NCBI RefSeq assembly: GCF_900142545.1
Contig: NZ_FRBF01000010.1
Span: 1 to 64,000 of the forward strand
Source of the DNA: Fibrobacter sp. UWT2
GTDB taxonomy: Bacteria > Fibrobacterota > Fibrobacteria > Fibrobacterales > Fibrobacteraceae
Reading direction: 5' to 3'
Length of the DNA stretch: 64,000 bases
Positions 1 through 64,000 of the stretch are shown here, one piece after another. The notes beneath the pieces are model-generated. The model worked only from the letters and a program-made list of their open reading frames with translations. It was not told the DNA's origin and did not search any database. Made by a program: the position numbers and the translations under genes. How positions within the stretch are numbered: position 1 is the stretch's first letter; every line of letters starts with the position of its first letter.

Positions 1-303
1 GTCATATTTTAGAAAACCTTGCAATATTTTCACAGGGTAGAAATCAGTTTTTCCCAATAGTTATGCGGGCTGGGCGGGATTTTAAGGGACGACTAGATAG
101 TCCAAATTGGAATAAAAATGGCAAAAATGTCAGCTTTGTAAACAAAACTAAACAAAGTGAGCGGAAAATGGGCGAATTCGGGGAAGTGTGATAAAAAACA
201 AAAAAATAGAATTTTTAAGAGGAATATCACCAAAGAATCATTTTTTAGTTATATTTTTCCACGTCGTAAGAAAACGATAAACAACCCTTAAGGAGTTAAT
301 AAA
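1..303. other. Gene-free left edge
   Basis: I see no coding frame, RNA gene or terminator in this AT-rich stretch. All frames are broken by stops. The last 20 bases hold the ribosome site AAGGAG eight bases before the ATG at 304, so the promoter of that gene should lie here, but no convincing -35/-10 pair stands out. Confidence 0.5.
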
Positions 304-738
304 ATGAAAAAAGGTATCATTACCCTTCTCTGCGCCGGCATGATCGTTCTTTCCGGCTGCTATGGCAAGTACGCATGCTTCAACAAGTTGCTCGCTTGGA
401 ACGGCACCCTTGGTAACAAGTGGCTCAACTCCATCGTGCACTTCGGCATGAACGTGATCCCGGTCTACGGTATCGCTCTGTTCGTTGACTTCCTCGTCCT
501 CAACACTGTCGAATTCTGGACTGGCTCCAACCCGCTCGCTTCTGGCGACTCCTACTATGAAAAGGACGCTCAGGGCAACGAAATTGCCGCTGTCAAGAAT
601 GCTGACGGTTCTATGACTGTCGAAATGACCACCGCTGCTGGCGAAAAGGCCGTCATGACCCTCCAGCGCGATGAAAACGTTATCCGCGCCCTCGACGCCG
701 AAGGTAACGTTGTCGCTCAGCGTGAACTCGACAAGTAA
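304..738 (+). CDS. DUF3332-type small lipoprotein
   Basis: The 144-residue product starts with a lipoprotein signal (MKKGIITLLCAGMIVLSGC), with the lipid-bearing Cys at residue 19. It continues with hydrophobic stretches around residues 26-65, including a Gly/Val-rich segment before NPLASGD, and ends in a hydrophilic, lysine-rich tail. This arrangement matches the DUF3332 family, envelope lipoproteins of unknown role. The start has AAGGAG eight bases upstream. The gene stands alone and is closed by a strong terminator. Function is unknown; the family call is from recognition of the sequence pattern only. Confidence 0.75.
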   Translation: MKKGIITLLCAGMIVLSGCYGKYACFNKLLAWNGTLGNKWLNSIVHFGMNVIPVYGIALFVDFLVLNTVEFWTGSNPLASGDSYYEKDAQGNEIAAVKNADGSMTVEMTTAAGEKAVMTLQRDENVIRALDAEGNVVAQRELDK

Positions 739-764
739 TTTCTTACTTGATTGATTTTCAATGG

Positions 765-792
765 CCTTGGCTTTTGCCAAGGTCTTTTTTTA
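765..792 (+). terminator. Rho-independent terminator
   Basis: CCTTGGC and GCCAAGG form a 7-bp stem with a TTTT loop, followed by TCTTTTTTT. It ends the DUF3332 lipoprotein transcript, 27 bases after its stop codon. Confidence 0.85.
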
Positions 793-816
793 TTGATTTT
801 ATTATATATTTAGGCT

Positions 817-1521
817 ATGCTTAGGCGAGTGTGCTACATAGGGGTGATATTGTTCTCCTTGCTTTTGATGTCTTGTGTCAATGACGACATCAAGCGTGGA
901 AACGATGCCTTGCGTATTGGCGACTATGAACGCGCTATCGCGAATTTCTCAAAAGCATTGGATGTAGAACCTGCTAACCGCGACGCTCGCTACGGTCTTG
1001 CGCTTTCTTACTTTGCCGAGGCCGAACAGACGGACCGTTTCAAGGATTCCTCGTTTGTCCGGTGGAGCCGCACTGCCCGCGAATTCAAGATTCTTTATGG
1101 CTTGGATAGCAGCGGTAGCATCGATGCCAATTATTCCACTTGCCTGTTCTACCTGGCGCGCGCCACGTTGAATCACGATGCGTCTGCAAATGTGCTGCCT
1201 TTATTGGATAAATCTATACAACTGGATAGCTTGAATTATTTTAGCTATAACTTGAAGGGATTGATTCTCGCACAAAGCAACGCCCACGCTGACTTGAATA
1301 GCGCAAAGAATATTTTCATCCATATCGTGACCCGGGAACCGCAGTTTATTTCGGCCTACATTAACCTGGGAAATATCTATTGGGAAGAAGGCGATATTGA
1401 ATCGGCTTGGGATACTTGGTCGGCCGGGTTGGAAAAGGCTCCGACAAACAGGTCCCTGATCCACTGGACGCAGGTGGCCGAAGATTCCTTGAAATCCATG
1501 GTGCTTTCGGGTAGGCTATGA
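817..1521 (+). CDS. TPR-repeat lipoprotein
   Basis: The 234-residue protein opens with a signal peptide ending in the lipobox LLMSC, so it should be anchored in the envelope. Residues about 25-65 form a clear TPR pair (GDYERAIANFSKALDVEP), and further TPR-like helices occur around 130-150 and 170-210. TPR lipoproteins act as protein-binding scaffolds; no enzyme motif is seen. Its last four bases overlap the start of the kinase gene (ATGA at 1518-1521), so the two are probably translationally coupled. With the sigma-54 activator downstream this suggests an envelope sensor arm of a signalling operon, which is inference from gene order. Confidence 0.75.
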   Translation: MLRRVCYIGVILFSLLLMSCVNDDIKRGNDALRIGDYERAIANFSKALDVEPANRDARYGLALSYFAEAEQTDRFKDSSFVRWSRTAREFKILYGLDSSGSIDANYSTCLFYLARATLNHDASANVLPLLDKSIQLDSLNYFSYNLKGLILAQSNAHADLNSAKNIFIHIVTREPQFISAYINLGNIYWEEGDIESAWDTWSAGLEKAPTNRSLIHWTQVAEDSLKSMVLSGRL

Positions 1522-2669
1522 GTGCAAAATGCGAAAAGCCTACGACAAGCATTCTAGACAGAGCTGATGCTTGTGCATTGCTGCACCAGGGGGGAGAAGC
1601 CGATGTCTATGAACTCTCCTGTGGCGAAGATCGTTATGCGCTGAAGTGGTACCATGCGGGTTCCCGTTTTGACGATTCTGTCGTTGACCGTTTAAAACAT
1701 TTGAATGTTCCCGGGCTTTACCGCGTTCGAGAATCGGGTGTTCGCGATAATACGGCGTACCTGGTCTATGATTTTCTTGACGGGGTGAATTCTGCAGATG
1801 TGCCTGCGATGCCGGTGGCCGTCGCTCTGAAGTTGTTCCGGAGCCTTGTGCATACGCTGGATTTGTTGGATAAAGAAAATATTCATCACGGTGATATCAA
1901 CCCGGCCAACGTCTTGCTTTGCCGGTCGGGTGCGATGTTGAATGTTGTGCTTATCGACTGCGGAATTGTTGGGCCGGGAGCCTTGGCTTATGCGGCGCCG
2001 GAACGGTTTCAAGGGAAGCCTGCCAGCACCAAGAGCGACCTTTATGGTTTGGGGATGCTTCTGTTCCGTTGGATTGCTGGCGTAGACTTGCTTGCGTCGC
2101 AGGACTATAATGAACTCGCGGCTCAGGCCATGGCTATTGACGGCGTAGATATTTCTTCTCGGCTTTATGGTTTGGGATGCTGCAGTCCGCAGGAACTTTC
2201 GGCGTTGGAGCCGTTGTGGAAGGCTTTGCTGCGGGAATCTCCGGAGAATCGCGCCGAAGATTTTGACGAACTGGATGAACTTCTGGAAATTGCCCTCGAT
2301 TCCATGGGCGTTGGCGAGGTGACCGCCCAGACGGCCTTGCAGAAATTCGCCAAGGATTTGTTTGCCGAAAAAATGGGGCAAAAATTCCCGACGGAAGAAA
2401 AATCGGTCTTCCCGTACCGCAAATGCAGCGGTGAAAATGAAAAAAACAACTTAAAAATCGGCATTTTGGTCTTTTTTGGACTTATATTAATTGCATTGGT
2501 GATTGCCGTCTGTGTCGGAACCAAAAGTCCCGACATCGACGAAACGGGTCACTTGTTCCTTCAAAAATCCAGAAGCTTGGAATCGGGTGCCGAACGAGAT
2601 TCGGAAATGACAATAGATTCTGTTCCTCCTGCGATGCTGAAGGACTTGCCTACGCCCGCAACGGAATAA
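1518..2669 (+). CDS. Membrane-anchored Ser/Thr protein kinase
   Basis: The 383-residue protein has an N-terminal kinase domain (about 20-270) and one membrane helix at about 311-335, leaving a short C-terminal part outside. Kinase landmarks are present: a glycine-poor loop (QGGEADVYEL), the ATP lysine in ALKWY (K43), catalytic HGDINPANV (D126, N131) in place of HRDxxxxN, DCG (D147) in place of DFG, and APE as APERF. All metal and catalytic residues survive, so activity is likely despite the variant motifs. The start overlaps the stop of the TPR lipoprotein. The next gene, 18 bases on, is a sigma-54 activator with a GAF domain, so the kinase may feed that regulator; this link is inferred. Confidence 0.8.
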   Translation: MSAKCEKPTTSILDRADACALLHQGGEADVYELSCGEDRYALKWYHAGSRFDDSVVDRLKHLNVPGLYRVRESGVRDNTAYLVYDFLDGVNSADVPAMPVAVALKLFRSLVHTLDLLDKENIHHGDINPANVLLCRSGAMLNVVLIDCGIVGPGALAYAAPERFQGKPASTKSDLYGLGMLLFRWIAGVDLLASQDYNELAAQAMAIDGVDISSRLYGLGCCSPQELSALEPLWKALLRESPENRAEDFDELDELLEIALDSMGVGEVTAQTALQKFAKDLFAEKMGQKFPTEEKSVFPYRKCSGENEKNNLKIGILVFFGLILIALVIAVCVGTKSPDIDETGHLFLQKSRSLESGAERDSEMTIDSVPPAMLKDLPTPATE

Positions 2670-2687
2670 TTTTGGAAGAGGTTTCGT

Positions 2688-4142
2688 ATGAAGTCAGAAT
2701 CGATGCTAGCGACAGAAAAGATGCTGGATGTCGTAAAGATCTTGTTGGACGAAGTCCAGCCGGAATCTCTATTTGTGAAAATTCTTGAAGTGGCGAAGGA
2801 CGTCTTGCATGCCGATGCCGCTGTTCTGGATACCGGTGGAGAAAATGCGATCCACTTGAGTAATCCTGAAAATGTGACTATTTCTATTTCCGCCGTAAAA
2901 CAGGCGAAGCGCGAAAAGAAGGCTGTGGTGTGGAATCAGCTGGATGACGATTCTGCAGACCTTTCGAAATCGATTGTGCAGAATCAGCTGACAAGCATCA
3001 TGGTGTCGCCCTTCCGCACGCCCGAAAGTGAATCCGGTTACTTGTACTTGCAGCGCGCCGCCCGCGAAGAACCTTTTACCGAAGATGACAGCGCCTTGTT
3101 CGATTCCTTTGTGATGGTCTGCGAAAAGTTCGCCTTTGCTGCATTTGACCGCCTGCGTGACAAGGAATCGCTGAATATTTTAAGAAACGTCATTCGCAAA
3201 GATGGCATCGTGTATTCGAGCAAGGTGATGGCCGAATTGATTGCTCTTGCAGACAAATTAGCGGTGCTTCCCATGCCGGTGATTATCCGTGGCGAAACAG
3301 GAACCGGTAAAGAAGTCATTGCCCGCTACATACACAAGCATAGTCCGCGAGCAGACAAGCCTTTTATCGCTGTCAATTGCGGCGCCATTCCGGAACACCT
3401 GATGGAATCCCTTTTGTTCGGTCATACCAAGGGCTCGTTTACGGGGGCGGTGGAAACCCGCAAGGGATTTTTTGAAGAAGCTGACGGCGGTACGATTTTC
3501 TTGGACGAAATCGGTGAACTGCCCATGAATATGCAGGTCAAGCTTTTGCGTGTGCTCCAGGAAAAGCATATCACCCGCGTGGGTGACAATCGCGAAATCC
3601 CGGTGAACGTGCGCATTATCAGTGCGACGCATGTAGACCTGGAAGAAGCGGTCAAGGCGAAGCGCTTCAGGGAAGACTTGTACTTCCGTATTCAGGTGAT
3701 GCCGGTCGAAATGCCTCCCTTGAGAGACCGCGGACAGGACGTTGTGCTTTTGGCCGAAGAGTTCCTGACCCGTTACGGGGCGGAATACGGTCGCGGCAAG
3801 TACCACTTGAGCCGTAACGCCGAAAAGGCGATGCTCAGCTACCACTGGCCGGGTAACGTGCGCGAACTCGAGAATAAGGTCCAGAAGGCCTTGGTTCAGG
3901 CGGTCCATGGCGTTATCCAGCCGATGGATCTTGGTTTAGGCGATGTCCAGTCCCAGGCCAAGGAATCGCCGCGTACGCTCAAGGAAGCCCGCGAAATCGT
4001 GGAACGCGAGGTTATTGGCAGGGCGCTTTCCGATAGTAACGCGAATTTGACGCTCGCAGCGACGATTTTGGGGATTGACCGCAAGGTTCTCCGCGAAATC
4101 ATGGAAAGATTGGGAATGAAAAAGGAAGACTATAAGAAATAG
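2688..4142 (+). CDS. GAF-domain sigma-54-dependent activator
   Basis: This 484-residue bacterial enhancer-binding protein has a GAF-like sensory domain (about 1-165), an AAA+ domain (about 175-410) and a Fis-type helix-turn-helix at the C terminus (about 440-480). The AAA+ part shows Walker A GETGTGKE near 202, the sigma-54 contact loop as GSFTGA near 249 (a common variant of GAFTGA), Walker B IFLDEIGELP near 270 and the arginine-finger region RFREDLYFR. It should remodel sigma-54 RNA polymerase from an upstream site. There is no receiver domain, so input must come through GAF, plausibly involving the kinase encoded just upstream. Targets cannot be told from this window. Confidence 0.9.
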   Translation: MKSESMLATEKMLDVVKILLDEVQPESLFVKILEVAKDVLHADAAVLDTGGENAIHLSNPENVTISISAVKQAKREKKAVVWNQLDDDSADLSKSIVQNQLTSIMVSPFRTPESESGYLYLQRAAREEPFTEDDSALFDSFVMVCEKFAFAAFDRLRDKESLNILRNVIRKDGIVYSSKVMAELIALADKLAVLPMPVIIRGETGTGKEVIARYIHKHSPRADKPFIAVNCGAIPEHLMESLLFGHTKGSFTGAVETRKGFFEEADGGTIFLDEIGELPMNMQVKLLRVLQEKHITRVGDNREIPVNVRIISATHVDLEEAVKAKRFREDLYFRIQVMPVEMPPLRDRGQDVVLLAEEFLTRYGAEYGRGKYHLSRNAEKAMLSYHWPGNVRELENKVQKALVQAVHGVIQPMDLGLGDVQSQAKESPRTLKEAREIVEREVIGRALSDSNANLTLAATILGIDRKVLREIMERLGMKKEDYKK

Positions 4143-4201
4143 TTTTATATATTTATTATAGCCTAAAAGACGGTTGGCACGGAATTTGCAAGAGATTGAG
4201 T

Positions 4202-4654
4202 ATGAAAAAGACTACTCTCATAACGACAATTATGATGGCTGCAGCGCTTAGCTACGCTGCTCCGTCTTCTGCGCGTCCGGAGTCTTCTGTCCCGACCCCC
4301 GCCGAGAATATGGAAATTTCGCGAGAAATGCCCAATCTTGGTGCAAAGGAAAGCGCAGATTGGCAAAAATTGCGCGCAGAACGTCGTGCAGCCCGAGAGC
4401 AAATTCTAACGGACTTGCGCAATAGTTCCGCCGCCGAGAAGAAAAATATCCGCCAGGAAGTCTCGAAAAAACGGGACGAAAAGCCTCGCTTTGAGGGGGA
4501 AATCCCGAAAAATCAGTCTCGCGAACGTACTCCTTTTTATGAGCAACCTGGGTCTCACCAAATGAACCCGATGCGAGACATGCCCAATGGTCCTGCTCCG
4601 GCTCCTATGAATCCCATGAATCCGATGAAGCCGATGGATCGTCCCCATCGCTAA
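4202..4654 (+). CDS. Secreted Met/Pro-rich small protein
   Basis: I place the start at the ATG at 4202; a TTG six bases earlier is in frame but less likely. The 150-residue product has a signal peptide (MKKTTLITTIMMAAALSYA) and then a highly charged, Arg/Glu-rich middle that could be helical. The tail holds repeated MNPM and MKPM steps ending in DRPHR. The Met/Pro/His-rich tail could bind metal, but that is only a composition argument. The stop codon directly abuts the ATG of the barrel gene (4655), so the two are co-transcribed. I do not recognise a family. Confidence 0.65.
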   Translation: MKKTTLITTIMMAAALSYAAPSSARPESSVPTPAENMEISREMPNLGAKESADWQKLRAERRAAREQILTDLRNSSAAEKKNIRQEVSKKRDEKPRFEGEIPKNQSRERTPFYEQPGSHQMNPMRDMPNGPAPAPMNPMNPMKPMDRPHR

Positions 4655-5962
4655 ATGCGTTTCATTGCGATAGTACTCATGCTACTGACGTCTTTGCTTT
4701 ATGCCGAGACGCAAGAAGACGTGTACTACCGCGCCATGAAGGCTGAAGAAGCCGGTGATGTGTCGGCCGCCCTTGCCGCCTTTGAAGAAGCGGTTCAGAT
4801 TCCTGGCCCCTATACAGAAGAAATTCGTGAAATTATTGACGAATACTACAAAGCCCTTGATGCGACTATGGATACAAAGAATCCATGGTCGCTTCGTTTT
4901 TTGGGAGATCTCGGTTTTTACGGCTTGCACTATAATGAATATGGCGGTGTAGAGAAAGTTAGCGAAACCGGCGGAGACATCTTCTTTTCGCTGACTCCAT
5001 TTGTGGACTATTCTACGGGCGACTGGATTCATTCTTTTGGACTGGGTTTTTCGGGCGACTGGTTTGTGGCGAACGAAAATATGCCCGTGCTCGATACAAA
5101 TGACTGGAATATTTCGGTCGGGCTTGAATATTCCTTGGTCGGTAAATCCTTGATGCTTGATGTGGGCGCCGATATCAAGGTTGTGGAAGGTGCCTATGTT
5201 TCTCCCAATTTTTATACATGGATAGAACGGGATTTTTACCGGTTTGAAAAGCAGCGTGTCGGTGCCGCGGTTTGGGGGTACTATGATCCCGATGGCCCGC
5301 TTTCGTTTGCGTTGTATGGTTCCTGGCACAGGACGGTTCCCTACGGCTTGAACTGGTCTGTTTATGCGGGCGCTCGCTTCGAGGCGGATTCTGCAGTGGA
5401 TTTCGTGAGCTATATCGAATCGTATAAGAAAGCTGTTGAAGAGTTGGAACAAGAAGAGGAAGGGGAATCGGAGTACTCGTATTGGGGTGGCATGTACGGG
5501 AACTGGCAAAATCCGATGCAAGCTTGCTTGGAAGCTTATGGACCGGAGTGCTACAACTGGAATGTCGGAAAACTGGATTCTATGTATTGGGCGCAGCAGA
5601 ATGCGTCTAAAGATACGACGTCGTCTATTAACGTGGCAATTCCCAAGTATTTTGCCAAGTGGCTAGGCCCCACTCTCCGTTCACGGGTGTCTTATAAATT
5701 CAAACGCAATATAACGCTCGAGGCAAGGCTTAACCTGTTCTATGGTTTTGTCTTGGACGGCCCGGATAGCGATTACGAAAAGATGGGCAAATTCAGCGGC
5801 GTCTGGGGAACCATGTTCTATTGGAAACCGAATGCGATAACGCTTTATTTGGGCTTAGAACAATTCTATAAGCATTACAGTTTGCCCAAGTATTATAAGG
5901 GCGTTTATCCAGAGAATAGCATTCTTTCTGAGATGAAAGTCGGCTTCAAGTGGGAAATCTAA
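4655..5962 (+). CDS. Outer-membrane beta-barrel protein with N-terminal helical repeat
   Basis: The 435-residue product has a signal peptide (MRFIAIVLMLLTSLLYA) and a short TPR-like helical pair at about 20-60 (YYRAMKAEEAGDVSAALAAFEEA). After residue 75 it has many alternating aromatic/hydrophobic strands (SLRFLGDLGFYGLHY, MLDVGADIKVV, LGLEQFYKHYSL) ending in a tryptophan-containing last strand (VGFKWEI). This is the pattern of an outer-membrane barrel. An acidic loop (EELEQEEEGESE) sits near residue 265. No substrate can be named. The gene follows the Met/Pro-rich protein without a gap and is closed by the terminator at 5970. Confidence 0.65.
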   Translation: MRFIAIVLMLLTSLLYAETQEDVYYRAMKAEEAGDVSAALAAFEEAVQIPGPYTEEIREIIDEYYKALDATMDTKNPWSLRFLGDLGFYGLHYNEYGGVEKVSETGGDIFFSLTPFVDYSTGDWIHSFGLGFSGDWFVANENMPVLDTNDWNISVGLEYSLVGKSLMLDVGADIKVVEGAYVSPNFYTWIERDFYRFEKQRVGAAVWGYYDPDGPLSFALYGSWHRTVPYGLNWSVYAGARFEADSAVDFVSYIESYKKAVEELEQEEEGESEYSYWGGMYGNWQNPMQACLEAYGPECYNWNVGKLDSMYWAQQNASKDTTSSINVAIPKYFAKWLGPTLRSRVSYKFKRNITLEARLNLFYGFVLDGPDSDYEKMGKFSGVWGTMFYWKPNAITLYLGLEQFYKHYSLPKYYKGVYPENSILSEMKVGFKWEI

Positions 5963-5969
5963 AAACGAA

Positions 5970-5996
5970 AAAAGCAGGACTCAGTCCTGCTTTTTT
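5970..5996. terminator. Bidirectional terminator between barrel gene and tRNA-Ala
   Basis: AAAAGCAGGAC and GTCCTGCTTTT pair around a TCA loop, with A and T runs on both sides. It can end the plus-strand barrel operon and the minus-strand tRNA transcript. Confidence 0.85.
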
Positions 5997-5997
5997 A

Positions 5998-6070
5998 TGG
6001 AGATAGTGGGAGTCGAACCCATGACCTACAGATTGCGAACCTGTCGCTCTACCAACTGAGCTATATCCCC
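5998..6070 (-). tRNA. tRNA-Ala (anticodon CGC)
   Basis: The minus strand folds into a full cloverleaf: acceptor GGGGATA with TATCTCC, D stem GCTC/GAGC, anticodon stem ACAGG/TCTGT around loop TTCGCAA, and T loop TTCGACT. The anticodon is CGC (codon GCG), and the acceptor has the alanine identity pair G3:U70 and discriminator A. The CCA end is not encoded. Confidence 0.92.
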
Positions 6071-6127
6071 AGGATGTAGGCGCAATATAACTTATTTTGC
6101 GCCTTTTGGCAACTTGAGCCCTTTGGA

Positions 6128-7132
6128 CTAGTTGCCGCGGTTGTCCATCGAAGAGAACATCTGGATAATCTCTTCGGTGAAAAGTGAACTGGGAAGACCC
6201 TGCGCAATTTCAAGGGCTTTTTCAAGATGGTCTTGGGCGTTGGCCTTGGCCTTCTTGAAGGCGTTCTTTTCATTCAGCTTTTCAATAATCTTTTCGGGAA
6301 CGCCGGCTTGGTCAGCTTTTGCAATCAGCGATTCCATATCGGAACGTTCCTGTGCGTTGCAGCCTTCGAAGTAGTACAGCAGCGGAAGCGTAATCAGTCC
6401 GTTGCCTAAATCAGTGAACTTGGCCTTGTCGAGGTCCTTGCTTCCAAAACCGTAGTCCAGAAGGTCGTCAATGATCTGGAAAGCAATGCCGAAGTGGCTG
6501 CCCATTTGGGCGCACTTGTCAATGTTTGCGCTGTCGAATCCGGCGAGAATGGCACCGATGCGGGCTGCGGCAGCGATCAAGGCTGCGGTCTTGCCGTCGA
6601 TAATACGGTCGTATTCTTCGAACGAAAGACGCATGTTTCCGGATTGGTCCAGTTCCAGGATTTCACCGGCGATTAATTTATCTGCAGCCTTGGAAAGTAC
6701 AGTCGGAATATCGTGGGACTCTTCGTCGATCACGCACTGCATGGCCTGTGACAGAACGTAGTCGCCAATCAGTACGGCCACTTGCGTGCCCCATTCTTTG
6801 TGCGCTGTCTTTTGTCCGCGGCGGATGTCGGTGCCGTCGATGATGTCGTCGTGCACAAGGCTTGCTAGGTGCAAAAGTTCGATGCCTGCGCAAGCGTGAG
6901 CCACGCGCAAGGAATCAGGCTTTTGAGAACCGCTTTGTGCAATCAGGCAAAGGAGCGTCGAACGAATGCGCTTGCCCTTGCGCTGGAACAGCGATTCAAG
7001 CCGTTCGCCAATACCGGCGGGGGCGTTCTTCGCCACTCCGAAAATGACCTTTTCGGTGAGTTGCAACTGTTCTTGGACAAGTGCACGTGCTTGCGTCAGC
7101 ACGGTCTGAAATTCTGCCTTTGTCGGAGCCAT
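6128..7132 (-). CDS. Polyprenyl diphosphate synthase
   Basis: This 334-residue trans-prenyltransferase extends allylic diphosphates with isopentenyl diphosphate to make long isoprenoid chains for quinones or lipid carriers. The two aspartate-rich motifs are intact: DDIID at 95-99 and DDLLD at 222-226, with the GKR motif near 53 and GKTAAL near 180. A small residue (Ala90) five positions before the first motif fits a long-chain product such as octaprenyl. It is read from the minus strand 13 bases after gyrB, so both are probably one transcript. Product length is inferred. The best name is an IspB/HepT-type synthase. Confidence 0.9.
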   Translation of the reverse strand: MAPTKAEFQTVLTQARALVQEQLQLTEKVIFGVAKNAPAGIGERLESLFQRKGKRIRSTLLCLIAQSGSQKPDSLRVAHACAGIELLHLASLVHDDIIDGTDIRRGQKTAHKEWGTQVAVLIGDYVLSQAMQCVIDEESHDIPTVLSKAADKLIAGEILELDQSGNMRLSFEEYDRIIDGKTAALIAAAARIGAILAGFDSANIDKCAQMGSHFGIAFQIIDDLLDYGFGSKDLDKAKFTDLGNGLITLPLLYYFEGCNAQERSDMESLIAKADQAGVPEKIIEKLNEKNAFKKAKANAQDHLEKALEIAQGLPSSLFTEEIIQMFSSMDNRGN

Positions 7133-7145
7133 TAAATAATCACCG

Positions 7146-9089
<1,944 letters not shown>

Positions 9090-9144
9090 TTACCTTGTTT
9101 TCTTCTTCTAAAATCTTTGAGTCGGGGCTCTATCTGACATGCTT

Positions 9145-9471
9145 TTAAACGAAAAGAATGTTCTTGACGGAGGGTTTCCCGAGCAATAAATTACACTTGT
9201 CAATAATAGCTTTTTTTTGCAAGAAAAGTTCCTGTTTCCAGGCGGAACTATCGCACTTTAGCGTCAAAATATTCTTGTCAAATTTGGCTATTTGCACATG
9301 CGGTTTTACGAGTGGCCCCACGATGGTTTCGAGGCCATTTGAGAGCTTTTCGATGACCATTTCGTCGGTGATATGGGTCTTGTCCAGAACCATCTGCAAC
9401 AGTACGCTGATGTCTTCGGGATCCTTGCCACAAACGGGCTTCCCACGCCTTTTGTAAGTGGGGTTGTTCAT
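9145..9471 (-). CDS. DUF721 / DciA-like protein
   Basis: The 108-residue protein matches the DUF721 pattern: a short helical N-terminal part, then a KH-like fold with ILTLKCDSSAWKQEL and a basic C-terminal stretch. DciA, the best-known member, helps load the replicative helicase. The gene begins with a one-base overlap on the stop of the MlaE gene (TTAATG) and sits 58 bases before gyrB, a neighbourhood often seen for DUF721 genes near replication genes. A replication role is inferred from family and context. Confidence 0.75.
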   Translation of the reverse strand: MNNPTYKRRGKPVCGKDPEDISVLLQMVLDKTHITDEMVIEKLSNGLETIVGPLVKPHVQIAKFDKNILTLKCDSSAWKQELFLQKKAIIDKCNLLLGKPSVKNILFV

Positions 9472-10256
9472 TAAAGCAATAGTAGCTTGGAAAGCACGAA
9501 GCCGCCAATCAGGATGCTTGTCATGCCGGCTACCACGGTAGCCTTGGTGTTTTTGCCCACGCCTTCGGCACCGCTATGGGTGGTAAAGCCAAAGAAGCAT
9601 GCGTAGCTTGCAATAAAGTAGCCGTAAAGGGTCGCCTTGATAAGGCCCACCACCAAGTCCCAGTTCTGGTAGAACATGCGCACTCCGTAGAAGAATACGG
9701 CAAAGGACACGTCCTTGTAAATGTGGGCCACTTCGTAACCGCCTACGATACCGATAAAGATGCTGATGATCGTAAGGGTCGGAAGCATGATGATGGTTGC
9801 AATCAAACGGGGTGCAAGCAAAAACTTGTAGGGGCTGAGTCCTAATACTTTGTATGCGTCGAGCTGCTCGGTGACGGCCATAGTACCCAATTCTGAACAC
9901 ATGGATGCGCCAATTCGACCGGCAAGAACCATTGCGGTAAGGATCGGGCAAAGTTCCACCATCACGGATTTACCCACGGCCATCCCCACAAACATCAAGG
10001 GAATGATGTCGGCGAACTGGTAAGCGAGCTGCCATGCCATAATGGCGCCTGTGGCAAGCGATGCCGCTACCACCACGGGAATACTGGTAAGACCCACATG
10101 CTGCATTTGCTCCACTGTTGTGTGGAAATTGCTGAACGCACCTGGAATGCTCTTGAAAAGCTGCCAGACAAAATGGAGGTAGCTTGCCACCGTGTGCAGA
10201 AATTTCCGGATGAATTTACCCAGACTTTCTGCAATTCTGTTCATGAGGGTAATCAA
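9471..10256 (-). CDS. MlaE/YrbE-type ABC transporter permease
   Basis: The 261-residue membrane protein carries the hallmark of MlaE permeases, GRIGASMCSELGTM followed by AVTEQLDAY around residues 113-135, and five or six hydrophobic segments. MlaE forms the inner-membrane channel that moves phospholipids between inner and outer membrane, working with an MlaF ATPase and an MlaD/MCE protein. Neither partner is encoded nearby, so they must lie elsewhere. The gene is 9 bases downstream of the protease gene and overlaps the DUF721 start by one base, indicating a shared transcript. Confidence 0.88.
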   Translation of the reverse strand: MITLMNRIAESLGKFIRKFLHTVASYLHFVWQLFKSIPGAFSNFHTTVEQMQHVGLTSIPVVVAASLATGAIMAWQLAYQFADIIPLMFVGMAVGKSVMVELCPILTAMVLAGRIGASMCSELGTMAVTEQLDAYKVLGLSPYKFLLAPRLIATIIMLPTLTIISIFIGIVGGYEVAHIYKDVSFAVFFYGVRMFYQNWDLVVGLIKATLYGYFIASYACFFGFTTHSGAEGVGKNTKATVVAGMTSILIGGFVLSKLLLL

Positions 10257-10265
10257 GGACGCCTA

Positions 10266-12059
10266 CTACTTTTTGGAATCCTTGTTAGACTTCTTGGAAG
10301 CCTTCTTGCTTGGTGCGCTGATGGTCTTCTTGTAAAGATTCATGTCGCTCAAGTACTTGATGGCTTCGTTCAGCTGCTTATCCTGCTTCAAGGAGAAGGC
10401 GGTGCTGACGGAATCGTTGAGGAACGCGGTCAGGAGTTCGCGCTTGATGCCGTCCTTGATGTACTGCTTGTTCTCGTCGAACTGGGCGTTGCGGTTGTTT
10501 TCAAGGGTCTTGCGCATCTCTTCGAGGCGCTTGGCGAGAGCGGTGTCGCTTACCGTCTTTGCGCTGTCACCCATGTAGTTCTGTTCGCGGACAATGCTCT
10601 TTTCGAGCTGGTCCACGCCTACCAGAGCGTTGCTCTTGATCTTGGTGAAGTTCGTGTCCTTCATGCAGAAGTCGCGGAATTGCGTAAACAGGCTGTCGGG
10701 GACTTCCCAGTTGGCGCTCATCTTGACGCCGGCCTTTTCCAGTTCGGGGCGGATCTTGACGGCGAACTTGAAGTACATAGCCATACGTTCTTGCACCTGT
10801 ACCACCCAAGGCATGGGGGAAAGTTCCACTTCTACGTCGGGGGTAATGCCGCCGCTACCGAACATCATACGACCGTTGTTGGTGTAGAAGGTGTCGACCT
10901 TGGCGGTGTCTTTCTTGGTGGAATCGGCCTTTTCGTCGCCTTCTTCGGCGTATTCTTCTTCCATGATCTTGAGGCCCTTGATGCCGTTTTCGGGCTTGTT
11001 GATGCAGCGGCCGAAGGGCAGGTAGTAGAATGCCGTGGTGAGCTTGAGGGCGTTACCCTGGTTGTCCAGCGGGAAAATCGTCTGCACGGAACCCTTACCA
11101 AAGGATGTCTTACCAATGATCAAGGCGCGGTCCCAGTCCTGGAGGGCGCCAGAAACAATTTCGGCTGCACTGGCGGAACCTTGGTTCAGGAGCACCACCA
11201 TGGGCACTTCCGGCTTTACGATGCCGTTCTTGCGGGCGTGGCTTTCGGTCCTTTGGGTGCGTCCGCGGGTGCTCACGATCAGGTTGCCCTGCTTCAGGAA
11301 CAATTCGCTGATTTCGATGGCCTGGTTCAGAAGTCCACCCGGATTGTAGCGCATGTCGAGGATAATCTTCTTCATGCCCTGCTTCTGGAGGCTCTTGAGG
11401 GCGTTTTCTACGTCGCTAGTGGTCTTGTCGCTAAAGGTAGCGAGCTTGATATAGCCGATATCCTTGGTGACCATGCCGTAGTAGGGCACGGCGTGCACAA
11501 TGATTTCGGCACGGGTAATGGTAAAGTCCATCAGGTCGGGCACGCCTTCGCGTTCAATAGAAACGGTCACGTCGGTGCCGATCTTGCCGCGGAGCTTGTT
11601 TACAGCTTCGTCGAGACTGAGTCCCTTGGTGTCCTTGCCGTCAATTTTACGGATGCGGTCACCGGCGCGGATGCCCAGGCGGAAAGCCGGGGTGCCGGAC
11701 AAGGGGGAAATAACGGTCAAAATATTGTCGCGGAGGCTAATGGTGATGCCTACGCCGCCGAATTTGCCTTCCATGGAGACTTTAAGGCTTTCGTAGTCCT
11801 TGGGAGAGAACACGGTTGTGTGCGGGTCCAAGATGTTACGGATGCCGTTCAAGGCTGCGTCGGTGAGCTCTGTGGGGTTCACGTCTTCCACATACTTGCG
11901 GTTGACTTCGGAAAGAACCTTGTTCAGGCGGGAAACTTCGTTGTAGAAGTCGCCGGGAGGATCTTTTTTGTCGTTTGCCGCAAAGGGGCTAGTCGTGAAG
12001 CAAAGAGCCGAGAGACCGGCTACAAGAAGGGTTCGAAAATTCAGCATATTGAAATTCAT
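10266..12059 (-). CDS. C-terminal processing protease (S41 family)
   Basis: The 597-residue periplasmic protease has a signal peptide (residues about 1-28, ending FAA), an S41 N-terminal helical segment, a PDZ domain (about 88-170, GKFGGVGITIS and GDRIRKIDGKD), and the tail-specific protease core. The nucleophile serine lies in NQGSASAAEIVSG and the lysine in TSFGKGSVQ. It should clip C-terminal tails of envelope proteins. The C-terminal extension (about 420-597) is Lys-rich and ends in a run of Lys/Ser. AAGG sits almost against the ATG at 12059; a second ATG at 12047 is possible. It is separated from the sigma factor by a terminator, so it has its own promoter. Confidence 0.9.
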   Translation of the reverse strand: MNFNMLNFRTLLVAGLSALCFTTSPFAANDKKDPPGDFYNEVSRLNKVLSEVNRKYVEDVNPTELTDAALNGIRNILDPHTTVFSPKDYESLKVSMEGKFGGVGITISLRDNILTVISPLSGTPAFRLGIRAGDRIRKIDGKDTKGLSLDEAVNKLRGKIGTDVTVSIEREGVPDLMDFTITRAEIIVHAVPYYGMVTKDIGYIKLATFSDKTTSDVENALKSLQKQGMKKIILDMRYNPGGLLNQAIEISELFLKQGNLIVSTRGRTQRTESHARKNGIVKPEVPMVVLLNQGSASAAEIVSGALQDWDRALIIGKTSFGKGSVQTIFPLDNQGNALKLTTAFYYLPFGRCINKPENGIKGLKIMEEEYAEEGDEKADSTKKDTAKVDTFYTNNGRMMFGSGGITPDVEVELSPMPWVVQVQERMAMYFKFAVKIRPELEKAGVKMSANWEVPDSLFTQFRDFCMKDTNFTKIKSNALVGVDQLEKSIVREQNYMGDSAKTVSDTALAKRLEEMRKTLENNRNAQFDENKQYIKDGIKRELLTAFLNDSVSTAFSLKQDKQLNEAIKYLSDMNLYKKTISAPSKKASKKSNKDSKK

Positions 12060-12105
12060 GCCTTAAAAATACAATTTCATTTGTTTGTCGGGGCCCCAAA
12101 AACGG

Positions 12106-12134
12106 AAAAAACCGGCCGAAAGGGCCGGTTTTTT
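12106..12134. terminator. Terminator after sigma-factor gene
   Basis: AAAAAACCGGCC pairs with GGCCGGTTTTTT around a GAAAG loop, with A and T runs on both sides. On the minus strand it ends the sigma-factor transcript 44 bases after its stop. Confidence 0.85.
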
Positions 12135-12177
12135 AGTTATAAGGAGAGAGAGAAAAAAGATCTAAAAAGGTTTAAGC

Positions 12178-13032
12178 TTAGGCGGCGTCGTTCAAAACGC
12201 GGGCGAGCTGTTCGTTCCTGAGTTTTTCCAGGGCGGAATCCTTGAGCTGGCGGGTGCGTTCCTTGGAAAGGCCGACCATCGGGGCGATTTCCTTCAGGTT
12301 CAGGTCGGAATCCATCTTGAAGCCGAAATAGAGCTTGATGATTTCCTTTTCCTGGTCAGAAAGGCTGTTGTTCATCGCCTTGTCGAAAAGCTTGCTACGG
12401 TTGTTCTTTTCGGCGAGTTCATCGGTGCGGAATTCGGTCGCTGCGATGGTATCACCGAGAGTCATATCGCCATCTTCGCCCACCGGGGTGTCGAGGGAGG
12501 TAGACTTGCTGCCCATCATCAAGATCTTTTCGATGTCGTTAGCTTTGTACTTGGAGACACCTTCGAGGCTCTTGGGGTCAAGCATAAGACCGCCGCCCAC
12601 AACCTGGTGCATCTGGCCGCCCTTCTTGGCAAAGCGGCGGAGCACGAGTTCCTTTTCGGCGCTGATGCGGACCAAACGGCCGCGTTCAGCGATGGCGCGG
12701 GTGATGTTCTGGCGAACCCACCAAACGGCGTAGCTGATAAACTTGATTTTTTGAGTGTGGTCAAAGCGACGAGCGGCTTCGATAAGGCCCATGTTGCCTT
12801 CGTTGATGAGCTCGTTCACGTCGATGCCCTGACCCTTGTAAAGGTTGGCGATGTTCACTACAAAGCGGAGGTTGCTCTTGACCAGCAGATCCATGGCTTC
12901 GCGGCTGCCTTCGCGGACTTTGGCAAGTACAACCTTTTCCTGTTCCTTGGTAAGCAGCGGATATTTAGAAATATCGTTCAGATACTGGAAATAAACATCC
13001 CTGTCGTCACGAACGTGTGTATTCTTTGTCAT
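12178..13032 (-). CDS. RpoD-family sigma factor (no region 1.1)
   Basis: I choose the ATG at 13032 because GAGG lies seven bases upstream; a longer GTG start at 13101 is in frame but lacks a ribosome site. The 284-residue product has region 1.2 (YLNDISKYPLLTKEQE), region 2 with the core-binding and -10 helices (KFISYAVWWVRQNI), a region 3 and a region 4 helix-turn-helix (LKEIAPMVGLSKERTRQL). It has no region 1.1, as in group 2 or 3 factors and the primary factors of related phyla. A second such factor is encoded at 59412. Which promoters it serves is unknown. A two-codon start-stop frame lies in the leader. Confidence 0.9.
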   Translation of the reverse strand: MTKNTHVRDDRDVYFQYLNDISKYPLLTKEQEKVVLAKVREGSREAMDLLVKSNLRFVVNIANLYKGQGIDVNELINEGNMGLIEAARRFDHTQKIKFISYAVWWVRQNITRAIAERGRLVRISAEKELVLRRFAKKGGQMHQVVGGGLMLDPKSLEGVSKYKANDIEKILMMGSKSTSLDTPVGEDGDMTLGDTIAATEFRTDELAEKNNRSKLFDKAMNNSLSDQEKEIIKLYFGFKMDSDLNLKEIAPMVGLSKERTRQLKDSALEKLRNEQLARVLNDAA

Positions 13033-13058
13033 ATCAACCTCGTTGCTTGTTGTTTCGT

Positions 13059-13064
13059 TTACAT
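13059..13064 (-). promoter_or_regulatory. Start-stop minimal frame in sigma-factor leader
   Basis: On the minus strand the sequence GGAGGT (13075-13080) is followed after ten bases by ATGTAA, a start codon immediately followed by stop. It lies 26 bases before the chosen sigma-factor ATG and after the alternative GTG start. It could hold an initiating ribosome next to the true start, but it may be chance. Confidence 0.3.
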
Positions 13065-13232
13065 TCGTAAATCTACCTCCATTTTCATTTTCAAGTGTCA
13101 CGGATTACGCCTTTGTTCGCAAAAGTTGTTTGTGAATTTCGTCAAAGAAAAGTGGACTTTTGTCACGTTTTTGTCATAACGCCCTTTTTTTTGGCAAAAT
13201 AAGACCTATTTTTGTGTCTACAAGAGGAAAAA

Positions 13233-14447
13233 ATGACGACAAAGTACGCAAAATCCGCTTTTCGAGCCTTTTTACGCCGCAATTATGAACGTTTCGCGGA
13301 ACTTCAGGAAGCCCAATTCGAAAAAGGCGAGCGGGAACTAATCGAAATTATGGGCGACGAGAACGATGCCCAGTATCCGATTCCGACATTTGTACTGATG
13401 ATTCTGATTTGGATGTTTATCTTGCTGTTCCCGCTGATATTGCTGCTTGATCCGACATATCCGTTGACGCAAGTGTCGCTTATTAATCTTTCCTGCTACT
13501 ATTTGCCGCTTCTGGCAACGTTCTTGACCTTCTTGGTAAACCAGCGCTACCTTGTTCCAAAGTGCTTCTTTAGAAAACGTTATGCTTTGTTCTTTGCCGG
13601 CAACGCCGTGATTCTTTTTCTTTCGTTGCTAGGCCGCGAAGTGTTCTACTTCTTGATTCAGCGCAAGGCGGGCGAGGGAATTGTAGATTTCTTCAGCAAC
13701 TATTGTTTTAGTGCGGGGGCCGTGCGCGGGCATTTTTCCGTCTGGACTGTACTTGTGTTTCTGATTGCGCTTGCGCTCATCTGCTTTGTTTGCATTTTGA
13801 TTTCAATGTTTTCGAGGTTGATTATCAGAGCGTTTATCTTGCGTGAAAAGAAACGTTCAACTCTGGAATATGAACTCAAATTTTTGAAGAATCAGCTTTC
13901 GCCGCATTTCTTGTTCAATACCTTGAACAATATTACTAGCTTGATTCGTATAGACCCTGGCCTTGCCGAAACAAGTATGACGAAACTTTCGCAGCTGATT
14001 CGCGTGATGCTTTACCAGACAGGCGACAAGTATATTTCGCTTAAAGAAGATGTGGGCATTTTGGAAAAGTATGCGGAACTTGAGAAATTGAGACATGACG
14101 ATTCCTTTGATTTTAAATTTGAATACGAACTTGAAAATCCGGATTGTCAAGTGGAACCGCTGTTGATGATGCCGTTGATGGAAAATGCGATGAAGCATTG
14201 CGTGAATCCGGAAGGCAACAGTTTTGCACACATCAAGATTGTGCAGAAGGGAAATACAATTTCGTTTGTTAGCGAAAACAGCAACTTCCCGCGTAAGGCA
14301 AAGCCGAATGCGAGCGGCCTTGGACTTTCTACTTTCAAGAAGCGCTTGGAACTTATGTATGGCGGACGCTATCAATATAAAGCTGGCGTAGAAGGCGATG
14401 CATATAAAACGGAATTGAAAGTGGAATTGAAAAAGGATTCTGTGTAA
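13233..14447 (+). CDS. LytS/YehU-type sensor histidine kinase
   Basis: The start is the ATG at 13233, preceded by AAGAGG. The 404-residue protein has four membrane helices in residues about 45-200 (FVLMILIWMFILLFPLILLL and others). It then has the His_kinase domain of the LytS class with the phosphoacceptor in QLSPHFLFNTLNNI near 225, followed by an HATPase domain (MENAMKHCVNP, GLGLSTFKKRL). Such kinases normally act on LytTR-type response regulators. None is encoded next to it, so it is an orphan here. No periplasmic sensor domain is obvious; sensing may occur in the membrane. Confidence 0.88.
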   Translation: MTTKYAKSAFRAFLRRNYERFAELQEAQFEKGERELIEIMGDENDAQYPIPTFVLMILIWMFILLFPLILLLDPTYPLTQVSLINLSCYYLPLLATFLTFLVNQRYLVPKCFFRKRYALFFAGNAVILFLSLLGREVFYFLIQRKAGEGIVDFFSNYCFSAGAVRGHFSVWTVLVFLIALALICFVCILISMFSRLIIRAFILREKKRSTLEYELKFLKNQLSPHFLFNTLNNITSLIRIDPGLAETSMTKLSQLIRVMLYQTGDKYISLKEDVGILEKYAELEKLRHDDSFDFKFEYELENPDCQVEPLLMMPLMENAMKHCVNPEGNSFAHIKIVQKGNTISFVSENSNFPRKAKPNASGLGLSTFKKRLELMYGGRYQYKAGVEGDAYKTELKVELKKDSV

Positions 14448-14543
14448 ACGCTGTATACACTTTTTTCAAAATGTATCGCGGAATCTCTTTACAAGAAAAA
14501 AATCTTTATCTATAATTCCTTGCGGATCGATAAATAGTTTTTA

Positions 14544-14578
14544 GATACATCTGTTAACCACAGGTGTATTTTTTTTAT
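14544..14578 (+). terminator. Terminator-like hairpin after kinase gene
   Basis: GATACATCTGT and ACAGGTGTAT form an imperfect stem around TAACC, followed by eight T. It lies 97 bases after the kinase stop and 90 bases before the next start, so it may end the kinase transcript or attenuate the following operon. Confidence 0.65.
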
Positions 14579-14668
14579 CTGTTTAGGGTATCCATTTTTA
14601 TATGGCTTTTTATATCCTGCTCAGCGAACGCTGGGGAGCTTAACAAACATCTTTCAAATGGAGGTCCT

Positions 14669-15910
14669 ATGAAAAATAGGATGTCAAGGTGTGCAGCCTT
14701 GATAGGGACCGTATTGTCTCTTTCGGGTTATGCGCAGGTCTGTAACGATGTTTCGCTGTATAAAAATGGCGAAACTGGTAAAATGGAAACGACGAACATG
14801 ACGTTCCCGGAAGCGCCGGAATGGAGCGCCAACTGGGGCGAAATGGAGGCGCTTACCCCGCCTTATATCCGCTGGTCCGGTATGAAGGATAAGGCGGGGG
14901 ACTGGACGGGTATGCTGACGTTGAATCAGTTGCCGGTAACCGTCCAGGGCGGGAACTTGACTTTCAAGGTGCGTTCTACGCAGAAAGGTAAGTTCGGTAT
15001 TTGGCTTATGGGGGCATTCGGCAATAGCGGCGTGAAATTCTTTAATTTGGCCGCTAATAAGACTTATTCGCTGAAGGTTCTTGTTGAAGAGCTGATAGGG
15101 GGCGCCACCAAGACAATTGAAAAAATCGGCGTCGGACTCTTTGATGTCCCGGCTCATCAATACACGACGCTTTTCCTAGATGATATTGCCTTTAGTTGTG
15201 CGGTGTCGGGGGAATCTGCCGGAACGGGAATGCTGTATCCGTACAGTGACATGAATCCCAAGAATCCGTATCGTGAAGGTAAATTCCTGGCGATACCTAC
15301 GGCTATGACAACGGCAGCCTATTCCGAAGCAGAACGTCTTGAAACCAAGAATTCTACGCAGGCTGACTTTGTGCTGAGTGAACAGGAACATCGCCAGATT
15401 GAAGAATTCCCGACACGGACGGATTTGACTCCGCAGAAGTCCCGAGATGGTTGGTTCCGCAACATGTATTTCATTGACAGGAATCGCCTGCGCGACAGTG
15501 TGATTGCTAATCCGAAGGGCTTGTTCTACGAGGCAAACGAAGTCGCTGCAGAATCGGACAAGCGGGAAATGCCTCTCTTGATTGGTAACGTAGATTATGC
15601 CTATCGCATGTGTAACGATAGCGCTTGTAAAAACGTGCAATTGGTAAATGCGAGAATTTTGCAGGCGGCCCTGCCTTCGGCAAGTGTGAAGGGCTCGAAA
15701 CTCAGGGTTTTCTACGACCCTTATTTTGTCAGTACGAACAGAAATTCTTTGCCTAGAGTCGAAATCTATGCGAATAAGAAATGGCAGACTCTTGAACCGA
15801 AATCCGAAATGCTGCTGGAGTTTGAATCGGCAGGCGTGCAGCCTGTGAATGTTCGACTCTCTGAAGGCGGCGTCAATATCAATCAAACTTTATACGTGGA
15901 GGTGAAATAA
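14669..15910 (+). CDS. Secreted protein of unknown function, lipase partner
   Basis: The ATG at 14669 follows GGAGG by four bases; upstream in-frame codons lack such a site. The 413-residue product has a signal peptide (MKNRMSRCAALIGTVLSLSGYA). Residues 23-180 have a beta-rich, jelly-roll-like look with regular strands (GNLTFKVRSTQKGKFGIWLM, YTTLFLDDIAFSC), as in carbohydrate-binding domains. The C-terminal half is also beta-rich and has no catalytic motif I recognise. The stop overlaps the ATG of the lipase-like gene by one base, so the two are translated together and probably act together outside the cell. Confidence 0.6.
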   Translation: MKNRMSRCAALIGTVLSLSGYAQVCNDVSLYKNGETGKMETTNMTFPEAPEWSANWGEMEALTPPYIRWSGMKDKAGDWTGMLTLNQLPVTVQGGNLTFKVRSTQKGKFGIWLMGAFGNSGVKFFNLAANKTYSLKVLVEELIGGATKTIEKIGVGLFDVPAHQYTTLFLDDIAFSCAVSGESAGTGMLYPYSDMNPKNPYREGKFLAIPTAMTTAAYSEAERLETKNSTQADFVLSEQEHRQIEEFPTRTDLTPQKSRDGWFRNMYFIDRNRLRDSVIANPKGLFYEANEVAAESDKREMPLLIGNVDYAYRMCNDSACKNVQLVNARILQAALPSASVKGSKLRVFYDPYFVSTNRNSLPRVEIYANKKWQTLEPKSEMLLEFESAGVQPVNVRLSEGGVNINQTLYVEVK

Positions 15911-18438
15911 TGAAGTTCCTGTCATTTGTTTTAGCTTTGTTTGTTGGGGTGTCGTATTCTGCGGCTAGGGAACATATAGACTTGTTCTTTGGCAAGGACA
16001 AGAATCGTAGTGCCGATGATTTGTGCGTTGCAAAGCGAAATTCGTTTATGCCATTGCTTCGAACTGCGGCGGGCGAAGCATGCGTTACATCGCAAGTGGA
16101 TGCTAGCGTGAGGGTGTTGAATCCTCAGATAGATGAATCACAAAGGTACAATTTCAATCTGGTTCGTCCGTTTTTGATTATTGACGGCATTTACCTTGGT
16201 ACCGATAATAAAAGGTCTTTGAGCGAAATGCAAGAAGAAGTGGAACGCTTTGGTATTGTTGATCCACTTGTTGAATTAGGTTATACGGCGGTTCTGGTGC
16301 AGTTTTCGGAAACGGTGAGAAAATCCCTGCAAGAGAATGCGCAGACACTTGCGAATATTTTGCGTATCATGAATTCGAATGCCCTTTTCGGCTTTGAAAA
16401 TAAGCAGACTGATGGCTTTGTGGTACTCGGGGTGAGCCAGGGTGGTGTTCTTGGACGCTACGCCTCGTATTTGTACGATAATCAGCGTAACAAAAAGACG
16501 GATGCTCCCATTCGTCTGTATGCCTCTTTGGATTCGCCGCATCAGGGCGCGATTATGCCGCTTTCGCTGTACTACACGATTAATTTCTGGGCAAAAGAAG
16601 GTGGCTCCGATGCTGCCGAAGCATTCAAGGACTTGATTGATGGTCCGGGTGCAAGTGGCCTGTTGTTGCATCAGAAAAAGTGCAATGACGCTAAATGCGA
16701 TGATTATAGCTATGAGGTAAATACTTCTACCCAACGATTCCTTTTTGGTGAATATCGCAAGGCGGCTGAGTACAAGGGCTTCCCGTCGGTGCTGATTGCC
16801 CAAGGTCAGCTGAAGGGGACGATTCCGAACCATTCGAGTACGTATTTCGTGCTGAATAGGCACGCTAAAAAATATGGTTCCATATTCGGACGCGCCGAAA
16901 GTAAGCTCTATTCCTATACTGACGGCAAAACCGAAATTGCCAAGAACAGAATATACCGATATCCGGGTGAGATTGAAGAGGCTGCTCCAAAGGTTCCCGC
17001 TACTTATGATTTTGTTCAGGGGAGTACCTATCCGTTTGCGGAAACGATGTACCAGGGTTTGCGTGACGGCATGCTTGATGCTATGCCCAAGGGAATGAAG
17101 CAGAAGGTGGCTTTTACTTCTGTTGAACTTGCAACGGGCTGGGATGAAGATTCCCTGATGCAAAAGAACAGCACCTTCATTCCGACGGCCAGCGCCATGG
17201 ATTTGAACTGCAATGGGAAATTGGGCATGACCGATGTTTGCGCCTTTACGCAAAATCAGTCGGGATTCCCCTTTGCAAAACCGGAATCGAAAAGTTCCGC
17301 CAATGCGGTTTATGCCGTAGATGCGACACACCCGCGTTATAAGGAATCAATTAGCGGTAGGCATATTGAACTTCCTGAAAATAAAGATTTGAGTGCGGAT
17401 TCCGCGATTATTGGCGGCTTGCAAGTGGATATGTGGCGTGTACTTTGCGAACTAGCGAATTACGATTACGATAACGCCAATAAGGAGTTCCGTAACGAAA
17501 ATTTGGCTTGGTACTTTACGCCAGGCACCAATTGCATGGATCAGTCAAAGATGCCGAATTTCTTGAAGAAAGACGGCTATGTCCAGAAAAAATACTTTGC
17601 TTATAGCCGTTACGATTATAATGCCGACGCGACGGAACAGGACGAAAGCGTTGCTTTTGATGTTCCGGCCGGATGGCATAAGGTTGCCTCGTATAATAAT
17701 GGCGAAGATTTGATCGAAGGTGCAACATTCCAGGTGGATATCCAGGTCAATAAATCCAATGGAAATTGGATGAAAGCCGAACTCTTGTTACAGAAATCCA
17801 AAATCAGTTCTGGACAGATTCAGTTGCAAGAAAAGGATGTCCTTGTAGACGGAAAAACGCACCGAATCTATTGGAAACTTCCTGCAGGCGAAAGTGCTCT
17901 AAAGGGCTATCGCTGGCTAAGACTGGTGCTGAATTCGGATGGCGGTAACGTGACGGTTTCGAATCCGGTGCTGCTGAAAACCGTTGAAAATACGGAGAAA
18001 AAGTACGATAAACTCAGCGAGAATCTGTATCCGAATGCGGCTTTCAAGTTTGTGCCTTGGACTTCGGCTGTTTCGGCAACTCCGTATAGCGATGCCTTGG
18101 GCTCTGGAGTCTCCTTGCGTTTCCAGAAACTCCATGGTGGAGCCTATTTGGATTTGAGTGGTGATAAAAGTGCGGATTCTTACAGCAAGTTATTTGTCTA
18201 TTATTGGCCGGGAACTTGCCAGGGAACGGGAGTCTATTTCGATTCTTATTCCTCGGGGATAGAGCTGCTGCGTAATAATGCCGTTGCAGACGGAAATTTC
18301 CTAGTCAAAGAGATCCCGCTTTCGGACATTATTGATGCGAAAATTACGCATGATCATCGGAAAATTGCCTCAAGGTTGGTGTTTGCCAACGTAAAAACGG
18401 ATGAGGTTTGTTCTGTGTACAGAATTTTTGCGAAATAG
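15910..18438 (+). CDS. Secreted lipase-like alpha/beta hydrolase
   Basis: The 842-residue protein has a signal peptide (about 1-18) and an alpha/beta-hydrolase core in residues 80-420. Landmarks are the lid-side strand RPFLIIDGIYLG, the nucleophile elbow VVLGVSQGGVLGRY (GxSxG) near residue 177, and the strand LYASLDSPHQGA typical of lipases acting on acyl esters. The rest is beta-rich, with a jelly-roll-like module near 580-690 and a similar one near 700-842, so the enzyme may bind polymers or cell surfaces. The gene overlaps its upstream partner by one base. The substrate could be a lipid or a polysaccharide ester; the sequence does not decide. Confidence 0.65.
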   Translation: MKFLSFVLALFVGVSYSAAREHIDLFFGKDKNRSADDLCVAKRNSFMPLLRTAAGEACVTSQVDASVRVLNPQIDESQRYNFNLVRPFLIIDGIYLGTDNKRSLSEMQEEVERFGIVDPLVELGYTAVLVQFSETVRKSLQENAQTLANILRIMNSNALFGFENKQTDGFVVLGVSQGGVLGRYASYLYDNQRNKKTDAPIRLYASLDSPHQGAIMPLSLYYTINFWAKEGGSDAAEAFKDLIDGPGASGLLLHQKKCNDAKCDDYSYEVNTSTQRFLFGEYRKAAEYKGFPSVLIAQGQLKGTIPNHSSTYFVLNRHAKKYGSIFGRAESKLYSYTDGKTEIAKNRIYRYPGEIEEAAPKVPATYDFVQGSTYPFAETMYQGLRDGMLDAMPKGMKQKVAFTSVELATGWDEDSLMQKNSTFIPTASAMDLNCNGKLGMTDVCAFTQNQSGFPFAKPESKSSANAVYAVDATHPRYKESISGRHIELPENKDLSADSAIIGGLQVDMWRVLCELANYDYDNANKEFRNENLAWYFTPGTNCMDQSKMPNFLKKDGYVQKKYFAYSRYDYNADATEQDESVAFDVPAGWHKVASYNNGEDLIEGATFQVDIQVNKSNGNWMKAELLLQKSKISSGQIQLQEKDVLVDGKTHRIYWKLPAGESALKGYRWLRLVLNSDGGNVTVSNPVLLKTVENTEKKYDKLSENLYPNAAFKFVPWTSAVSATPYSDALGSGVSLRFQKLHGGAYLDLSGDKSADSYSKLFVYYWPGTCQGTGVYFDSYSSGIELLRNNAVADGNFLVKEIPLSDIIDAKITHDHRKIASRLVFANVKTDEVCSVYRIFAK

Positions 18439-18472
18439 GGCCGATTTTTAGGCGATAATCTTATTTTTCTTT

Positions 18473-18499
18473 GCGGTATGGACTCCCATACCGCTTTTA
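18473..18499 (+). terminator. Stem-loop just before ribosome site of lipoprotein gene
   Basis: GCGGTATGG and CCATACCGC form a perfect 9-bp stem around ACTC, followed by TTTTAT. It ends one base before AGGAG of the next gene, so it can end the lipase operon and, in readthrough RNA, could affect ribosome access. Confidence 0.65.
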
Positions 18500-18512
18500 T
18501 AGGAGTAATGAT

Positions 18513-19301
18513 ATGAAGAAAAAACTCATTCTGCTGGCGACCATATCGGTAGCGCTTACGGGGTGTCTCCAGCCGACTGCACGCTCTATGGGTGCGACGT
18601 TGATGCCAGCCCCGATGCTTCATCGCGCCTCGCCTGACAACGCCTCGCAGGAATTGTCTGTTGCCGCATCGGGCTTTTATGGACATACCGGTGATGCCTA
18701 CAATGTGGAAGACGTGAATGCTGGTGGCGGAAACGTTGGTGTGACTTATCGCTTGGGCGGGGCGGTCTCGCCGCTATTTGTGAATGTGGCTGCCGGCGTT
18801 TTTGGCGGATCGCTCCAATTTGGCTGTGATAAGGATTATGCTTGCGATAGTACTGATGTCAAGTATAATGCTTGGCTTGAGTCCGATGCGGGCAAGGACA
18901 GCTATAGTTTCTGGAATGTGCAGGAACGTATTCTTCTCGGTGCCGATTTCAGTGTCGGTTATGCCATTTTCGGTGCCGCTGCGGGCGTTCAAATGTTCCA
19001 GGGCGGTTCCGATTATGACGATATGCGTGAAAAGCTGGACGAAGACAGGTTTATCAATAGCATCGACAAAAACAACGGTGTCGCCGCAGTTACTTCTGTA
19101 TGGCTTGGCTCATACTTAGGACGTCAAGGTCAATATGGCAACTTGGTTGCTGAAATGGATCTCTTCTACAAGGGCGATATCGATGATTGGACATCGTCTA
19201 TCAAGTGGACGTATACGCACCCGAGCGGATTCTTCGGCGGGGCGGCTTACGGAAATTTGATGGAACTCTCCGTGTTTGCGGGTAAGCAGTTCGTGTTTTA
19301 G
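18513..19301 (+). CDS. Lipoprotein with beta-barrel-like body
   Basis: The ATG at 18513 follows AGGAG. The 262-residue protein has a lipoprotein signal (MKKKLILLATISVALTGC), and the remainder consists of amphipathic strands rich in Gly and aromatic residues (GVTYRLGGAVSPLFVNVAAG, LLGADFSVGYAIFGAAAGVQ). It ends in a strand with a terminal Phe (LSVFAGKQFVF), which is typical of outer-membrane barrel proteins. A lipobox plus barrel is unusual but known in this kind of bacterium. Function is not known. Two terminators follow. Confidence 0.6.
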   Translation: MKKKLILLATISVALTGCLQPTARSMGATLMPAPMLHRASPDNASQELSVAASGFYGHTGDAYNVEDVNAGGGNVGVTYRLGGAVSPLFVNVAAGVFGGSLQFGCDKDYACDSTDVKYNAWLESDAGKDSYSFWNVQERILLGADFSVGYAIFGAAAGVQMFQGGSDYDDMREKLDEDRFINSIDKNNGVAAVTSVWLGSYLGRQGQYGNLVAEMDLFYKGDIDDWTSSIKWTYTHPSGFFGGAAYGNLMELSVFAGKQFVF

Positions 19302-19329
19302 TAAGAAACTCCCGAAAAAAGAAAAACAG

Positions 19330-19396
19330 AAGTTCCTGGCATTTTGCCGGGAACTTTTGCATAAAAAAGAGCCGTGGCTTTGAACCACGGCTCTTT
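19330..19396. terminator. Two consecutive terminator hairpins
   Basis: The first is AAGTTCCTGGC with GCCGGGAACTT (19330-19356). The second is AGAGCCGTGG with CCACGGCTCT flanked by A and T runs (19364-19396). They serve the plus-strand lipoprotein gene and the minus-strand carboxyltransferase gene, which converge here. Confidence 0.85.
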
Positions 19397-19432
19397 CTAA
19401 TTTGTTTGTAGAACGGCGGATGCCGTAACAAA

Positions 19433-21007
19433 TTACTTGAGGGTCTGAACCTGCACGTCCCAGCTCTGGTTGCCAAGAGCGATACGGTAGGTGCTTGCTG
19501 CGCCGGCCTTCATGTTCTTGGTGTCCACTGCCGGAGCAGCGTTCGGGTCCTTCTTGGGAACGCCAATGTGGCGGTTGCCCTTGAGGAATTCGATACCCTT
19601 GTTGCCAGCCTTCGTCTGGAGGCAGCCCGTGATGAAGATGGTTTCGTCGGTGACCGGGAGACCATTTTCTTCGAGGAGCTTCTTGGCGGCCGGAATGCCC
19701 GGCGGAAGAATTTCTTCTGCGCACTGGACGCCCGGATAGGCTTCCTTGAACGGCTTCATGTTGAACTGGTCGGCAGCGATCTTCACGAGTTCCGGATCCG
19801 GTTCGCAAGGAGTCTTGCCCTGGTAACCGAGGAGCATCTTGCCGTAGCCTTCGGTCATCTTGAACCAAGTACCGCGACCGGCAGCCTGGTTCAGGGTGTT
19901 CATGTAAGCCTGCTGGAAGTAGAACTGAGAAACCGGCGTCACGGAAGAAGCAAAGCCACCGCGGCGGACGCATTCACTCATGTTCTCGATAACCTTCGGG
20001 AACAGGTGGAAGGTCTTGGTTTCACGCATCATGAGGGTGTTGGCGGTAAGAGCGCCACCCGGCATGGGGCTGAAGATCACGTCGGTCGTAATCTGACGAG
20101 CTTCAGGCGGGAAGTTGTAGTCCTTGAGGCATTCAACAGCGACGTTGTTGGCTTCCATGAGTTCCGGAATGTGATCGTCAACGATGCTGTCTTCACCGAG
20201 GGCGAGCTTGTATTCCGTACCCTTGAGGGCGTGGAACATGGAGAACAGGTCGGGCTGAGCCGTACCGCCGGAAAGCGGCTTGCGGCCGAGGTCAACGCCA
20301 TCGGCGCCACCTTCGATAGCAGCCTTGTACTGGGCCACACCGGTACCGCAAGTGTCATGGCTGTGAATGCGGAGTTCCACATTGTCACCGAGGAGCTTAC
20401 GGGCGCGCTTGAAGGTTTCATAAACCTTAGTCGGGTTCGTGGTACCGGAAGCGTCCTTGAAGCAGACGGAGGCGAACGGAACACCTGCGTCCAGGATGCT
20501 GCGGAGAATGCGTTCATAGAATTCCGGGTTGTGGGCGGCGTTGAGGTCGCATCCCGGAGGAAGTTCCATCATGGTCACGACGACTTCGTGTTCAAGTCCT
20601 GCGTCGTGAATGCACTTACCGGAGTAAATGAGGTTGTTGACGTCGTTCAAAGCGTCGAAGTTACGAATACGGGTCATGCCGTGCTTCTTGAACATGTCGG
20701 CATGGAGCTTGATCATGTCGCGCGGCTGCGGAGCGAGGGCCACCACGTTGATACCGCGGGCGAGGGTCTGCAGACGGACGTTCGGACCCACCACGCGGCG
20801 GAATTCGTCCATCATGTCGAAAGCGTCTTCACCGCAGTTCTGGTAAAGGGCCTGGAAACGGGCGCCGCCACCAGCTTCAAAGTGGGTGATGCCGGCCTTG
20901 CAGGCAGCTTCGACAGCGGGCATAAAGTCCTTAGCGAAGACACGAGCACCGAAAATAGATTGGAAACCATCGCGGAACGAGGTATCCTGGAACTTGATCT
21001 TTTTCAT
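19433..21007 (-). CDS. Biotin-enzyme carboxyltransferase subunit (pyruvate carboxylase B / oxaloacetate decarboxylase alpha type)
   Basis: The 524-residue protein has a TIM-barrel of the HMG-lyase family followed by the conserved PYC/OADA domain. It begins with QDTSFRDGFQS, the local variant of DTTLRDxxQS. It also has the catalytic lysine in VCFKDASGTTNP and the metal-binding HSHDTCGTG. Such subunits move a carboxyl group between biotin and pyruvate/oxaloacetate. The chain ends at YRIALGNQSWDVQVQTLK, just where a biotinyl domain usually starts, so the carrier must be a separate protein. It probably serves the C4 succinate route. Reaction direction and cation pumping cannot be decided; no partner subunits are adjacent. 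Confidence 0.82.
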   Translation of the reverse strand: MKKIKFQDTSFRDGFQSIFGARVFAKDFMPAVEAACKAGITHFEAGGGARFQALYQNCGEDAFDMMDEFRRVVGPNVRLQTLARGINVVALAPQPRDMIKLHADMFKKHGMTRIRNFDALNDVNNLIYSGKCIHDAGLEHEVVVTMMELPPGCDLNAAHNPEFYERILRSILDAGVPFASVCFKDASGTTNPTKVYETFKRARKLLGDNVELRIHSHDTCGTGVAQYKAAIEGGADGVDLGRKPLSGGTAQPDLFSMFHALKGTEYKLALGEDSIVDDHIPELMEANNVAVECLKDYNFPPEARQITTDVIFSPMPGGALTANTLMMRETKTFHLFPKVIENMSECVRRGGFASSVTPVSQFYFQQAYMNTLNQAAGRGTWFKMTEGYGKMLLGYQGKTPCEPDPELVKIAADQFNMKPFKEAYPGVQCAEEILPPGIPAAKKLLEENGLPVTDETIFITGCLQTKAGNKGIEFLKGNRHIGVPKKDPNAAPAVDTKNMKAGAASTYRIALGNQSWDVQVQTLK

Positions 21008-21136
21008 AGTGTTTTCCTGTGGGATAAATCCCTTGTTTTTTACTGTACAATAAAATACGGGGGGAAAGATAGAAAAAGTGGGCTACAGATAATAGCTCGG
21101 AAATTGTAATGGGAGGCTGATTTTAACGGTTTGGAC

Positions 21137-22243
21137 CTATAGTTTTATCAGTTTTGCTATAAGGTCTATTCCTCCGTACCAGTTATAGCCGCCGATATCG
21201 AGATTGTTGTCGCCGAAGTTCGCTACGCCGACTCGGGCGCTGATTCCGAATAGTTTGGGGATGACGCCGTTCCCGCCGAAGAACTTGGCCCCTTCAAAGC
21301 CCATGGTGTAACCGTAGGAATAACCGTTGGCCATGTCCTTAAGACCTTTATCTTTGAACCGTTTGCCTTCTTCGGTGTCGAATTCGATGGCGTGCAGTCT
21401 TAAACCTCCGAAAACGGAAAGTTCATAATCGTAGGTGTAAATCAGCTTGGTGCGGAGCAGGGCTTCGACTGCGGTGTAGGAGATTTCTTTTTTGGGGAAG
21501 GTGACGCCTGACTGAACCACGTCTTCTTTGTACGGATTTACACCGACAATGCTCCCGATGCGGAAATCGGTGCAATACCTTCCGACAAAGCAGTACCCGA
21601 AACCGAGATCGAATGCCGGGCCGGGGTTAAGCTTGTCGTCGGCACCATGAGAGAAATAGTTGCCCCCGAATCCGAAGAATAAATTCCAGTGACCGGTTCG
21701 CAGAACGTCGCGCTGCCGTTTGACATTGAAGAACTCTTGCAGGAATTCCCGTTGACTGTCGTTTTCGATTTTATCGAGTTGAATTTGTACGTAACGCTTG
21801 CCTTCGATGTTGATAAAGCAATAGTAGACGATGAGGCGCACGAATGCGGCGTCTCCGGCGGGGAGTTTTTTCAGGTCGTCTTCCCAGGCGTCGCTTGCGA
21901 GGTAGGTGTAGACATCTTCGTAAAAATCTTCGTTGCTATACCCAAAATAAGTCAGTCGCCCGAATGCTCTGCGGTGTACATTTACGGATCTTGCTAAGCT
22001 TTCGCGGACATATCCTGGGTTTGCGATGTAACTGAATTCCTTTTTTAGCAGATGTTGGCCGATATCTTGGTCGAAATACGGGATTTCTGCGGTCTTTTTT
22101 TCAGGTTTGCTTTCGCTTGTTGTTCCGCCCCAGCCCCATTCGTGGCCGGATTCAAACTGGACTGGATCTGCGGCTTGCGAATAAAAGAATGCGCAAATGA
22201 GTAAAAGAAAAACTTTCTTGAGCATGTTAGTGAGCTTCGCCAT
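21137..22243 (-). CDS. Envelope protein with beta-barrel-like C terminus
   Basis: The 368-residue product starts MAKLTNMLKKVFLLLICAFF, a signal peptide ending near SQA. The ATG at 22243 overlaps the upstream gene by 17 bases; an internal ATG at 22225, just after the upstream stop, is an alternative. Residues 30-180 are helical and charged. Residues 190-368 are strands of barrel type (WNLFFGFGGNYFSHG, AFDLGFGYCFVGRY, YNWYGGIDLIAKLIKL). It is co-transcribed with the gene before it, which has a similar two-part build. No family is recognised; a surface or outer-membrane role is inferred. Confidence 0.6.
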   Translation of the reverse strand: MAKLTNMLKKVFLLLICAFFYSQAADPVQFESGHEWGWGGTTSESKPEKKTAEIPYFDQDIGQHLLKKEFSYIANPGYVRESLARSVNVHRRAFGRLTYFGYSNEDFYEDVYTYLASDAWEDDLKKLPAGDAAFVRLIVYYCFINIEGKRYVQIQLDKIENDSQREFLQEFFNVKRQRDVLRTGHWNLFFGFGGNYFSHGADDKLNPGPAFDLGFGYCFVGRYCTDFRIGSIVGVNPYKEDVVQSGVTFPKKEISYTAVEALLRTKLIYTYDYELSVFGGLRLHAIEFDTEEGKRFKDKGLKDMANGYSYGYTMGFEGAKFFGGNGVIPKLFGISARVGVANFGDNNLDIGGYNWYGGIDLIAKLIKL

Positions 22244-23975
22244 ATTTCTTTTTACTCCTGTCGTAGAATTGCATTAACGGGGTGAGCGTTACGGAGAATA
22301 TGCCGCCGTCGCTATCTTTTACGATGTCTGTGTAGTAGTTGCTCACGCTTGCGAAAAGTCTTAACCCGAGTCGGAATTGTCCATCGTCTTTGTATTTGGT
22401 GAAATAGAAGTCGAACGCCGTTCCGAAATGAAGCCCTGCTCCGACATGGGATTTCAAGGGCTTTTCGACATCTTTTACTTGAAGGTCGCTAAAGAGGATT
22501 GTGGGACCTAGATAGATTCTGTTTTCTACATAGGATGTTACAAAGGTGCGATAGCCGGCGTACAAGTCAATAAGAACTAGGCTTTGGAATTTGTTGTCGT
22601 CGAAGGTCTTGGAATGTAGGATCCTTGTATTGTAACCGCCACCGATTTTTTTGTAGAAGAATTCCAAGGTGATGTCAAATGTGGGGTGGTTGTCGAAATC
22701 ATAACTGAAAGCATCGCCGAATCCCAAGGATAGGCCTCCGCCCATGCCTATTTGAATGTTCCAGCCGACTCCGTAATCCACGTAAAAATTCGTGGTGATA
22801 AAGTTCCACTGCTCAATTTTCTTGACGCTGTCTTCGTTCGCTTTAATAAGGGCGTTCAAATCGCTTTGGTTATCCGAAACGAGTGCAGCGGCGAGTATCC
22901 GCCAGAAGGCGCGGTCGCTGGAACTGCGGTCTAGTAGGGCGTTTTCAAGTTCGCCGGAACGATACATTGCCCTGAGGGAATCTTGCAACATCGCGTGAAT
23001 GGCTGCTTCTTCGTCATCTACGTACGGAGAGGGGGAATAGGGGCAATCCGCATAGTCTTCGAAGGTGCGCAAGTAGGCGCTAAGCAGGCGCTTGGTGTTG
23101 CTGCTAAGATTGGACGGAGAACTATAAAAGAAGCGCTTGTGTGCGTGAACTAGGAAAGTGTCCAGTTTGGCAGTGTTCTCCCGGATCGCGTCTTTGTCGC
23201 CTATTACAAGGGCTTCCTTGATTTGCTCCTTGTAAATCGGACTCATGTCCTTGGAAATTTCAATTTTGAAACGGTTCGGTAGGTATGAGTCTTGCCTTTT
23301 AGCGATGGTTTCAAGGGATTTGAATTCGTCTTTTTCAATAATGCGTGAATGACCGTCGCTGAAATAGATTCGCTCAAGTTTGGATGCGTCGCCTTCGAGA
23401 GAAATTTCTGCCAAGAGCTTGGGCGGGGTAGTCTCGATAACGGGACCGCTGTAGATAAGGTAGGTGCGCGAAAGGGTGTCGTAATATGTTTCGGGGTCTC
23501 TCCAGGTTCTAGTGTGGCGGTCGTATACCTTATTTATCTGGTATTCTACTTTAAGGAGTCTGTAATATGCGTAATTGCTGGCCCCGATGTAAGCATTTTT
23601 AAGGTCAGAGGGGATTGAATCTAGTTTGCGCAACGATAAATTGTGTTGTTTGTCATGCCACAAAAAGAATTCGCTTTTTTGCTCTTTAGAAAGATTTTTT
23701 TCTTTATCAGACCAGAAATCCATTTTCCCGTTATGGTAAGATACTGTCGATAAAGTTATAACGTTGGCTGTCCCCCAGAACACGAATCCTGTGTCGCTGT
23801 CCAGCTTTTCTTGTAGGGTCATGCGGAGGGAGTCGGGGAGTCTTGCCGCTTCAACGGAATCGATCAAGTCTTCGCATTCTCGGGAGTTGAAGAAACAGTA
23901 GCCGGGCTCGGCATATGACAGAACCGCCGTGCAGAGCGCTACGATGAAAAAGATTCCTGAACTAACCCAACGCAT
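22227..23975 (-). CDS. Envelope protein with helical N-terminal and barrel-like C-terminal part
   Basis: I choose the ATG at 23975 (GGGAG upstream) over a TTG 60 bases earlier. The 582-residue protein has a signal peptide (MRWVSSGIFFIVALCTAVLS, cleaved near SYA), a long charged helical region (about 30-390), and a C-terminal region of barrel-like strands (WNIQIGMGGGLSLGFGDAF, LVLIDLYAGYRTF, FRLGLRLFASVSNYY). It overlaps the downstream gene, which has the same general plan, so they may form a pair. No catalytic motif is visible and no family is recognised. Confidence 0.6.
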   Translation of the reverse strand: MRWVSSGIFFIVALCTAVLSYAEPGYCFFNSRECEDLIDSVEAARLPDSLRMTLQEKLDSDTGFVFWGTANVITLSTVSYHNGKMDFWSDKEKNLSKEQKSEFFLWHDKQHNLSLRKLDSIPSDLKNAYIGASNYAYYRLLKVEYQINKVYDRHTRTWRDPETYYDTLSRTYLIYSGPVIETTPPKLLAEISLEGDASKLERIYFSDGHSRIIEKDEFKSLETIAKRQDSYLPNRFKIEISKDMSPIYKEQIKEALVIGDKDAIRENTAKLDTFLVHAHKRFFYSSPSNLSSNTKRLLSAYLRTFEDYADCPYSPSPYVDDEEAAIHAMLQDSLRAMYRSGELENALLDRSSSDRAFWRILAAALVSDNQSDLNALIKANEDSVKKIEQWNFITTNFYVDYGVGWNIQIGMGGGLSLGFGDAFSYDFDNHPTFDITLEFFYKKIGGGYNTRILHSKTFDDNKFQSLVLIDLYAGYRTFVTSYVENRIYLGPTILFSDLQVKDVEKPLKSHVGAGLHFGTAFDFYFTKYKDDGQFRLGLRLFASVSNYYTDIVKDSDGGIFSVTLTPLMQFYDRSKKKYGEAH

Positions 23976-24051
23976 GAACCCGAGAACTCCCTTTTGCCCC
24001 AAATTTAATAAAGATTGATAAAAAAATGAGGTCAATGCGTTTCAATTTGAT

Positions 24052-24420
24052 TTACTTGGCAATCAAATTGACGATCAGGGCGATTAGACCGCCTAGCAGC
24101 AAAACGGCTATGGCGACCATCGAGACGAAGGTCCACTTGGCGTATTTCAGGAGCTTAACCAGGCTTGCGTTCTGGTTTCCGACAAATTGTTGAATCAGGT
24201 TGATGCCTGCGGCAAGTGTAAGGCCAGCATCGTCAATCCAGCCTATGATGGGAATGTCTGGAATCAAGTCTATCGGAGAAGCGTCATAAGCCAAGGCGGC
24301 AAGCATCAGCAACACCGCCAAAGCCTTTTTCATGTTCGAAGAATGATCTTCCACTGGAACATCTTCCCGGTGAATTTCGTGAACTTCTACTTCTTCGATT
24401 TCGTCTTCATCTTTTAACAT
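24052..24420 (-). CDS. DUF1232 (YkvA-like) membrane protein
   Basis: The 122-residue protein has an acidic N-terminal 28 residues, then the DUF1232 core ALAYDASPIDLIPDIPIIG followed by WIDDAGLTL, and a C-terminal membrane helix (about 98-120). Family members are small integral membrane proteins of unknown role. It stands 32 bases before the start of a long gap-free minus-strand pair but is probably its own transcript or the first gene of that run, as no terminator separates them. Confidence 0.82.
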   Translation of the reverse strand: MLKDEDEIEEVEVHEIHREDVPVEDHSSNMKKALAVLLMLAALAYDASPIDLIPDIPIIGWIDDAGLTLAAGINLIQQFVGNQNASLVKLLKYAKWTFVSMVAIAVLLLGGLIALIVNLIAK

Positions 24421-24494
24421 GGTGCTTAATATAATAAATTAGGCGGTTGAAAGTTTTTTGCGGTCCCAAAGATATACGGGGTGTAATCTAACCC

Positions 24495-24523
24495 TTGATT
24501 TTATGTCAAATCTGACATATATT
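24495..24523 (+). promoter_or_regulatory. Promoter with palindromic operator before Xre-type gene
   Basis: TTGATT (24495-24500) and TATATT (24518-24523) are spaced by 17 bases, a good sigma-70 promoter. Inside the spacer is the palindrome TATGTCA-AATC-TGACATA (24502-24519). Its position suits a repressor that blocks RNA polymerase, most simply the Xre-type product itself. Confidence 0.6.
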
Positions 24524-24540
24524 TGAGATGATAAGGATTA

Positions 24541-24888
24541 GTGTATGGAAAAGGCGAAAAAAAATTGCAGAAGAAAGGCTGGAAAGTCGGCGATGTGGAT
24601 GAATTTATTGGCCTGAGTCCGGCTGAAATGGCAATTGTTGAAATGAAAGTAGCTTTGGCAAAGGCTTTGGTTGCCAAACGAAAGGCTTGTGGTGAAACAC
24701 AGGTCTCCGCAGCAATCTTGGCAAAGACAAGTCAGTCGCGATATGCTAAGGTGGAACATGCTGATTCTAGTGTTTCTCTAGAACTGATGATAAAGATGTT
24801 CTTTGCTTTGGGCGCGAATAAGAAAGAATTGATGAAAGTGCTTTCGGATTGCAAGGCCGCCTTGCTTCTGCCTGCTAAAACCTCTTAA
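24541..24888 (+). CDS. Xre-type helix-turn-helix protein, start region frameshifted at an A8 tract
   Basis: The open frame from GTG 24541 gives 115 residues with a helix-turn-helix (about 50-75, ETQVSAAILAKTSQSRYAKVE), like HigA-type antitoxins. However, the best ribosome site (AAGGA, 24533-24537) is seven bases before an ATG at 24545 in another frame. That frame reads MEKAKK and then leaves the protein frame at a run of eight A (24557-24564). One extra A would give MEKAKKKLQKKGWKVGD, the kind of start usual for this family. So the gene is either frameshifted, slippage-dependent, or affected by a homopolymer error. No toxin gene is adjacent. Its end overlaps the convergent gene by 14 bases. 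Confidence 0.65.
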   Translation: MYGKGEKKLQKKGWKVGDVDEFIGLSPAEMAIVEMKVALAKALVAKRKACGETQVSAAILAKTSQSRYAKVEHADSSVSLELMIKMFFALGANKKELMKVLSDCKAALLLPAKTS

Positions 24889-25354
24889 ATTTGTCGGGGA
24901 TTTTGTATCCGTAAGATTCAAGTTTTTGAACGTATAAAGGATCTTTTAAACGTTCTTCGGATTCGTGCATGTATTTTTTGTTGCTGGTATTTTGAAACCC
25001 GAACTTGATACGTATGGACATGAAGAAGCAGGGTAATGATGCAATGCCTTCAATGATTGAACCTACAATAGCTTTGTCGTAGTAATAGGTGCCTGGTGTT
25101 AAGGAGTGAAAATAAACCATTGCGGCGTGAATTAGGGAGCCTGCTAAGAGTATTAATCCTATGAAAAAATATAAGGAAGCTTTGCTGGATCTAGGAGCAA
25201 TTCCTTCGATTGCGACTTCGCGAAATTGATCGTCTAAATATTCGGTTTGGCATTTTTGACATTTTACAATTGGGCTACCGTATCTCCAAACATTGTTGCA
25301 AGGAAATTCGTTTAGGTGATTGCAATTTGGACAAGAACTTTCAATGAAATGCAT
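24875..25354 (-). CDS. Small membrane protein with N-terminal zinc ribbon
   Basis: The 159-residue protein begins with two Cys pairs, CPNC at 8-11 and CQKC at 32-35, forming a probable zinc ribbon. Two membrane helices follow (about 60-85 and 95-115), and the tail is basic. The zinc ribbon plus two helices is common among uncharacterised bacterial membrane proteins. It lies head to tail with the NERD gene and is AT-rich like it, so both may have arrived together. I do not recognise a function. Confidence 0.6.
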   Translation of the reverse strand: MHFIESSCPNCNHLNEFPCNNVWRYGSPIVKCQKCQTEYLDDQFREVAIEGIAPRSSKASLYFFIGLILLAGSLIHAAMVYFHSLTPGTYYYDKAIVGSIIEGIASLPCFFMSIRIKFGFQNTSNKKYMHESEERLKDPLYVQKLESYGYKIPDKFKRF

Positions 25355-25384
25355 ATAGGTGTTAATATTTTTTATGATATTATT

Positions 25385-26644
25385 TTAGACATTATATAAT
25401 TTTTCCAATTTTTCGCAAATTTCTTTTTGTGCTTGTTCTGAAAGAATGCGCTTGTCAGTGAGGTTACCTAGTTCGTCGGCTAGGTGCTGAATTCGCCAAA
25501 TAGGAACACTTGGATTTGTTTCATAGCAAGTTGTATCAGCATTGGCCAAAACCACGATTGGATTAACCCATTTTTTGTCCTTGTTTCAATTGAAAACGGC
25601 TTCAAGAAAGTCTGCAAGTTGTGCGGCGTTTCTTTTTACTTGATTAGTTGGGCTGTCTTTGATTTTTTTCTTTTTCTTTCCGCAAAAATACCAATCATCA
25701 GTTATATTTTCGTATTTACCATTGTATGTTTTGACTTCAAAGATGAATACTCCTTGTGGTCCAACAAGTACTATATCCATGTCTTCTTTTTTATTTGGAA
25801 GTACGAGATTTCGAAAAGCGTGGTATGAACCATCTAAACATTCTCGCATTACGTCAATAACCTTGTCTTCACCATCTCTACCTTGTTTGTGATTCTTTAT
25901 TTGAAAGTCATAGTCGTCAATTTTCTTTTCGGCAGTATGTTTTACAACGAGGTTTGCCATAAACATGAAAAAAGACAGTATAATGACGATAGAAACAAAA
26001 CCTATGATTTTTGTCTTTACAATAAAATCAATTAGAGTCGGAATAGCTCCTGTTACGCCCATATAAATGATGTCAAGTATGAACAGTATGGTGCATGTCG
26101 TTAGAATAGTTCCCCAGAAAGCGCCCTTTTTAAAAGAAAGAGCTTCTATTTGTTTTTCCATAAAACTTCGGTTTGCGGTCACTTTAAGAGTGCCTTTTGG
26201 CTCATTCATTTTTTCACTTTCCATTCCCAGTTGAGAACGGAGTATAATGTGCGCTGCTGTGCGAACTTGTTCATCCCAAGCTTTTTCAATAGCGTAAGCT
26301 AGATCGCGCTTGGTTATATCGCGATTGTCGATTAGTTCGCCCATGGTACAACCGGTTCTTCCTGTGTGTATGCTGAAAGGCCAGATGACAGCGTTTGCTT
26401 CATATATGTTTCTGGGAAGTTTTCCTTTTTCAATGAGTTTTTTTGTTGAAACCTGTTTTTGCTTTAGCAGAACTATGCATGCATCTCGAATTGCGGAATC
26501 GTAGGCTTTTTTTGCACCCCATTCAAGTCGACTTTGTGTTAGAAAACCGTTGTCAAATAATACTCCCATCGGCTTATAATTGGTTTTTAGCCAATAAGTA
26601 TTTCGAGCTCTTTCTAAAGTCATAAAAGGATTAGCTTCGGCCAT
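25385..26644 (-). pseudogene. NERD-domain membrane protein split by an in-frame TGA
   Basis: The frame from ATG 26644 (GAGGA upstream) encodes 352 residues and then meets TGA at 25586-25588. The same frame continues for 66 more codons to TAA at 25385. This continuation reads like the natural end of a NERD domain (NPIVVLANADTT, VPIWRIQHLADEL). The intact part has two membrane helices (about 180-225) and a NERD nuclease-like core: GRDGEDKVIDVM, EDMDIVLVGPQGVFIFEVKT (D, E and K of the PD-(D/E)XK type). NERD proteins are nuclease-related and often linked to DNA processing or defence. The stop probably arose by one base change, so the gene may be inactive, or the shorter form may be used. Confidence 0.7.
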
Positions 26645-26734
26645 GTTGTTCCTCAGTGCTAGTAGATTGCCTGTACTTTGAATATAACTTAAAAATTATT
26701 AAAGAGGTCTGCGCGTGTACGATTTTGGCGGGTA

Positions 26735-26898
26735 AGGGAGATCCCGGCTCTAGGCCGGGAAGACATTTACTAAGCCGGGGCGTTACCCCGGATCAGATCC
26801 GGGGCAGGCTCCTGCCGGCGTGTGAGGGCCCGTTAGAAGGGGTAGCGGAAGACCCGATAAGGGCGGGGCTGAAGCGAGGGGAAGGCTTTCCCCTTTTT
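26735..26898 (+). repeat. GC-rich palindromic intergenic element, copy 1
   Basis: This stretch is much richer in G and C than its AT-rich surroundings. It consists of successive hairpins: CCCGGC-TCTA-GGCCGGG, CCCCGGAT-CAG-ATCCGGGG, and a closing GGGGAA-GGCT-TTCCCC followed by TTTTT. The right half, from CCCGTTAGAAGGGG to the T run, matches the reverse complement of 44017-44170 closely, sharing AGCGGAAGACCCG and GGGGCTGAAGCGAGGGGAAG. The T-run hairpin would act as a terminator. A long open frame runs through it but is not coding in character. Confidence 0.75.
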
Positions 26899-27018
26899 AT
26901 AAAAATTGCTATTCCAATTTGGAATAATAAAATGTTTACATTCGCTGGTCTAGCGAATGAGCGTGTTTGTATCTTGGAGGTGGGGCGGTTGGTTGCCCCG
27001 ATAACACGGAGGTCCATC

Positions 27019-27462
27019 ATGAAAAGCGTAAAAGTAATGTTGTTTGTAATGCTAGCCGTTCTGGTATCGACCTCTTTCGCTGCCAGGAAGGTTAAGTCAA
27101 AGTTGGGAGACATCGATGTCACATCTCAAAAAGGTGGTGGCGCGGTTGTCTGCACCGCTCACTTCGAAGACGAACTGACGATTCTCAAGGATGCCGATAC
27201 GGAGGTTCTTGTGAAAGGAAGTTGCGGTCAGGGGTGGGTCGCGAAATCAAAAATCGAATATGTGGCGCAAGGCCCTGGTGATAAAACGATCACCATCGAC
27301 GAATACAATATCCAGAATTGGATTGACAATCTGTCGGTATTCGATGTTCATGTGGATGATATCGAGGACTTCGAAGGGGTTACGATTGACCGTGACTTCA
27401 GAGAATACTTGACTTACACGATTGATCGCGAACAGACTGAAATGCATAATGGTGAAAATTAA
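27019..27462 (+). CDS. Small secreted protein, possible SH3-like fold
   Basis: The ATG at 27019 has GGAGG seven bases upstream, so upstream in-frame codons are not used. The 147-residue product has a signal peptide (MKSVKVMLFVMLAVLVSTSFA) and a short beta-rich segment (about 25-85: GGGAVVCTAHFEDELTIL, VLVKGSCGQGWVAKSKIEYV) that resembles bacterial SH3 domains. The acidic tail has no clear fold. Role unknown; SH3-like modules often bind cell-wall peptides. A terminator follows at 27496. Confidence 0.6.
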   Translation: MKSVKVMLFVMLAVLVSTSFAARKVKSKLGDIDVTSQKGGGAVVCTAHFEDELTILKDADTEVLVKGSCGQGWVAKSKIEYVAQGPGDKTITIDEYNIQNWIDNLSVFDVHVDDIEDFEGVTIDRDFREYLTYTIDREQTEMHNGEN

Positions 27463-27495
27463 TCGTTAAACATGGAGGTGTTAAATCCGTAGAAT

Positions 27496-27520
27496 AATCC
27501 CTGCGCAAGCGGGGATTTTC
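27496..27520 (+). terminator. Rho-independent terminator
   Basis: AATCCCTGC and GCGGGGATT pair around GCAA and are followed by TTTC. It ends the small secreted protein gene, 33 bases after its stop. Confidence 0.7.
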
Positions 27521-27526
27521 TATATT

Positions 27527-28429
27527 ATGGGTATGAGTTTGATTAATACCATAGTCGTTGCTGGTGGTACGCACGGTAACGAACGGACGGGGGTTCGCCT
27601 TGTTCAGAAATGGATGGAACACCCAGAGTGTTATAATTCGCTCTGTAGCGCCAAGGTGGATTTGGTGCTTGCTAACCCCGAAGCGGTGCGTTTGAATCGC
27701 CGCTATCGCGATCATGATTTGAATCGCGCCTTTTCGCAGACTTGTTTGGATGTGTCGGTTGATTCGCGGCTGTATGAATTCCGCCGTGCTAAAGAACTGA
27801 ATGCTTTGTACGGCCCGAAGGGTGCTGCTACCAAGACGGATTTGATTCTGGATGTGCACAACACGGGTTCGAATATGGGCTATTGCCTGATTCTGTCGAC
27901 GCGAGATCCGTTTACGATGCGCGCCTCGGCGGTGTTGACTCAGGAATTCAAGGATGCGTGGATTTATTATCAGCCGGAAGAACGCTCTGCTTCGCCGTAT
28001 TTTGGAACGGTGGCGAAGGCGGATGTGTGTATCGAGATCGGCCCGCAACAGCATGGAACGCTGGATGCTGCGATTTTCGAGGAATCGGAACGCCTGGTGA
28101 AACGCTACCTGGAATTGGCCGAGGAATGGAACCGCGGCGAATTGCAGAAACGCCCGCCAATCAAGGTGGAAGTGTATACGCAGTTCAAGGATTTGGGTTA
28201 CCCCAAGCCGCAGGGCGGTGGCCCGATTCAGGCGATGATTCATCCGGAATTGATGGGTCGCGACTATCGCGAACTCAAGGATGGCGACAAGTTGTTCCGC
28301 ACATTCGACGGCGAAGATATTTTGTACCATGGCGAAAGCCCGGTGTATCCGATTTTCATTAGCGAGCCTGCGTACTACGAAAAGGATATCGCGATGAGCC
28401 TCACGGTAAAAAGCATCGAGGAATGGTAG
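27527..28429 (+). CDS. Aspartoacylase-type zinc carboxypeptidase
   Basis: The 300-residue protein belongs to the succinylglutamate desuccinylase/aspartoacylase family, which cleaves N-acyl amino acids. Zinc ligands are seen in GGTHGNE (His16, Glu19) and in LDVHNTGSN (near 110), and the catalytic Glu in IEIGPQQHG (near 170). The RRYRDHDLNRAF segment, which binds the substrate carboxylate, is also present. The C-terminal beta domain is typical of aspartoacylase (ACY2), which hydrolyses N-acetylaspartate. In bacteria the true substrate is often not known. Either of two nearby ATGs could start it. The gene heads a plus-strand series with a short repeat after it. Confidence 0.85.
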   Translation: MGMSLINTIVVAGGTHGNERTGVRLVQKWMEHPECYNSLCSAKVDLVLANPEAVRLNRRYRDHDLNRAFSQTCLDVSVDSRLYEFRRAKELNALYGPKGAATKTDLILDVHNTGSNMGYCLILSTRDPFTMRASAVLTQEFKDAWIYYQPEERSASPYFGTVAKADVCIEIGPQQHGTLDAAIFEESERLVKRYLELAEEWNRGELQKRPPIKVEVYTQFKDLGYPKPQGGGPIQAMIHPELMGRDYRELKDGDKLFRTFDGEDILYHGESPVYPIFISEPAYYEKDIAMSLTVKSIEEW

Positions 28430-28434
28430 CTTTA

Positions 28435-28479
28435 GACGAGAGAACGCCGCTGCGCGGCTACAGACGAGAGACGAAAGAA
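28435..28479 (+). repeat. Short GACGAGAG hairpin repeat, leader copy
   Basis: GACGAGAGAACG, then hairpin CCGCTGCGCGG, then CTACAGACGAGAGACGA fill the gap between two genes. The copy at 57214-57259 is nearly identical outside the hairpin, whose sequence differs but still pairs. Here it directly precedes the ATG at 28481 and supplies its purine-rich leader. Confidence 0.75.
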
Positions 28480-28480
28480 A

Positions 28481-29125
28481 ATGAGTGAAGAAAATGAAGA
28501 ATTGAAGGAAATCTCGGGTGAAGAACGCCTGAAGAATTTCATGGACTTGGTGCAGAACCAGAAAAACGAACCGTGGGATTCCCGCCTTTCGGATATTCTG
28601 GATGCATTCGAAGATTTCTTGACGCTTCGTCCGGAACCGCCGCAGGAATGGCAGGAAACTTATGCCAAGAGCGGAAAGGAATTTGACTACTACCAGGTGG
28701 TGCTGCCGCAGGATTTCCAGGATCCGTACGAAGACGACTTGGGCAATATCCGCAGACTCCGCAACGAGTTCGAACGTACGCCTTCGACGATGGCGCTGGA
28801 ACACGAATTGGTGAGCCGTAACTACTTCATTTTTGAAAACGGCCACGCTGAAGCGATTCCGGCTCCGCGCCCGATGCTGATGCTTGAAAGCAAGGACCGC
28901 GAAGACGACGAAGAAGAACAGGAAGGCGACATTACGTGGGATTGCTGCATTTCGATTTTCCCGGATGGCAGCTACATTGCCTACAATCTGAATCACGATG
29001 ACGAAGAAGAACTCGGCGAAGACTTTAAGGCCGAATTCGACAAGCATATCGATGTGCTTTCGAAGTTGCAGTTGGTGATTCCGGTGGAAGGCCGCGACTA
29101 CGGGATTCTGAATAGCCGCTGCTAG
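28481..29125 (+). CDS. Conserved-looking acidic protein of unknown function
   Basis: The 214-residue soluble protein is very acidic, with runs such as REDDEEEQEGD near residue 145 and DDEEELGEDF near 172. It lacks a signal peptide, membrane helix or known motif. Residues 12-60 are helical; residues 65-130 and 150-200 contain strands with conserved-looking aromatic residues (FDYYQVVLPQDFQ, WDCCISIFPDGSYIAYNL). It lies between the aspartoacylase and the HAD hydrolase with short gaps, so it is probably co-transcribed. I do not recognise a family and propose no function. Confidence 0.6.
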   Translation: MSEENEELKEISGEERLKNFMDLVQNQKNEPWDSRLSDILDAFEDFLTLRPEPPQEWQETYAKSGKEFDYYQVVLPQDFQDPYEDDLGNIRRLRNEFERTPSTMALEHELVSRNYFIFENGHAEAIPAPRPMLMLESKDREDDEEEQEGDITWDCCISIFPDGSYIAYNLNHDDEEELGEDFKAEFDKHIDVLSKLQLVIPVEGRDYGILNSRC

Positions 29126-29140
29126 GCTACGTTTGAGTCG

Positions 29141-30109
29141 ATGACCCAATTCGAAACAGAAATCTACCTGCGGTATAAACAAATCATTGAATCGCAGGGT
29201 ATGGGAACGAGTGTGTGCGCAGGGAGCGAGTCGCCTGCGCCGCGTTACACGCACATGGAAGATTTGCTGGACCGTTACGATGCGTTTTGCTTTGACGGTT
29301 ACGGTACGCTTTATAACCGCGGGAGCTTTGTTTACGAGGGGGCGCTGGATTGGTATACAATGCTGCGCGCCGCGGGAAAGCAGATGCGCCTGATTACGAA
29401 CGCTGCTTCTGATGTGGATTCGGTTCTTGCTGCTGATGCTGCTAAGCGAGGCTTCGCGTTTAGCGAGGCCGAGACGATTTCTTCGGGGAGTTTGCTGAAG
29501 GAACTTTGCGTTGAATTGCGCAGTCGCCGGATCGGGGCTTCTTTTGGTGTGCGTCGAGATTTACGCGAGGTCTATTACATCGGGCGCGAAACGGGCAAGC
29601 ATGTGCTTGAAAGCTGCGGCATTAAGGCGGTGGCGCCGGCTGCAGAACCTGTAGAACCGATTGTGGCGATTTCATCGGCGAAGGAAACGCCTGAAACTTA
29701 TGAGCAGGCTGTCAAGATTTTGAAGCGCCCGGGCGCGATGCTTCTGGTGCTGAATTCCGATGCGTGGGCGCCGAAGATTCCGGGGGACGATGGTGTGACG
29801 GTTCGCGAGCCTGTTTCGGGCGCGCTTTCTGAGAGGCTGCGCCGCGATTCCATGTGCGAGGCGAATGGTGGCGCTGGCTGCGAGACTTTTTATTTGGGCA
29901 AGCCATTCCCGGCGATTTGGGAAAAGGTCAAGCGTAGCTTGCCCGAAGGCTCTCGCGTGCTGATGGTGGGTGATACCTTAGGCACGGATGTGCTTGGCGC
30001 GAAAGTCGCTGGCTTTGATTCGGCGCTTGTTGTTGGCCGCAATGTGCCGGCTGATGAACTTGAGACGGATCAGAACGTTTTAGGGATTAAACCGAATTGG
30101 TATTTATAA
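29141..30109 (+). CDS. HAD-superfamily hydrolase with Tyr at D+2
   Basis: The 322-residue protein has HAD motif I as FDGYGTL (nucleophile Asp52, Tyr54 at D+2), motif II in LITNAASD and motif IV as MVGDTLGTDVLGAK. Spacing of the cap fits subclass IIA (NagD-like). In phosphatases the D+2 residue is usually Asp; Tyr is typical of the FDAYGTL dehalogenase subgroup, so the chemistry may differ from a simple phosphatase. The DNA is richer in GC than its downstream neighbour. It follows the acidic protein by 15 bases and is likely in the same operon. The substrate is unknown. Confidence 0.78.
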   Translation: MTQFETEIYLRYKQIIESQGMGTSVCAGSESPAPRYTHMEDLLDRYDAFCFDGYGTLYNRGSFVYEGALDWYTMLRAAGKQMRLITNAASDVDSVLAADAAKRGFAFSEAETISSGSLLKELCVELRSRRIGASFGVRRDLREVYYIGRETGKHVLESCGIKAVAPAAEPVEPIVAISSAKETPETYEQAVKILKRPGAMLLVLNSDAWAPKIPGDDGVTVREPVSGALSERLRRDSMCEANGGAGCETFYLGKPFPAIWEKVKRSLPEGSRVLMVGDTLGTDVLGAKVAGFDSALVVGRNVPADELETDQNVLGIKPNWYL

Positions 30110-30184
30110 GGGAATTTTGTTTCCCTTAATACACTGATGCTTGATAAAAACTATATTAGAATGATTATAAACAGGAGAAAAAAA

Positions 30185-30595
30185 ATGAAATTTTTATTTG
30201 TTATGCTAATACTTGTAATTGGTTGTTTTTGGACTGCTTGTACAGATGATGGAGTTAGCTCCGAAGCGTTATATAGCATAGAAGTAGGACAGAGTGCCTG
30301 TTCTAAAGATTCTATTGCGCTTGCTAATATGGCTGCAAAAATGTATCAAGAAGGAACTTGTGATTTTGCGACAGTATATTCTAAAATGACTTCTTCATGT
30401 GGTGCTAAAGCTCTTGAAGTACATAGAAATGTAAGTTTCGCTCAATTAGATTCACTTCTTTTCGTATCTATGGCGACTATGGAATTACAGAGTGTCATAA
30501 AAAATGTGATTGACAAATGTGATGAATTCTATTTATATGCTGGTGGACTGTATATGTTTGTTGAACGTCAGGATGATGGTAGGGGCTATAAGTAG
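30185..30595 (+). CDS. Small AT-rich lipoprotein
   Basis: The ATG at 30185 follows AGGAG. The 136-residue product has a lipoprotein signal (MKFLFVMLILVIGCFWTAC, either Cys14 or Cys19 lipidated, the latter before TDDG). Its mature part is helical with four Cys (SACSKD, GTCDF, SSCGAK, DKCDE), which could form disulfides. Base composition is clearly more AT-rich than the flanking genes, suggesting recent arrival. A multi-hairpin element begins eight bases after its stop. No family recognised. Confidence 0.65.
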   Translation: MKFLFVMLILVIGCFWTACTDDGVSSEALYSIEVGQSACSKDSIALANMAAKMYQEGTCDFATVYSKMTSSCGAKALEVHRNVSFAQLDSLLFVSMATMELQSVIKNVIDKCDEFYLYAGGLYMFVERQDDGRGYK

Positions 30596-30602
30596 TTGAA
30601 AA

Positions 30603-30730
30603 AGGGTTTGACGGCTTCGCCAGTCCCCGCTTGCGCGGCTGGCTTGCCGCCCTACGGGCTTACCGCTTGTGCGGTAAGTCCTAAATTCTTTTCACGGGCT
30701 TGCGCCCACAAAAGAATTTAGTCGAACCCT
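30603..30730 (+). repeat. Cloverleaf-like multi-hairpin element
   Basis: AGGGTTTGAC (30603-30612) pairs with GTCGAACCCT (30721-30730), enclosing four hairpins. These are GCCAG/CTGGC with inner CCGC/GCGG (30619-30643), GCCC/GGGC, TTACCGC/GCGGTAA (30660-30677), and CTAAATTCTTTT/AAAAGAATTTAG with inner GGGC/GCCC (30681-30720). It is not a tRNA and has no T run. It could be a dispersed repeat or the folded 3' end of the lipoprotein mRNA. Confidence 0.65.
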
Positions 30731-30765
30731 CTTCTCGGATTCAAAACCTTGCCTGACCTTAAAAA

Positions 30766-30793
30766 AGAAAAACCATCCGTTGGATGGTTTTCT
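30766..30793. terminator. Terminator downstream of tRNA-Gly
   Basis: AAAACCATCC and GGATGGTTTT pair around GT, with A-rich and T-rich flanks. On the minus strand it lies directly after the tRNA and is followed by TTCTTTTTT; on the plus strand it can end the lipoprotein transcript. Confidence 0.8.
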
Positions 30794-30802
30794 CTTTTTT
30801 AG

Positions 30803-30875
30803 AGCGGGAAAAGGGTTTCGAACCCTCGACATCGACCTTGGGAAGGTCGCGCTCTACCAACTGAGCTACTCCCGC
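30803..30875 (-). tRNA. tRNA-Gly (anticodon CCC)
   Basis: The minus strand folds into a cloverleaf: acceptor GCGGGAG with TTCCCGC, D stem GCTC/GAGC, anticodon stem CGACC/GGTCG with loop TTCCCAA, and T stem GAGGG with loop TTCGAAA. Anticodon CCC reads GGG. The discriminator U fits glycine. CCA is not encoded. Confidence 0.92.
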
Positions 30876-30966
30876 GAGTGTTGCTAATTTAGAAAAAATG
30901 CGGTGTTTGTAAAGGGGTCGGGCTCTTTGGGTGTGTTTATAGGCTTGATTTTTCTATCATTAGGGC

Positions 30967-31494
30967 ATGCTTAAGTTTAAATTGATGATTGCGTGTGCAG
31001 CAGTTGCTCTTGTCTCGGTGGGGTATGCCGAAGAAAAGTCCATGTGGACTAAATTTGTAGAATTCTTTAGTCCGTCGTCGTCTGTAGAAGGCGATGGACC
31101 GCTGTATGATCAAGTCCGCGAACTGGACCGCAAAATCAATCGTGTAGAAGGCAAGTATGCCCGCGAGCGCCGTCCGATGAACAAGGATCGCTACAAGAAA
31201 GAGCTTATCCAATTGCGTGAAGAACGTGAAACCTTAATGAAACAAATCGAGGCGGAAGAAAAGAACAAGGGGAAATCTTCGGCAGTTGCAAAGTCAAGTT
31301 CTTCTGAGAAGGCTGCAAGTTCGTCTTCGCAGGCGGTTTCTTCTGCGGCACAATCTTCTTCAAGTGTAGAAGTTGCGGCTGTCTGCAAACCGGATACGGT
31401 GTATGTCCGCGATACGGTGGTGGTGCATGACACACTTTATGTGATGCTTGCACCGAAACCGGAACCTGCTCCGGCGGATTCTAGTAAAAAGTAA
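30967..31494 (+). CDS. Secreted coiled-coil protein with Ser-rich linker
   Basis: The 175-residue product has a signal peptide (MLKFKLMIACAAVALVSVGYA) and a charged coiled-coil region (about 45-100: LYDQVRELDRKINRVEGKYA, LREERETLMKQIEAEEKNK). A Ser/Ala-rich linker follows (about 103-136), then a short tail with alternating DTVY and DTLY motifs and Pro. Ser-rich linkers of this kind are common in secreted proteins of cellulolytic Fibrobacter-like organisms. No enzymatic motif is seen. A structural or adaptor role at the cell surface is likely but not proven. Confidence 0.65.
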   Translation: MLKFKLMIACAAVALVSVGYAEEKSMWTKFVEFFSPSSSVEGDGPLYDQVRELDRKINRVEGKYARERRPMNKDRYKKELIQLREERETLMKQIEAEEKNKGKSSAVAKSSSSEKAASSSSQAVSSAAQSSSSVEVAAVCKPDTVYVRDTVVVHDTLYVMLAPKPEPAPADSSKK

Positions 31495-31499
31495 GCGGC

Positions 31500-31587
31500 T
31501 TTAAAAGCTGATGCTGACCTTCGTCAGCGTGACTATTGGCGGTTTAAAGCTGATGCTGACCTTCGTCAGCATGACTTTTGGTGGCGG
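31500..31587. repeat. Tandem 42-bp repeat covering the nudC 3' end
   Basis: Two copies of a unit with TTTAAA, GCTGATGCTGACCTTCGTCAGC and TGACT-TTGG-GG start at 31500 and 31543. Each contains the hairpin GCTGAC-CTTC-GTCAGC. The second copy includes the nudC stop codon (31566-31568), so the tail of the gene seems to have been duplicated. A third GCTGATGCTGAC lies inside nudC near 31608. Confidence 0.7.
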
Positions 31588-32417
31588 AAGTTCTCGATGA
31601 GGCAGCAGCTGATGCTGACGTCGGTTTCGTATTCGGGGATGTCTTCGCGCTTGACCCACATGGCTTCGGAAAGTTCTTCTTTTTGCATGCGGATGGTGTC
31701 ATCGCCATCGAGTTCGGCGGTAAAGCCCGCGATGAGTGAATCGCTGAACGGCCATGGTTGCGAACTGAAATAGCGGATGTTTTTCACGCGGAGTCCCGCT
31801 TCTTCCATGACTTCGCGGTGTACGGCCTGTTCAAGGCTTTCTCCGATTTCGACGAATCCAGATATCAAGAAGAGTCTCGGGTTCGGATTGTCGATGTTGT
31901 GAGCCATCAGGAGCTTGTCGCCGTTACTTACGGCTACAATGACCACCGGAGAAATTCGAGGGTAAACGACATTGCCGCACTTGGGGCAGATGATGGAACG
32001 TTCGTGGTCGCCGCGAATGGTCACGTTCCCGCAGCGTCCGCAGAATTTGTTCAGCGATTCCCAGTGGGCGATGTGGGCGGCGGTGGCGCCTCCCATGCGT
32101 TCTACCGGATTCATGCCGCGGAAGGTGCGGTTGCCCATGAATTCGTAACCTTCGGGAACGGTTGTTTCTTCGTTTTTGGAGGAATCGTCCAGGAAAAAGG
32201 CTGTGTCGTCAATGCAGAAAAGGTAATGCCCTTCGAAGTCGTCGAGCGTCTTCCCTTGAAGTTCAAGCAGTTCTCCGATGTGCGGAATTGCGTAGCCGCT
32301 GTTGGTCTTTTTGAGGAGCGTCTTGGCACCGTCGTAGCAAATCAGGAAGTCCGAAGTCTTCGGATCGCGGGGCTTGAAATCGTTGTTGAGTTTGTGGGGC
32401 GCAATCTCGTGAATCAT
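31566..32417 (-). CDS. nudC: NAD(H) pyrophosphatase / RNA deNADding hydrolase NudC
   Basis: The 283-residue enzyme hydrolyses NADH to NMNH and AMP and removes NAD caps from RNA. A zinc ribbon is formed by Cys126, Cys129, Cys144 and Cys147. The Nudix box spans about 187-209 (GFVEIGES followed by REVMEEAGL). The NADH-type tag SQPWPF-S is present as SSQPWPFSDS. Length and domain order match NudC. The C terminus ends inside a tandem repeat, which may have altered its last residues. It is divergent from the helicase gene. Confidence 0.92.
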   Translation of the reverse strand: MIHEIAPHKLNNDFKPRDPKTSDFLICYDGAKTLLKKTNSGYAIPHIGELLELQGKTLDDFEGHYLFCIDDTAFFLDDSSKNEETTVPEGYEFMGNRTFRGMNPVERMGGATAAHIAHWESLNKFCGRCGNVTIRGDHERSIICPKCGNVVYPRISPVVIVAVSNGDKLLMAHNIDNPNPRLFLISGFVEIGESLEQAVHREVMEEAGLRVKNIRYFSSQPWPFSDSLIAGFTAELDGDDTIRMQKEELSEAMWVKREDIPEYETDVSISCCLIENFRHQKSC

Positions 32418-32553
32418 GGGAGCATGCTCGGTAGAAGGTTTGGCTCAAAAATAGTAAAAAAGCCAATTTGGAGCAATTTTGAATTTTTATTTCTTTAAAA
32501 ATTTGCTCAAATGAGCAATTTTTGTCAGAGAAAATTACTATATTTGGGCGGCT

Positions 32554-35500
32554 ATGGATTATGGTGTTTATGGAAGTACCTGGTGGAGCAAAAAGTGGCT
32601 GGACCACTTGCTTGCTGGTGCATCCGGACGGGACATTGATTACGCCTTTAAATATGTGACGCGGGGACAGGTGCAGCCGTTTACGGTGGCCGATAACCGC
32701 ATTATGGCGTCGGTCAAGGGTCCTAACGGTGGACTCCATAATGTCTACCTGGTTTTCCCGAAGTTCGACAAGGAACGCTCCGATGTCTTTGTGGGACTTT
32801 TAAAGCAGCAGCCCGTGGAACTTGCTGCCCTTGCCAATGGAGCCATAAACCCCTCCATTGAATTGATTGTCGGAAAGAGCGGGCTTGAACTTTTTGAATC
32901 CCCAGACCGCGTGAACATGAACTGCGACTGCAAGGATCCGCTGCCGTGCCGTTACGTGATTTCGGTGTTCTTGAAACTGGCTGAGATGATGTCTGCCGAT
33001 CCGTTTGTGCTTTTCAAGATTCACGGACTGGATATCGCTTACCTTAAGGATTATAAGCCGGAGCCTATTGAATCGGATGTGCCCAGTGAACCGACGTTGG
33101 TGCGGATTTTGCCGGTGAACAACCGGGTGGCCTCGCCGCGTATCCCGATGTTCAAGTTTGGGGAATGGCGGGACTATTCCCATATCTTGCCGGCAATGCT
33201 CGCAAATTTTCCGGAGTTTTGTCCGGCGGGGAACTTCAAGAAAAGCTTTGTAGACGAACTGGAACGCTGTCGTGCTTTTTATAACCACTTTGAAAAGTTT
33301 GAACAGTTTGCCCAGGATTTCGGCATTTATCACGCCCACACCTTTTTGATGGAAAAGGAACGCCTGCAGATCGTGCATGGGCGCGGGTGGCAGTGGACTT
33401 TTAACCAGCTCGAAGATGAACGCGAAGTGGCGACAGGCCTTTCAGTCGAAAACGTGATGGGGGCGCTTTGCCGCCTGAATCAGGATTGCGTGTGGCATAA
33501 CCACGTGACAGTGCGCTTTGTGCATCAGCTTTTGCAGGTGGCGTATTACCTGGTGCGTTGCGGTGCGATTTATCCGCAGGTGTTCTGGCTGAATAACGTG
33601 ACGGCGCAGATGCGCTGGTTGCCTGCGGAGATGCTGCCCGATGTGTTGGCGGTGGTGTCGGAACTGGAAAAGTCCGTTCCCGATGATTTTGCCTTTACGA
33701 TGCGGGACCAAGTTCGCGAAGACTTGGACAGCGCTGCCGAACACATATTGTCTGTGTTTATCGGCAAGTTGTTGCGTTTTGCCCGCACGGCTCAAAGCTA
33801 TAAGAAGGGCCCCCACGAAAACCTGCTCGGATTTTTCTTTGATTGCAAATCGGGGCGCCTCGCAGCTAACGGCCTTAAGATTCCCTCTAAAATCCAAGCA
33901 TGGTTCTCGGTCTACAATTCGCTGGAATTCAACCATAAGATTATTTTCCATTGCTCGGAGTTGGGCAAGGAAATAGCGCTGAATGTTCTGGTGGAATCTT
34001 CGGCGGGGCGCGAAACGCTGGCGATGCTTTTTGAAAACAGCGACCCGAGACTTTTGTCGCTGATGAATGTGCTCAATTGCGTCGCGGAAACCTTTAAGCC
34101 ACTGAAGGCGTATCTGGAACGCCGCGCCGTGGAGCCGTTGGTGATGCATGGCGCGGAACTCAAGGAATTCGTGACCTATTCGGTCAAAAAATTCGAAGTG
34201 TTCGGTATCGTGACGGAGATGCCTCGCTCCTTAAGGGAAATGGCGCGGCCCAAGACGCAGATGAAGCTGAAGGGTAGCCTCGGTATCGGCGCGTTTACGG
34301 CGGGAGACCTGCTGGATTTTGACTGGGAAGTGGCTCTCGGTGACGAGAATGTTTCTGCTGAAGAATTCTTGCGGCTTGCGAAGGATGCGGGCGGTCTCTT
34401 GAAGTATAAGGACCGCTACATCGAATACACATCGGATGACCTGGCGCTTTTGCAGCAGCGCTTGGATGAACATGAAAAGAAGAATGCGCCGGGAGCTGTT
34501 GCTGCGGATTCTGCGGAGTATGCTGAAGGCGACTCGGAAACTGGCGAAGGCGATTCTGAAGCCGAAAACTTTATTCCTTCGACGGCGAAACTGATTCAGG
34601 CATGCCTCACGGGAAAATGCGATGACATTCCCGTGAATATGACCGACGGCTTGAAGCAACAGTTTGATTCTTGGCGCGGCGAAACCGAAATCGCCTTGCC
34701 GCAGAACTTGAATGCGACACTCCGCCCTTATCAGGAACGCGGCTATTCCTGGATGTACAAGAATCTGGAAATGGGCTTTGGCTGCATTCTGGCCGATGAT
34801 ATGGGCCTCGGTAAAACGCTTCAGGTAATCGCCTTCTTGCTGAAGATGAAGCAGGACGGCCGACTGAATGAGGGGCGCGCACTCGTCGTGGTGCCGGCTG
34901 GCCTTTTGTGCAACTGGCAGATGGAAGTCAAGAAGTTTGCTCCGGAACTGACCGTGTTTACTTATCATGGGGCTTCGAGAAAATTGGACAAGTTTAATGC
35001 GGACTTGTTGATTACGACTTATTCGACTTGCCGATTGGATTTCAAGAAACTGGAAAAGCTGAATTGGCAGGTAGTGGTCATTGACGAAGCCCAGAACATC
35101 AAGAATGCCGATAGTGAGCAGAGCCGAAAGATTCGCGCCTTCAGGGCGCCCATGAAGATTGCCATGAGTGGCACTCCGGTGGAAAACCGCCTCATGGAAT
35201 TCTGGACGATTATGGATTTCTGCAACCGCGGCTTTTTACCCTCGGCAAATGAATTCCGCGACAAGTACGAAACGCCGATTCAGAAAAATGCGAACCAGGC
35301 TGTTGCAGACCGCTTCAAGAAAATTACCGGTCCCTTCATGTTACGTCGCATGAAGACGGACAAGAGTATTATCAGCGACTTGCCCGATAAAATTCAGCAG
35401 AATGAATATGCGGCCCTCACGCGCTCCCAGGCTGCTTTGTACAAGCGTACGCTCGACGAGTTCATGAAAGAATTACAGATGCTTGAAGAGGGCGCTTCTA

Positions 35501-36219
35501 TCGACATTAGCGAAGATATGCTGGCTGAAGTTGCCAATACTTCTGGTGCATCGAATGCGGCTGGCGATTCCCATAGCCTCTTCAAGCGTAAGGGCTTGAT
35601 TCTCCAGATGATCCTGGCGCTGAAGCAAATCTGCAACCACCCGCGCACTTATTTGAAGGCGGGGGAGGCGAAGGTCGAAGATTCCGGGAAACTTTCCATG
35701 CTTCTGGATTTGTTGCGCTCGATTCAGGATCAGGGTGAAAAGGCGATTATCTTTACCCAGTTCCGCGAAATGGGCGAACTCTTGAAGGAAACTCTGGATC
35801 GCGAACTTGGCATTACGGCAGATTTCTATCACGGCGGTTGCACGCAAAATCAGCGCAATGAAATGGTGCGCAAGTTCCAAGATGATCCGGAAGTCAAAGT
35901 GCTGATTCTTTCGCTGAAAGCGGCGGGTACGGGCCTTAACTTGACAGCTGCTTCTCAGGTGATTCATTACGACCTTTGGTGGAACCCGGCGATTGAGGCG
36001 CAGGCCACTGACCGTGCCTTCCGTATCGGGCAGACGAAGAATGTGCAGGTGCACCGCTTTATTACCAAGGGAACCTTCGAAGAAAAAATCGATGCCCTGC
36101 TGGAAGCCAAGAAGGCTGTGGCTCAGATGACTGTGAATGCCGGCGAAACCTGGCTCGCCGATATGGACGATAAACAACTCGGCGAAATCTTCGCGCTTGA
36201 TTCAGCTTCTGCGTTGTAA
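32554..36219 (+). CDS. SWI/SNF-family helicase with degenerate SWIM finger
   Basis: The 1221-residue protein has an N-terminal SWIM-like zinc finger (about 127-137, CDCKDPLPC followed by RYV) and a long middle region. An acidic low-complexity linker lies at about 640-670, and the C-terminal half is a full SNF2 ATPase. Motor landmarks are Walker A DDMGLGKT near 749, DEAQ near 843, MSGTPVENRLMEFW, and motifs V/VI LSLKAAGTGLNLTAASQV and TDRAFRIGQ. These HepA/RapA-like translocases remodel protein-DNA or polymerase complexes. The SWIM motif CxC-CxH has Tyr where His is expected, so zinc binding may be lost. No partner gene is adjacent. Confidence 0.9.
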   Translation: MDYGVYGSTWWSKKWLDHLLAGASGRDIDYAFKYVTRGQVQPFTVADNRIMASVKGPNGGLHNVYLVFPKFDKERSDVFVGLLKQQPVELAALANGAINPSIELIVGKSGLELFESPDRVNMNCDCKDPLPCRYVISVFLKLAEMMSADPFVLFKIHGLDIAYLKDYKPEPIESDVPSEPTLVRILPVNNRVASPRIPMFKFGEWRDYSHILPAMLANFPEFCPAGNFKKSFVDELERCRAFYNHFEKFEQFAQDFGIYHAHTFLMEKERLQIVHGRGWQWTFNQLEDEREVATGLSVENVMGALCRLNQDCVWHNHVTVRFVHQLLQVAYYLVRCGAIYPQVFWLNNVTAQMRWLPAEMLPDVLAVVSELEKSVPDDFAFTMRDQVREDLDSAAEHILSVFIGKLLRFARTAQSYKKGPHENLLGFFFDCKSGRLAANGLKIPSKIQAWFSVYNSLEFNHKIIFHCSELGKEIALNVLVESSAGRETLAMLFENSDPRLLSLMNVLNCVAETFKPLKAYLERRAVEPLVMHGAELKEFVTYSVKKFEVFGIVTEMPRSLREMARPKTQMKLKGSLGIGAFTAGDLLDFDWEVALGDENVSAEEFLRLAKDAGGLLKYKDRYIEYTSDDLALLQQRLDEHEKKNAPGAVAADSAEYAEGDSETGEGDSEAENFIPSTAKLIQACLTGKCDDIPVNMTDGLKQQFDSWRGETEIALPQNLNATLRPYQERGYSWMYKNLEMGFGCILADDMGLGKTLQVIAFLLKMKQDGRLNEGRALVVVPAGLLCNWQMEVKKFAPELTVFTYHGASRKLDKFNADLLITTYSTCRLDFKKLEKLNWQVVVIDEAQNIKNADSEQSRKIRAFRAPMKIAMSGTPVENRLMEFWTIMDFCNRGFLPSANEFRDKYETPIQKNANQAVADRFKKITGPFMLRRMKTDKSIISDLPDKIQQNEYAALTRSQAALYKRTLDEFMKELQMLEEGASIDISEDMLAEVANTSGASNAAGDSHSLFKRKGLILQMILALKQICNHPRTYLKAGEAKVEDSGKLSMLLDLLRSIQDQGEKAIIFTQFREMGELLKETLDRELGITADFYHGGCTQNQRNEMVRKFQDDPEVKVLILSLKAAGTGLNLTAASQVIHYDLWWNPAIEAQATDRAFRIGQTKNVQVHRFITKGTFEEKIDALLEAKKAVAQMTVNAGETWLADMDDKQLGEIFALDSASAL

Positions 36220-36225
36220 AAGCGC

Positions 36226-36341
36226 CCTAACAGGGCGCGAACGGTAAAATGCGAGCCGAAAGCGACTTGTCCTAACAAGTCGTGTTGGCGAGAGTGAGCG
36301 CTTCGGGTACGTACTGAGTTAATTGGGCGCGAACGGTAAAA
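36226..36341. repeat. Hairpin cluster between 17-bp direct repeats
   Basis: GGGCGCGAACGGTAAAA occurs near 36234 and again near 36325. Between and beside the copies are hairpins GCGCCC-TAACA-GGGCGC and CGACTTGT-CCTA-ACAAGTCG, and the arms CCGAAAGCG and CGCTTCGGG. The direct repeats and nested palindromes suggest a small dispersed element. No gene is present here. Confidence 0.55.
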
Positions 36342-36369
36342 AAAGACTCGGTCACTGACCGAGTCTTTC
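36340..36369. terminator. Bidirectional terminator between helicase and cellulase genes
   Basis: AAAGACTCGGTC and GACCGAGTCTTT pair around ACT, with seven A before and TTTCT after. It serves the convergent helicase (+) and GH5 (-) genes. Confidence 0.85.
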
Positions 36370-36430
36370 TGCTTTGTCAAGCATCCCGGCTAGACACTCC
36401 AACCTGCCGGGAATCCACACCAGATTCGTT

Positions 36431-38521
36431 TTACTTCAGAATCACCTTCTGCATGTAGCGCTGGCTGCCCTGCTTGATCATGAGCATGGCCGGGCCGCGG
36501 TAGTTGCTAGAAAGTTCAACTGTATTCATTCCCTTGTTGGCGGTAAAGTTCTGCTGGGCAATCACCTGACCGAGGCTGTTCATGAGCGTGGCCTTTGCCG
36601 GAGCAGTCTGGGCTGCTACAAAGTTTGCGCTCACCATGCCGGGCTGCACATTCACGAGCATCTTGCTTGCTGCAGCAATGGTCGCGGGCTTGATGGCAGC
36701 CGAGCCGCCGAGGGCGACAACCTTGCCGCTTGCGGTGCCTTCGAGCTGCGGTTTCTTGTCAAAGTCGTCGATGATTTCGGTGGAACCGTCGGCCTTGATA
36801 CCCTTGATGTAGTCAAAGGTAATGGTGCCGGTGACCTGCGTGCCATAGAGGTTCAGACCGATGGCGTTTGCAGAGTTGAGACCGGTCGGTTCTTTGCGGA
36901 AGTCTTCCCACTTAACTTGGATTGTCTGGAATGCGCTGGCATCGAGGTCCTTGTCGGCCTGTTCAAGAACAGAGGCGTCGAACCATGCCCAGCTATCGCC
37001 CGTCATCATGAAGAGGTCCATGGAGGTCCAGCCGTATTCACCGCAACCATCGCTTGCGCCAGAGCAGGGACCTGCCGTGGCAACTTCGCCCTTCAAGCGA
37101 ACTTCAATACCCACATACTTGGAAAGATCTTTCTTGGAACCCTGAAGGTTGATGCGCAATGTACCCACTTCGCTAGAGTCAGAAGTTACAGTTTGGTAAG
37201 TCACCTGGACGCCCTTGCCAGCTGCGGTTTCGGGAATGTCCGGGTTCTGGTTGACGAGGGAATCAATGCTGTTGCCCGGGAGAGATGCCTGGCCGTAAGC
37301 TTCACGCATGGCGTTCAAGGTTTCGACGTCGGTAATGTCGCCGACGTTGCCACCGAACTTGTTTACCTGGCGGCGGATGATGGTGAAGTTGCCATCGCCT
37401 TCGTCACCGGTATCCCATACGCAAGGAACGAGACCGTTCTTCTTGGCTGCTGCAACCGTATAGCCGTACCAAGCGGCGCGTGCCTTCAGGTGAACCTTCA
37501 GGTTATCACCGGTGAGGACTCCGAGGCGTTTTACAGCGCCCATTTCGCCGATCACGACAGGAATGCCCTTGTCGTAGAAACGGCTCTTGAGGCCACTGAA
37601 CAGCTGGTCGATAGATTTCTTGGATCCGAGTGCGGAGCCGGAGCAAGTGTGTGCTGCGTCAGTACCCGGAGTTTGGTCTTCCCAGTAGTAGAACATTTTG
37701 CCCCAGTCTTCGTCACCGCTGGTCATCAAGGAGAACTGATACGGGTAGAAGTGGACTTCAGCCATGGTGTAACCTTCGCCTGCCGGGTCAGTCGGGTACA
37801 TGGACGCGAGCAACGGAGATTTGTCAATTTCGGTACGCGGAGACTGCACGACCACGATACGGGTGGCGTTGTTTCCGCCGGTAGAACGCACTGCCTTAAG
37901 GCATGCTTCGTGATAGCTCTTGAGAACCTGCATGCGGGCTTCGTCGAATGCCCACTGACCATTGTCGGAACCGCCGTTCCACGGGTCGTTCACGCCCGGT
38001 TCGTTGGCAGAGGCGAAAATCAAGTGTTCGTTGTATTCGGCGAACTTGGTAGCGATCTGCTTCCAGTAGCTTTCCTGCTTGGCGGCGATATCGGCTGCAG
38101 AAACAGTCACTTCGCCGGTCTTGTCGAAGCCCTTGCCGTCAAAAACGTGGTCTTCGAGCCAACCTTCGTCCCAGTGGCTGTTCAAAATGGCGTACATGTC
38201 GTTGCCAATCACGAGGTCGACAACAGTCTTTACGGAGTCGAGCCAGCCTGCGTTAATGGTGCCGTTAGAGGCGTGGCTGTCCCATGCGCAAGGGATACGC
38301 ACGGTGTTGAAACCGGCGTCCTTGATGGCCTTCACGTAGGCGGCATCCGGGAAGGGGTTGCCCCAAAGTGTCGGGTTCTTGGGCACTTCCATCGTGTTAC
38401 CGATGTTGTAGCCGAGACCCATGTCGGGGTAAATTTCGGTTGCCTTGGGGAGGGCAAATGCTGCAGAGCTTGCAAACAGCGTCATGCCGCAGGCGATTCC
38501 GAAGAGTCCGTAAAGTTTCAT
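36431..38521 (-). CDS. Secreted GH5 endoglucanase with CBM11-like and sorting-like domains
   Basis: The start is ATG 38521 with AAAGGAG upstream. The 696-residue protein has a signal peptide (MKLYGLFGIACGMTLFASSA) and a GH5 catalytic domain (about 30-400). The acid/base Glu lies in FASANEPG near 173 and the nucleophile Glu in VVIGEMGA near 324, with NTVRIPCAWDSH typical of GH5 cellulases. Next comes a beta-sandwich of CBM11 type (about 430-590, TSMDLFMMTGDSWAWFD, ITFDYIKGI). The last 75 residues (LMNSLGQVIAQQNF, GMNTVELSSNYRGPAMLMI) resemble a type IX sorting domain. It should cut beta-1,4-glucan outside the cell. A homologous GH5 gene lies upstream on the same strand. Confidence 0.88.
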   Translation of the reverse strand: MKLYGLFGIACGMTLFASSAAFALPKATEIYPDMGLGYNIGNTMEVPKNPTLWGNPFPDAAYVKAIKDAGFNTVRIPCAWDSHASNGTINAGWLDSVKTVVDLVIGNDMYAILNSHWDEGWLEDHVFDGKGFDKTGEVTVSAADIAAKQESYWKQIATKFAEYNEHLIFASANEPGVNDPWNGGSDNGQWAFDEARMQVLKSYHEACLKAVRSTGGNNATRIVVVQSPRTEIDKSPLLASMYPTDPAGEGYTMAEVHFYPYQFSLMTSGDEDWGKMFYYWEDQTPGTDAAHTCSGSALGSKKSIDQLFSGLKSRFYDKGIPVVIGEMGAVKRLGVLTGDNLKVHLKARAAWYGYTVAAAKKNGLVPCVWDTGDEGDGNFTIIRRQVNKFGGNVGDITDVETLNAMREAYGQASLPGNSIDSLVNQNPDIPETAAGKGVQVTYQTVTSDSSEVGTLRINLQGSKKDLSKYVGIEVRLKGEVATAGPCSGASDGCGEYGWTSMDLFMMTGDSWAWFDASVLEQADKDLDASAFQTIQVKWEDFRKEPTGLNSANAIGLNLYGTQVTGTITFDYIKGIKADGSTEIIDDFDKKPQLEGTASGKVVALGGSAAIKPATIAAASKMLVNVQPGMVSANFVAAQTAPAKATLMNSLGQVIAQQNFTANKGMNTVELSSNYRGPAMLMIKQGSQRYMQKVILK

Positions 38522-38694
38522 TTTATGCTCCTTTTGGGTTTGCACCCGTTATTTAAGCCTTGGATAACCAAACATTTTAGTCTTTGTATTGAAATTAAAT
38601 TCTGCGGATAATGATGTAAATAAAATAGTGTCGGCGTTGAAAAATTGCGGTGCTGAATTCTCAACAAAAGTAAACCGAAATTTACATTTAAAAA

Positions 38695-38731
38695 TAAAAA
38701 TTGCCGATTTTACGAGAAAATCGGCAATTAT
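38695..38731 (-). terminator. Terminator between the two GH5 genes
   Basis: A perfect 13-bp stem, AATTGCCGATTTT with AAAATCGGCAATT around ACGAG, is followed on the minus strand by TTTTTATTTTT. It ends the upstream GH5 transcript, so the two cellulase genes are separate units. Confidence 0.88.
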
Positions 38732-38767
38732 GGTTTATGAGGAAGTTTCAACAAGGTGTAGAGTTTT

Positions 38768-40312
38768 TTACCTCACACCAACAACAAGCGTCTTGTTGGC
38801 ACTCTTGGCGAGGTACACGCCTTTGTGGAGGCCGGCTAGCGAAAGTTCCAAGCGTCCGCTCTTCTTTTGGGTGGAGCGAATCAGGTTGCCGGTGGCATCG
38901 AACAGGCGAATCGGCTTGTTAGAATAGAGCATATTGCCGTTGCGAGTAAATTGAACCGTCGTGTTTAAGCCTGCAATGAGTGTTGTCGTGGGTTCGCTGG
39001 AACTGGAGGCGACTTCACTAGAGCTAGATGCCGGTTCGTTGTTACCGCCGTTAATAAAGTCTTCTACATGGGTAACACCGGTGTTGTTATAGTTGCCGAG
39101 GTTGTACACGCTGCGCATGGCGTTGATAACGTCCGTTTCGAGAACCTTGCCCACCGGTGAAGATTGGCGGCGAATGTAAGCCATGTTGTCATAGCCGGAA
39201 TCGCTTTCGTTGCCCATGTCCCAGAGAATCGGGGTAAGGCCGTATTGCTTGGCGGCAGAAACAACGTCTTTATGCCACTGTACGCGGCCCTGCTTGTGAA
39301 GGTTCAGGTCGGAACCGTTCAATTCCGGGCTGCGAACGTTGGCGCCGAATTCGCCTACGATTACCGGATAACCTTTATCCACGTAGTTCGTCTTCATCTT
39401 GGCAAACTGTTCCTGCGGGTGGACGATGCTTCCGAGCTTGGAATCCACAGAGCCTGCCCAGGCGTTGTAACCGGCGTTGCGCTTGGGTTCGCTAGCCTTG
39501 GTGTAGTCACCGTAGTAGTACTGCGGCAGAATGGGTTCGCTTGCACCCCAGTCCTGTTGGCTCGTCATAAGCGTGTACTGGTACGGATCGTAGTAATGCA
39601 CTTCGAACATCAAGCGGCCTTCGACCTTGTCCTTCGGGAAGGTGCTTATCGGAGCGTTTGCGACAGATTTGTCGATGTCGGTGTTCAAGCCTTGAATAAT
39701 CAAGGTGCGGGTTTCGTTGTTGCCACCGGTGGAACGCACTGCGTCGATAAAGGTTTGGTAGTAGTGCATGAGAGTGGACACATGCTGCGATGTCCACGTA
39801 TTCACATTCGGGCCGGGTTCGTTGGCGCCTGCAAACATCAAGCGCTCGTTGTAGTCCTTGAACTTGTTCGCAATCTGCGTCCAGTAAGTCTTCATCTTGT
39901 TGTCAATCGTCTGGTTGACGCTTGTACCGATGTTGCTCTGGAACCAGCCGCCTTCACCTTCGTGGTGGATGTTCAAAATCGTGTAGAGGCCTGCGCGCAT
40001 GGCGTAGTCGACCACCGTTTTCACGGAGTCAAGCCAAGTTTCGGTGACCTTGCCGCCACTGGTGTGGCTGTCCCAGGCGCAGGGGATTCGGACCGTGTTG
40101 AAACCAGCAGCCTTTACGGAGTCGAGCAACGCCTGAGTCGGGTAGGGGTTGCCCCATAAAGTCGGGTTATTCGGCACTTCCATTGAGTTTCCGATATTGA
40201 AACCCATGCCCATTTTGGCTTGGACTTCTTTGGCGGTGGGAAGTGTCGCTGCGGTCGCAGAAAGGGTTCCTGCGAGGGCAAAGAGGGCGGTTTTGGCAAG
40301 AATACGCTTCAT
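38768..40312 (-). CDS. Secreted GH5 endoglucanase with sorting-like C terminus
   Basis: The start is ATG 40312 with AAGGA six bases upstream. The 514-residue enzyme has a signal peptide (MKRILAKTALFALAGTLSATA) and a GH5 domain (about 25-395). The acid/base Glu is in FAGANEPG near 162 and the nucleophile Glu in VIVGEFGAN near 319. After a Ser-rich linker (SSSSEVASSSSEPT) the last 65 residues (PIRLFDATGNLIRST, LSLAGLHKGVYLAKS) resemble a type IX sorting domain. No separate binding module is seen. It shares many segments with the GH5 gene downstream and probably arose by tandem duplication. Its promoter region carries a palindrome. Confidence 0.9.
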   Translation of the reverse strand: MKRILAKTALFALAGTLSATAATLPTAKEVQAKMGMGFNIGNSMEVPNNPTLWGNPYPTQALLDSVKAAGFNTVRIPCAWDSHTSGGKVTETWLDSVKTVVDYAMRAGLYTILNIHHEGEGGWFQSNIGTSVNQTIDNKMKTYWTQIANKFKDYNERLMFAGANEPGPNVNTWTSQHVSTLMHYYQTFIDAVRSTGGNNETRTLIIQGLNTDIDKSVANAPISTFPKDKVEGRLMFEVHYYDPYQYTLMTSQQDWGASEPILPQYYYGDYTKASEPKRNAGYNAWAGSVDSKLGSIVHPQEQFAKMKTNYVDKGYPVIVGEFGANVRSPELNGSDLNLHKQGRVQWHKDVVSAAKQYGLTPILWDMGNESDSGYDNMAYIRRQSSPVGKVLETDVINAMRSVYNLGNYNNTGVTHVEDFINGGNNEPASSSSEVASSSSEPTTTLIAGLNTTVQFTRNGNMLYSNKPIRLFDATGNLIRSTQKKSGRLELSLAGLHKGVYLAKSANKTLVVGVR

Positions 40313-40386
40313 TTTCGGTCCTTTTTCAAGATTCGCTCTTAATCTATACCGAAAAAATTGAAACATATCCTATAATGTGGGACACC

Positions 40387-40404
40387 GTTCAAAAACTATT
40401 GAAC
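40387..40404 (-). promoter_or_regulatory. Inverted repeat upstream of GH5 gene
   Basis: GTTCAA and TTGAAC flank six bases, about 75 bases before the GH5 start. The symmetry and position suit a regulator binding site for cellulase expression, but no regulator is known and no second site was found upstream of the other GH5 gene. Confidence 0.35.
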
Positions 40405-40419
40405 AGCTTACAACGTACG

Positions 40420-40449
40420 AAAAGATTTAGTTACTATGTAAATCTTTTT
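40420..40449 (-). terminator. polA terminator
   Basis: On the minus strand AAAAGATTTA pairs with TAAATCTTTT around nine bases. It lies just after the polA stop, and the T-rich end TAAATCTTTTC is consistent with termination. Confidence 0.65.
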
Positions 40450-40455
40450 AAAGAG

Positions 40456-43263
40456 TTAATGAGCTTCGAGCCAGTTTTCGCCGAAGCCCACGCTTGCGAC
40501 AAGCGGGACCTTGAGCTGCATGGCGCCTTCCATTTCGGCTTTGACCATTTGTGACATGGGTTCCACCTGGTCGCGGGGGCATTCGAATACGAGTTCGTCG
40601 TGCACCTGCAGCATCATTTTGAGCGGCAAGTTTTCTTCGTTGATTCGTTTTTGAATGCGGATCATCGCAATCTTGATGAGGTCGGCGGCGGAGCCTTGGA
40701 CGGGAGTATTCACGGCCATGCGCTCGGCCATTTGTGATTCCATACGGTCGGAGCTATCAATGCCTGCGATGTAACGGCGGCGGCCTGAAAGCGTTTCCAC
40801 GTAACCGTCGCGGTGGGCGGCCGCCTTGATGTCTTCGATGTATTGCTGCACGCCCTGGTACATGTCGAAGTAGCCGGTAATAAAATCCTTTGCCTGCGAC
40901 ATCGGAATTTTCAGGTCGCGGCTTAAGCGGAAGGCGGTCATGCCGTAGAGCACGCCGAAATTCACCACCTTGGCGTCGCGGCGCATGTCGCTGTTGACTT
41001 CGTCGAGTTTGACTCCGTAAATCGCGGCGGCGGTGCGGGCGTGAATGTCGATGCCTTCCTTGTAGCTTTCGATAAGCGCTTCGTCGCCACTCAAGTGGGC
41101 GAGCATACGCAATTCAATCTGCGAGTAGTCTACGGCGAGAATTACGTTGTCCTTGCTCTGCGGCACGAACGAGGCGCGAATCTTTTTGCCGAGGTCGCTG
41201 CGTACGGGAATGTTCTGCAGGTTCGGATCGCGGCTAGAGAGGCGGCCTGTTGCCGTACCCCATTGGATAAAGCTTGTGTGGATGCGCTTGGTATCCGGAT
41301 TCACCAGCGTCGGAAGCACCGTGATGTAGGTGCTCTGCATTTTCTTGAGTTCGCGGTATTCGATGACGGCGAAAACAATCGGGTGCGGCGCCTTGAAACT
41401 GAGTTCTTCGAGAACCACAGCATCGGTACTGCGTTTCTTGATTTCGGGGAGTCCAAGCGTATCAAAAAGGACTTCGCCGAGTTGCTTGGGCGAACCGATG
41501 TTGAATTCGAAACCGGCCATGTCGCAGATTTCTTTTTCCAAGTTTTCGATGCGGCGCTGCAGTTCCTGTTCCAACGTCTTGAGGGCCGGAACATCAATTG
41601 CCACGCCCACAGATTCCATCTGGAAAAGAACCTTCAAGAGCGGCATTTCTTGCTCGAAGAAATACTTCACGTAATCGAGTTTTTCAAGTTCCTTCTTGAG
41701 CGGTTCCCACAGGCGAAGCGTGTAGACTGCATCTTCGGCGCCGTATTCCGTCGCGTCCTTGATGTTTACGCGGTTGAAGGTAATCTGGTTCTTGCCGCGG
41801 CCAATCAAATTCTCAATCGGAATCATTTCGTGCTGCAGGCGTTGCATCACCTGGTTGTCGAGGCCAAGGCCCGATTGCCCCGGCGAAAGCATCCAGGCCG
41901 CAATCAGCGTGTCGATGAGGTTTGCGTTATCGATAGCGCTCTGCGGAATCTTGAAGGTGCGTGCGAGCACATGCAAGTCAAATTTCGCGTTATGGAAAAC
42001 GAGTTCGCGCGGCAATTGAATAAATTCACTGAACCATGCTTTGACCTTGTTCAAGTCGTAATTGCCCTTGGGTCCTGTCGGCAGCGGGAATCCGATTTCG
42101 TCGGAATGTCCCAGCGGAATGTAGTAGCCCTTGGTGGGGTCTGCCGAAAGGCAAAGTCCCACGAGATTGCATTGCATCGGGTCGAGACCATCCGTTTCGG
42201 TGTCAATGCCCACAGCGCTTGCTGCGGCAAATTCGGCCTTCATCTGCTCGAAAATTTCATCCGTATCGACGCAGATATAAGTCGGCGGAACATCGACCGG
42301 GAAGTCGGCGCGTTCCACTTCTGCGCCCGTTGAACCATCTGCACTTCCCGTGCCATCGGTTTCGCGCACAAAGCCCGTCTTGCTGGGAATGCTTTCCAAA
42401 AGGCGGAGTAGACTGTTGATTTCGTGATCCTTGAACATCTGCGCCAAGGTGTCTACGTGCAGGCCATTGTATTCGAGGGCATCCAGGTTCCCGCTAAAGG
42501 CGCGCTTGGTCTGGAGAGTCACCAGTTCGCGGCTGAGGAAAGCCTTTTCGCGGTTGTTTTCCAGGTTGTCGTGCAAACCCTTCTTGGTCACTTTATCCAG
42601 GTTTGCGTAAAGGTTGTCCATGTCGCCGAAGTCGTTCAGCAATTGGATGGCCGTTTTCGGGCCCACTTTCGGAACACCGGGAACGTTATCGCTTGCGTCT
42701 CCCATGAGCGCCAAGTAGTCGCGGATTTTTTCGGGCGGAAGACCGTATTTTTCAAGAACCTGTTCCGGGCCAAAGTCAATGCCGTCGGCGCCTTTCGTCA
42801 AATGGAAAAGATGGATCTTGTCGGTTACGATTTGCGACATGTCCTTGTCTTTACTTAAAATCACCACGTGGTCAAAGCCTGCTTCGACCGCGGCCATGGC
42901 GGTACTTGCCATCACGTCGTCCGCTTCGTAACCCGGTTCCGACAAGAGCGGAATTCCGCTCGCTTCCAGACTTTCACCAAGGAGCGGCATCTGTGCCGCC
43001 ATTTCTTCGGGCATGGGCCCGCGATTGGCCTTGTAGTCGGGGTAAAGTTCGTGCCTGAATGTCTTGGTGTGCGCCACGTCGCGTGCAATGGCGAAATGCG
43101 TCGGCTTGTGCTTCGCGAGAATGCGGAGCACTGCACCCCAGTAGCCGTGCATCATCGAAACCTCTTCGCCCTGGCTGTTTTTCAGCGGGTTCTGCGAATA
43201 GGCGTAAAACATGCGGAACGCAAGCGCGTAGGAGTCGAGCAAAAGTAGAGTCTTTTCAGGCAT
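40456..43263 (-). CDS. polA: DNA polymerase I
   Basis: I choose the ATG at 43263 (MPEKTLLLLDSYALAFRMFY), since the 21 residues before it are not family-like. The 935-residue enzyme has the 5'-3' exonuclease domain (about 1-290, YEADDVMAS, PGVPKVGPKTA), a 3'-5' exonuclease domain with intact metal residues (VGIDTETDGLDP), and the polymerase domain with motif A VDYSQIELRMLAHLSG, motif B RRDAKVVNFGVLYGM and motif C VHDEL. It fills gaps and removes primers in replication and repair. All three activities appear preserved. It diverges from the SIMPL gene, with a short shared promoter region of about 50 bases. Confidence 0.95.
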   Translation of the reverse strand: MPEKTLLLLDSYALAFRMFYAYSQNPLKNSQGEEVSMMHGYWGAVLRILAKHKPTHFAIARDVAHTKTFRHELYPDYKANRGPMPEEMAAQMPLLGESLEASGIPLLSEPGYEADDVMASTAMAAVEAGFDHVVILSKDKDMSQIVTDKIHLFHLTKGADGIDFGPEQVLEKYGLPPEKIRDYLALMGDASDNVPGVPKVGPKTAIQLLNDFGDMDNLYANLDKVTKKGLHDNLENNREKAFLSRELVTLQTKRAFSGNLDALEYNGLHVDTLAQMFKDHEINSLLRLLESIPSKTGFVRETDGTGSADGSTGAEVERADFPVDVPPTYICVDTDEIFEQMKAEFAAASAVGIDTETDGLDPMQCNLVGLCLSADPTKGYYIPLGHSDEIGFPLPTGPKGNYDLNKVKAWFSEFIQLPRELVFHNAKFDLHVLARTFKIPQSAIDNANLIDTLIAAWMLSPGQSGLGLDNQVMQRLQHEMIPIENLIGRGKNQITFNRVNIKDATEYGAEDAVYTLRLWEPLKKELEKLDYVKYFFEQEMPLLKVLFQMESVGVAIDVPALKTLEQELQRRIENLEKEICDMAGFEFNIGSPKQLGEVLFDTLGLPEIKKRSTDAVVLEELSFKAPHPIVFAVIEYRELKKMQSTYITVLPTLVNPDTKRIHTSFIQWGTATGRLSSRDPNLQNIPVRSDLGKKIRASFVPQSKDNVILAVDYSQIELRMLAHLSGDEALIESYKEGIDIHARTAAAIYGVKLDEVNSDMRRDAKVVNFGVLYGMTAFRLSRDLKIPMSQAKDFITGYFDMYQGVQQYIEDIKAAAHRDGYVETLSGRRRYIAGIDSSDRMESQMAERMAVNTPVQGSAADLIKIAMIRIQKRINEENLPLKMMLQVHDELVFECPRDQVEPMSQMVKAEMEGAMQLKVPLVASVGFGENWLEAH

Positions 43264-43316
43264 GCTTTGAATGTAGAAAATTTGTATATTGGATTTATGT
43301 AAAAAAGGAGTTGAAT

Positions 43317-44018
43317 ATGCAATCAAGAGTTAAAGAAGCAATCATTTTGGCAGTTGCCGTTTTGTGCTTGGGCGCATTTTTCTATCGGGCCCAAATTGAT
43401 GTCAAGGACCGCGACCGCGTGGTATTTGTGCGCGGACTTGCCGAACGCGAAGTTTCGGCTGATTTTGTGATTTGGCCGATTGTGTACAAAGAGGTGGGCA
43501 ACGATCTTGCCGAACTTTCTGCAACGTTACAGTCCAAGTCGCAGATACTTGAAAAGTTCCTGCTCGAAAACGGCGTGAAAAAAGAAGATATCACTTACTC
43601 GACCCCGGCGATTGTCGATGCCGATGGTGAGTTGTACAGCGGCGGCAAGCATACTTATCGTTATGTGGCGACAGTTGTAGCGACGGTGGCCACGAATAAT
43701 GTGGAACTTGTCCGTAAGGTTATGGAAAAACAGGGCGAACTCTTGAAAAATGGAATTGCCTTTAGCGGTAGCGATTACCAGTACCGCACCGTCTATAGCT
43801 TTAATGGTCTCAACGAAATCAAGCCCGCCATGATTGACGAGGCGACAAAGAATGCACGCTCCGCTGCTGAAAAATTCGCGAAGGATTCCGACAGCAAGCT
43901 CGGCAAAATCAAGACCGCCACGCAGGGCGTGTTCTCCATCGAGGACCGCGATGAAAATACGCCGTATATCAAGAAAGTACGCGTCGTAACGAACGTGCAG
44001 TATTTCTTGGAAGATTAA
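43317..44018 (+). CDS. SIMPL-domain (DUF541) envelope protein
   Basis: The start is ATG 43317 with AAAGGAG upstream. The 233-residue protein has an N-terminal membrane anchor (VKEAIILAVAVLCLGAFFY) and a SIMPL domain (about 35-233, VFVRGLAEREVSADFVIWPI, DEATKNARSAAEKFAKDS). DUF541 proteins are periplasmic or membrane-anchored and of unclear biochemical role, in some cases tied to oxidative stress. The stop codon lies within the first bases of a GC-rich palindromic element, which supplies the terminator. Confidence 0.82.
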   Translation: MQSRVKEAIILAVAVLCLGAFFYRAQIDVKDRDRVVFVRGLAEREVSADFVIWPIVYKEVGNDLAELSATLQSKSQILEKFLLENGVKKEDITYSTPAIVDADGELYSGGKHTYRYVATVVATVATNNVELVRKVMEKQGELLKNGIAFSGSDYQYRTVYSFNGLNEIKPAMIDEATKNARSAAEKFAKDSDSKLGKIKTATQGVFSIEDRDENTPYIKKVRVVTNVQYFLED

Positions 44019-44170
44019 AAAAGGGGGAAAGCCTTCCCCTCGCTTCAGCCCCGGCCCCACCCCAAAGTGTCAAGCCCGCCTCCGAGCGGGCTTCTCCTTT
44101 ACACCCACCCTAGCCGGGTCTTCCGCTTCCCCTTCTAGCGGGCTTCAGACGCCAGCCCGCAACGCCTGGC
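44017..44170 (-). repeat. GC-rich palindromic intergenic element, copy 2
   Basis: Read on the minus strand it matches 26735-26898: CCCGCTAGAAGGGG, AGCGGAAGACCCG, then GGGGCTGAAGCGAGGGGAAGG and a T run. It differs by about 55 extra bases carrying another hairpin, AGCCCGC/GCGGGCT. On the plus strand the far end forms GCCAG/CTGGC followed by seven T, and the near end carries GGGGAA/TTCCCC. Both ends can therefore act as terminators, here for the SIMPL gene. Confidence 0.75.
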
Positions 44171-44226
44171 TTTTTTTCATACGTTCAAAATATTGACATG
44201 CTTAGCTTGATATCATCGACCATCGT

Positions 44227-45015
44227 CTATCTCCTTACGTCTGTAAACTGAATGTGATCGATTTTCATTTCGTTCTCAGGATTTGGCGCTCTGTTGCCGA
44301 TTCGCATGAGCATATCTTCAACGATATGCGAGTCTGGTACATAACTATAACTGGCTTCCATGCATTCGTCGAAAGCTGTTTCTAGTTGTTCCCTTGTCGC
44401 ATTGGTTATCATTTCCTTTGCCCTAGCCAAGAATCCGTCTCGGATTACGTTCTCAAGCCCTTTTTGGGGAAATATTATGTCGTTGAGTCTGATTGCTTTG
44501 TCGCCGCGATTCAATTCTGCTACAATTTCAACGGTTTTATCAATGATTTTCTCTCGTACTGTTTTCAAATCGGCTGGAACAGTCTTAACAGCTTCTTCAA
44601 ACTCCTTGAGATTTTTGCAAAAATCGGGATAGTCGCCATGACCGAATCCGACAGGGGTTTTCCATATCCAGTAGCCCCGCGGCTGCGAGTCAAAAACCCT
44701 TTGTTCAATATCTGTTTCTAGTAGACAGTATTTGCCGCTGGCATAATAAATCAAGCCTTCGATATCGCCGGGATCCCAAACATATTTTCTGTTTTTGCCG
44801 ATTAGTTCATGTAAAAGGTCTTTTGCAAATTGCTTGTTTCTCTCTTCGCGCAATTTGCCTCTTTTAATTTGTTTGGGGGTAATCATAGACAGTTCGATTT
44901 TCCCATTTTGCTTGTCTATATGGCTCGTAACCTTCCATTTCCCGTCATCAATACTTTTTATCTTCAAATGAGCTACGATTTCGTCAATTAATTCTTCATG
45001 CGTAAACCATTTCAT
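44227..45015 (-). CDS. Unknown soluble protein of accessory island
   Basis: The 262-residue protein starts at ATG 45015 with AAGGGGG five bases upstream. It has no signal peptide or membrane helix. Visible features are a basic segment (KQIKRGKLREERNKQFAKDL, about 48-67), a Trp/Gly-rich stretch (RGYWIWKTPVGFGHGDYPDF, about 112-131) and a helical C-terminal half. Base content is AT-rich like the rest of the island. It lies 120 bases downstream of the small membrane-protein gene and probably belongs to the same minus-strand series. I do not recognise a family; it could be an effector or immunity protein, but nothing in the sequence shows this. Confidence 0.55.
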   Translation of the reverse strand: MKWFTHEELIDEIVAHLKIKSIDDGKWKVTSHIDKQNGKIELSMITPKQIKRGKLREERNKQFAKDLLHELIGKNRKYVWDPGDIEGLIYYASGKYCLLETDIEQRVFDSQPRGYWIWKTPVGFGHGDYPDFCKNLKEFEEAVKTVPADLKTVREKIIDKTVEIVAELNRGDKAIRLNDIIFPQKGLENVIRDGFLARAKEMITNATREQLETAFDECMEASYSYVPDSHIVEDMLMRIGNRAPNPENEMKIDHIQFTDVRR

Positions 45016-45134
45016 AGTAGCCCCCTTTGATGGAATGCATGGGTGTTGGTGATTTGATTACACTACAAATATACATTCAATTAAATGTCAAAATTTGTCT
45101 TTTTATAGATTTTTTATTATCGGTGAGCTATTTT

Positions 45135-45737
45135 TTAGAATGCGTCAGAATGCCGGTCTGATTCTTTCTGAACGCCTGCAAATATTGCATATATTACCAG
45201 ATATGCGACTGCAAACAGAATGTCGATGTGGGTAATTCTGCCTACAAATATTTTCTCCGCAAAAATAAGTAGAGGCGGAAAACAAGGAATAATCTGTTTG
45301 ACGGATATTATGCGGCTGGTTTTTGATATAGAGAAGATGCTTGCCAATAGGCAGAATACGATTGAAAAAAAATATGGAGCAAAACGGCTTGCTAAATAAA
45401 AAGCTGTATTGTCTAAATACATCCCCTGAAAACATACAAGGCCGATGGCAATGTATACAACACAGACTGTCAAGCCGAAAATAAACAACCTCTTTGCCCA
45501 CTTGTCATCAACCAACAGCCGTTCGTCTCTTTTCAAAACTAAGCTGAAAAACAGTAAAATCGGCAATAAAATGGCGCAATAGGCAAATGTTCCTGCACTC
45601 GCTAGTGCAAATCCCAAAAACTGCGGACCGAATTCACTTTCGCGAGAAAACTCGTCTAGCAAAAATATGAACGGTAGCGGGCATAGGACCGCACTAACTA
45701 GCGAGGCTATCGAAATATGATGTTGCTTTATTTTCAC
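45135..45737 (-). CDS. Small polytopic membrane protein
   Basis: I choose the GTG at 45737, which overlaps the TGA of the upstream gene (GTGA), over a TTG 12 bases earlier. The 200-residue protein has about six membrane helices (ISIASLVSAVLCPLPFIFLL, GFALASAGTFAYCAILL, LFIFGLTVCVVYIAIGLV and others) and short charged loops. No motif gives a function. The overlap with the muramidase-like gene implies coupled translation and a shared process, possibly export of or protection against that enzyme; this is inference. Confidence 0.6.
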   Translation of the reverse strand: MKIKQHHISIASLVSAVLCPLPFIFLLDEFSRESEFGPQFLGFALASAGTFAYCAILLPILLFFSLVLKRDERLLVDDKWAKRLFIFGLTVCVVYIAIGLVCFQGMYLDNTAFYLASRFAPYFFSIVFCLLASIFSISKTSRIISVKQIIPCFPPLLIFAEKIFVGRITHIDILFAVAYLVIYAIFAGVQKESDRHSDAF

Positions 45738-46558
45738 CTTGGATAACAATATAGCATCAATAACCTATCCAAGACCCTGCGTAAGCCTTCATTATTCCAA
45801 TTTCGTCCTAATTCAGGGTGTTTCCATAGCTGTTGGCGGTATATTTTACCGACTCGTTTCCCATAATCGCTAATTTGTTGAGCGCCTAGATGATTGTATA
45901 ATGTTGCAATTCGCTCAATGTCATTAGGATTACCGACTAGTTTGGACAGGCGTTTGATAAATTCTGCCGCAACAAAAATGTTGTAGCCTGGATTTTTTAA
46001 GGAATCCATAGTGCCAAAGGAATCTCCCCAATAACGATGGTTGATATTCATTGGCTGAAAGGATTTTAAGCCTGGATAAATAAGTTTGCTGACACCTTCA
46101 ATTTCATCACCACGCATAACAGCATCGGTGTAAAATTTATTTAAGCAATGTTCGTAATAACCATGAGTCGTTTCCATATACATGATTGCACGCAGCAAAT
46201 CAGGATTGACAGACTTGGCCTTTGCGGCAAATTCAATTTCGTTATTGTACCGGTCGACCATGTTGAAATTGGAATTTTCGTACCATGGCATCTCATCAGA
46301 TGCTTTGGGGTTCCAATTGACTGGAAAAATGGTGCCATCATTCATATTTAAGAAGGCTTTTTTCCGTTCTGGTTCTGAAGAAATATAAGTGAGATCAGGG
46401 TACAGGCGCATCATTTGGTTCCAGAAGTCGTCTGGACCATAATTTATTTCGTTTAAGCGGTGCATGGCGTTCTCACGATTTTTTATATCGTGCAAAAGAG
46501 CCAATCCAAGATTGTCAAGTTTTGTTTCGTAATTGATAAAATTGAGTTCATTAGGCAT
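45734..46558 (-). CDS. Muramidase-like (lytic transglycosylase-type) protein
   Basis: The ATG at 46558 has AAAGGAGG four bases upstream. The 274-residue product has a lysozyme-like helical fold in residues about 105-250: VNPDLLRAIMYMETTHGYYE carries the probable catalytic Glu, followed by DSLKNPGYNIFVAAEFIKRL and RIATLYNHLGAQQISDYGKR, as in goose-type lysozymes and lytic transglycosylases. No signal peptide is seen, so export must use another route or the protein acts inside. It may cut peptidoglycan. It overlaps the small membrane-protein gene and is preceded by a 20-codon frame and the structured RNA at 46806. The fold assignment is moderate. Confidence 0.55.
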   Translation of the reverse strand: MPNELNFINYETKLDNLGLALLHDIKNRENAMHRLNEINYGPDDFWNQMMRLYPDLTYISSEPERKKAFLNMNDGTIFPVNWNPKASDEMPWYENSNFNMVDRYNNEIEFAAKAKSVNPDLLRAIMYMETTHGYYEHCLNKFYTDAVMRGDEIEGVSKLIYPGLKSFQPMNINHRYWGDSFGTMDSLKNPGYNIFVAAEFIKRLSKLVGNPNDIERIATLYNHLGAQQISDYGKRVGKIYRQQLWKHPELGRNWNNEGLRRVLDRLLMLYCYPR

Positions 46559-46657
46559 AAAGCCTCCTTTGGGGTTAGAGTTGATTTTTGGGTACAAAAC
46601 CAAAACCTGTCAGACGATTTTGCCTGACATTAGGGAAAAAACGGCATCTTCTCTTCG

Positions 46658-46720
46658 TTATGGTCTTATAGGCGCTCCTTTGATAAATCGTTCCTCTATG
46701 TTATCGGACTTTGTGTGCAT
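46658..46720 (-). CDS. 20-codon small ORF, possible leader peptide
   Basis: The frame MHTKSDNIEERFIKGAPIRP starts at ATG 46720 and has an outstanding ribosome site, AGGAGGTGA, nine bases upstream. It ends 99 bases before the muramidase-like ATG. The hairpin TGTCAG/CTGACA (about 46613-46634) lies between the two. The arrangement could be a regulatory leader, or the peptide could be functional by itself. No similar peptide is known to me. Confidence 0.5.
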   Translation of the reverse strand: MHTKSDNIEERFIKGAPIRP

Positions 46721-46805
46721 CGACTTTCACCTCCTGGATATTTTACACACTTTCGACATTTTTTTCTTTATCTAATGAATAAAACTTGGGTCTTTTTTTA
46801 TGAAT

Positions 46806-46994
46806 AAAAAAGGCGTGGTGTCGAATGCACTTACACTACTGAGGCTCTAGCAAAACCTGTCCACAATAAGCACAAACGACCCACGCCCGAATAGAGCGAA
46901 GATTCTTCATTCAATGTGGACGGGATTGATTCTTTTTATGGAATCTGCTAGAATTTCAGTAGTGGAATCAGAATCCGTTTTCAGTCTATGTCAA
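46806..46994 (-). ncRNA. Structured RNA copy B, predicted pseudoknot
   Basis: Reading the minus strand, a box TTGACATAG (46986-46994) is followed by three helix strands, a core (GGGCGTGGGTCG then TTTGTGCTTAT, 46866-46888), the three partner strands, and CGACACCACGCC plus six T (46806-46823). The long helix pairs 46834-46842 with 46956-46964, 46846-46852 with 46946-46952, and 46859-46865 with 46915-46921. The core strand CGACCCACGCC (46877-46887, plus sense) lies in its loop and is complementary to 46812-46823 outside it, so a pseudoknot or a switch is predicted. Copy A at 49639-49846 has the same plan with different helix sequences. It precedes the muramidase-like operon. Confidence 0.7.
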
Positions 46995-47024
46995 AAAGCA
47001 ATTCTTTTTGTTTTAATAATCTCC

Positions 47025-47108
47025 TTATTCTTCCATTTTTACACAATCTTGTGAAATGTATTTTTGCGGGTCTTTCACGGATTTGGGTAAGCCTGTTTTG
47101 AAATCCAT
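47025..47108 (-). CDS. 27-codon ORF echoing the end of the restriction-modification gene
   Basis: Ten bases after the restriction-modification stop, a frame begins with MDFKTGLPKSVKDPQKY and runs 27 codons to TAA at 47025. The enzyme itself ends in LDFKT, so DFKT is repeated. The DNA is GATTTTAAGACT, 15 bases, then GATTTCAAAACA. A small in-frame duplication containing a TGA could have cut off the natural tail. It has no good ribosome site and may be untranslated. Confidence 0.4.
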   Translation of the reverse strand: MDFKTGLPKSVKDPQKYISQDCVKMEE

Positions 47109-47117
47109 AGCAAGTTA

Positions 47118-49565
47118 TCAAGTCTTAAAATCAAGATATTCCTTGGCTTTTTTGTAGAAAATATTCTTGATGTATTGTTCCATATAAGGATAGTCGGGAT
47201 TGCCTTTATCATCAATCGGAAGCATGATTTTTTGCCTAGACAAGCGATTTGTTCCCATTTTTAAGCAGTAATTATATTTTTCTTTTTGCTGCATTATCTG
47301 TGTCGTCATAAAAAGACTAACGGCTTCGTTATCTCTAGGGCAGTGAAGTATTTTTAGTTTTCGACAATCATTAGAAAATAAAGCCGGGTATTTGTGATAG
47401 AATGCATATCCTACAGAGCCGTTCCTATTTACAGCGATCACATTCGATTCGTATGTAGAATTCATATTAGAAACAAAATACTTTATTCCATTATTTTCTG
47501 CAGATGATGTAATATAAGGGATCTTGCCTTCAATGCGTTCCTTGTCATAAATATCACAGCCTGATTCTATTTTAAATATTGAATCAATTGGAAATGCTCT
47601 CCATTCCTTTTCTTCTAATTTGGCAATTTCATTATATTTCGCAACTTGCTTATTGGTTCCCTCAAATAAATATTTTCGTCCTTGCATAATCATTGAAAAT
47701 TCAAAGGATAAGTAATCACCGACTACTTTGTCAAAACTTTTTTCAGAAGGGATTTCGTCATTGAAGTAGTAGAAACTATGTAACCATTCTTCTTCTGCGG
47801 TAATGGTTGATTTGACGCAGAACTTGTTTTCTGCCTCTATTCTGTCAAACCACACGTCTAGCAAGTGCTGCCGTTTGTCTTTTGCAGATTCAGTTTCTAG
47901 AAGCCCAATATGGGGCGAGACCTTGTAACCGTCATCTTCAAAATTGATGAATTTGCATATCTTTTCTTTTGGATGGGGCTCACCTGCAGTGAATATTGCA
48001 ATACAAGGAATCGTTCCCACTCCATAGAAAGTGTCCTTTTGCAACATGACGACGCCTTCAAGCGTATGTTTGTTTAGAATACTTCGCTTAATATCCAGTT
48101 CTTCTTTTGATTTTCCTGTCATCGAACTTTGGGGAACAATAACTGCACAACGTCCACCTGGTAACAAGGAATCTAAAAGATGTTCCGTAAAGGCAATCTC
48201 GTATTGTTCTGGATTGTTCTTACTCCCTTGACTATAAGGAGGATTCATCATACCCACGGTTGAACGAATACTTGATTGCAGTTCCTTTGGATTCTTTTGC
48301 AAGAAATCATCGCATTGCAGGTTGCTCTTGCCATCACCGCGCAAAATCATATTTGTTGTCGCAATGGTGAACATGTCCGAGCGTTGTTCAATACCATAAA
48401 GCTGATTTTTACGAATAGACTTCTTTTCAGCTTCAACATCCGTTTTGGAAAGCATTGTATGAAGTGCCGCTACAAGAAATCCTCCGGTTCCGCAACAGCT
48501 GTCGAATACACGATCCGTCTTTTTGAGATCAAGTAGTTCACAGAAAAGTTCGGTAATATGCTTTGGTGTAAGGACAATTCCTAATGTTTGTCCGCTACCA
48601 CCCGAATAGTGCATAAATTCGCCATAGAATCTTCCCAAAAAATCTTCGGTTGATTTACTGAATTTGATGGATTTATAGAGTTTCTCATCTAGAAATTTCG
48701 TGAAAAATTTCAATGGAGTTTCACCTAAAGACTGATTTACTTCATTTAGTTTTGTACTGTCTTTGATGATACTGAATTGAGAAAGAATCTTGTCAATTTT
48801 GGTAATGGGAGAAAGGTCTGTTCGCTTAAAACTAGACTCTATAGCGTTGTAAATTTTCTGACCATCTGTAATGGCATGCATACCCGATTCGCCGGTAAGC
48901 GAATCGATGCTGAAGTTTCTGTTATCTCGTTCACGTAAAGCGAGAAGAATTCCCGAAACAACAAGCGGCTTTTCTTCATCCTTCATGTTGCCGTAATTTC
49001 GCAGATGCTCATGTAATTCTTTTGCATCGGCTAATATTTCGGCAAGTTCTTTTTCCTTGTCCGTATCTTCTTTGAGAACATCTCGCAGATAAAATTCATC
49101 GATATTGTTTTCACTGAATGAAATAAATGATTCGACGTCATCTAAATAAAATACATTGCATCGGTCATCGATAAATATGGGTGTAATCCGATGCTTCTTT
49201 GATGTTCCTGACACACCAATCGCAAAAACCTTCTTGTATGTCGTATTCCTTATTAGATGCCTGCCGTAAAAGAACGCTCCGTTCATAGCGTATTTTTTAA
49301 CGGACTTGACATCCATCGCCAAAAGACCATCGTCGTCACGCTTTTCATGGTCTTGGATTGAAGCCTTGTCTTCAATGACAATCAAGAAATCCTTTACTAT
49401 GCCGACATATTCCGGAAAACCAACATTACCCGTTCCACTTTTTGAAGCAGTCTTCAAAGCGTTATCTATTTCAACAATTTCACTTCCCTGTGCGTCGTGG
49501 ACTATTCCTGCTTCATTAAGAAGGTCGTGCACCCACAAATCCGTTTTAACTTCTTTCTTCGCCAT
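47118..49565 (-). CDS. Single-chain restriction-modification enzyme (type IIG-like)
   Basis: The start is ATG 49565, with AGGGA upstream. The 815-residue protein joins three parts. The first is an N-terminal nuclease-like domain with FPEYVGIVKDFLIVIEDKAS, the E/D-EDK pattern of PD-(D/E)XK enzymes. The second is an N6-adenine methylase with motif I DSCCGTGGF near 353 and NPPY near 440. The third is one C-terminal target-recognition domain of HsdS type (about 640-800, WRAFPIDSIFKIESG followed by GKIPYITSS). One chain thus can cut, methylate and recognise DNA. Only one recognition domain is present. The gene is AT-rich, flanked on both sides by related structured RNAs, and has no separate R or S gene. 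Confidence 0.85.
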   Translation of the reverse strand: MAKKEVKTDLWVHDLLNEAGIVHDAQGSEIVEIDNALKTASKSGTGNVGFPEYVGIVKDFLIVIEDKASIQDHEKRDDDGLLAMDVKSVKKYAMNGAFFYGRHLIRNTTYKKVFAIGVSGTSKKHRITPIFIDDRCNVFYLDDVESFISFSENNIDEFYLRDVLKEDTDKEKELAEILADAKELHEHLRNYGNMKDEEKPLVVSGILLALRERDNRNFSIDSLTGESGMHAITDGQKIYNAIESSFKRTDLSPITKIDKILSQFSIIKDSTKLNEVNQSLGETPLKFFTKFLDEKLYKSIKFSKSTEDFLGRFYGEFMHYSGGSGQTLGIVLTPKHITELFCELLDLKKTDRVFDSCCGTGGFLVAALHTMLSKTDVEAEKKSIRKNQLYGIEQRSDMFTIATTNMILRGDGKSNLQCDDFLQKNPKELQSSIRSTVGMMNPPYSQGSKNNPEQYEIAFTEHLLDSLLPGGRCAVIVPQSSMTGKSKEELDIKRSILNKHTLEGVVMLQKDTFYGVGTIPCIAIFTAGEPHPKEKICKFINFEDDGYKVSPHIGLLETESAKDKRQHLLDVWFDRIEAENKFCVKSTITAEEEWLHSFYYFNDEIPSEKSFDKVVGDYLSFEFSMIMQGRKYLFEGTNKQVAKYNEIAKLEEKEWRAFPIDSIFKIESGCDIYDKERIEGKIPYITSSAENNGIKYFVSNMNSTYESNVIAVNRNGSVGYAFYHKYPALFSNDCRKLKILHCPRDNEAVSLFMTTQIMQQKEKYNYCLKMGTNRLSRQKIMLPIDDKGNPDYPYMEQYIKNIFYKKAKEYLDFKT

Positions 49566-49638
49566 CGGCAAGGTCCCTAAGATAAGCTGATCAATCGTTC
49601 TTATCCTAGCCCTTGACGAGAGTCATTTTGCAAGCAAC

Positions 49639-49846
49639 AAAAAAGGCGTGGAGTCGCAGGCTTACCTTGTCTGCGGGCTACCACACCCTTTTACCTGATA
49701 AGCACAAAACGACCCACGCCCAATATGGGCGTGAGCGTTCGTCTTATCCTCAGGTAAATTGAAAGTGGTAGTTTCAGACAAGAGAATAAGAGACGAATCT
49801 CAAAAATTCCGGTCGCTCCGAACCATTCGGTACGGGGCTATGTCAA
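49639..49846 (-). ncRNA. Structured RNA copy A, predicted pseudoknot
   Basis: On the minus strand it begins at a TTGACATAG box (49838-49846) and ends with CGACTCCACGCC and six T (49639-49656). The long helix pairs 49667-49673 with 49775-49781, 49678-49684 with 49765-49771, and 49690-49702 with 49743-49758 (8 plus 5 bp with a 3-base bulge). The core CGACCCACGCC (49710-49720, plus sense) is in the loop and complements 49645-49656 outside it. A local hairpin ACGCCCA-ATA-TGGGCGT (49716-49732) competes for the same core. Ten bases separate terminator stem and long helix, as in copy B. It ends 74 bases before the restriction-modification start. It is not tmRNA, RNase P, SRP or a CRISPR array. Confidence 0.72.
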
Positions 49847-49858
49847 CAACAATTTAAA

Positions 49859-49888
49859 TAAAAAAGGAAATCCCCGCCTACGCGGGGA
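49859..49888 (-). terminator. Terminator of Rpn gene
   Basis: TCCCCGC and GCGGGGA pair around CTAC; on the minus strand TTTCCTTTTTT follows. It ends the Rpn nuclease transcript before the structured RNA begins. Confidence 0.82.
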
Positions 49889-49929
49889 AGACAAAATGAG
49901 GGAAATATTGACAAAAGCGTTAGGTGAAA

Positions 49930-50853
49930 TTACGAAGATTCCCTGATTTTCTGGATAATTTCTTCAGGGTAGTTGGAAACTGCTGCGATTTTTTCATTGG
50001 AATCACCAAGATTAATCATAGCTTTGATCCAATCTCGGTCTCGCTGAGCAATCTTTTCAGCAAGTTCTTCTTCTTCGACTTCGGCGATGGACTTGTAGCC
50101 GTAAACTTCACTGCATTTCTTGAAATCCATTTTAAACTGCTCCTTGGCATCGCCGTTGAACCACTGTTTCAAATATACAAATGTTTGGGATAAAAACTCC
50201 TCGGCTTCTTCACGGGGAAGCGACTTGAGTCCTGCCATAGCCGCTTTCAGATGCTTTTTGAGTTTCTCCCCATTAAAAACATACTTCAAAGCAACCAGCG
50301 CAAGTGCGATCTTGGGCGAAATCTGAGGAATTTCGTTGTCCTCGAAGATGTCGCTCACGTCAATGAGTTCCAATAGGAACGGCAATCCAATTTTGTGATA
50401 GTATTTAGGGTAATTCGGGAACATTACTTCCTTTTCAATATGCCAAGGTTCTTTCCCGTTGTAGAGAACTACGGCGACAGTCGGGATGTTCTTCTGGTTA
50501 CGGACCATAATCTGGAACCAGTACTTGACCAACTGAGGGATAATTCCCGCTTCGGGATAGCTCTTGTGTTCTTCGATGATGCCTACGAGAAGCTCTGCCT
50601 GCTTGGGCTCATCGCTTGCAATCTTTACGGTGAATGCCAAATCGCCATCACCATGGGAGACCGTATCGCTGAATGCCCCGGAAATTTCTTGCAGTGTATC
50701 AAGATTCACCGTTGCAAGGAATTGGGCGAGATTGTTGTTCTTTCTGGACGCAAGGCGAAGAAGTTCCGCCGTGCGTGCGGGATCCTTCAGCACCGAGCGG
50801 ACGTAAGGATCGTGCGAAATTTTTTTTGTTGGGGAAGCATCTTTTTCAGACAT
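49930..50853 (-). CDS. Rpn/YhgA-family PD-(D/E)XK nuclease
   Basis: The 307-residue protein has the Rpn family pattern: [20 protein letters not shown] at the N terminus and the nuclease core [11 protein letters not shown] followed by [11 protein letters not shown] (D, E and K of the PD-(D/E)XK fold). The C-terminal half is helical with repeated Glu/Lys and ends in a small degenerate helix-turn-helix-like segment ([19 protein letters not shown]). Rpn proteins promote recombination and recent work links some of them to phage defence. The gene has a structured 5' leader with two perfect hairpins and its own terminator, so it is an independent unit. Confidence 0.82.
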
Positions 50854-50878
50854 TAATGAGTCCTTGTTTTAAGGTGGT

Positions 50879-50935
50879 CTTACGGGTTCTCCCGTAAGGC
50901 GACAAGGATTTGGTCCTTGTCTATACTATACACGC
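50879..50935 (-). promoter_or_regulatory. Two-hairpin 5' leader and promoter of Rpn gene
   Basis: On the minus strand TATAGTATAG (50921-50930) looks like a -10 region. It is followed by GACAAGGA/TCCTTGTC (50901-50921) and CTTACGGG/CCCGTAAG (50879-50898), two perfect 8-bp hairpins, before the ATG at 50853. The leader could control translation or RNA stability. The -35 region is weak. Confidence 0.5.
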
Positions 50936-51037
50936 TTTTTTTAGGCGTCTGAAGCCATTTTCTTGAAACATTTTTTTCTTTTTACAATTGTTTAGCTGTC
51001 GTTTTTTTAAATTTAAAAGAGAAAATTAGGAGTCTCT

Positions 51038-52195
51038 ATGAAGAATTTTAGCGAAAATATCAAGTACATCGGTGTCGATGATCGCGACATTGATTTGTTC
51101 GAAGGCCAGTATGTGGTGCCCGAGGGCATGGCGTACAATTCGTATGTGATTGTGGACGAAAAGATTGCCGTGACGGATACGGTCGATGCCCACAAGGTGA
51201 ATGAATGGCTTGCCAATTTGGAAGCTGCTCTCGCTGGCCGCAAGCCGGACTACCTGGTGATTCACCATCTGGAACCGGACCATGCCGGTGGCATTGCTGA
51301 TTTTGTCGCGAAGTACCCGGAAGCAACTCTCGTTTCTTCGGCGAAGGCATTCGCGCTCTTGCCGCAGTTCATGACGCTTCCTGAATCGGTCAAGAAGCAG
51401 ACCGTGAAGGAAGGCGATACGCTTGCGCTCGGTGCGCACACGTTACAGTTTATCGGTGCCCCGATGGTGCACTGGCCCGAAGTCCTGTTCAGCTACGAAC
51501 AGAGCGAAAAGGTCTTGTTTGCGGCCGATGCGTTCGGCAAGTTCGGTGTGTACGATGCCGATCCGGATGACTGGGCATGCGAAGCCCGCCGCTACTACTT
51601 CAACATTGTAGGCAAGTACGGCAACCAGGTGCAGGCGGTGCTCAAGAAGGCTGCTGCACTCGACATCAAGACGATTTGCCCGCTGCATGGCCCGGTGCTC
51701 ACCGAAAATCTCGGCTACTACATCGACAAGTACAACACCTGGAGCAGTTACGCTCCCGAAGACAAGGGCGTGCTTGTGGCGTTTGCCTCGATCTACGGCG
51801 GAACCAAGAAGGCCGCGGAAGTACTCGGCGAAAAACTCAAAGTCGCCGGTGTTGAGAAGGTCGTGGTTTCTGACCTTGCTCGCAGTGACATGGCCGAAGT
51901 CATCGAAGACGCCTTCCGTTACGACCGCATGGTGGTGGCCGCTCCTACTTATGATGCGGGCCTCTTCCCGGTAATGGAAGATTTCTTGAACCACCTGAAG
52001 GCAAAGAACTATTCTAACCGCAAGGTGGGTGTCGTGGAAAACGGTACTTGGGCTCCGATGGCCGCGAAGAAGATGACCGAAATCCTCGCCACGCTCAAGA
52101 ACGTGACTCTCGCCGAAACCGTGGTGACGGTGAAGTCGACGCTCAGCGCCGAATCCGAAGCTGCGATGGACAAGCTTGTGGCGGAATTGGTTTAG
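51038..52195 (+). CDS. FprA-type flavodiiron protein
   Basis: The 385-residue protein has a metallo-beta-lactamase-like domain (about 1-245) with the diiron ligands in HHLEPDHAGG (about 76-85) and in ICPLHGPV (near 215), and a flavodoxin domain (about 250-385, VLVAFASIYGGTKKAAEVL). It reduces oxygen to water or NO to nitrous oxide, protecting a strict anaerobe. No fused rubredoxin is present, so electrons come from a separate donor. AGGAG lies seven bases before the start. It diverges from the Rpn gene and converges with the Nnr gene. Confidence 0.9.
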   Translation: MKNFSENIKYIGVDDRDIDLFEGQYVVPEGMAYNSYVIVDEKIAVTDTVDAHKVNEWLANLEAALAGRKPDYLVIHHLEPDHAGGIADFVAKYPEATLVSSAKAFALLPQFMTLPESVKKQTVKEGDTLALGAHTLQFIGAPMVHWPEVLFSYEQSEKVLFAADAFGKFGVYDADPDDWACEARRYYFNIVGKYGNQVQAVLKKAAALDIKTICPLHGPVLTENLGYYIDKYNTWSSYAPEDKGVLVAFASIYGGTKKAAEVLGEKLKVAGVEKVVVSDLARSDMAEVIEDAFRYDRMVVAAPTYDAGLFPVMEDFLNHLKAKNYSNRKVGVVENGTWAPMAAKKMTEILATLKNVTLAETVVTVKSTLSAESEAAMDKLVAELV

Positions 52196-52204
52196 TTTGC
52201 TGCC

Positions 52205-53851
52205 TTAGCAGCCAAAGGCTGCGGGCAACATTTCAATGACATCAGTCGGGAGCATTCCAAATGCTCCCATTTTTTCGCGGGTCAAACGGCCGGCTTTCTG
52301 GTGCAGGAGTACGCCGAGTACGGCAGCTTCTGCAGTCGGCAAACCTTGTGCAAGGAGTGCGGTGATAATGCCGGTGAGCACATCGCCTGCGCCGCCTTTG
52401 GCAAGGCCTGAATTGCGGGCCGGAATCACGTACACGCGTCCGTCGGGAATGGCCACGTAAGTGGGGCAACCCTTGAGAACGATTGTAATCTTGAACTGCG
52501 TTGCAAACTGCTGCAAGTATTCCGGATAGAAACTTTCGTTTGCCGGAAGCGGACCAAAGTTGCGCTCCCATTCGCGCTTGTGCGGTGTGATAATGGCGTT
52601 GGTCGGACCGCCTTCCATGCAGAAGAAAGCGGAACCGCAAGCATTGATGGCATCGGCATCAACTACGACGGGAATCTGCAATCCGGTCAAGAACATGCGG
52701 ACGGCGTCCTGCGTTTCGGTGTCGGTTCCAAGGCCGGGGCCGATGGCGATTGCATTCTGGTGCGTTGCGATATCTTGCAACTGCATCAAATGCATAATCG
52801 AAAGCTTGTCGGTGGTACTGTCGCCGATGCCGTAGAATACGGGTTCGTCAAGTTTGGATTGCAATGCCGGGAGCAAAGCCTTCGGTGTCGCGGTCGTAAC
52901 CAGGCCTGCACCGCTACGGAGACATGCCTTGGTACAAAGGGCGGCGGCCCCGGTCATGTTGCCGGAACCCGCAATCACCATGGCTGTACCCTGGCTGCGC
53001 TTGTCGCCAAATTCGTCGCGGTTCGGCAAAAGTGCCGGAATCATTTTTTCGGTGGCGAAATAAATTCCGGAATTGACTCGGTCGATAAGTTCGTCTGGAT
53101 ACTCTAGGGGTTCGACTGTGACGTTTCCGAAAACGCGTGCGCCTTCGTTCGTGTAGGCGTCCAGTCGCGGCAATCCGAAAACCATCGTTTCGTTTGCTTC
53201 AATGCATGTGAAACCGCAGCGATGATTTGCGGAATCGAAGCCGGTGGGAGCATCGGCCGCAAGCACGGGAATGTCCCAGCCGCTAATGGCAATGACAGCT
53301 CTTGCGAATGCCGGACGCAGTTCGCCTGAGGCTCCGTTGCCGAGCATGCAGTCTACAATTAGTGTGTAGTGTGCACTTTCGGGTGTTTGCTCGCCGATGT
53401 AGACAAGCTTGCCGCCGTTGTTTGCAAAGTCTTCGTAAGCAAAGCCCGCTTCGTCTTTAAAGGTTTCTGGCTTGGCGAGCGAGAATACGGTGCAGGGAAT
53501 GCCGTTTTCAATCAGCAGGCGTGCCAAAACCAGGCCGTCGCCGCCGTTGTTACCGCCGCCCACAAAAATGGCGACGGATTTTCCATCCCTGTTTTCTCCG
53601 AGAATTTCGCAGACTCGGTTGTACAGGGCCTGCCCGGCCTTTTTCATGAGGTCGTAGCCGGCATCAATGGCGGTCGTGAATTCGTCAGGATTGACTTCAA
53701 AAGAATCAATGCTGGCTAGAGATTCGCCAAAGTGCTGGAATACGGGACTCGAAACCTTGCTACGCTTGGTATCGTTGTCTAAAAAGCGCATGGCCTCTGC
53801 CGAAACCATAGGCGGGCAGATCTTATAAGGTAAACTCGCGAGAGTTTTCAT
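52205..53851 (-). CDS. nnr: Bifunctional NAD(P)H-hydrate epimerase/dehydratase
   Basis: The 548-residue protein joins an epimerase domain (YjeF N-terminal type, about 55-260, IFVGGGNNGGDGLVLARLL) with an ADP/ATP-dependent dehydratase domain (about 285-545, GNMTGAAALCTKACLRSGAG, AIGPGLGTD, GGAGDVLTGIITALLAQG). It repairs hydrated NADH and NADPH that form spontaneously or by enzyme error. Both active regions look complete. It ends 9 bases from the convergent FprA stop and starts with a one-base overlap on the stop of the outer-membrane gene, so it is translationally coupled to it. Confidence 0.92.
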   Translation of the reverse strand: MKTLASLPYKICPPMVSAEAMRFLDNDTKRSKVSSPVFQHFGESLASIDSFEVNPDEFTTAIDAGYDLMKKAGQALYNRVCEILGENRDGKSVAIFVGGGNNGGDGLVLARLLIENGIPCTVFSLAKPETFKDEAGFAYEDFANNGGKLVYIGEQTPESAHYTLIVDCMLGNGASGELRPAFARAVIAISGWDIPVLAADAPTGFDSANHRCGFTCIEANETMVFGLPRLDAYTNEGARVFGNVTVEPLEYPDELIDRVNSGIYFATEKMIPALLPNRDEFGDKRSQGTAMVIAGSGNMTGAAALCTKACLRSGAGLVTTATPKALLPALQSKLDEPVFYGIGDSTTDKLSIMHLMQLQDIATHQNAIAIGPGLGTDTETQDAVRMFLTGLQIPVVVDADAINACGSAFFCMEGGPTNAIITPHKREWERNFGPLPANESFYPEYLQQFATQFKITIVLKGCPTYVAIPDGRVYVIPARNSGLAKGGAGDVLTGIITALLAQGLPTAEAAVLGVLLHQKAGRLTREKMGAFGMLPTDVIEMLPAAFGC

Positions 53852-54780
53852 TACAGGAACCAGTAGCTAATACCGACTTTGAACTTCATCATTCTTGCGC
53901 CAGACATGTCAACCAAGGAGAAGTCTCCTTCTGCAATGTCCATGTCGTCCAGGGTCTTCACGTCCGGGTAAAGTTCCGTGATGCCCATGTAGTAACGCAG
54001 GTCGAAGAAGAGACCCTGGACAATGTTGATGCCGATGCCGGCTGCAATGCCGAAGCTAAAGGATGCCTGTTCGATTTTTTCGGTACTTGCAAAGGTCAGG
54101 TTGAGAACAGAGTTTTCGACCGGTTCAATGTCGGCTTCGCTGCTCAAGCTGAAGTTGAGCTGCGGACCGCCGGTGACGTAGAATCTGTCAGCAATCACAC
54201 CGCGCATGAGCAGGGGAACTTCCATGTCGATGCTCTTGTATTCGCGCTTGTGCTTCAGATATTCATGTTCGGTGCTGATGTAGGCGAAGTTGACTTCGGG
54301 GGCGAAAAAGAGGTTCGGAATCATCCGAATGCGGAACATCACGCCCGCTTCAAAGCCGATACCCGACGGAATACCGCTAATATCGCTGTCGTTGTCTAGG
54401 TCATCCTTAAAGCCGTACATTCTGCCGTAATCGAAGGCGGTCCTCAGACCGAAACCGAAAAAGGGCGTGTCGTCACGCGGAGCGGCTTCTTGTGCGTTCT
54501 CGTCGTTCTGGGCGCTTTCCTGAGAGGGTTCCTGGGCGCTGGCCTGGGTGACAGGGACTGCAACCGGTTTGCTGGGAGCGGGTTCTTCTGCAACGCTGGG
54601 CTGTTCTTCTTCTGCAGGTTCTGCAGCCTGTTGTTGTTCATCGGCTTGAACTTCGGCCTGTTCTTGTTCGGTGTACTGTTCTTCGGCCTGATTTGCATAA
54701 TCAGAATCGAAGTCGTCTTGCGCGAAACTGATGGATGCAACCAACATGGTGCTTGCGATGAGCGTCCAAATTTTATTCAT
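53851..54780 (-). CDS. Outer-membrane barrel protein with acidic Glu/Gln-rich linker
   Basis: The 309-residue product has a signal peptide (MNKIWTLIASTMLVASISFA) and a long low-complexity acidic region (about 22-105, rich in Glu, Gln, Ala and Pro). An eight-strand-like outer-membrane barrel follows (about 108-309, FGFGLRTAFDYGRMYGF, NLFFAPEVNFAYIST, FYVTGGPQLNFSLSS) and ends in the aromatic strand VGISYWFL. It resembles PorT/OmpA-like small barrels with an extended periplasmic linker that could contact peptidoglycan. It overlaps the Nnr gene by one base. Function unknown. Confidence 0.68.
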   Translation of the reverse strand: MNKIWTLIASTMLVASISFAQDDFDSDYANQAEEQYTEQEQAEVQADEQQQAAEPAEEEQPSVAEEPAPSKPVAVPVTQASAQEPSQESAQNDENAQEAAPRDDTPFFGFGLRTAFDYGRMYGFKDDLDNDSDISGIPSGIGFEAGVMFRIRMIPNLFFAPEVNFAYISTEHEYLKHKREYKSIDMEVPLLMRGVIADRFYVTGGPQLNFSLSSEADIEPVENSVLNLTFASTEKIEQASFSFGIAAGIGINIVQGLFFDLRYYMGITELYPDVKTLDDMDIAEGDFSLVDMSGARMMKFKVGISYWFL

Positions 54781-54941
54781 ATTCTCTCCAAACTAAATGT
54801 TTTCTTTGCAACAAAATAGTATAATTCGCGCCTTTCCTTGTGGGCGAATAGGGAAAAAGACTGAAAATTGACGTTCTTGTAAAGATTTAAAAACATTCTT
54901 TGGATTTATTGTCCAAGGGAATGCTGAATCTTGTTGAGTCA

Positions 54942-54970
54942 TTGACTTTTTTTGAGTTTATTTTCAATAT
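54942..54970 (+). promoter_or_regulatory. Promoter of CE1-like esterase gene
   Basis: TTGACT (54942-54947) and CAATAT (54965-54970), or AATATA one base later, are spaced by 17-18 bases. They lie 19 bases before the ATG at 54989, which has AGGAG six bases upstream, implying a short leader. Confidence 0.5.
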
Positions 54971-54988
54971 ACAACATAGGAGCATGTT

Positions 54989-56425
54989 ATGAAAAAGAGT
55001 GTTTGGGAACCTCTTGCTCTCGCCTGCGCATTTGCGGTGGCGGCGAACGCGTTTACGCTTTCGGGCAAGGTAAGTGATGAACAGGGTGCGGCCGTTAGTG
55101 GTGCATCTGTTTTACTGGTCAAAAATGGCCTTTCGACAACCACCGATAGCAAAGGTGAGTTCAGTTTTCATAAGGATCTCACCGGAGTGGGCGTTATGGA
55201 ACGGATTCTGCCGGGCTATATCAGCGTCAATAACGGTGTGCTGTCTTTCTCGCAGCGTTCTAGCGAACCTGTTCAGGTACAAATTTTCGATATGATGGGC
55301 AATCGCCTGCTGAGCGAAACGCTTTATGGCTCGGGCAGCTTGGATTTGCAGGCTTGTGTCAAGGCTCAAGGTGCATATTATGCTCGAGTGAAAATTGGAT
55401 CTGCTCAGCGCGATATCCGTTTCACTTCTAAGGGAAACTACAGTTCTTCTTTTGGTGACAAGTCTGCAAGCGTTGACCGCGCTCTCAAGCGACTGACCAC
55501 CAACGAAAATCTCAAGGTGATTGCCGATGGGTTTGACACCCTTTCGGTGATATTGAGTAATCTCGACACGAACGTTGCTCTTACGGTGAAAAAGCCGAAG
55601 GCCGAACCGCAGTACGCCTACGGTTGGGGCTTAAAGAATGATCCGGTTCCCACCCGTGGTTGCGGCAAGACTTGGAATCGCGTCAAGTCCGGCAGCTACG
55701 AATTCCAGTGGAGCAAGGGCAAGCGCACCATCCGTATCGACATTCCTGACAATTACGACAACAAGAAACCGTACAAGCTCATATTCGGCATGCACTGCAT
55801 GGGCGGCTGGGCCGGTGGTGTGCAGCAAGAAGGCTACTATGGTTTGAAACCGCTTGATACCCAGAAGACGGCAATCTTTGTCGCTCCTGAAGGTAACGGA
55901 AACCAGGCCCCGTGGGGTCAGGATGACTACCTGCTCTTCGATGAACTTTTGGCCGATTTGCAGAGCAACCTTTGCATTGACTCTAGCCGTGTGTTCTCTA
56001 CAGGCTTTAGCTACGGCTCCATGTTCAGCAACGGTCTCTCCTGGAACCACCAGGATGTGCTCCGCGCTGTAGCCGTGTATGAAACCGCCGAACGTAACAT
56101 CTGGCTCCCGCAACGTCAGAATAAGGGCGTGGGTTGGATGGGTGTGCTCGGCCTGCAGGACAACCTTTGCACTCCGCAGATGGGTCGCGCCGCTCGCGAT
56201 ATCATCTTGACGCTCAACTCCGAAGGCGGCAAGGCCAAGAATGAAAAGGCCCAGGAATATGGCGGCAGCGGTCCGCACGTCTGCTACGACTATACCACGG
56301 TTGAAGAACGATTCCCGGTTCGCTGGTGTACGCAGAATGGCGGCCACATCTGGGATCACAAGGATCCCGGCCAGCAAAAGTCCTGGGTTCCGCAGGCCAC
56401 GTGGGAATTCTTCAATAAGTTCTAA
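54989..56425 (+). CDS. Secreted CE1-like (feruloyl/acetyl-xylan) esterase
   Basis: The 478-residue protein has a signal peptide (about 1-22), a carboxypeptidase-regulatory-like beta domain (about 22-70, FTLSGKVSDEQGAAVSGASV) and a sorting-domain-like module (about 85-155, VQIFDMMGNRLLSETLYG, GAYYARVKIG). The catalytic alpha/beta hydrolase follows (about 225-478). The nucleophile lies in STGFSYGSMFS near 348 and the probable catalytic His in QNGGHIWDH near 457. The pattern is that of PHB-depolymerase-like CE1 esterases, which remove ferulate or acetate from xylan. It should help cellulose degraders loosen plant wall. Unusually, the sorting-like module is internal, not at the end. Confidence 0.82.
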   Translation: MKKSVWEPLALACAFAVAANAFTLSGKVSDEQGAAVSGASVLLVKNGLSTTTDSKGEFSFHKDLTGVGVMERILPGYISVNNGVLSFSQRSSEPVQVQIFDMMGNRLLSETLYGSGSLDLQACVKAQGAYYARVKIGSAQRDIRFTSKGNYSSSFGDKSASVDRALKRLTTNENLKVIADGFDTLSVILSNLDTNVALTVKKPKAEPQYAYGWGLKNDPVPTRGCGKTWNRVKSGSYEFQWSKGKRTIRIDIPDNYDNKKPYKLIFGMHCMGGWAGGVQQEGYYGLKPLDTQKTAIFVAPEGNGNQAPWGQDDYLLFDELLADLQSNLCIDSSRVFSTGFSYGSMFSNGLSWNHQDVLRAVAVYETAERNIWLPQRQNKGVGWMGVLGLQDNLCTPQMGRAARDIILTLNSEGGKAKNEKAQEYGGSGPHVCYDYTTVEERFPVRWCTQNGGHIWDHKDPGQQKSWVPQATWEFFNKF

Positions 56426-56446
56426 AGTTTCCTATAACACATCCAA

Positions 56447-56480
56447 AAAACTCCCCAGAGCAATCCGGGGAGTTTTGTTT
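56447..56480 (+). terminator. Rho-independent terminator
   Basis: AACTCCCC and GGGGAGTT pair around about nine bases and are followed by TTGTTTTT. It closes the esterase gene. Confidence 0.85.
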
Positions 56481-56519
56481 TTATGAAGCGGCCAAAGAGT
56501 ATTTTCTAAATTTGGGCGC

Positions 56520-57929
56520 ATGGAATTCAAGCGTTTTGAGGCTCTGATTGAAATGTTCCCGCAGGTGCAGATTTTCAGCACCGAGGGCGAAGATCTTGAC
56601 AGGGTCATTACTCATTTTTTGAACCAGCAAGAAAATGTCTCCACCATGTCGGAGGCAATGCAGCGTAAGATTCAGCATGCGCTCGCGCCGTTCTTTCAGC
56701 AGCGCTTTATCAGCCTGCACGACGAAGAAGCCCCGCTGGTGCGGCACCTGCTTTTGAAAAAGAAATTCTTCTTGCAGACGGACCGCTATATCGACGATAT
56801 GGCGTGGCCCGAAACCGACCCCGATAAACTGGAAGAAGCCTTGAAGATTGCTGACTTGTCCGAAGAGATTTTGGACCGCAAGCTTTTGAGCCTTTCGAAC
56901 GGGGAATTGCGCCGCGTGTTGCTTGCCCGCATGTGGATGGAAAAGCCCGAGTGGGTTTACTTTAATGACTTGTTCGGAGGCCTTGATCCGGAATACCGCA
57001 GACACTTGGCGGCAAGCGTGGTTCAGCTTTCAAAACGCGATGGCTTGAAGGTCGCGGTGCGCCTTGCCCGCGAAGATGAACTGTTGCCCGAAATTCCGGC
57101 GTTCGTTTACGCCAACAAGACTTTTGCCCCGTATGCAGGTGAACTCCCGAGCGAAATCGCTGCTCCCAAGTATTCCAAGAAGGAACTCAAGGACTACGAA
57201 ATAGTTGATTTGAGACGAGAGAACGGCTCTGCCGAGCCTACAGACGAGAGGCGAGAGAGTGAAATTCTTTTCGAACTCAAGAACGTGAACGTTCGCTTTG
57301 GCGAAACCGATGTGCTCAAGAATCTGAACTGGACCGTTCGCAAGGGTGAACACTGGGCGGTTATGGGCGAAAACGGTGCCGGCAAGAGTACGTTGCTCGG
57401 CTTGCTTACGGCAGACCACCCGCAGATTTACAACAACGAGATTACCCTTTTGGGCGAACGCCCGGGGCATGGCCTGAACATTTGGGACCATAAGGCGAAA
57501 CTCGGTTTCTTCTCTCCGGAACTCGCGCTCCAGTATCGTGAAGACCTTAGTTTGTCCGAAGTCCTGTGCACGGGCTTTACTGCGAACCTTTGCAAGGCCG
57601 ACAATACCACTTGGGAAGAACGCGCCAAGGCAAAGGAATGGCTGAACTACTTGGGCTTCGAAGACGTGAACGCCCGCTACCGCGACTTGTCGCCGATTGA
57701 TAAACGCGTGGTGCTGATGGCGCGTGCGGCAATACGCCCGCCCAAGGTGCTTTTGCTCGATGAACCGACCCAAGGCCTCAAGGGCGAATATCGCGAAAAA
57801 ATCTTTAGCTTGTTGCAGTTGCTTTCGAAGGAAACGACGATTATCTTGGTGAGCCATTACGAAGAAGAGTGGCCGCCTTGCATGACGCATCTGCTCCGCA
57901 TGCCTAAATTCTCGATGGAGAAAACGTAA
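56520..57929 (+). CDS. Tandem ABC ATPase with one composite site (ModF-like)
   Basis: The 469-residue soluble protein has two ABC domains. Domain 1 (about 1-225) lacks Walker A but keeps a signature LSNGELRR near 125 and a changed Walker B, FNDLFGGLD (Asp-Glu changed to Asn-Asp). Domain 2 (about 255-469) has Walker A GENGAGKST near 283 and Walker B LLLDEPTQG near 411, but its signature is LSPIDKR. Only domain 2's Walker A with domain 1's signature can form a complete site. The linker at 231-247 is encoded by a copy of the GACGAGAG hairpin repeat. No membrane partner is encoded; ModF-like proteins have unknown roles. Its stop overlaps the Mrp start by one base. Confidence 0.85.
   Translation: MEFKRFEALIEMFPQVQIFSTEGEDLDRVITHFLNQQENVSTMSEAMQRKIQHALAPFFQQRFISLHDEEAPLVRHLLLKKKFFLQTDRYIDDMAWPETDPDKLEEALKIADLSEEILDRKLLSLSNGELRRVLLARMWMEKPEWVYFNDLFGGLDPEYRRHLAASVVQLSKRDGLKVAVRLAREDELLPEIPAFVYANKTFAPYAGELPSEIAAPKYSKKELKDYEIVDLRRENGSAEPTDERRESEILFELKNVNVRFGETDVLKNLNWTVRKGEHWAVMGENGAGKSTLLGLLTADHPQIYNNEITLLGERPGHGLNIWDHKAKLGFFSPELALQYREDLSLSEVLCTGFTANLCKADNTTWEERAKAKEWLNYLGFEDVNARYRDLSPIDKRVVLMARAAIRPPKVLLLDEPTQGLKGEYREKIFSLLQLLSKETTIILVSHYEEEWPPCMTHLLRMPKFSMEKT
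57214..57259 (+). repeat. GACGAGAG hairpin repeat inside the ABC gene
   Basis: GACGAGAGAACG, hairpin GGCTCTGCCGAGCC, then TACAGACGAGAGGCGAGAGAG matches the element at 28435-28479. The insertion keeps the reading frame and adds about 16 residues (RRENGSAEPTDERRES) to the linker between two ATPase domains. Confidence 0.75.
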
Positions 57930-59053
57930 TGCAGTTGAATGAACAGACTATTTTGACGGCTTTGCAGGCGGTTCAAGATCCGGATCTGCACAAGAATATT
58001 GTCGAACTGAACTTTGTCCAGAATCTTAAGATTGATGGCGACAAGGTGAGCTTTGACCTTAAGCTTACAACGCCGGCATGCCCGATCCGTGACCAGTTCA
58101 AGGACCAGTGCATTACGATTGTCAAGGCGCTTGGCGCAAGCGAAGTGAACGTGACGTTTACGGCGCAAGGCCGCGTAGAAAGCTCCAATACGGCAGCGCA
58201 GGCTCCAAAAGTTTCGTACATCGGAGATGTCGCTCATGTGGTTGCGGTCGCTAGTGGCAAGGGCGGCGTGGGCAAGTCTACCGTGACGGCAAACCTCGCC
58301 ATGGCGCTCAGCCTTTCCGGTGCCCGCGTCGGTATCCTTGATGCAGACATTTATGGTCCGAGTATGGGACTTATGTTCGGCATCGACAAGGCTCCCGAAG
58401 TATTTGATGACAATACGATTGCTCCGGTCGAGGCGAAGGGCGGAATCAGCATTGTGTCGATGTGCATGTTCGCCGATTCCGACAAGGCAACCATCTGGCG
58501 TGGCCCGATGGTGTCGCAGATGATCCAGCATTTTATTCATCATGTGCGCTGGGGCAAACTTGATTATCTGCTGGTGGACTTTCCTCCAGGAACAGGTGAT
58601 ATTCAGCTGACGCTTACGCAGAATTGCCCGATGGCAGGTGCCGTGGTGGTGACGACTCCGCAAGAAGTGGCTCTCGCAGACTGTCGCAAGGGTCTTGCCA
58701 TGTTCGATTCCGTGGGCGTTCCGGTGGTGGGCGTCGTCGAGAACATGAGCTACTTCATTTGCGATGAATGCGGCAAGCATCACCATATCTTCCGCGAAGG
58801 CGGCGGTGAACGCATTGCCCAAAAGTGGGGCGTTCCCCTGATTGCGAAGATCCCTCTTGAACCTGCAGTCGCAGGCTGCGGTGACGAAGGTACGCCGGCG
58901 GTGCTCCGTTATCCGAACTCCGAATCGGCCAAGGCGTTTATGCAGGCGGCCGATGCGACGGTCCGCACGCTTTCGATGTTTGCATCCGAAGGTGATGGCG
59001 TGCTCAAGACGTTTAACTACGATTTCGAACAACTTCCGGTGGAGGCGGTCTAA
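57929..59053 (+). CDS. Mrp/ApbC-type iron-sulfur carrier ATPase
   Basis: The 374-residue protein has an N-terminal MIP18/DUF59-type domain (about 1-85) and a ParA-like P-loop ATPase (about 100-360) with GKGGVGKST near 110 and a CxxC pair in FICDECGKHH near 276-279. Mrp proteins carry and deliver iron-sulfur clusters to target enzymes. All key residues are present. The gene overlaps the ABC gene and the DUF971 gene by one base each (TAATG), which points to tightly coupled synthesis. DUF971 and DUF59 domains often accompany Mrp in iron-sulfur clusters of genes. Confidence 0.92.
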   Translation: MQLNEQTILTALQAVQDPDLHKNIVELNFVQNLKIDGDKVSFDLKLTTPACPIRDQFKDQCITIVKALGASEVNVTFTAQGRVESSNTAAQAPKVSYIGDVAHVVAVASGKGGVGKSTVTANLAMALSLSGARVGILDADIYGPSMGLMFGIDKAPEVFDDNTIAPVEAKGGISIVSMCMFADSDKATIWRGPMVSQMIQHFIHHVRWGKLDYLLVDFPPGTGDIQLTLTQNCPMAGAVVVTTPQEVALADCRKGLAMFDSVGVPVVGVVENMSYFICDECGKHHHIFREGGGERIAQKWGVPLIAKIPLEPAVAGCGDEGTPAVLRYPNSESAKAFMQAADATVRTLSMFASEGDGVLKTFNYDFEQLPVEAV

Positions 59054-59349
59054 TGATTCAACCTAAGAAAGTTTTTAGAACTGCTGACGGAAAACTGGGC
59101 TTTGAATGGAATGACGGTAGCCGCGGCGCACGCGATATCCGCTCTCTCCGCTTGGCTTGTCCTTGTGCGTTGTGTGTCGATGAACATACCGGCGAAAAAC
59201 TTTTGGATGATTCTACCGTGCCTGCAGATATTTCGCTTGTTAAAGTTCAGTCTATCGGTCGCTACGCTGCTGGCCTTACCTTTAGCGATGGCCACAATTC
59301 AGGAATTTACCCTTACGAAAAGTTATATAACTTGACGAAAACAAAGTAA
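59053..59349 (+). CDS. DUF971 protein
   Basis: The 98-residue protein matches DUF971: FEWNDGSRGARDIRSLRLACPCALC and the ending GYAAGLTFSDGHNSGIYPYEKL type, here RYAAGLTF and HNSGIYPYEKLYNL. The same fold forms the N-terminal domain of gamma-butyrobetaine dioxygenases, but bacterial single-domain forms are linked to iron-sulfur assembly. Cys residues in CPCALC could hold a metal. It is translationally coupled to the Mrp gene. Confidence 0.85.
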   Translation: MIQPKKVFRTADGKLGFEWNDGSRGARDIRSLRLACPCALCVDEHTGEKLLDDSTVPADISLVKVQSIGRYAAGLTFSDGHNSGIYPYEKLYNLTKTK

Positions 59350-59411
59350 AAAGACATATTTGGATAGTCTTCAAGGAAATTTCCTTAGAAGAATTGAAGG
59401 TATGTATTTCT

Positions 59412-60263
59412 ATGAGTGATGCAAACGAAGCGCTTTATTTTAGGGACCTGAATAGGTTTCCGACCCTGAGTCCTCAGGAGGAAGAGGCTCTTCTTGCGAT
59501 TATCAAGAGCGAACAGGCGGAAGAAATCCGCAAGTCTGCCTTGCAGCGCCTTATTCGGGGTAACCTCCGTTTTGTGGTGAGTGTCGCAAGAAAGTACCAG
59601 GGGCGTGGACTTTCCCTGCTTGATTTGATTAACGAAGGAAATATCGGCCTGTTCAAGGCGGCAAAACGCTTTGATATGGGTAAGGATGTCAAGTTTATTT
59701 CTTATGCGGTCTGGTGGATCCGCCAGTCTATCCAGAAAGCCCTGTTTGAACAGGTGGGTGCGGTCCGAATTCCGCCCAACAAGCTTGCCTTGGTCAACCG
59801 CTTTAAACGTGCCTTGATGCAGAACGACGGTGACTACGATCGTACCATTGCCATGGACGAATTTGCACCGTTCGAAAAGGACATCGTCGAGGTCATGGAA
59901 AAAATCGTGGACATTTCGCTGGACGCCCCCATCGGTGATAGCACGAATGTCGGCGGTAGCGGTGATACGGTCAGTACTCTCATGGACGTCTTGGGTTCCG
60001 ATGGTAACCAGGACGAAGACATGGAAAAAGATGAACGCCGTAAGCTCATCCAGGAAACCTTGTCCGCTCTTCCGCAGCGTGAAGAAGAAATTCTGCGCAT
60101 GTTCTACGGCCTTGATACGGTTGAAGATACGACACTTAAGGATATCGGCGAAGACCTGAAACTCAGCCGCGAACGCGTGCGCCAGATTAAGAACAAGACC
60201 TTGCGCCGTTTACAGAAGAGCAAGGAACACAAAGAAAAACTGGCTGACTTTTTGGAAAAGTAA
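59412..60263 (+). CDS. RpoD-family sigma factor (no region 1.1)
   Basis: I choose the ATG at 59412; a TTG 18 bases earlier is in frame but less likely. The 283-residue protein has region 1.2 (LYFRDLNRFPTLSPQEEEAL), region 2 (LRGNLRFVVSVARKYQ-like start, KFISYAVWWIRQSI), region 3 and region 4 with a helix-turn-helix (LKDIGEDLKLSRERVRQIKN). An acidic insert (GSDGNQDEDMEKDE) lies before region 4. The sequence resembles the short primary factors of related phyla, but the window has another such factor at 12178. Its stop overlaps the next TPR gene by one base. Confidence 0.9.
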   Translation: MSDANEALYFRDLNRFPTLSPQEEEALLAIIKSEQAEEIRKSALQRLIRGNLRFVVSVARKYQGRGLSLLDLINEGNIGLFKAAKRFDMGKDVKFISYAVWWIRQSIQKALFEQVGAVRIPPNKLALVNRFKRALMQNDGDYDRTIAMDEFAPFEKDIVEVMEKIVDISLDAPIGDSTNVGGSGDTVSTLMDVLGSDGNQDEDMEKDERRKLIQETLSALPQREEEILRMFYGLDTVEDTTLKDIGEDLKLSRERVRQIKNKTLRRLQKSKEHKEKLADFLEK

Positions 60264-61978
60264 TGACGAATTCGTCCTCGGCGGCCCGCAGAGCCGCATA
60301 CTTGTTTTTAACACTTTGTTGCGGAGCCCTGCTTACTTTTGCGGGCTTTCGTGTTTATGATCTTTATGGCCCCAGCAAAATTTCTGTAGGCGGAATCCCG
60401 TATGGTCTTCCGGCAGGAACGACTATCGTTCGTGGTGATACCCCGGATTTGACCGCCGACATGGCCAAAGTGCCGGTGCAGGTGCAGACTGAACTTCGCC
60501 GTGCAACGGAACTTGCTCGTGCGGGTTCTTATCAGCCAGCCTACGATATTTTTGATGGCGTCGTTGTTTTGTACCCGGACCTTTTGCCGGCCCTTCTGGG
60601 ACAGGTGACTACTTTGTTCGAAATGGATTCCCTGACGGAAACCCAGCAGGATCGCCTTTCGTTATTGATTGGTAAACTGCAGGACCGTCTGCCGGGTTCT
60701 GGCGTTGCTGCCTACTTGGAAAGCCGTCGCATTTACCAGACGGGTAACACGTCGGCCGCTTTGGAATTGGCCCGTGTCGCTTCTGAACGCGCTCCCGCTC
60801 TTTACCAGACGCGACTTTGGTACGGTCAGCTCTTGATGGAAACGGATCGCTTTTTGCAGGCCGCAAACGAATTCAAGACGGTGGTAAGCCTTTCTAGTGG
60901 CGATGTGCCTGCGGCTTACGAAATGTTGGCGGAACTTTATCATCGTAGCGGCCAGCTGGACAGCTGTGCTGCCCTTGTGGAATACGCCCTTTCCCAGTAT
61001 CCTGTGGACGTCAAACTTTTGCTGTTGCAGGGCTACATGGATGAATACCAGGGACATTTCGATTCTGCCGAAAAGATTTACCAGCGTATTTTGGCCTTTA
61101 TGCCTGACTATGCTCCGGCCCGTTCCGCAGCGGCAACGCTGGGCGAAAAGTCTCCGCCGGGTCCGGGTAACGGCGTGGTGCTGTCTCCGCAAGACCGTGC
61201 CCAGACGGCATGCGATATTTTGGAACCCATGGTGGAAAAGTATCCCGAAAACCTTCCTCTTAAAGAAGCTTTGGGACGCGCTTACTTGAAGGGACGTCAG
61301 TTCGACCGTGCTCGCTCTCAGTTCCAGGAAATCCAGAAGATCGATCCGGAATATCCCGATATCCAGCAGCGCATTCAGGAATCCAATATTACTCGTCCAG
61401 CTCCGATTACCAAGAACGACGGCCTGACAGCAAACTTGAACCGTGCCGTAGACAGCCTGCGTGAAACGCTTGCCCCGTCTGCTGTTCATGATTTCTCGAC
61501 GATGCTTGGTCATTATGTTGTTCGTTACGGTGCAACGCCTAAGGAATTCTTCAAGAAGTATTCCATCTCGAACTTTAGGCCGGTGGCAAATAACGTGTGG
61601 CAGGAATCGTTCTACATGTCGCCTTATAAGCATACCTATACGGTTGTCTTTGATTCCCTGAATCATTTCCGCGAAGTTCATGTGGTCGTTTACGATTCTT
61701 CTTCTAGCTCGAATCATTTTGGAATCGCTCCTGAAGTCTATACCAGACTTCTCAAGCAGAACTCCAGAATCTCGGGTATCGGCAACAGCACAGGCGAAAC
61801 GGATTGCGGTGACGGCTTGATTATCGACGCTGCCGTGTGGGAAACCCAGGATAACTTCGAAATGCTTGCCCGTGTCGTGGGTAAACCCGCCGAAGTCCGT
61901 ATGGTCCGCTTTGACAAGACGGCACTCCCGCCGGGCCTCAAACTGTGCGATTACACGAAGTACTTGAATCAGTATTAA
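60263..61978 (+). CDS. Membrane-anchored TPR protein
   Basis: The 571-residue protein has one N-terminal membrane helix (about 12-33, AAYLFLTLCCGALLTFAGFR), so most of it faces the periplasm. It has many TPR repeats between about 75 and 380 (YQPAYDIFDGVVVLYPDLLP, FDRARSQFQEIQKIDPEYP), a linker, and a C-terminal globular domain (about 400-571) with two Cys (TDCGDG and KLCDY). It may assemble envelope complexes. It is coupled to the sigma-factor gene by a TAATG overlap and may be under the same control. No catalytic motif is seen. Confidence 0.72.
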   Translation: MTNSSSAARRAAYLFLTLCCGALLTFAGFRVYDLYGPSKISVGGIPYGLPAGTTIVRGDTPDLTADMAKVPVQVQTELRRATELARAGSYQPAYDIFDGVVVLYPDLLPALLGQVTTLFEMDSLTETQQDRLSLLIGKLQDRLPGSGVAAYLESRRIYQTGNTSAALELARVASERAPALYQTRLWYGQLLMETDRFLQAANEFKTVVSLSSGDVPAAYEMLAELYHRSGQLDSCAALVEYALSQYPVDVKLLLLQGYMDEYQGHFDSAEKIYQRILAFMPDYAPARSAAATLGEKSPPGPGNGVVLSPQDRAQTACDILEPMVEKYPENLPLKEALGRAYLKGRQFDRARSQFQEIQKIDPEYPDIQQRIQESNITRPAPITKNDGLTANLNRAVDSLRETLAPSAVHDFSTMLGHYVVRYGATPKEFFKKYSISNFRPVANNVWQESFYMSPYKHTYTVVFDSLNHFREVHVVVYDSSSSSNHFGIAPEVYTRLLKQNSRISGIGNSTGETDCGDGLIIDAAVWETQDNFEMLARVVGKPAEVRMVRFDKTALPPGLKLCDYTKYLNQY

Positions 61979-61979
61979 A

Positions 61980-62075
61980 GCAGATGTGTAATGTAAAATG
62001 TGAGATGTGAGATGTTAAATTTCTCATCTCATATTTTCTAAATACTGCCTACTTCCTACTGTCTACAGTCTACTA
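61980..62075 (+). repeat. Degenerate short-repeat spacer
   Basis: TGAGATG is repeated (GTGAGATGTGAGATG), and AAAATGTGAGATG can pair with CATCTCATATTTT farther on. The rest reads CTGCCTACTTCCTACTGTCTACAGTCTAC, split here as repeated CTAC/CTGC steps. It separates two TPR genes and codes for nothing. Confidence 0.5.
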
Positions 62076-62093
62076 TTTTTGTATCTTTACACC

Positions 62094-63998
62094 ATGATGT
62101 TCCGTTTTCTGGCATTAGCTATTGTCGCCCTCGTGTTCGAGGGGTGTACTTGCTGTGCCTACTTGAACCATATGTTCAATGCAGAACGCTTGGATGAACA
62201 GGCCGGCGAAATGCGCCAAGCCCGCTTGGACAGCATTCCGGATAGCGAAAATTCCCTGCCCGGTTCCGAAGAACGCCAAAAGTACGACAAGATTATCGAA
62301 AAAGGTTCCCGTGTCTTGGAACGTTTCCCCAAGAACAAGAAGCGTACCGCCGAGGCAGTATTCTTGATTGGTGAAGCCTTCCGCCACAAGCATGAATGGA
62401 ACAAGGCCATTACCAAGTACGACGAATTTGAACGCTACTTTGCCGATCATGATTCCATGCAGGCGGTGGAGTACCAGCGAGCTTATTGCCTTTATCGTAA
62501 CCACGAATATAATATCAGCCGTTTTGCGTTGGAACCGGTGATTGCCTCGAAGGATCACCCCTATTACTTCCAGGGATTGAATCTTCTTTCCCTTTTGGAC
62601 GAACAGGCTGAATTCCCGGACCAAGCCATAGCCTCTTTGGAAGCCGTCTTGGCGGATACGGCGGGAACGCCTTATATGCGCGGCAAGGCCCATTTCAGAT
62701 TGGCCGGCCTCTATTTTAAGAAAGAAAATTGGGACAAGGCTCGCGAACATTATACCGCCAAAGAAATCAAGGAACTGAATCCTCGCGAACAGCAGACGGC
62801 TGGGGAGCAGGCGGCAGAATGTTTGGCTAACCGTAAGGAATTCCTGCAGGCCGCCGACGAATACAAGGAACTCTACAAGAATCCTGAAAACGAGTCTAAA
62901 CAGCCGGAATACTTGGTGCGCATCGGCGAACTGACCATGCTGGGCGGACGTTACCCGGATGCCATTATCATCTTGCAAAAGGTGAATACGGAATACCCCC
63001 GCACCGAACATGCTTCTCGTAGCTATTTCTGCCTCGGCGATTACGAACAGCACAAGACGATCGACTACGACAAGGCCGTTGTCTATTACGACAGCAGCTT
63101 TACCTCTCGCACCGTCAGCAAGTGGGGCCAAGAAGCCCGCGAACGCCGTGATGCCTTGAAGCGCTTGATTTCCATGCGTAACCAGAATGACAAGGACCGT
63201 AAGGATTCGATCCCGAATGTGGACAATTTCTTCAGGTCTGAATTCCTGATTGCGGAATTGTTCCTGTTCAAGCTGGACGAAGTCGACAGTGCCATTACCC
63301 GTTTGAATTCGGTGATTGAATCGGGTGATAGTGCGAAGGCTTTGCGAGCCTTCTACGCCAAGGCGTTCATCTATGACGAATATATGCACGATCCCGATGC
63401 TGCCGAAGAAATCTACAAGGAAATCATCGAAAAGTATCCGGATACGGAATACGCAAAGCAAGCCCAGGTGAACTTGGGAATGCGTGTGACTTTGAAGACC
63501 CGCGAAGATTTGGCGAAGGAAAAGTATATGGAAGCCGAAAGCCTCTGGACCATTGCGGCAGAAATGCCTCTGGATAAGATGGACCAGGTGGATTCGGCTT
63601 ATGCTCGTGCGTTTGTGCGCTTTGATAGCTTGTATCAGGAATATCCTGAAACCCAGTCGGGTATCCAGGCACTTTACATGAAGGCCATGTACTTCCAGAT
63701 GAATCCGGAACGAGTGGACAGCACCTTGCTTACCTACAAGCTCCTTCGCGACAAGTACGGTCAGACGCCTTGGGGCAAGAAGGCTGCTTCCATGATGAAC
63801 ACCCGTTTGACCATTACCGACCAGGATTTGGAACGCTTGCGCAAGCGCGTCAAGAGCAGCGAAGAACATGTGAACAGGCTTTCTGCCCAGTATTACGAAA
63901 ACTTGAACAAGGCTCCTGAAGAAAAGCAGGCTGAAGTCAAGAGCCAGGAAGATGAAATCCTTGAAAACACCTACAACAGCATGTATGATTTTGAGTAA
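62094..63998 (+). CDS. Large TPR lipoprotein
   Basis: I choose ATG 62094 (or 62097) since the lipoprotein signal MMFRFLALAIVALVFEGC starts there; Cys18 is the lipid site. The 634-residue protein consists almost wholly of TPR-like helices with Glu/Lys-rich surface (RTAEAVFLIGEAFRHKHEW, YPDAIIILQKVNTEYPRTEH, DPDAAEEIYKEIIEKYPDTE), ending in a charged coiled tail. It resembles periplasmic TPR scaffolds such as BamD/YbgF-like proteins but is longer. It lies in the same direction as the membrane-anchored TPR protein, suggesting a shared envelope role. The stop codon is two bases from the window end. Confidence 0.72.
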   Translation: MMFRFLALAIVALVFEGCTCCAYLNHMFNAERLDEQAGEMRQARLDSIPDSENSLPGSEERQKYDKIIEKGSRVLERFPKNKKRTAEAVFLIGEAFRHKHEWNKAITKYDEFERYFADHDSMQAVEYQRAYCLYRNHEYNISRFALEPVIASKDHPYYFQGLNLLSLLDEQAEFPDQAIASLEAVLADTAGTPYMRGKAHFRLAGLYFKKENWDKAREHYTAKEIKELNPREQQTAGEQAAECLANRKEFLQAADEYKELYKNPENESKQPEYLVRIGELTMLGGRYPDAIIILQKVNTEYPRTEHASRSYFCLGDYEQHKTIDYDKAVVYYDSSFTSRTVSKWGQEARERRDALKRLISMRNQNDKDRKDSIPNVDNFFRSEFLIAELFLFKLDEVDSAITRLNSVIESGDSAKALRAFYAKAFIYDEYMHDPDAAEEIYKEIIEKYPDTEYAKQAQVNLGMRVTLKTREDLAKEKYMEAESLWTIAAEMPLDKMDQVDSAYARAFVRFDSLYQEYPETQSGIQALYMKAMYFQMNPERVDSTLLTYKLLRDKYGQTPWGKKAASMMNTRLTITDQDLERLRKRVKSSEEHVNRLSAQYYENLNKAPEEKQAEVKSQEDEILENTYNSMYDFE

Positions 63999-64000
63999 GC

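What the first reader, a model, noticed from the sequence alone, without database searches (positions are those of the whole stretch)
46806..49846. Two divergent RNAs sharing a pseudoknot-capable architecture
Seen directly: minus-strand elements 49639-49846 and 46806-46994 share an upstream TTGACATAG box, a 23-24 base core (GGGCGTGGGTCG, TTT(T)GTGCTTAT) and a 3' strand CGAC-N-CCACGCC plus six T that complements the core. Three further helices (7+7+13 bp in A, 9+7+7 bp in B) have unrelated sequences yet pair at equivalent places, which is covariation by inspection. The core lies in the loop of the long helix while its partner lies outside, so the fold is a pseudoknot or a two-state switch. In both copies ten bases separate terminator stem and long helix. 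I know no family with this plan. Inference: a structured, variable-helix RNA linked to an accessory island.
Basis: partly seen in the sequence, partly recalled or inferred. Interest (0 to 1): 0.85.

Follow-up and report, generated by a model that had tools for sequence, protein, structure and literature searches.

The report
Widespread two-fold leader RNA switch
A previously uncatalogued RNA structure, found at the start of many restriction-modification, toxin and cell-surface operons in two bacterial phyla, looks like a switch that decides whether RNA polymerase stops before the gene or reads into it.

Summary
The two elements are real and belong to one new structured-RNA family. A covariance model finds 9 copies in the own genome, matches in 79 of 80 Fibrobacter species genomes and, more weakly, in other families of the phylum. 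It also finds 50 of 395 Bacteroidota genomes; a model built only from those finds both window copies back. Rfam (E up to 1), phage, plasmid and IMG/VR searches gave no match.

Covariation is overwhelming. Helices P1 and P3 pair in 99% and 97% of cells within a copy, but 57% and 46% when strands are swapped between copies. Copies have a -10 box before a conserved GACATAG, end in a U-run, and almost always precede a same-strand ORF: about half R-M genes in 13 Fibrobacter genomes, then lipoproteins; mostly SusC/TonB receptors in Bacteroidota.

The anatomy is a terminator/antiterminator leader. One strand pairs either upstream (H2) or downstream (T plus U-run); 156 of 163 copies keep both pairings over many different sequences. 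Four short strands (CUUAU/AUAAG twice) close either two local hairpins or one long rod. The trigger is unknown.

The parts
49851..49857 (-). -10-like box (TTAAATT) of element A
   Evidence: aligned with the TATATT consensus of 85 copies, ending 7 nt before GACATAG
49639..49844 (-). element A: leader RNA from GACATAG to the U-run
49815..49838 (-). A: variable 5' hairpin P0
   Evidence: sequence
49790..49801 (-). A: hairpin H1 GAGA-UUCG-UCUC (GAGU-UUCG-ACUC in other copies)
   Evidence: helix 1
49782..49790 (-). A: strand a / L5' CTTATTCTC
49775..49781 (-). A: P1 5' strand TTGTCTG
   Evidence: helix 3
49765..49771 (-). A: P2 5' strand / K1 loop CTACCAC, between GAAA and TTTC
49752..49758 (-). 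A: P3 5' strand TTTACCT
   Evidence: helix 5
49743..49751 (-). A: strand b / L3' GAGGATAAG
49727..49735 (-). A: H2 5' strand CTCACGCCC (antiterminator side)
49710..49721 (-). A: shared strand GGGCGTGGGTCG (H2 3' strand or T 5' strand)
49698..49705 (-). A: strand c / P4 5' GTGCTTAT
49690..49697 (-). A: P3 3' strand CAGGTAAA
49678..49684 (-). A: P2 3' strand / K2 loop GTGGTAG
49667..49673 (-). A: P1 3' strand CAGACAA
49660..49666 (-). A: strand d / P4 3' GGTAAGC
49639..49656 (-). A: T 3' strand CGACTCCACGCC and U-run (intrinsic-terminator-like)
47118..49571 (-). gene led by A: 817-aa N6_Mtase + Methylase_S protein, first possible start 67 nt after the U-run
46806..46992 (-). element B: divergent copy, from GACATAG to the U-run
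46956..46964 (-). B: P1 5' strand CACTACTGA
46946..46952 (-). B: P2 5' strand TCTAGCA
46915..46921 (-). B: P3 5' strand GTCCACA
46866..46888 (-). B: conserved core, T 5' strand and strand c
46859..46865 (-). B: P3 3' strand TGTGGAC
46846..46852 (-). B: P2 3' strand TGCTAGA
46834..46842 (-). B: P1 3' strand TCAGTAGTG
46806..46823 (-). B: T 3' strand CGACACCACGCC and U-run
45737..46558 (-). ORF after B (274 aa, no Pfam or NCBIfam match); other B-type copies lead EndoU nuclease genes

Best explanation
Each element is a cis-acting transcription-attenuator leader. Shown by sequence: a promoter-like -10 box, a conserved start GACATAG, a structured stretch of about 160-240 nt ending in a GC helix plus U-run, then almost always a same-strand ORF. 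Two mutually exclusive nested folds are conserved. In the read-through fold the 5' and 3' halves join as one long rod (a.d-P1-P2-P3-b.c) capped by H2, which hides the 5' strand of the terminator. In the stop fold the halves close on themselves: hairpin a.b with K1, and terminator T with c.d and K2. H2 and T share GGCGUGG, so only one can form. Inferred: RNA polymerase terminates at the U-run in the stop fold and transcribes the operon in the rod fold. A bound metabolite, protein or RNA chooses; kissing of the K1 and K2 loops may be the sensed or transitional state. P1 and P3 are free to drift as pairs, which keeps the many copies in a genome mostly specific to themselves.
For: Covariation on 64 copies: 96.8% of cells paired vs 82.6% shuffled, 410 double changes vs 110, score 0.429 vs 0.158, 0 of 500 shuffles as high; slid versions at most 0.104. 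P1 99.1% in cis vs 56.7% swapped, P3 97.2% vs 45.9%, kissing run 8.5 vs 5.9. H2 and T both at least 6 contiguous bp on one shared strand in 156 of 163 copies over many strand sequences. a-b, c-d, a-d and b-c pair in 96-98% of cells. -10 box in 85 copies. Same-strand ORF after nearly all copies; in 57 A-type copies of the first set it starts 13-118 nt away, median 61. In 13 near-complete genomes 26 of 80 N6 and C5 methyltransferase hits have an RNA within 2.5 kb upstream on the same strand, none on the other. Reciprocal models across two phyla.
Against: No transcript, termination or read-through data. ViennaRNA (nested folds only) makes the read-through fold the ground state by about 10 kcal/mol in 64 of 64 copies (T probability 0.02), so termination needs a factor or kinetics that were not modelled. 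L, H2, T and P4 vary little inside Fibrobacter; their covariation rests on divergent copies, partly judged by eye. a-d and b-c were counted only on the near-invariant Fibrobacter alignment. No ligand or protein partner is known.
Confidence: 0.72

Rival explanations
1. Stand-alone small RNA: the element is a complete transcript of about 200 nt with its own promoter and terminator, acting in trans, and the neighbouring gene is co-inherited or separately transcribed.
For: Complete -10 box and terminator in nearly all copies; many copies per genome; strong stable fold.
Against: Nearly always upstream of and on the same strand as an ORF at short distance, with no opposite-strand case among 80 methyltransferases. 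A second fold that hides the terminator is conserved, which a constitutive terminator would not need.
Confidence: 0.13
2. Site for a protein-driven antitermination system (LoaP-, RfaH- or UpxY-like NusG paralogue, or a phage-like antiterminator): the RNA recruits a factor that lets polymerase pass, and the fold matters mainly as a binding site. This overlaps with the best explanation and differs in what chooses the state.
For: Targets (surface proteins, R-M, accessory operons) resemble those of NusG paralogues (from knowledge); kissing-loop architecture conserved while helices vary.
Against: Terminator and antiterminator lie in the RNA itself; no common protein gene was sought or found next to the copies.
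Confidence: 0.25
3. Static pseudoknot RNA in which L, P1-P3, P4 and T form together.
For: L, P1, P3 and P4 abut without spacers, as a four-way junction would; K1 and K2 loops stay complementary in f7-f9 and Bacteroidota copies.
Against: H2 and T exclude each other and both are conserved; a-d and b-c compete with L and P4.
Confidence: 0.12
4. DNA-level recombination site (attC-like or cassette junction) that spreads R-M and surface cassettes.
For: Copies flank genes in the window and in C9; some copies have mismatched P1 halves as if recombined (L019, L012).
Against: Conserved promoter and U-run, G-U pairs among the pair types, fixed orientation upstream of ORFs, no integrase seen; conserved across two phyla.
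Confidence: 0.03

Closest known systems
Terminator/antiterminator riboswitches and attenuators (for example T-box, purine, cobalamin leaders)
   Same: 5' leader, intrinsic terminator sharing a strand with an antiterminator; kissing loops occur in purine and cobalamin classes (knowledge)
   Different: No Rfam family matches even at E=1; hypervariable P1 and P3 flank the kissing loops; four interchangeable strands; targets are R-M, toxin and surface genes, not a metabolic pathway; ligand unknown
UpxY leaders of Bacteroides capsule loci and LoaP/RfaH targets
   Same: Leader-level control of elongation for accessory or surface operons (knowledge)
   Different: No UpxY-type gene was sought or seen beside the copies; R-M and SusC targets; RNA fold conserved across phyla
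Flavo-1 and other Weinberg/Breaker motifs of Bacteroidota
   Same: Computationally found structured RNAs of the same phylum (PMC2864571, PMC9723704)
   Different: Rfam models give no match to our copies; the motif papers searched do not mention it
Control of R-M operons by C proteins
   Same: Restrains or times expression of R-M operons (knowledge)
   Different: An RNA element here, in front of type I, II, IIG and III systems alike

Membership tests
Any Rfam 15 family | score at or above the gathering cut-off | tested here: not met
   no relevant match, even at E up to 1
Intrinsic-terminator attenuator | GC helix followed by a U-run upstream of the ORF | tested here: met
Intrinsic-terminator attenuator | mutually exclusive antiterminator helix, conserved | tested here: met
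   156 of 163 copies
Intrinsic-terminator attenuator | regulated termination in vitro or in vivo | not testable with these tools
   no transcripts available
Metabolite riboswitch | conserved aptamer that binds a ligand | not testable with these tools
   conserved loops and linkers exist; no ligand known
Metabolite riboswitch | genes of one pathway | tested here: not met
   R-M, lipoproteins, EndoU, TonB receptors, sigma factor
T-box leader | T-box sequence with a bulge pairing tRNA NCCA | tested here: not met
   the AGGGUG-like stretch is P2'/K2 and covaries with K1; no Rfam T-box hit
UpxY/NusG-paralogue leader | linked NusG-paralogue gene | not tested
   not searched for; none appeared among the first downstream proteins scanned
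Integron attC site | integrase-linked cassette array | not tested
   no integrase was noted; promoter and U-run argue against it

The most novel reading that the evidence does not exclude
A new, abundant riboswitch-like class shared by Fibrobacterota and Bacteroidota that reads one global signal (a second messenger, nucleotide, or sign of phage or competitor attack) and coordinates R-M systems, toxins, surface lipoproteins and TonB receptors, using copy-specific kissing hairpins so that a dozen or more paralogous leaders in one cell do not cross-talk.
Probability: 0.3. Interest if true: 0.93.

Novelty: new variant of a known kind. Interest (0 to 1): 0.82.

Why it matters
It is an unreported RNA family, as far as these searches show, with several hundred copies in the Fibrobacterota genomes scanned and a further branch in Bacteroidota. 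How R-M operons of unrelated types are jointly controlled is little known; here one RNA design precedes type I, II, IIG and III systems, EndoU toxins and the SusC receptors that dominate gut and soil Bacteroidota surfaces. Finding its trigger would reveal a shared signal for conflict and surface genes. It is also an orthogonal family of natural RNA switches with compensating helices, useful for RNA design.

Tried and rejected
Rfam at relaxed threshold (nothing). Phage, plasmid and IMG/VR searches (nothing). First idea that the RNA is specific to R-M systems: rejected as too narrow, since about half of the copies in 13 genomes lead other genes. B as a trailing element of the R-M operon: replaced by B as leader of the next gene (EndoU in relatives). 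A leader peptide: an ATG occurs in the 5' hairpin of A but is not conserved. T-box-like AGGGUGG: rejected, it covaries with K1. Mobile or attC-like cassette: weak.

Full report
Observation. TTGACATAG occurs only there in the window. The core is far beyond chance, and both RNAs fold better than all 200 shuffles (z -6.1 and -3.8). Rfam has no match.

Family. The core pattern occurs six times in the own genome and in 59 stretches of GTDB contigs, nearly all Fibrobacter. A covariance model (R1) built from 41 copies finds 9 strong copies in the own genome, including both window elements, matches in 79 of 80 genomes of the genus with up to 18 copies each, and in 95 of 168 genomes of the phylum. Weak matches in families f7-f9 keep the plan with little sequence identity. 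The model also matches 50 of 395 Bacteroidota genomes. A second model (R2) built only from 18 Bacteroidota copies finds the window copies back at E 1e-11 and 4e-5, and the f7-f9 copies. That is reciprocal support for homology, or at least a shared architecture, across two phyla. No match on phages, plasmids or IMG/VR contigs.

Anatomy. From 5' to 3': -10 box; GACATAG; variable hairpin P0; hairpin H1 (GAGA-UUCG-UCUC); strand a; P1; K1 hairpin whose loop is P2; P3; strand b; H2 5' strand; shared GC strand; conserved UCGUUUGUGCUUAU that contains strand c; P3'; K2 hairpin whose loop is P2'; P1'; strand d; T 3' strand; U-run. The -10 box was read from 85 copies.

Covariation. On 64 copies 96.8% of cells pair, with 410 double changes against 110 in shuffles; slid structures fall to about 45% paired. 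P1 and P3 use all four Watson-Crick pairs. Exchanging 3' strands between copies drops pairing from 99% to 57% and from 97% to 46%. P2 is complementary in cis in at least ten sequence variants. In f7-f9 and Bacteroidota the K1 and K2 stems are longer (for example GAAAA/UUUUC and AGGUA/UACCU) around complementary loops, which supports kissing hairpins; this last point was read by eye.

Switch. H2 and T use the same strand. In 156 of 163 copies both partners keep at least 6 contiguous pairs although the shared strand changes among GGCGTGG, GGTGTGG, GGTGCGG, GTGGGCTTT, GCGCGAGCTG and others: three-strand covariation for two exclusive states. Strands a, b, c and d can also close two ways (a-b with c-d, or a-d with b-c); all four combinations pair in 96-98% of cells. 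Those strands hardly vary in Fibrobacter, so independent support rests on f7 copies such as L179, where a and c become GUUUC and b and d GAAAC/GAGAC together (by eye). Nested folding favours the H2 rod by about 10 kcal/mol in all 64 copies, so without a factor or kinetic effects the RNA should read through. Pseudoknot and kissing energies were not computed.

Neighbours. In the first set the ORF after A-type copies is mostly a DNA methyltransferase or R-M protein: N6_Mtase 24, N6_N4_Mtase 10, Eco57I 15, MmeI 10 and HsdM_N 8 of 61 proteins, with overlaps. In 13 near-complete genomes 15 of 48 N6 and 11 of 32 C5 methyltransferase hits have a copy within 2.5 kb upstream on the same strand and none on the opposite strand. 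By my hand tally, about 47 of 98 copies in these genomes lead R-M genes; about a fifth lead lipoproteins (Fib_succ_major and similar), the rest DUF4417, UvrD helicase, membrane and secreted proteins. All seven A-type copies of the own genome lead methyltransferases. The window's A leads an N6_Mtase plus Methylase_S fusion. B-type copies elsewhere lead EndoU nuclease genes; the gene after the window's B is unnamed. In Bacteroidota seven of ten downstream proteins tested are TonB-dependent receptors; one is a response regulator and one a sigma factor.

Long subtype. Copies of about 225-245 nt have an enlarged H2. In front of type II R-M genes they are followed, after the U-run, by a second 5' half (A') whose P1, P2 and P3 strands match those of the first, so the 3' half has two possible partners. 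This supports function for the pairing between halves and hints at a second control layer.

Literature. Searches for structured RNAs or riboswitches upstream of R-M or SusC genes and for Fibrobacter motifs found nothing matching. The library holds open-licence papers only, so a published description elsewhere is possible.

Limits. No expression data; many genomes are MAGs, so truncated or chimeric copies may be assembly artefacts; E-values are rough; the first sample was drawn by exact core match and is biased towards the R-M-rich subtype.

Noticed in passing
L141, L145, L154, L142, L144, L072, L149 (after the U-run): Long-subtype leaders before type II R-M genes carry a downstream duplicate of the 5' half (A') with the same P1/P2/P3 strands, then a conserved stretch and an RBS hairpin (GAGAGUGAACUCGUUCACUUUC).
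   Followed up: partly
L019:6490-6652; L012:4677-4840: Copies whose P1 halves do not match, the 3' half resembling another copy: recombination or gene conversion between leaders, or assembly chimeras.
   Followed up: no
L029, L035, L044, L064: Copies with internal deletions around P3 and L3'; real decay or MAG assembly artefact.
   Followed up: no
L002, L038, L178 (gene after B-type copy); L053: B-type leaders precede EndoU nuclease genes, probably polymorphic toxins, or an addiction-module antidote.
   Followed up: partly
window 49930-50853 (-): Transposase_31/YhgA-like (Rpn family) gene just upstream of element A.
   Followed up: partly
window 46640-46760 (-): Short ORF (MHTKSDNIEERFIKGAPIRP) with a strong SD between element B and the 274-aa ORF; a GTGTAAAATAT stretch is shared with other B-type copies.
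   Followed up: no
L009, L022, L041, L044, L051, L202: A recurrent roughly 642-aa TPR protein gene of unknown role sits behind A-type leaders in several species.
   Followed up: no
L239-L254 (G168): One Bacteroidales MAG holds about 19 copies, several before similar short secreted proteins of about 160 aa.
   Followed up: partly
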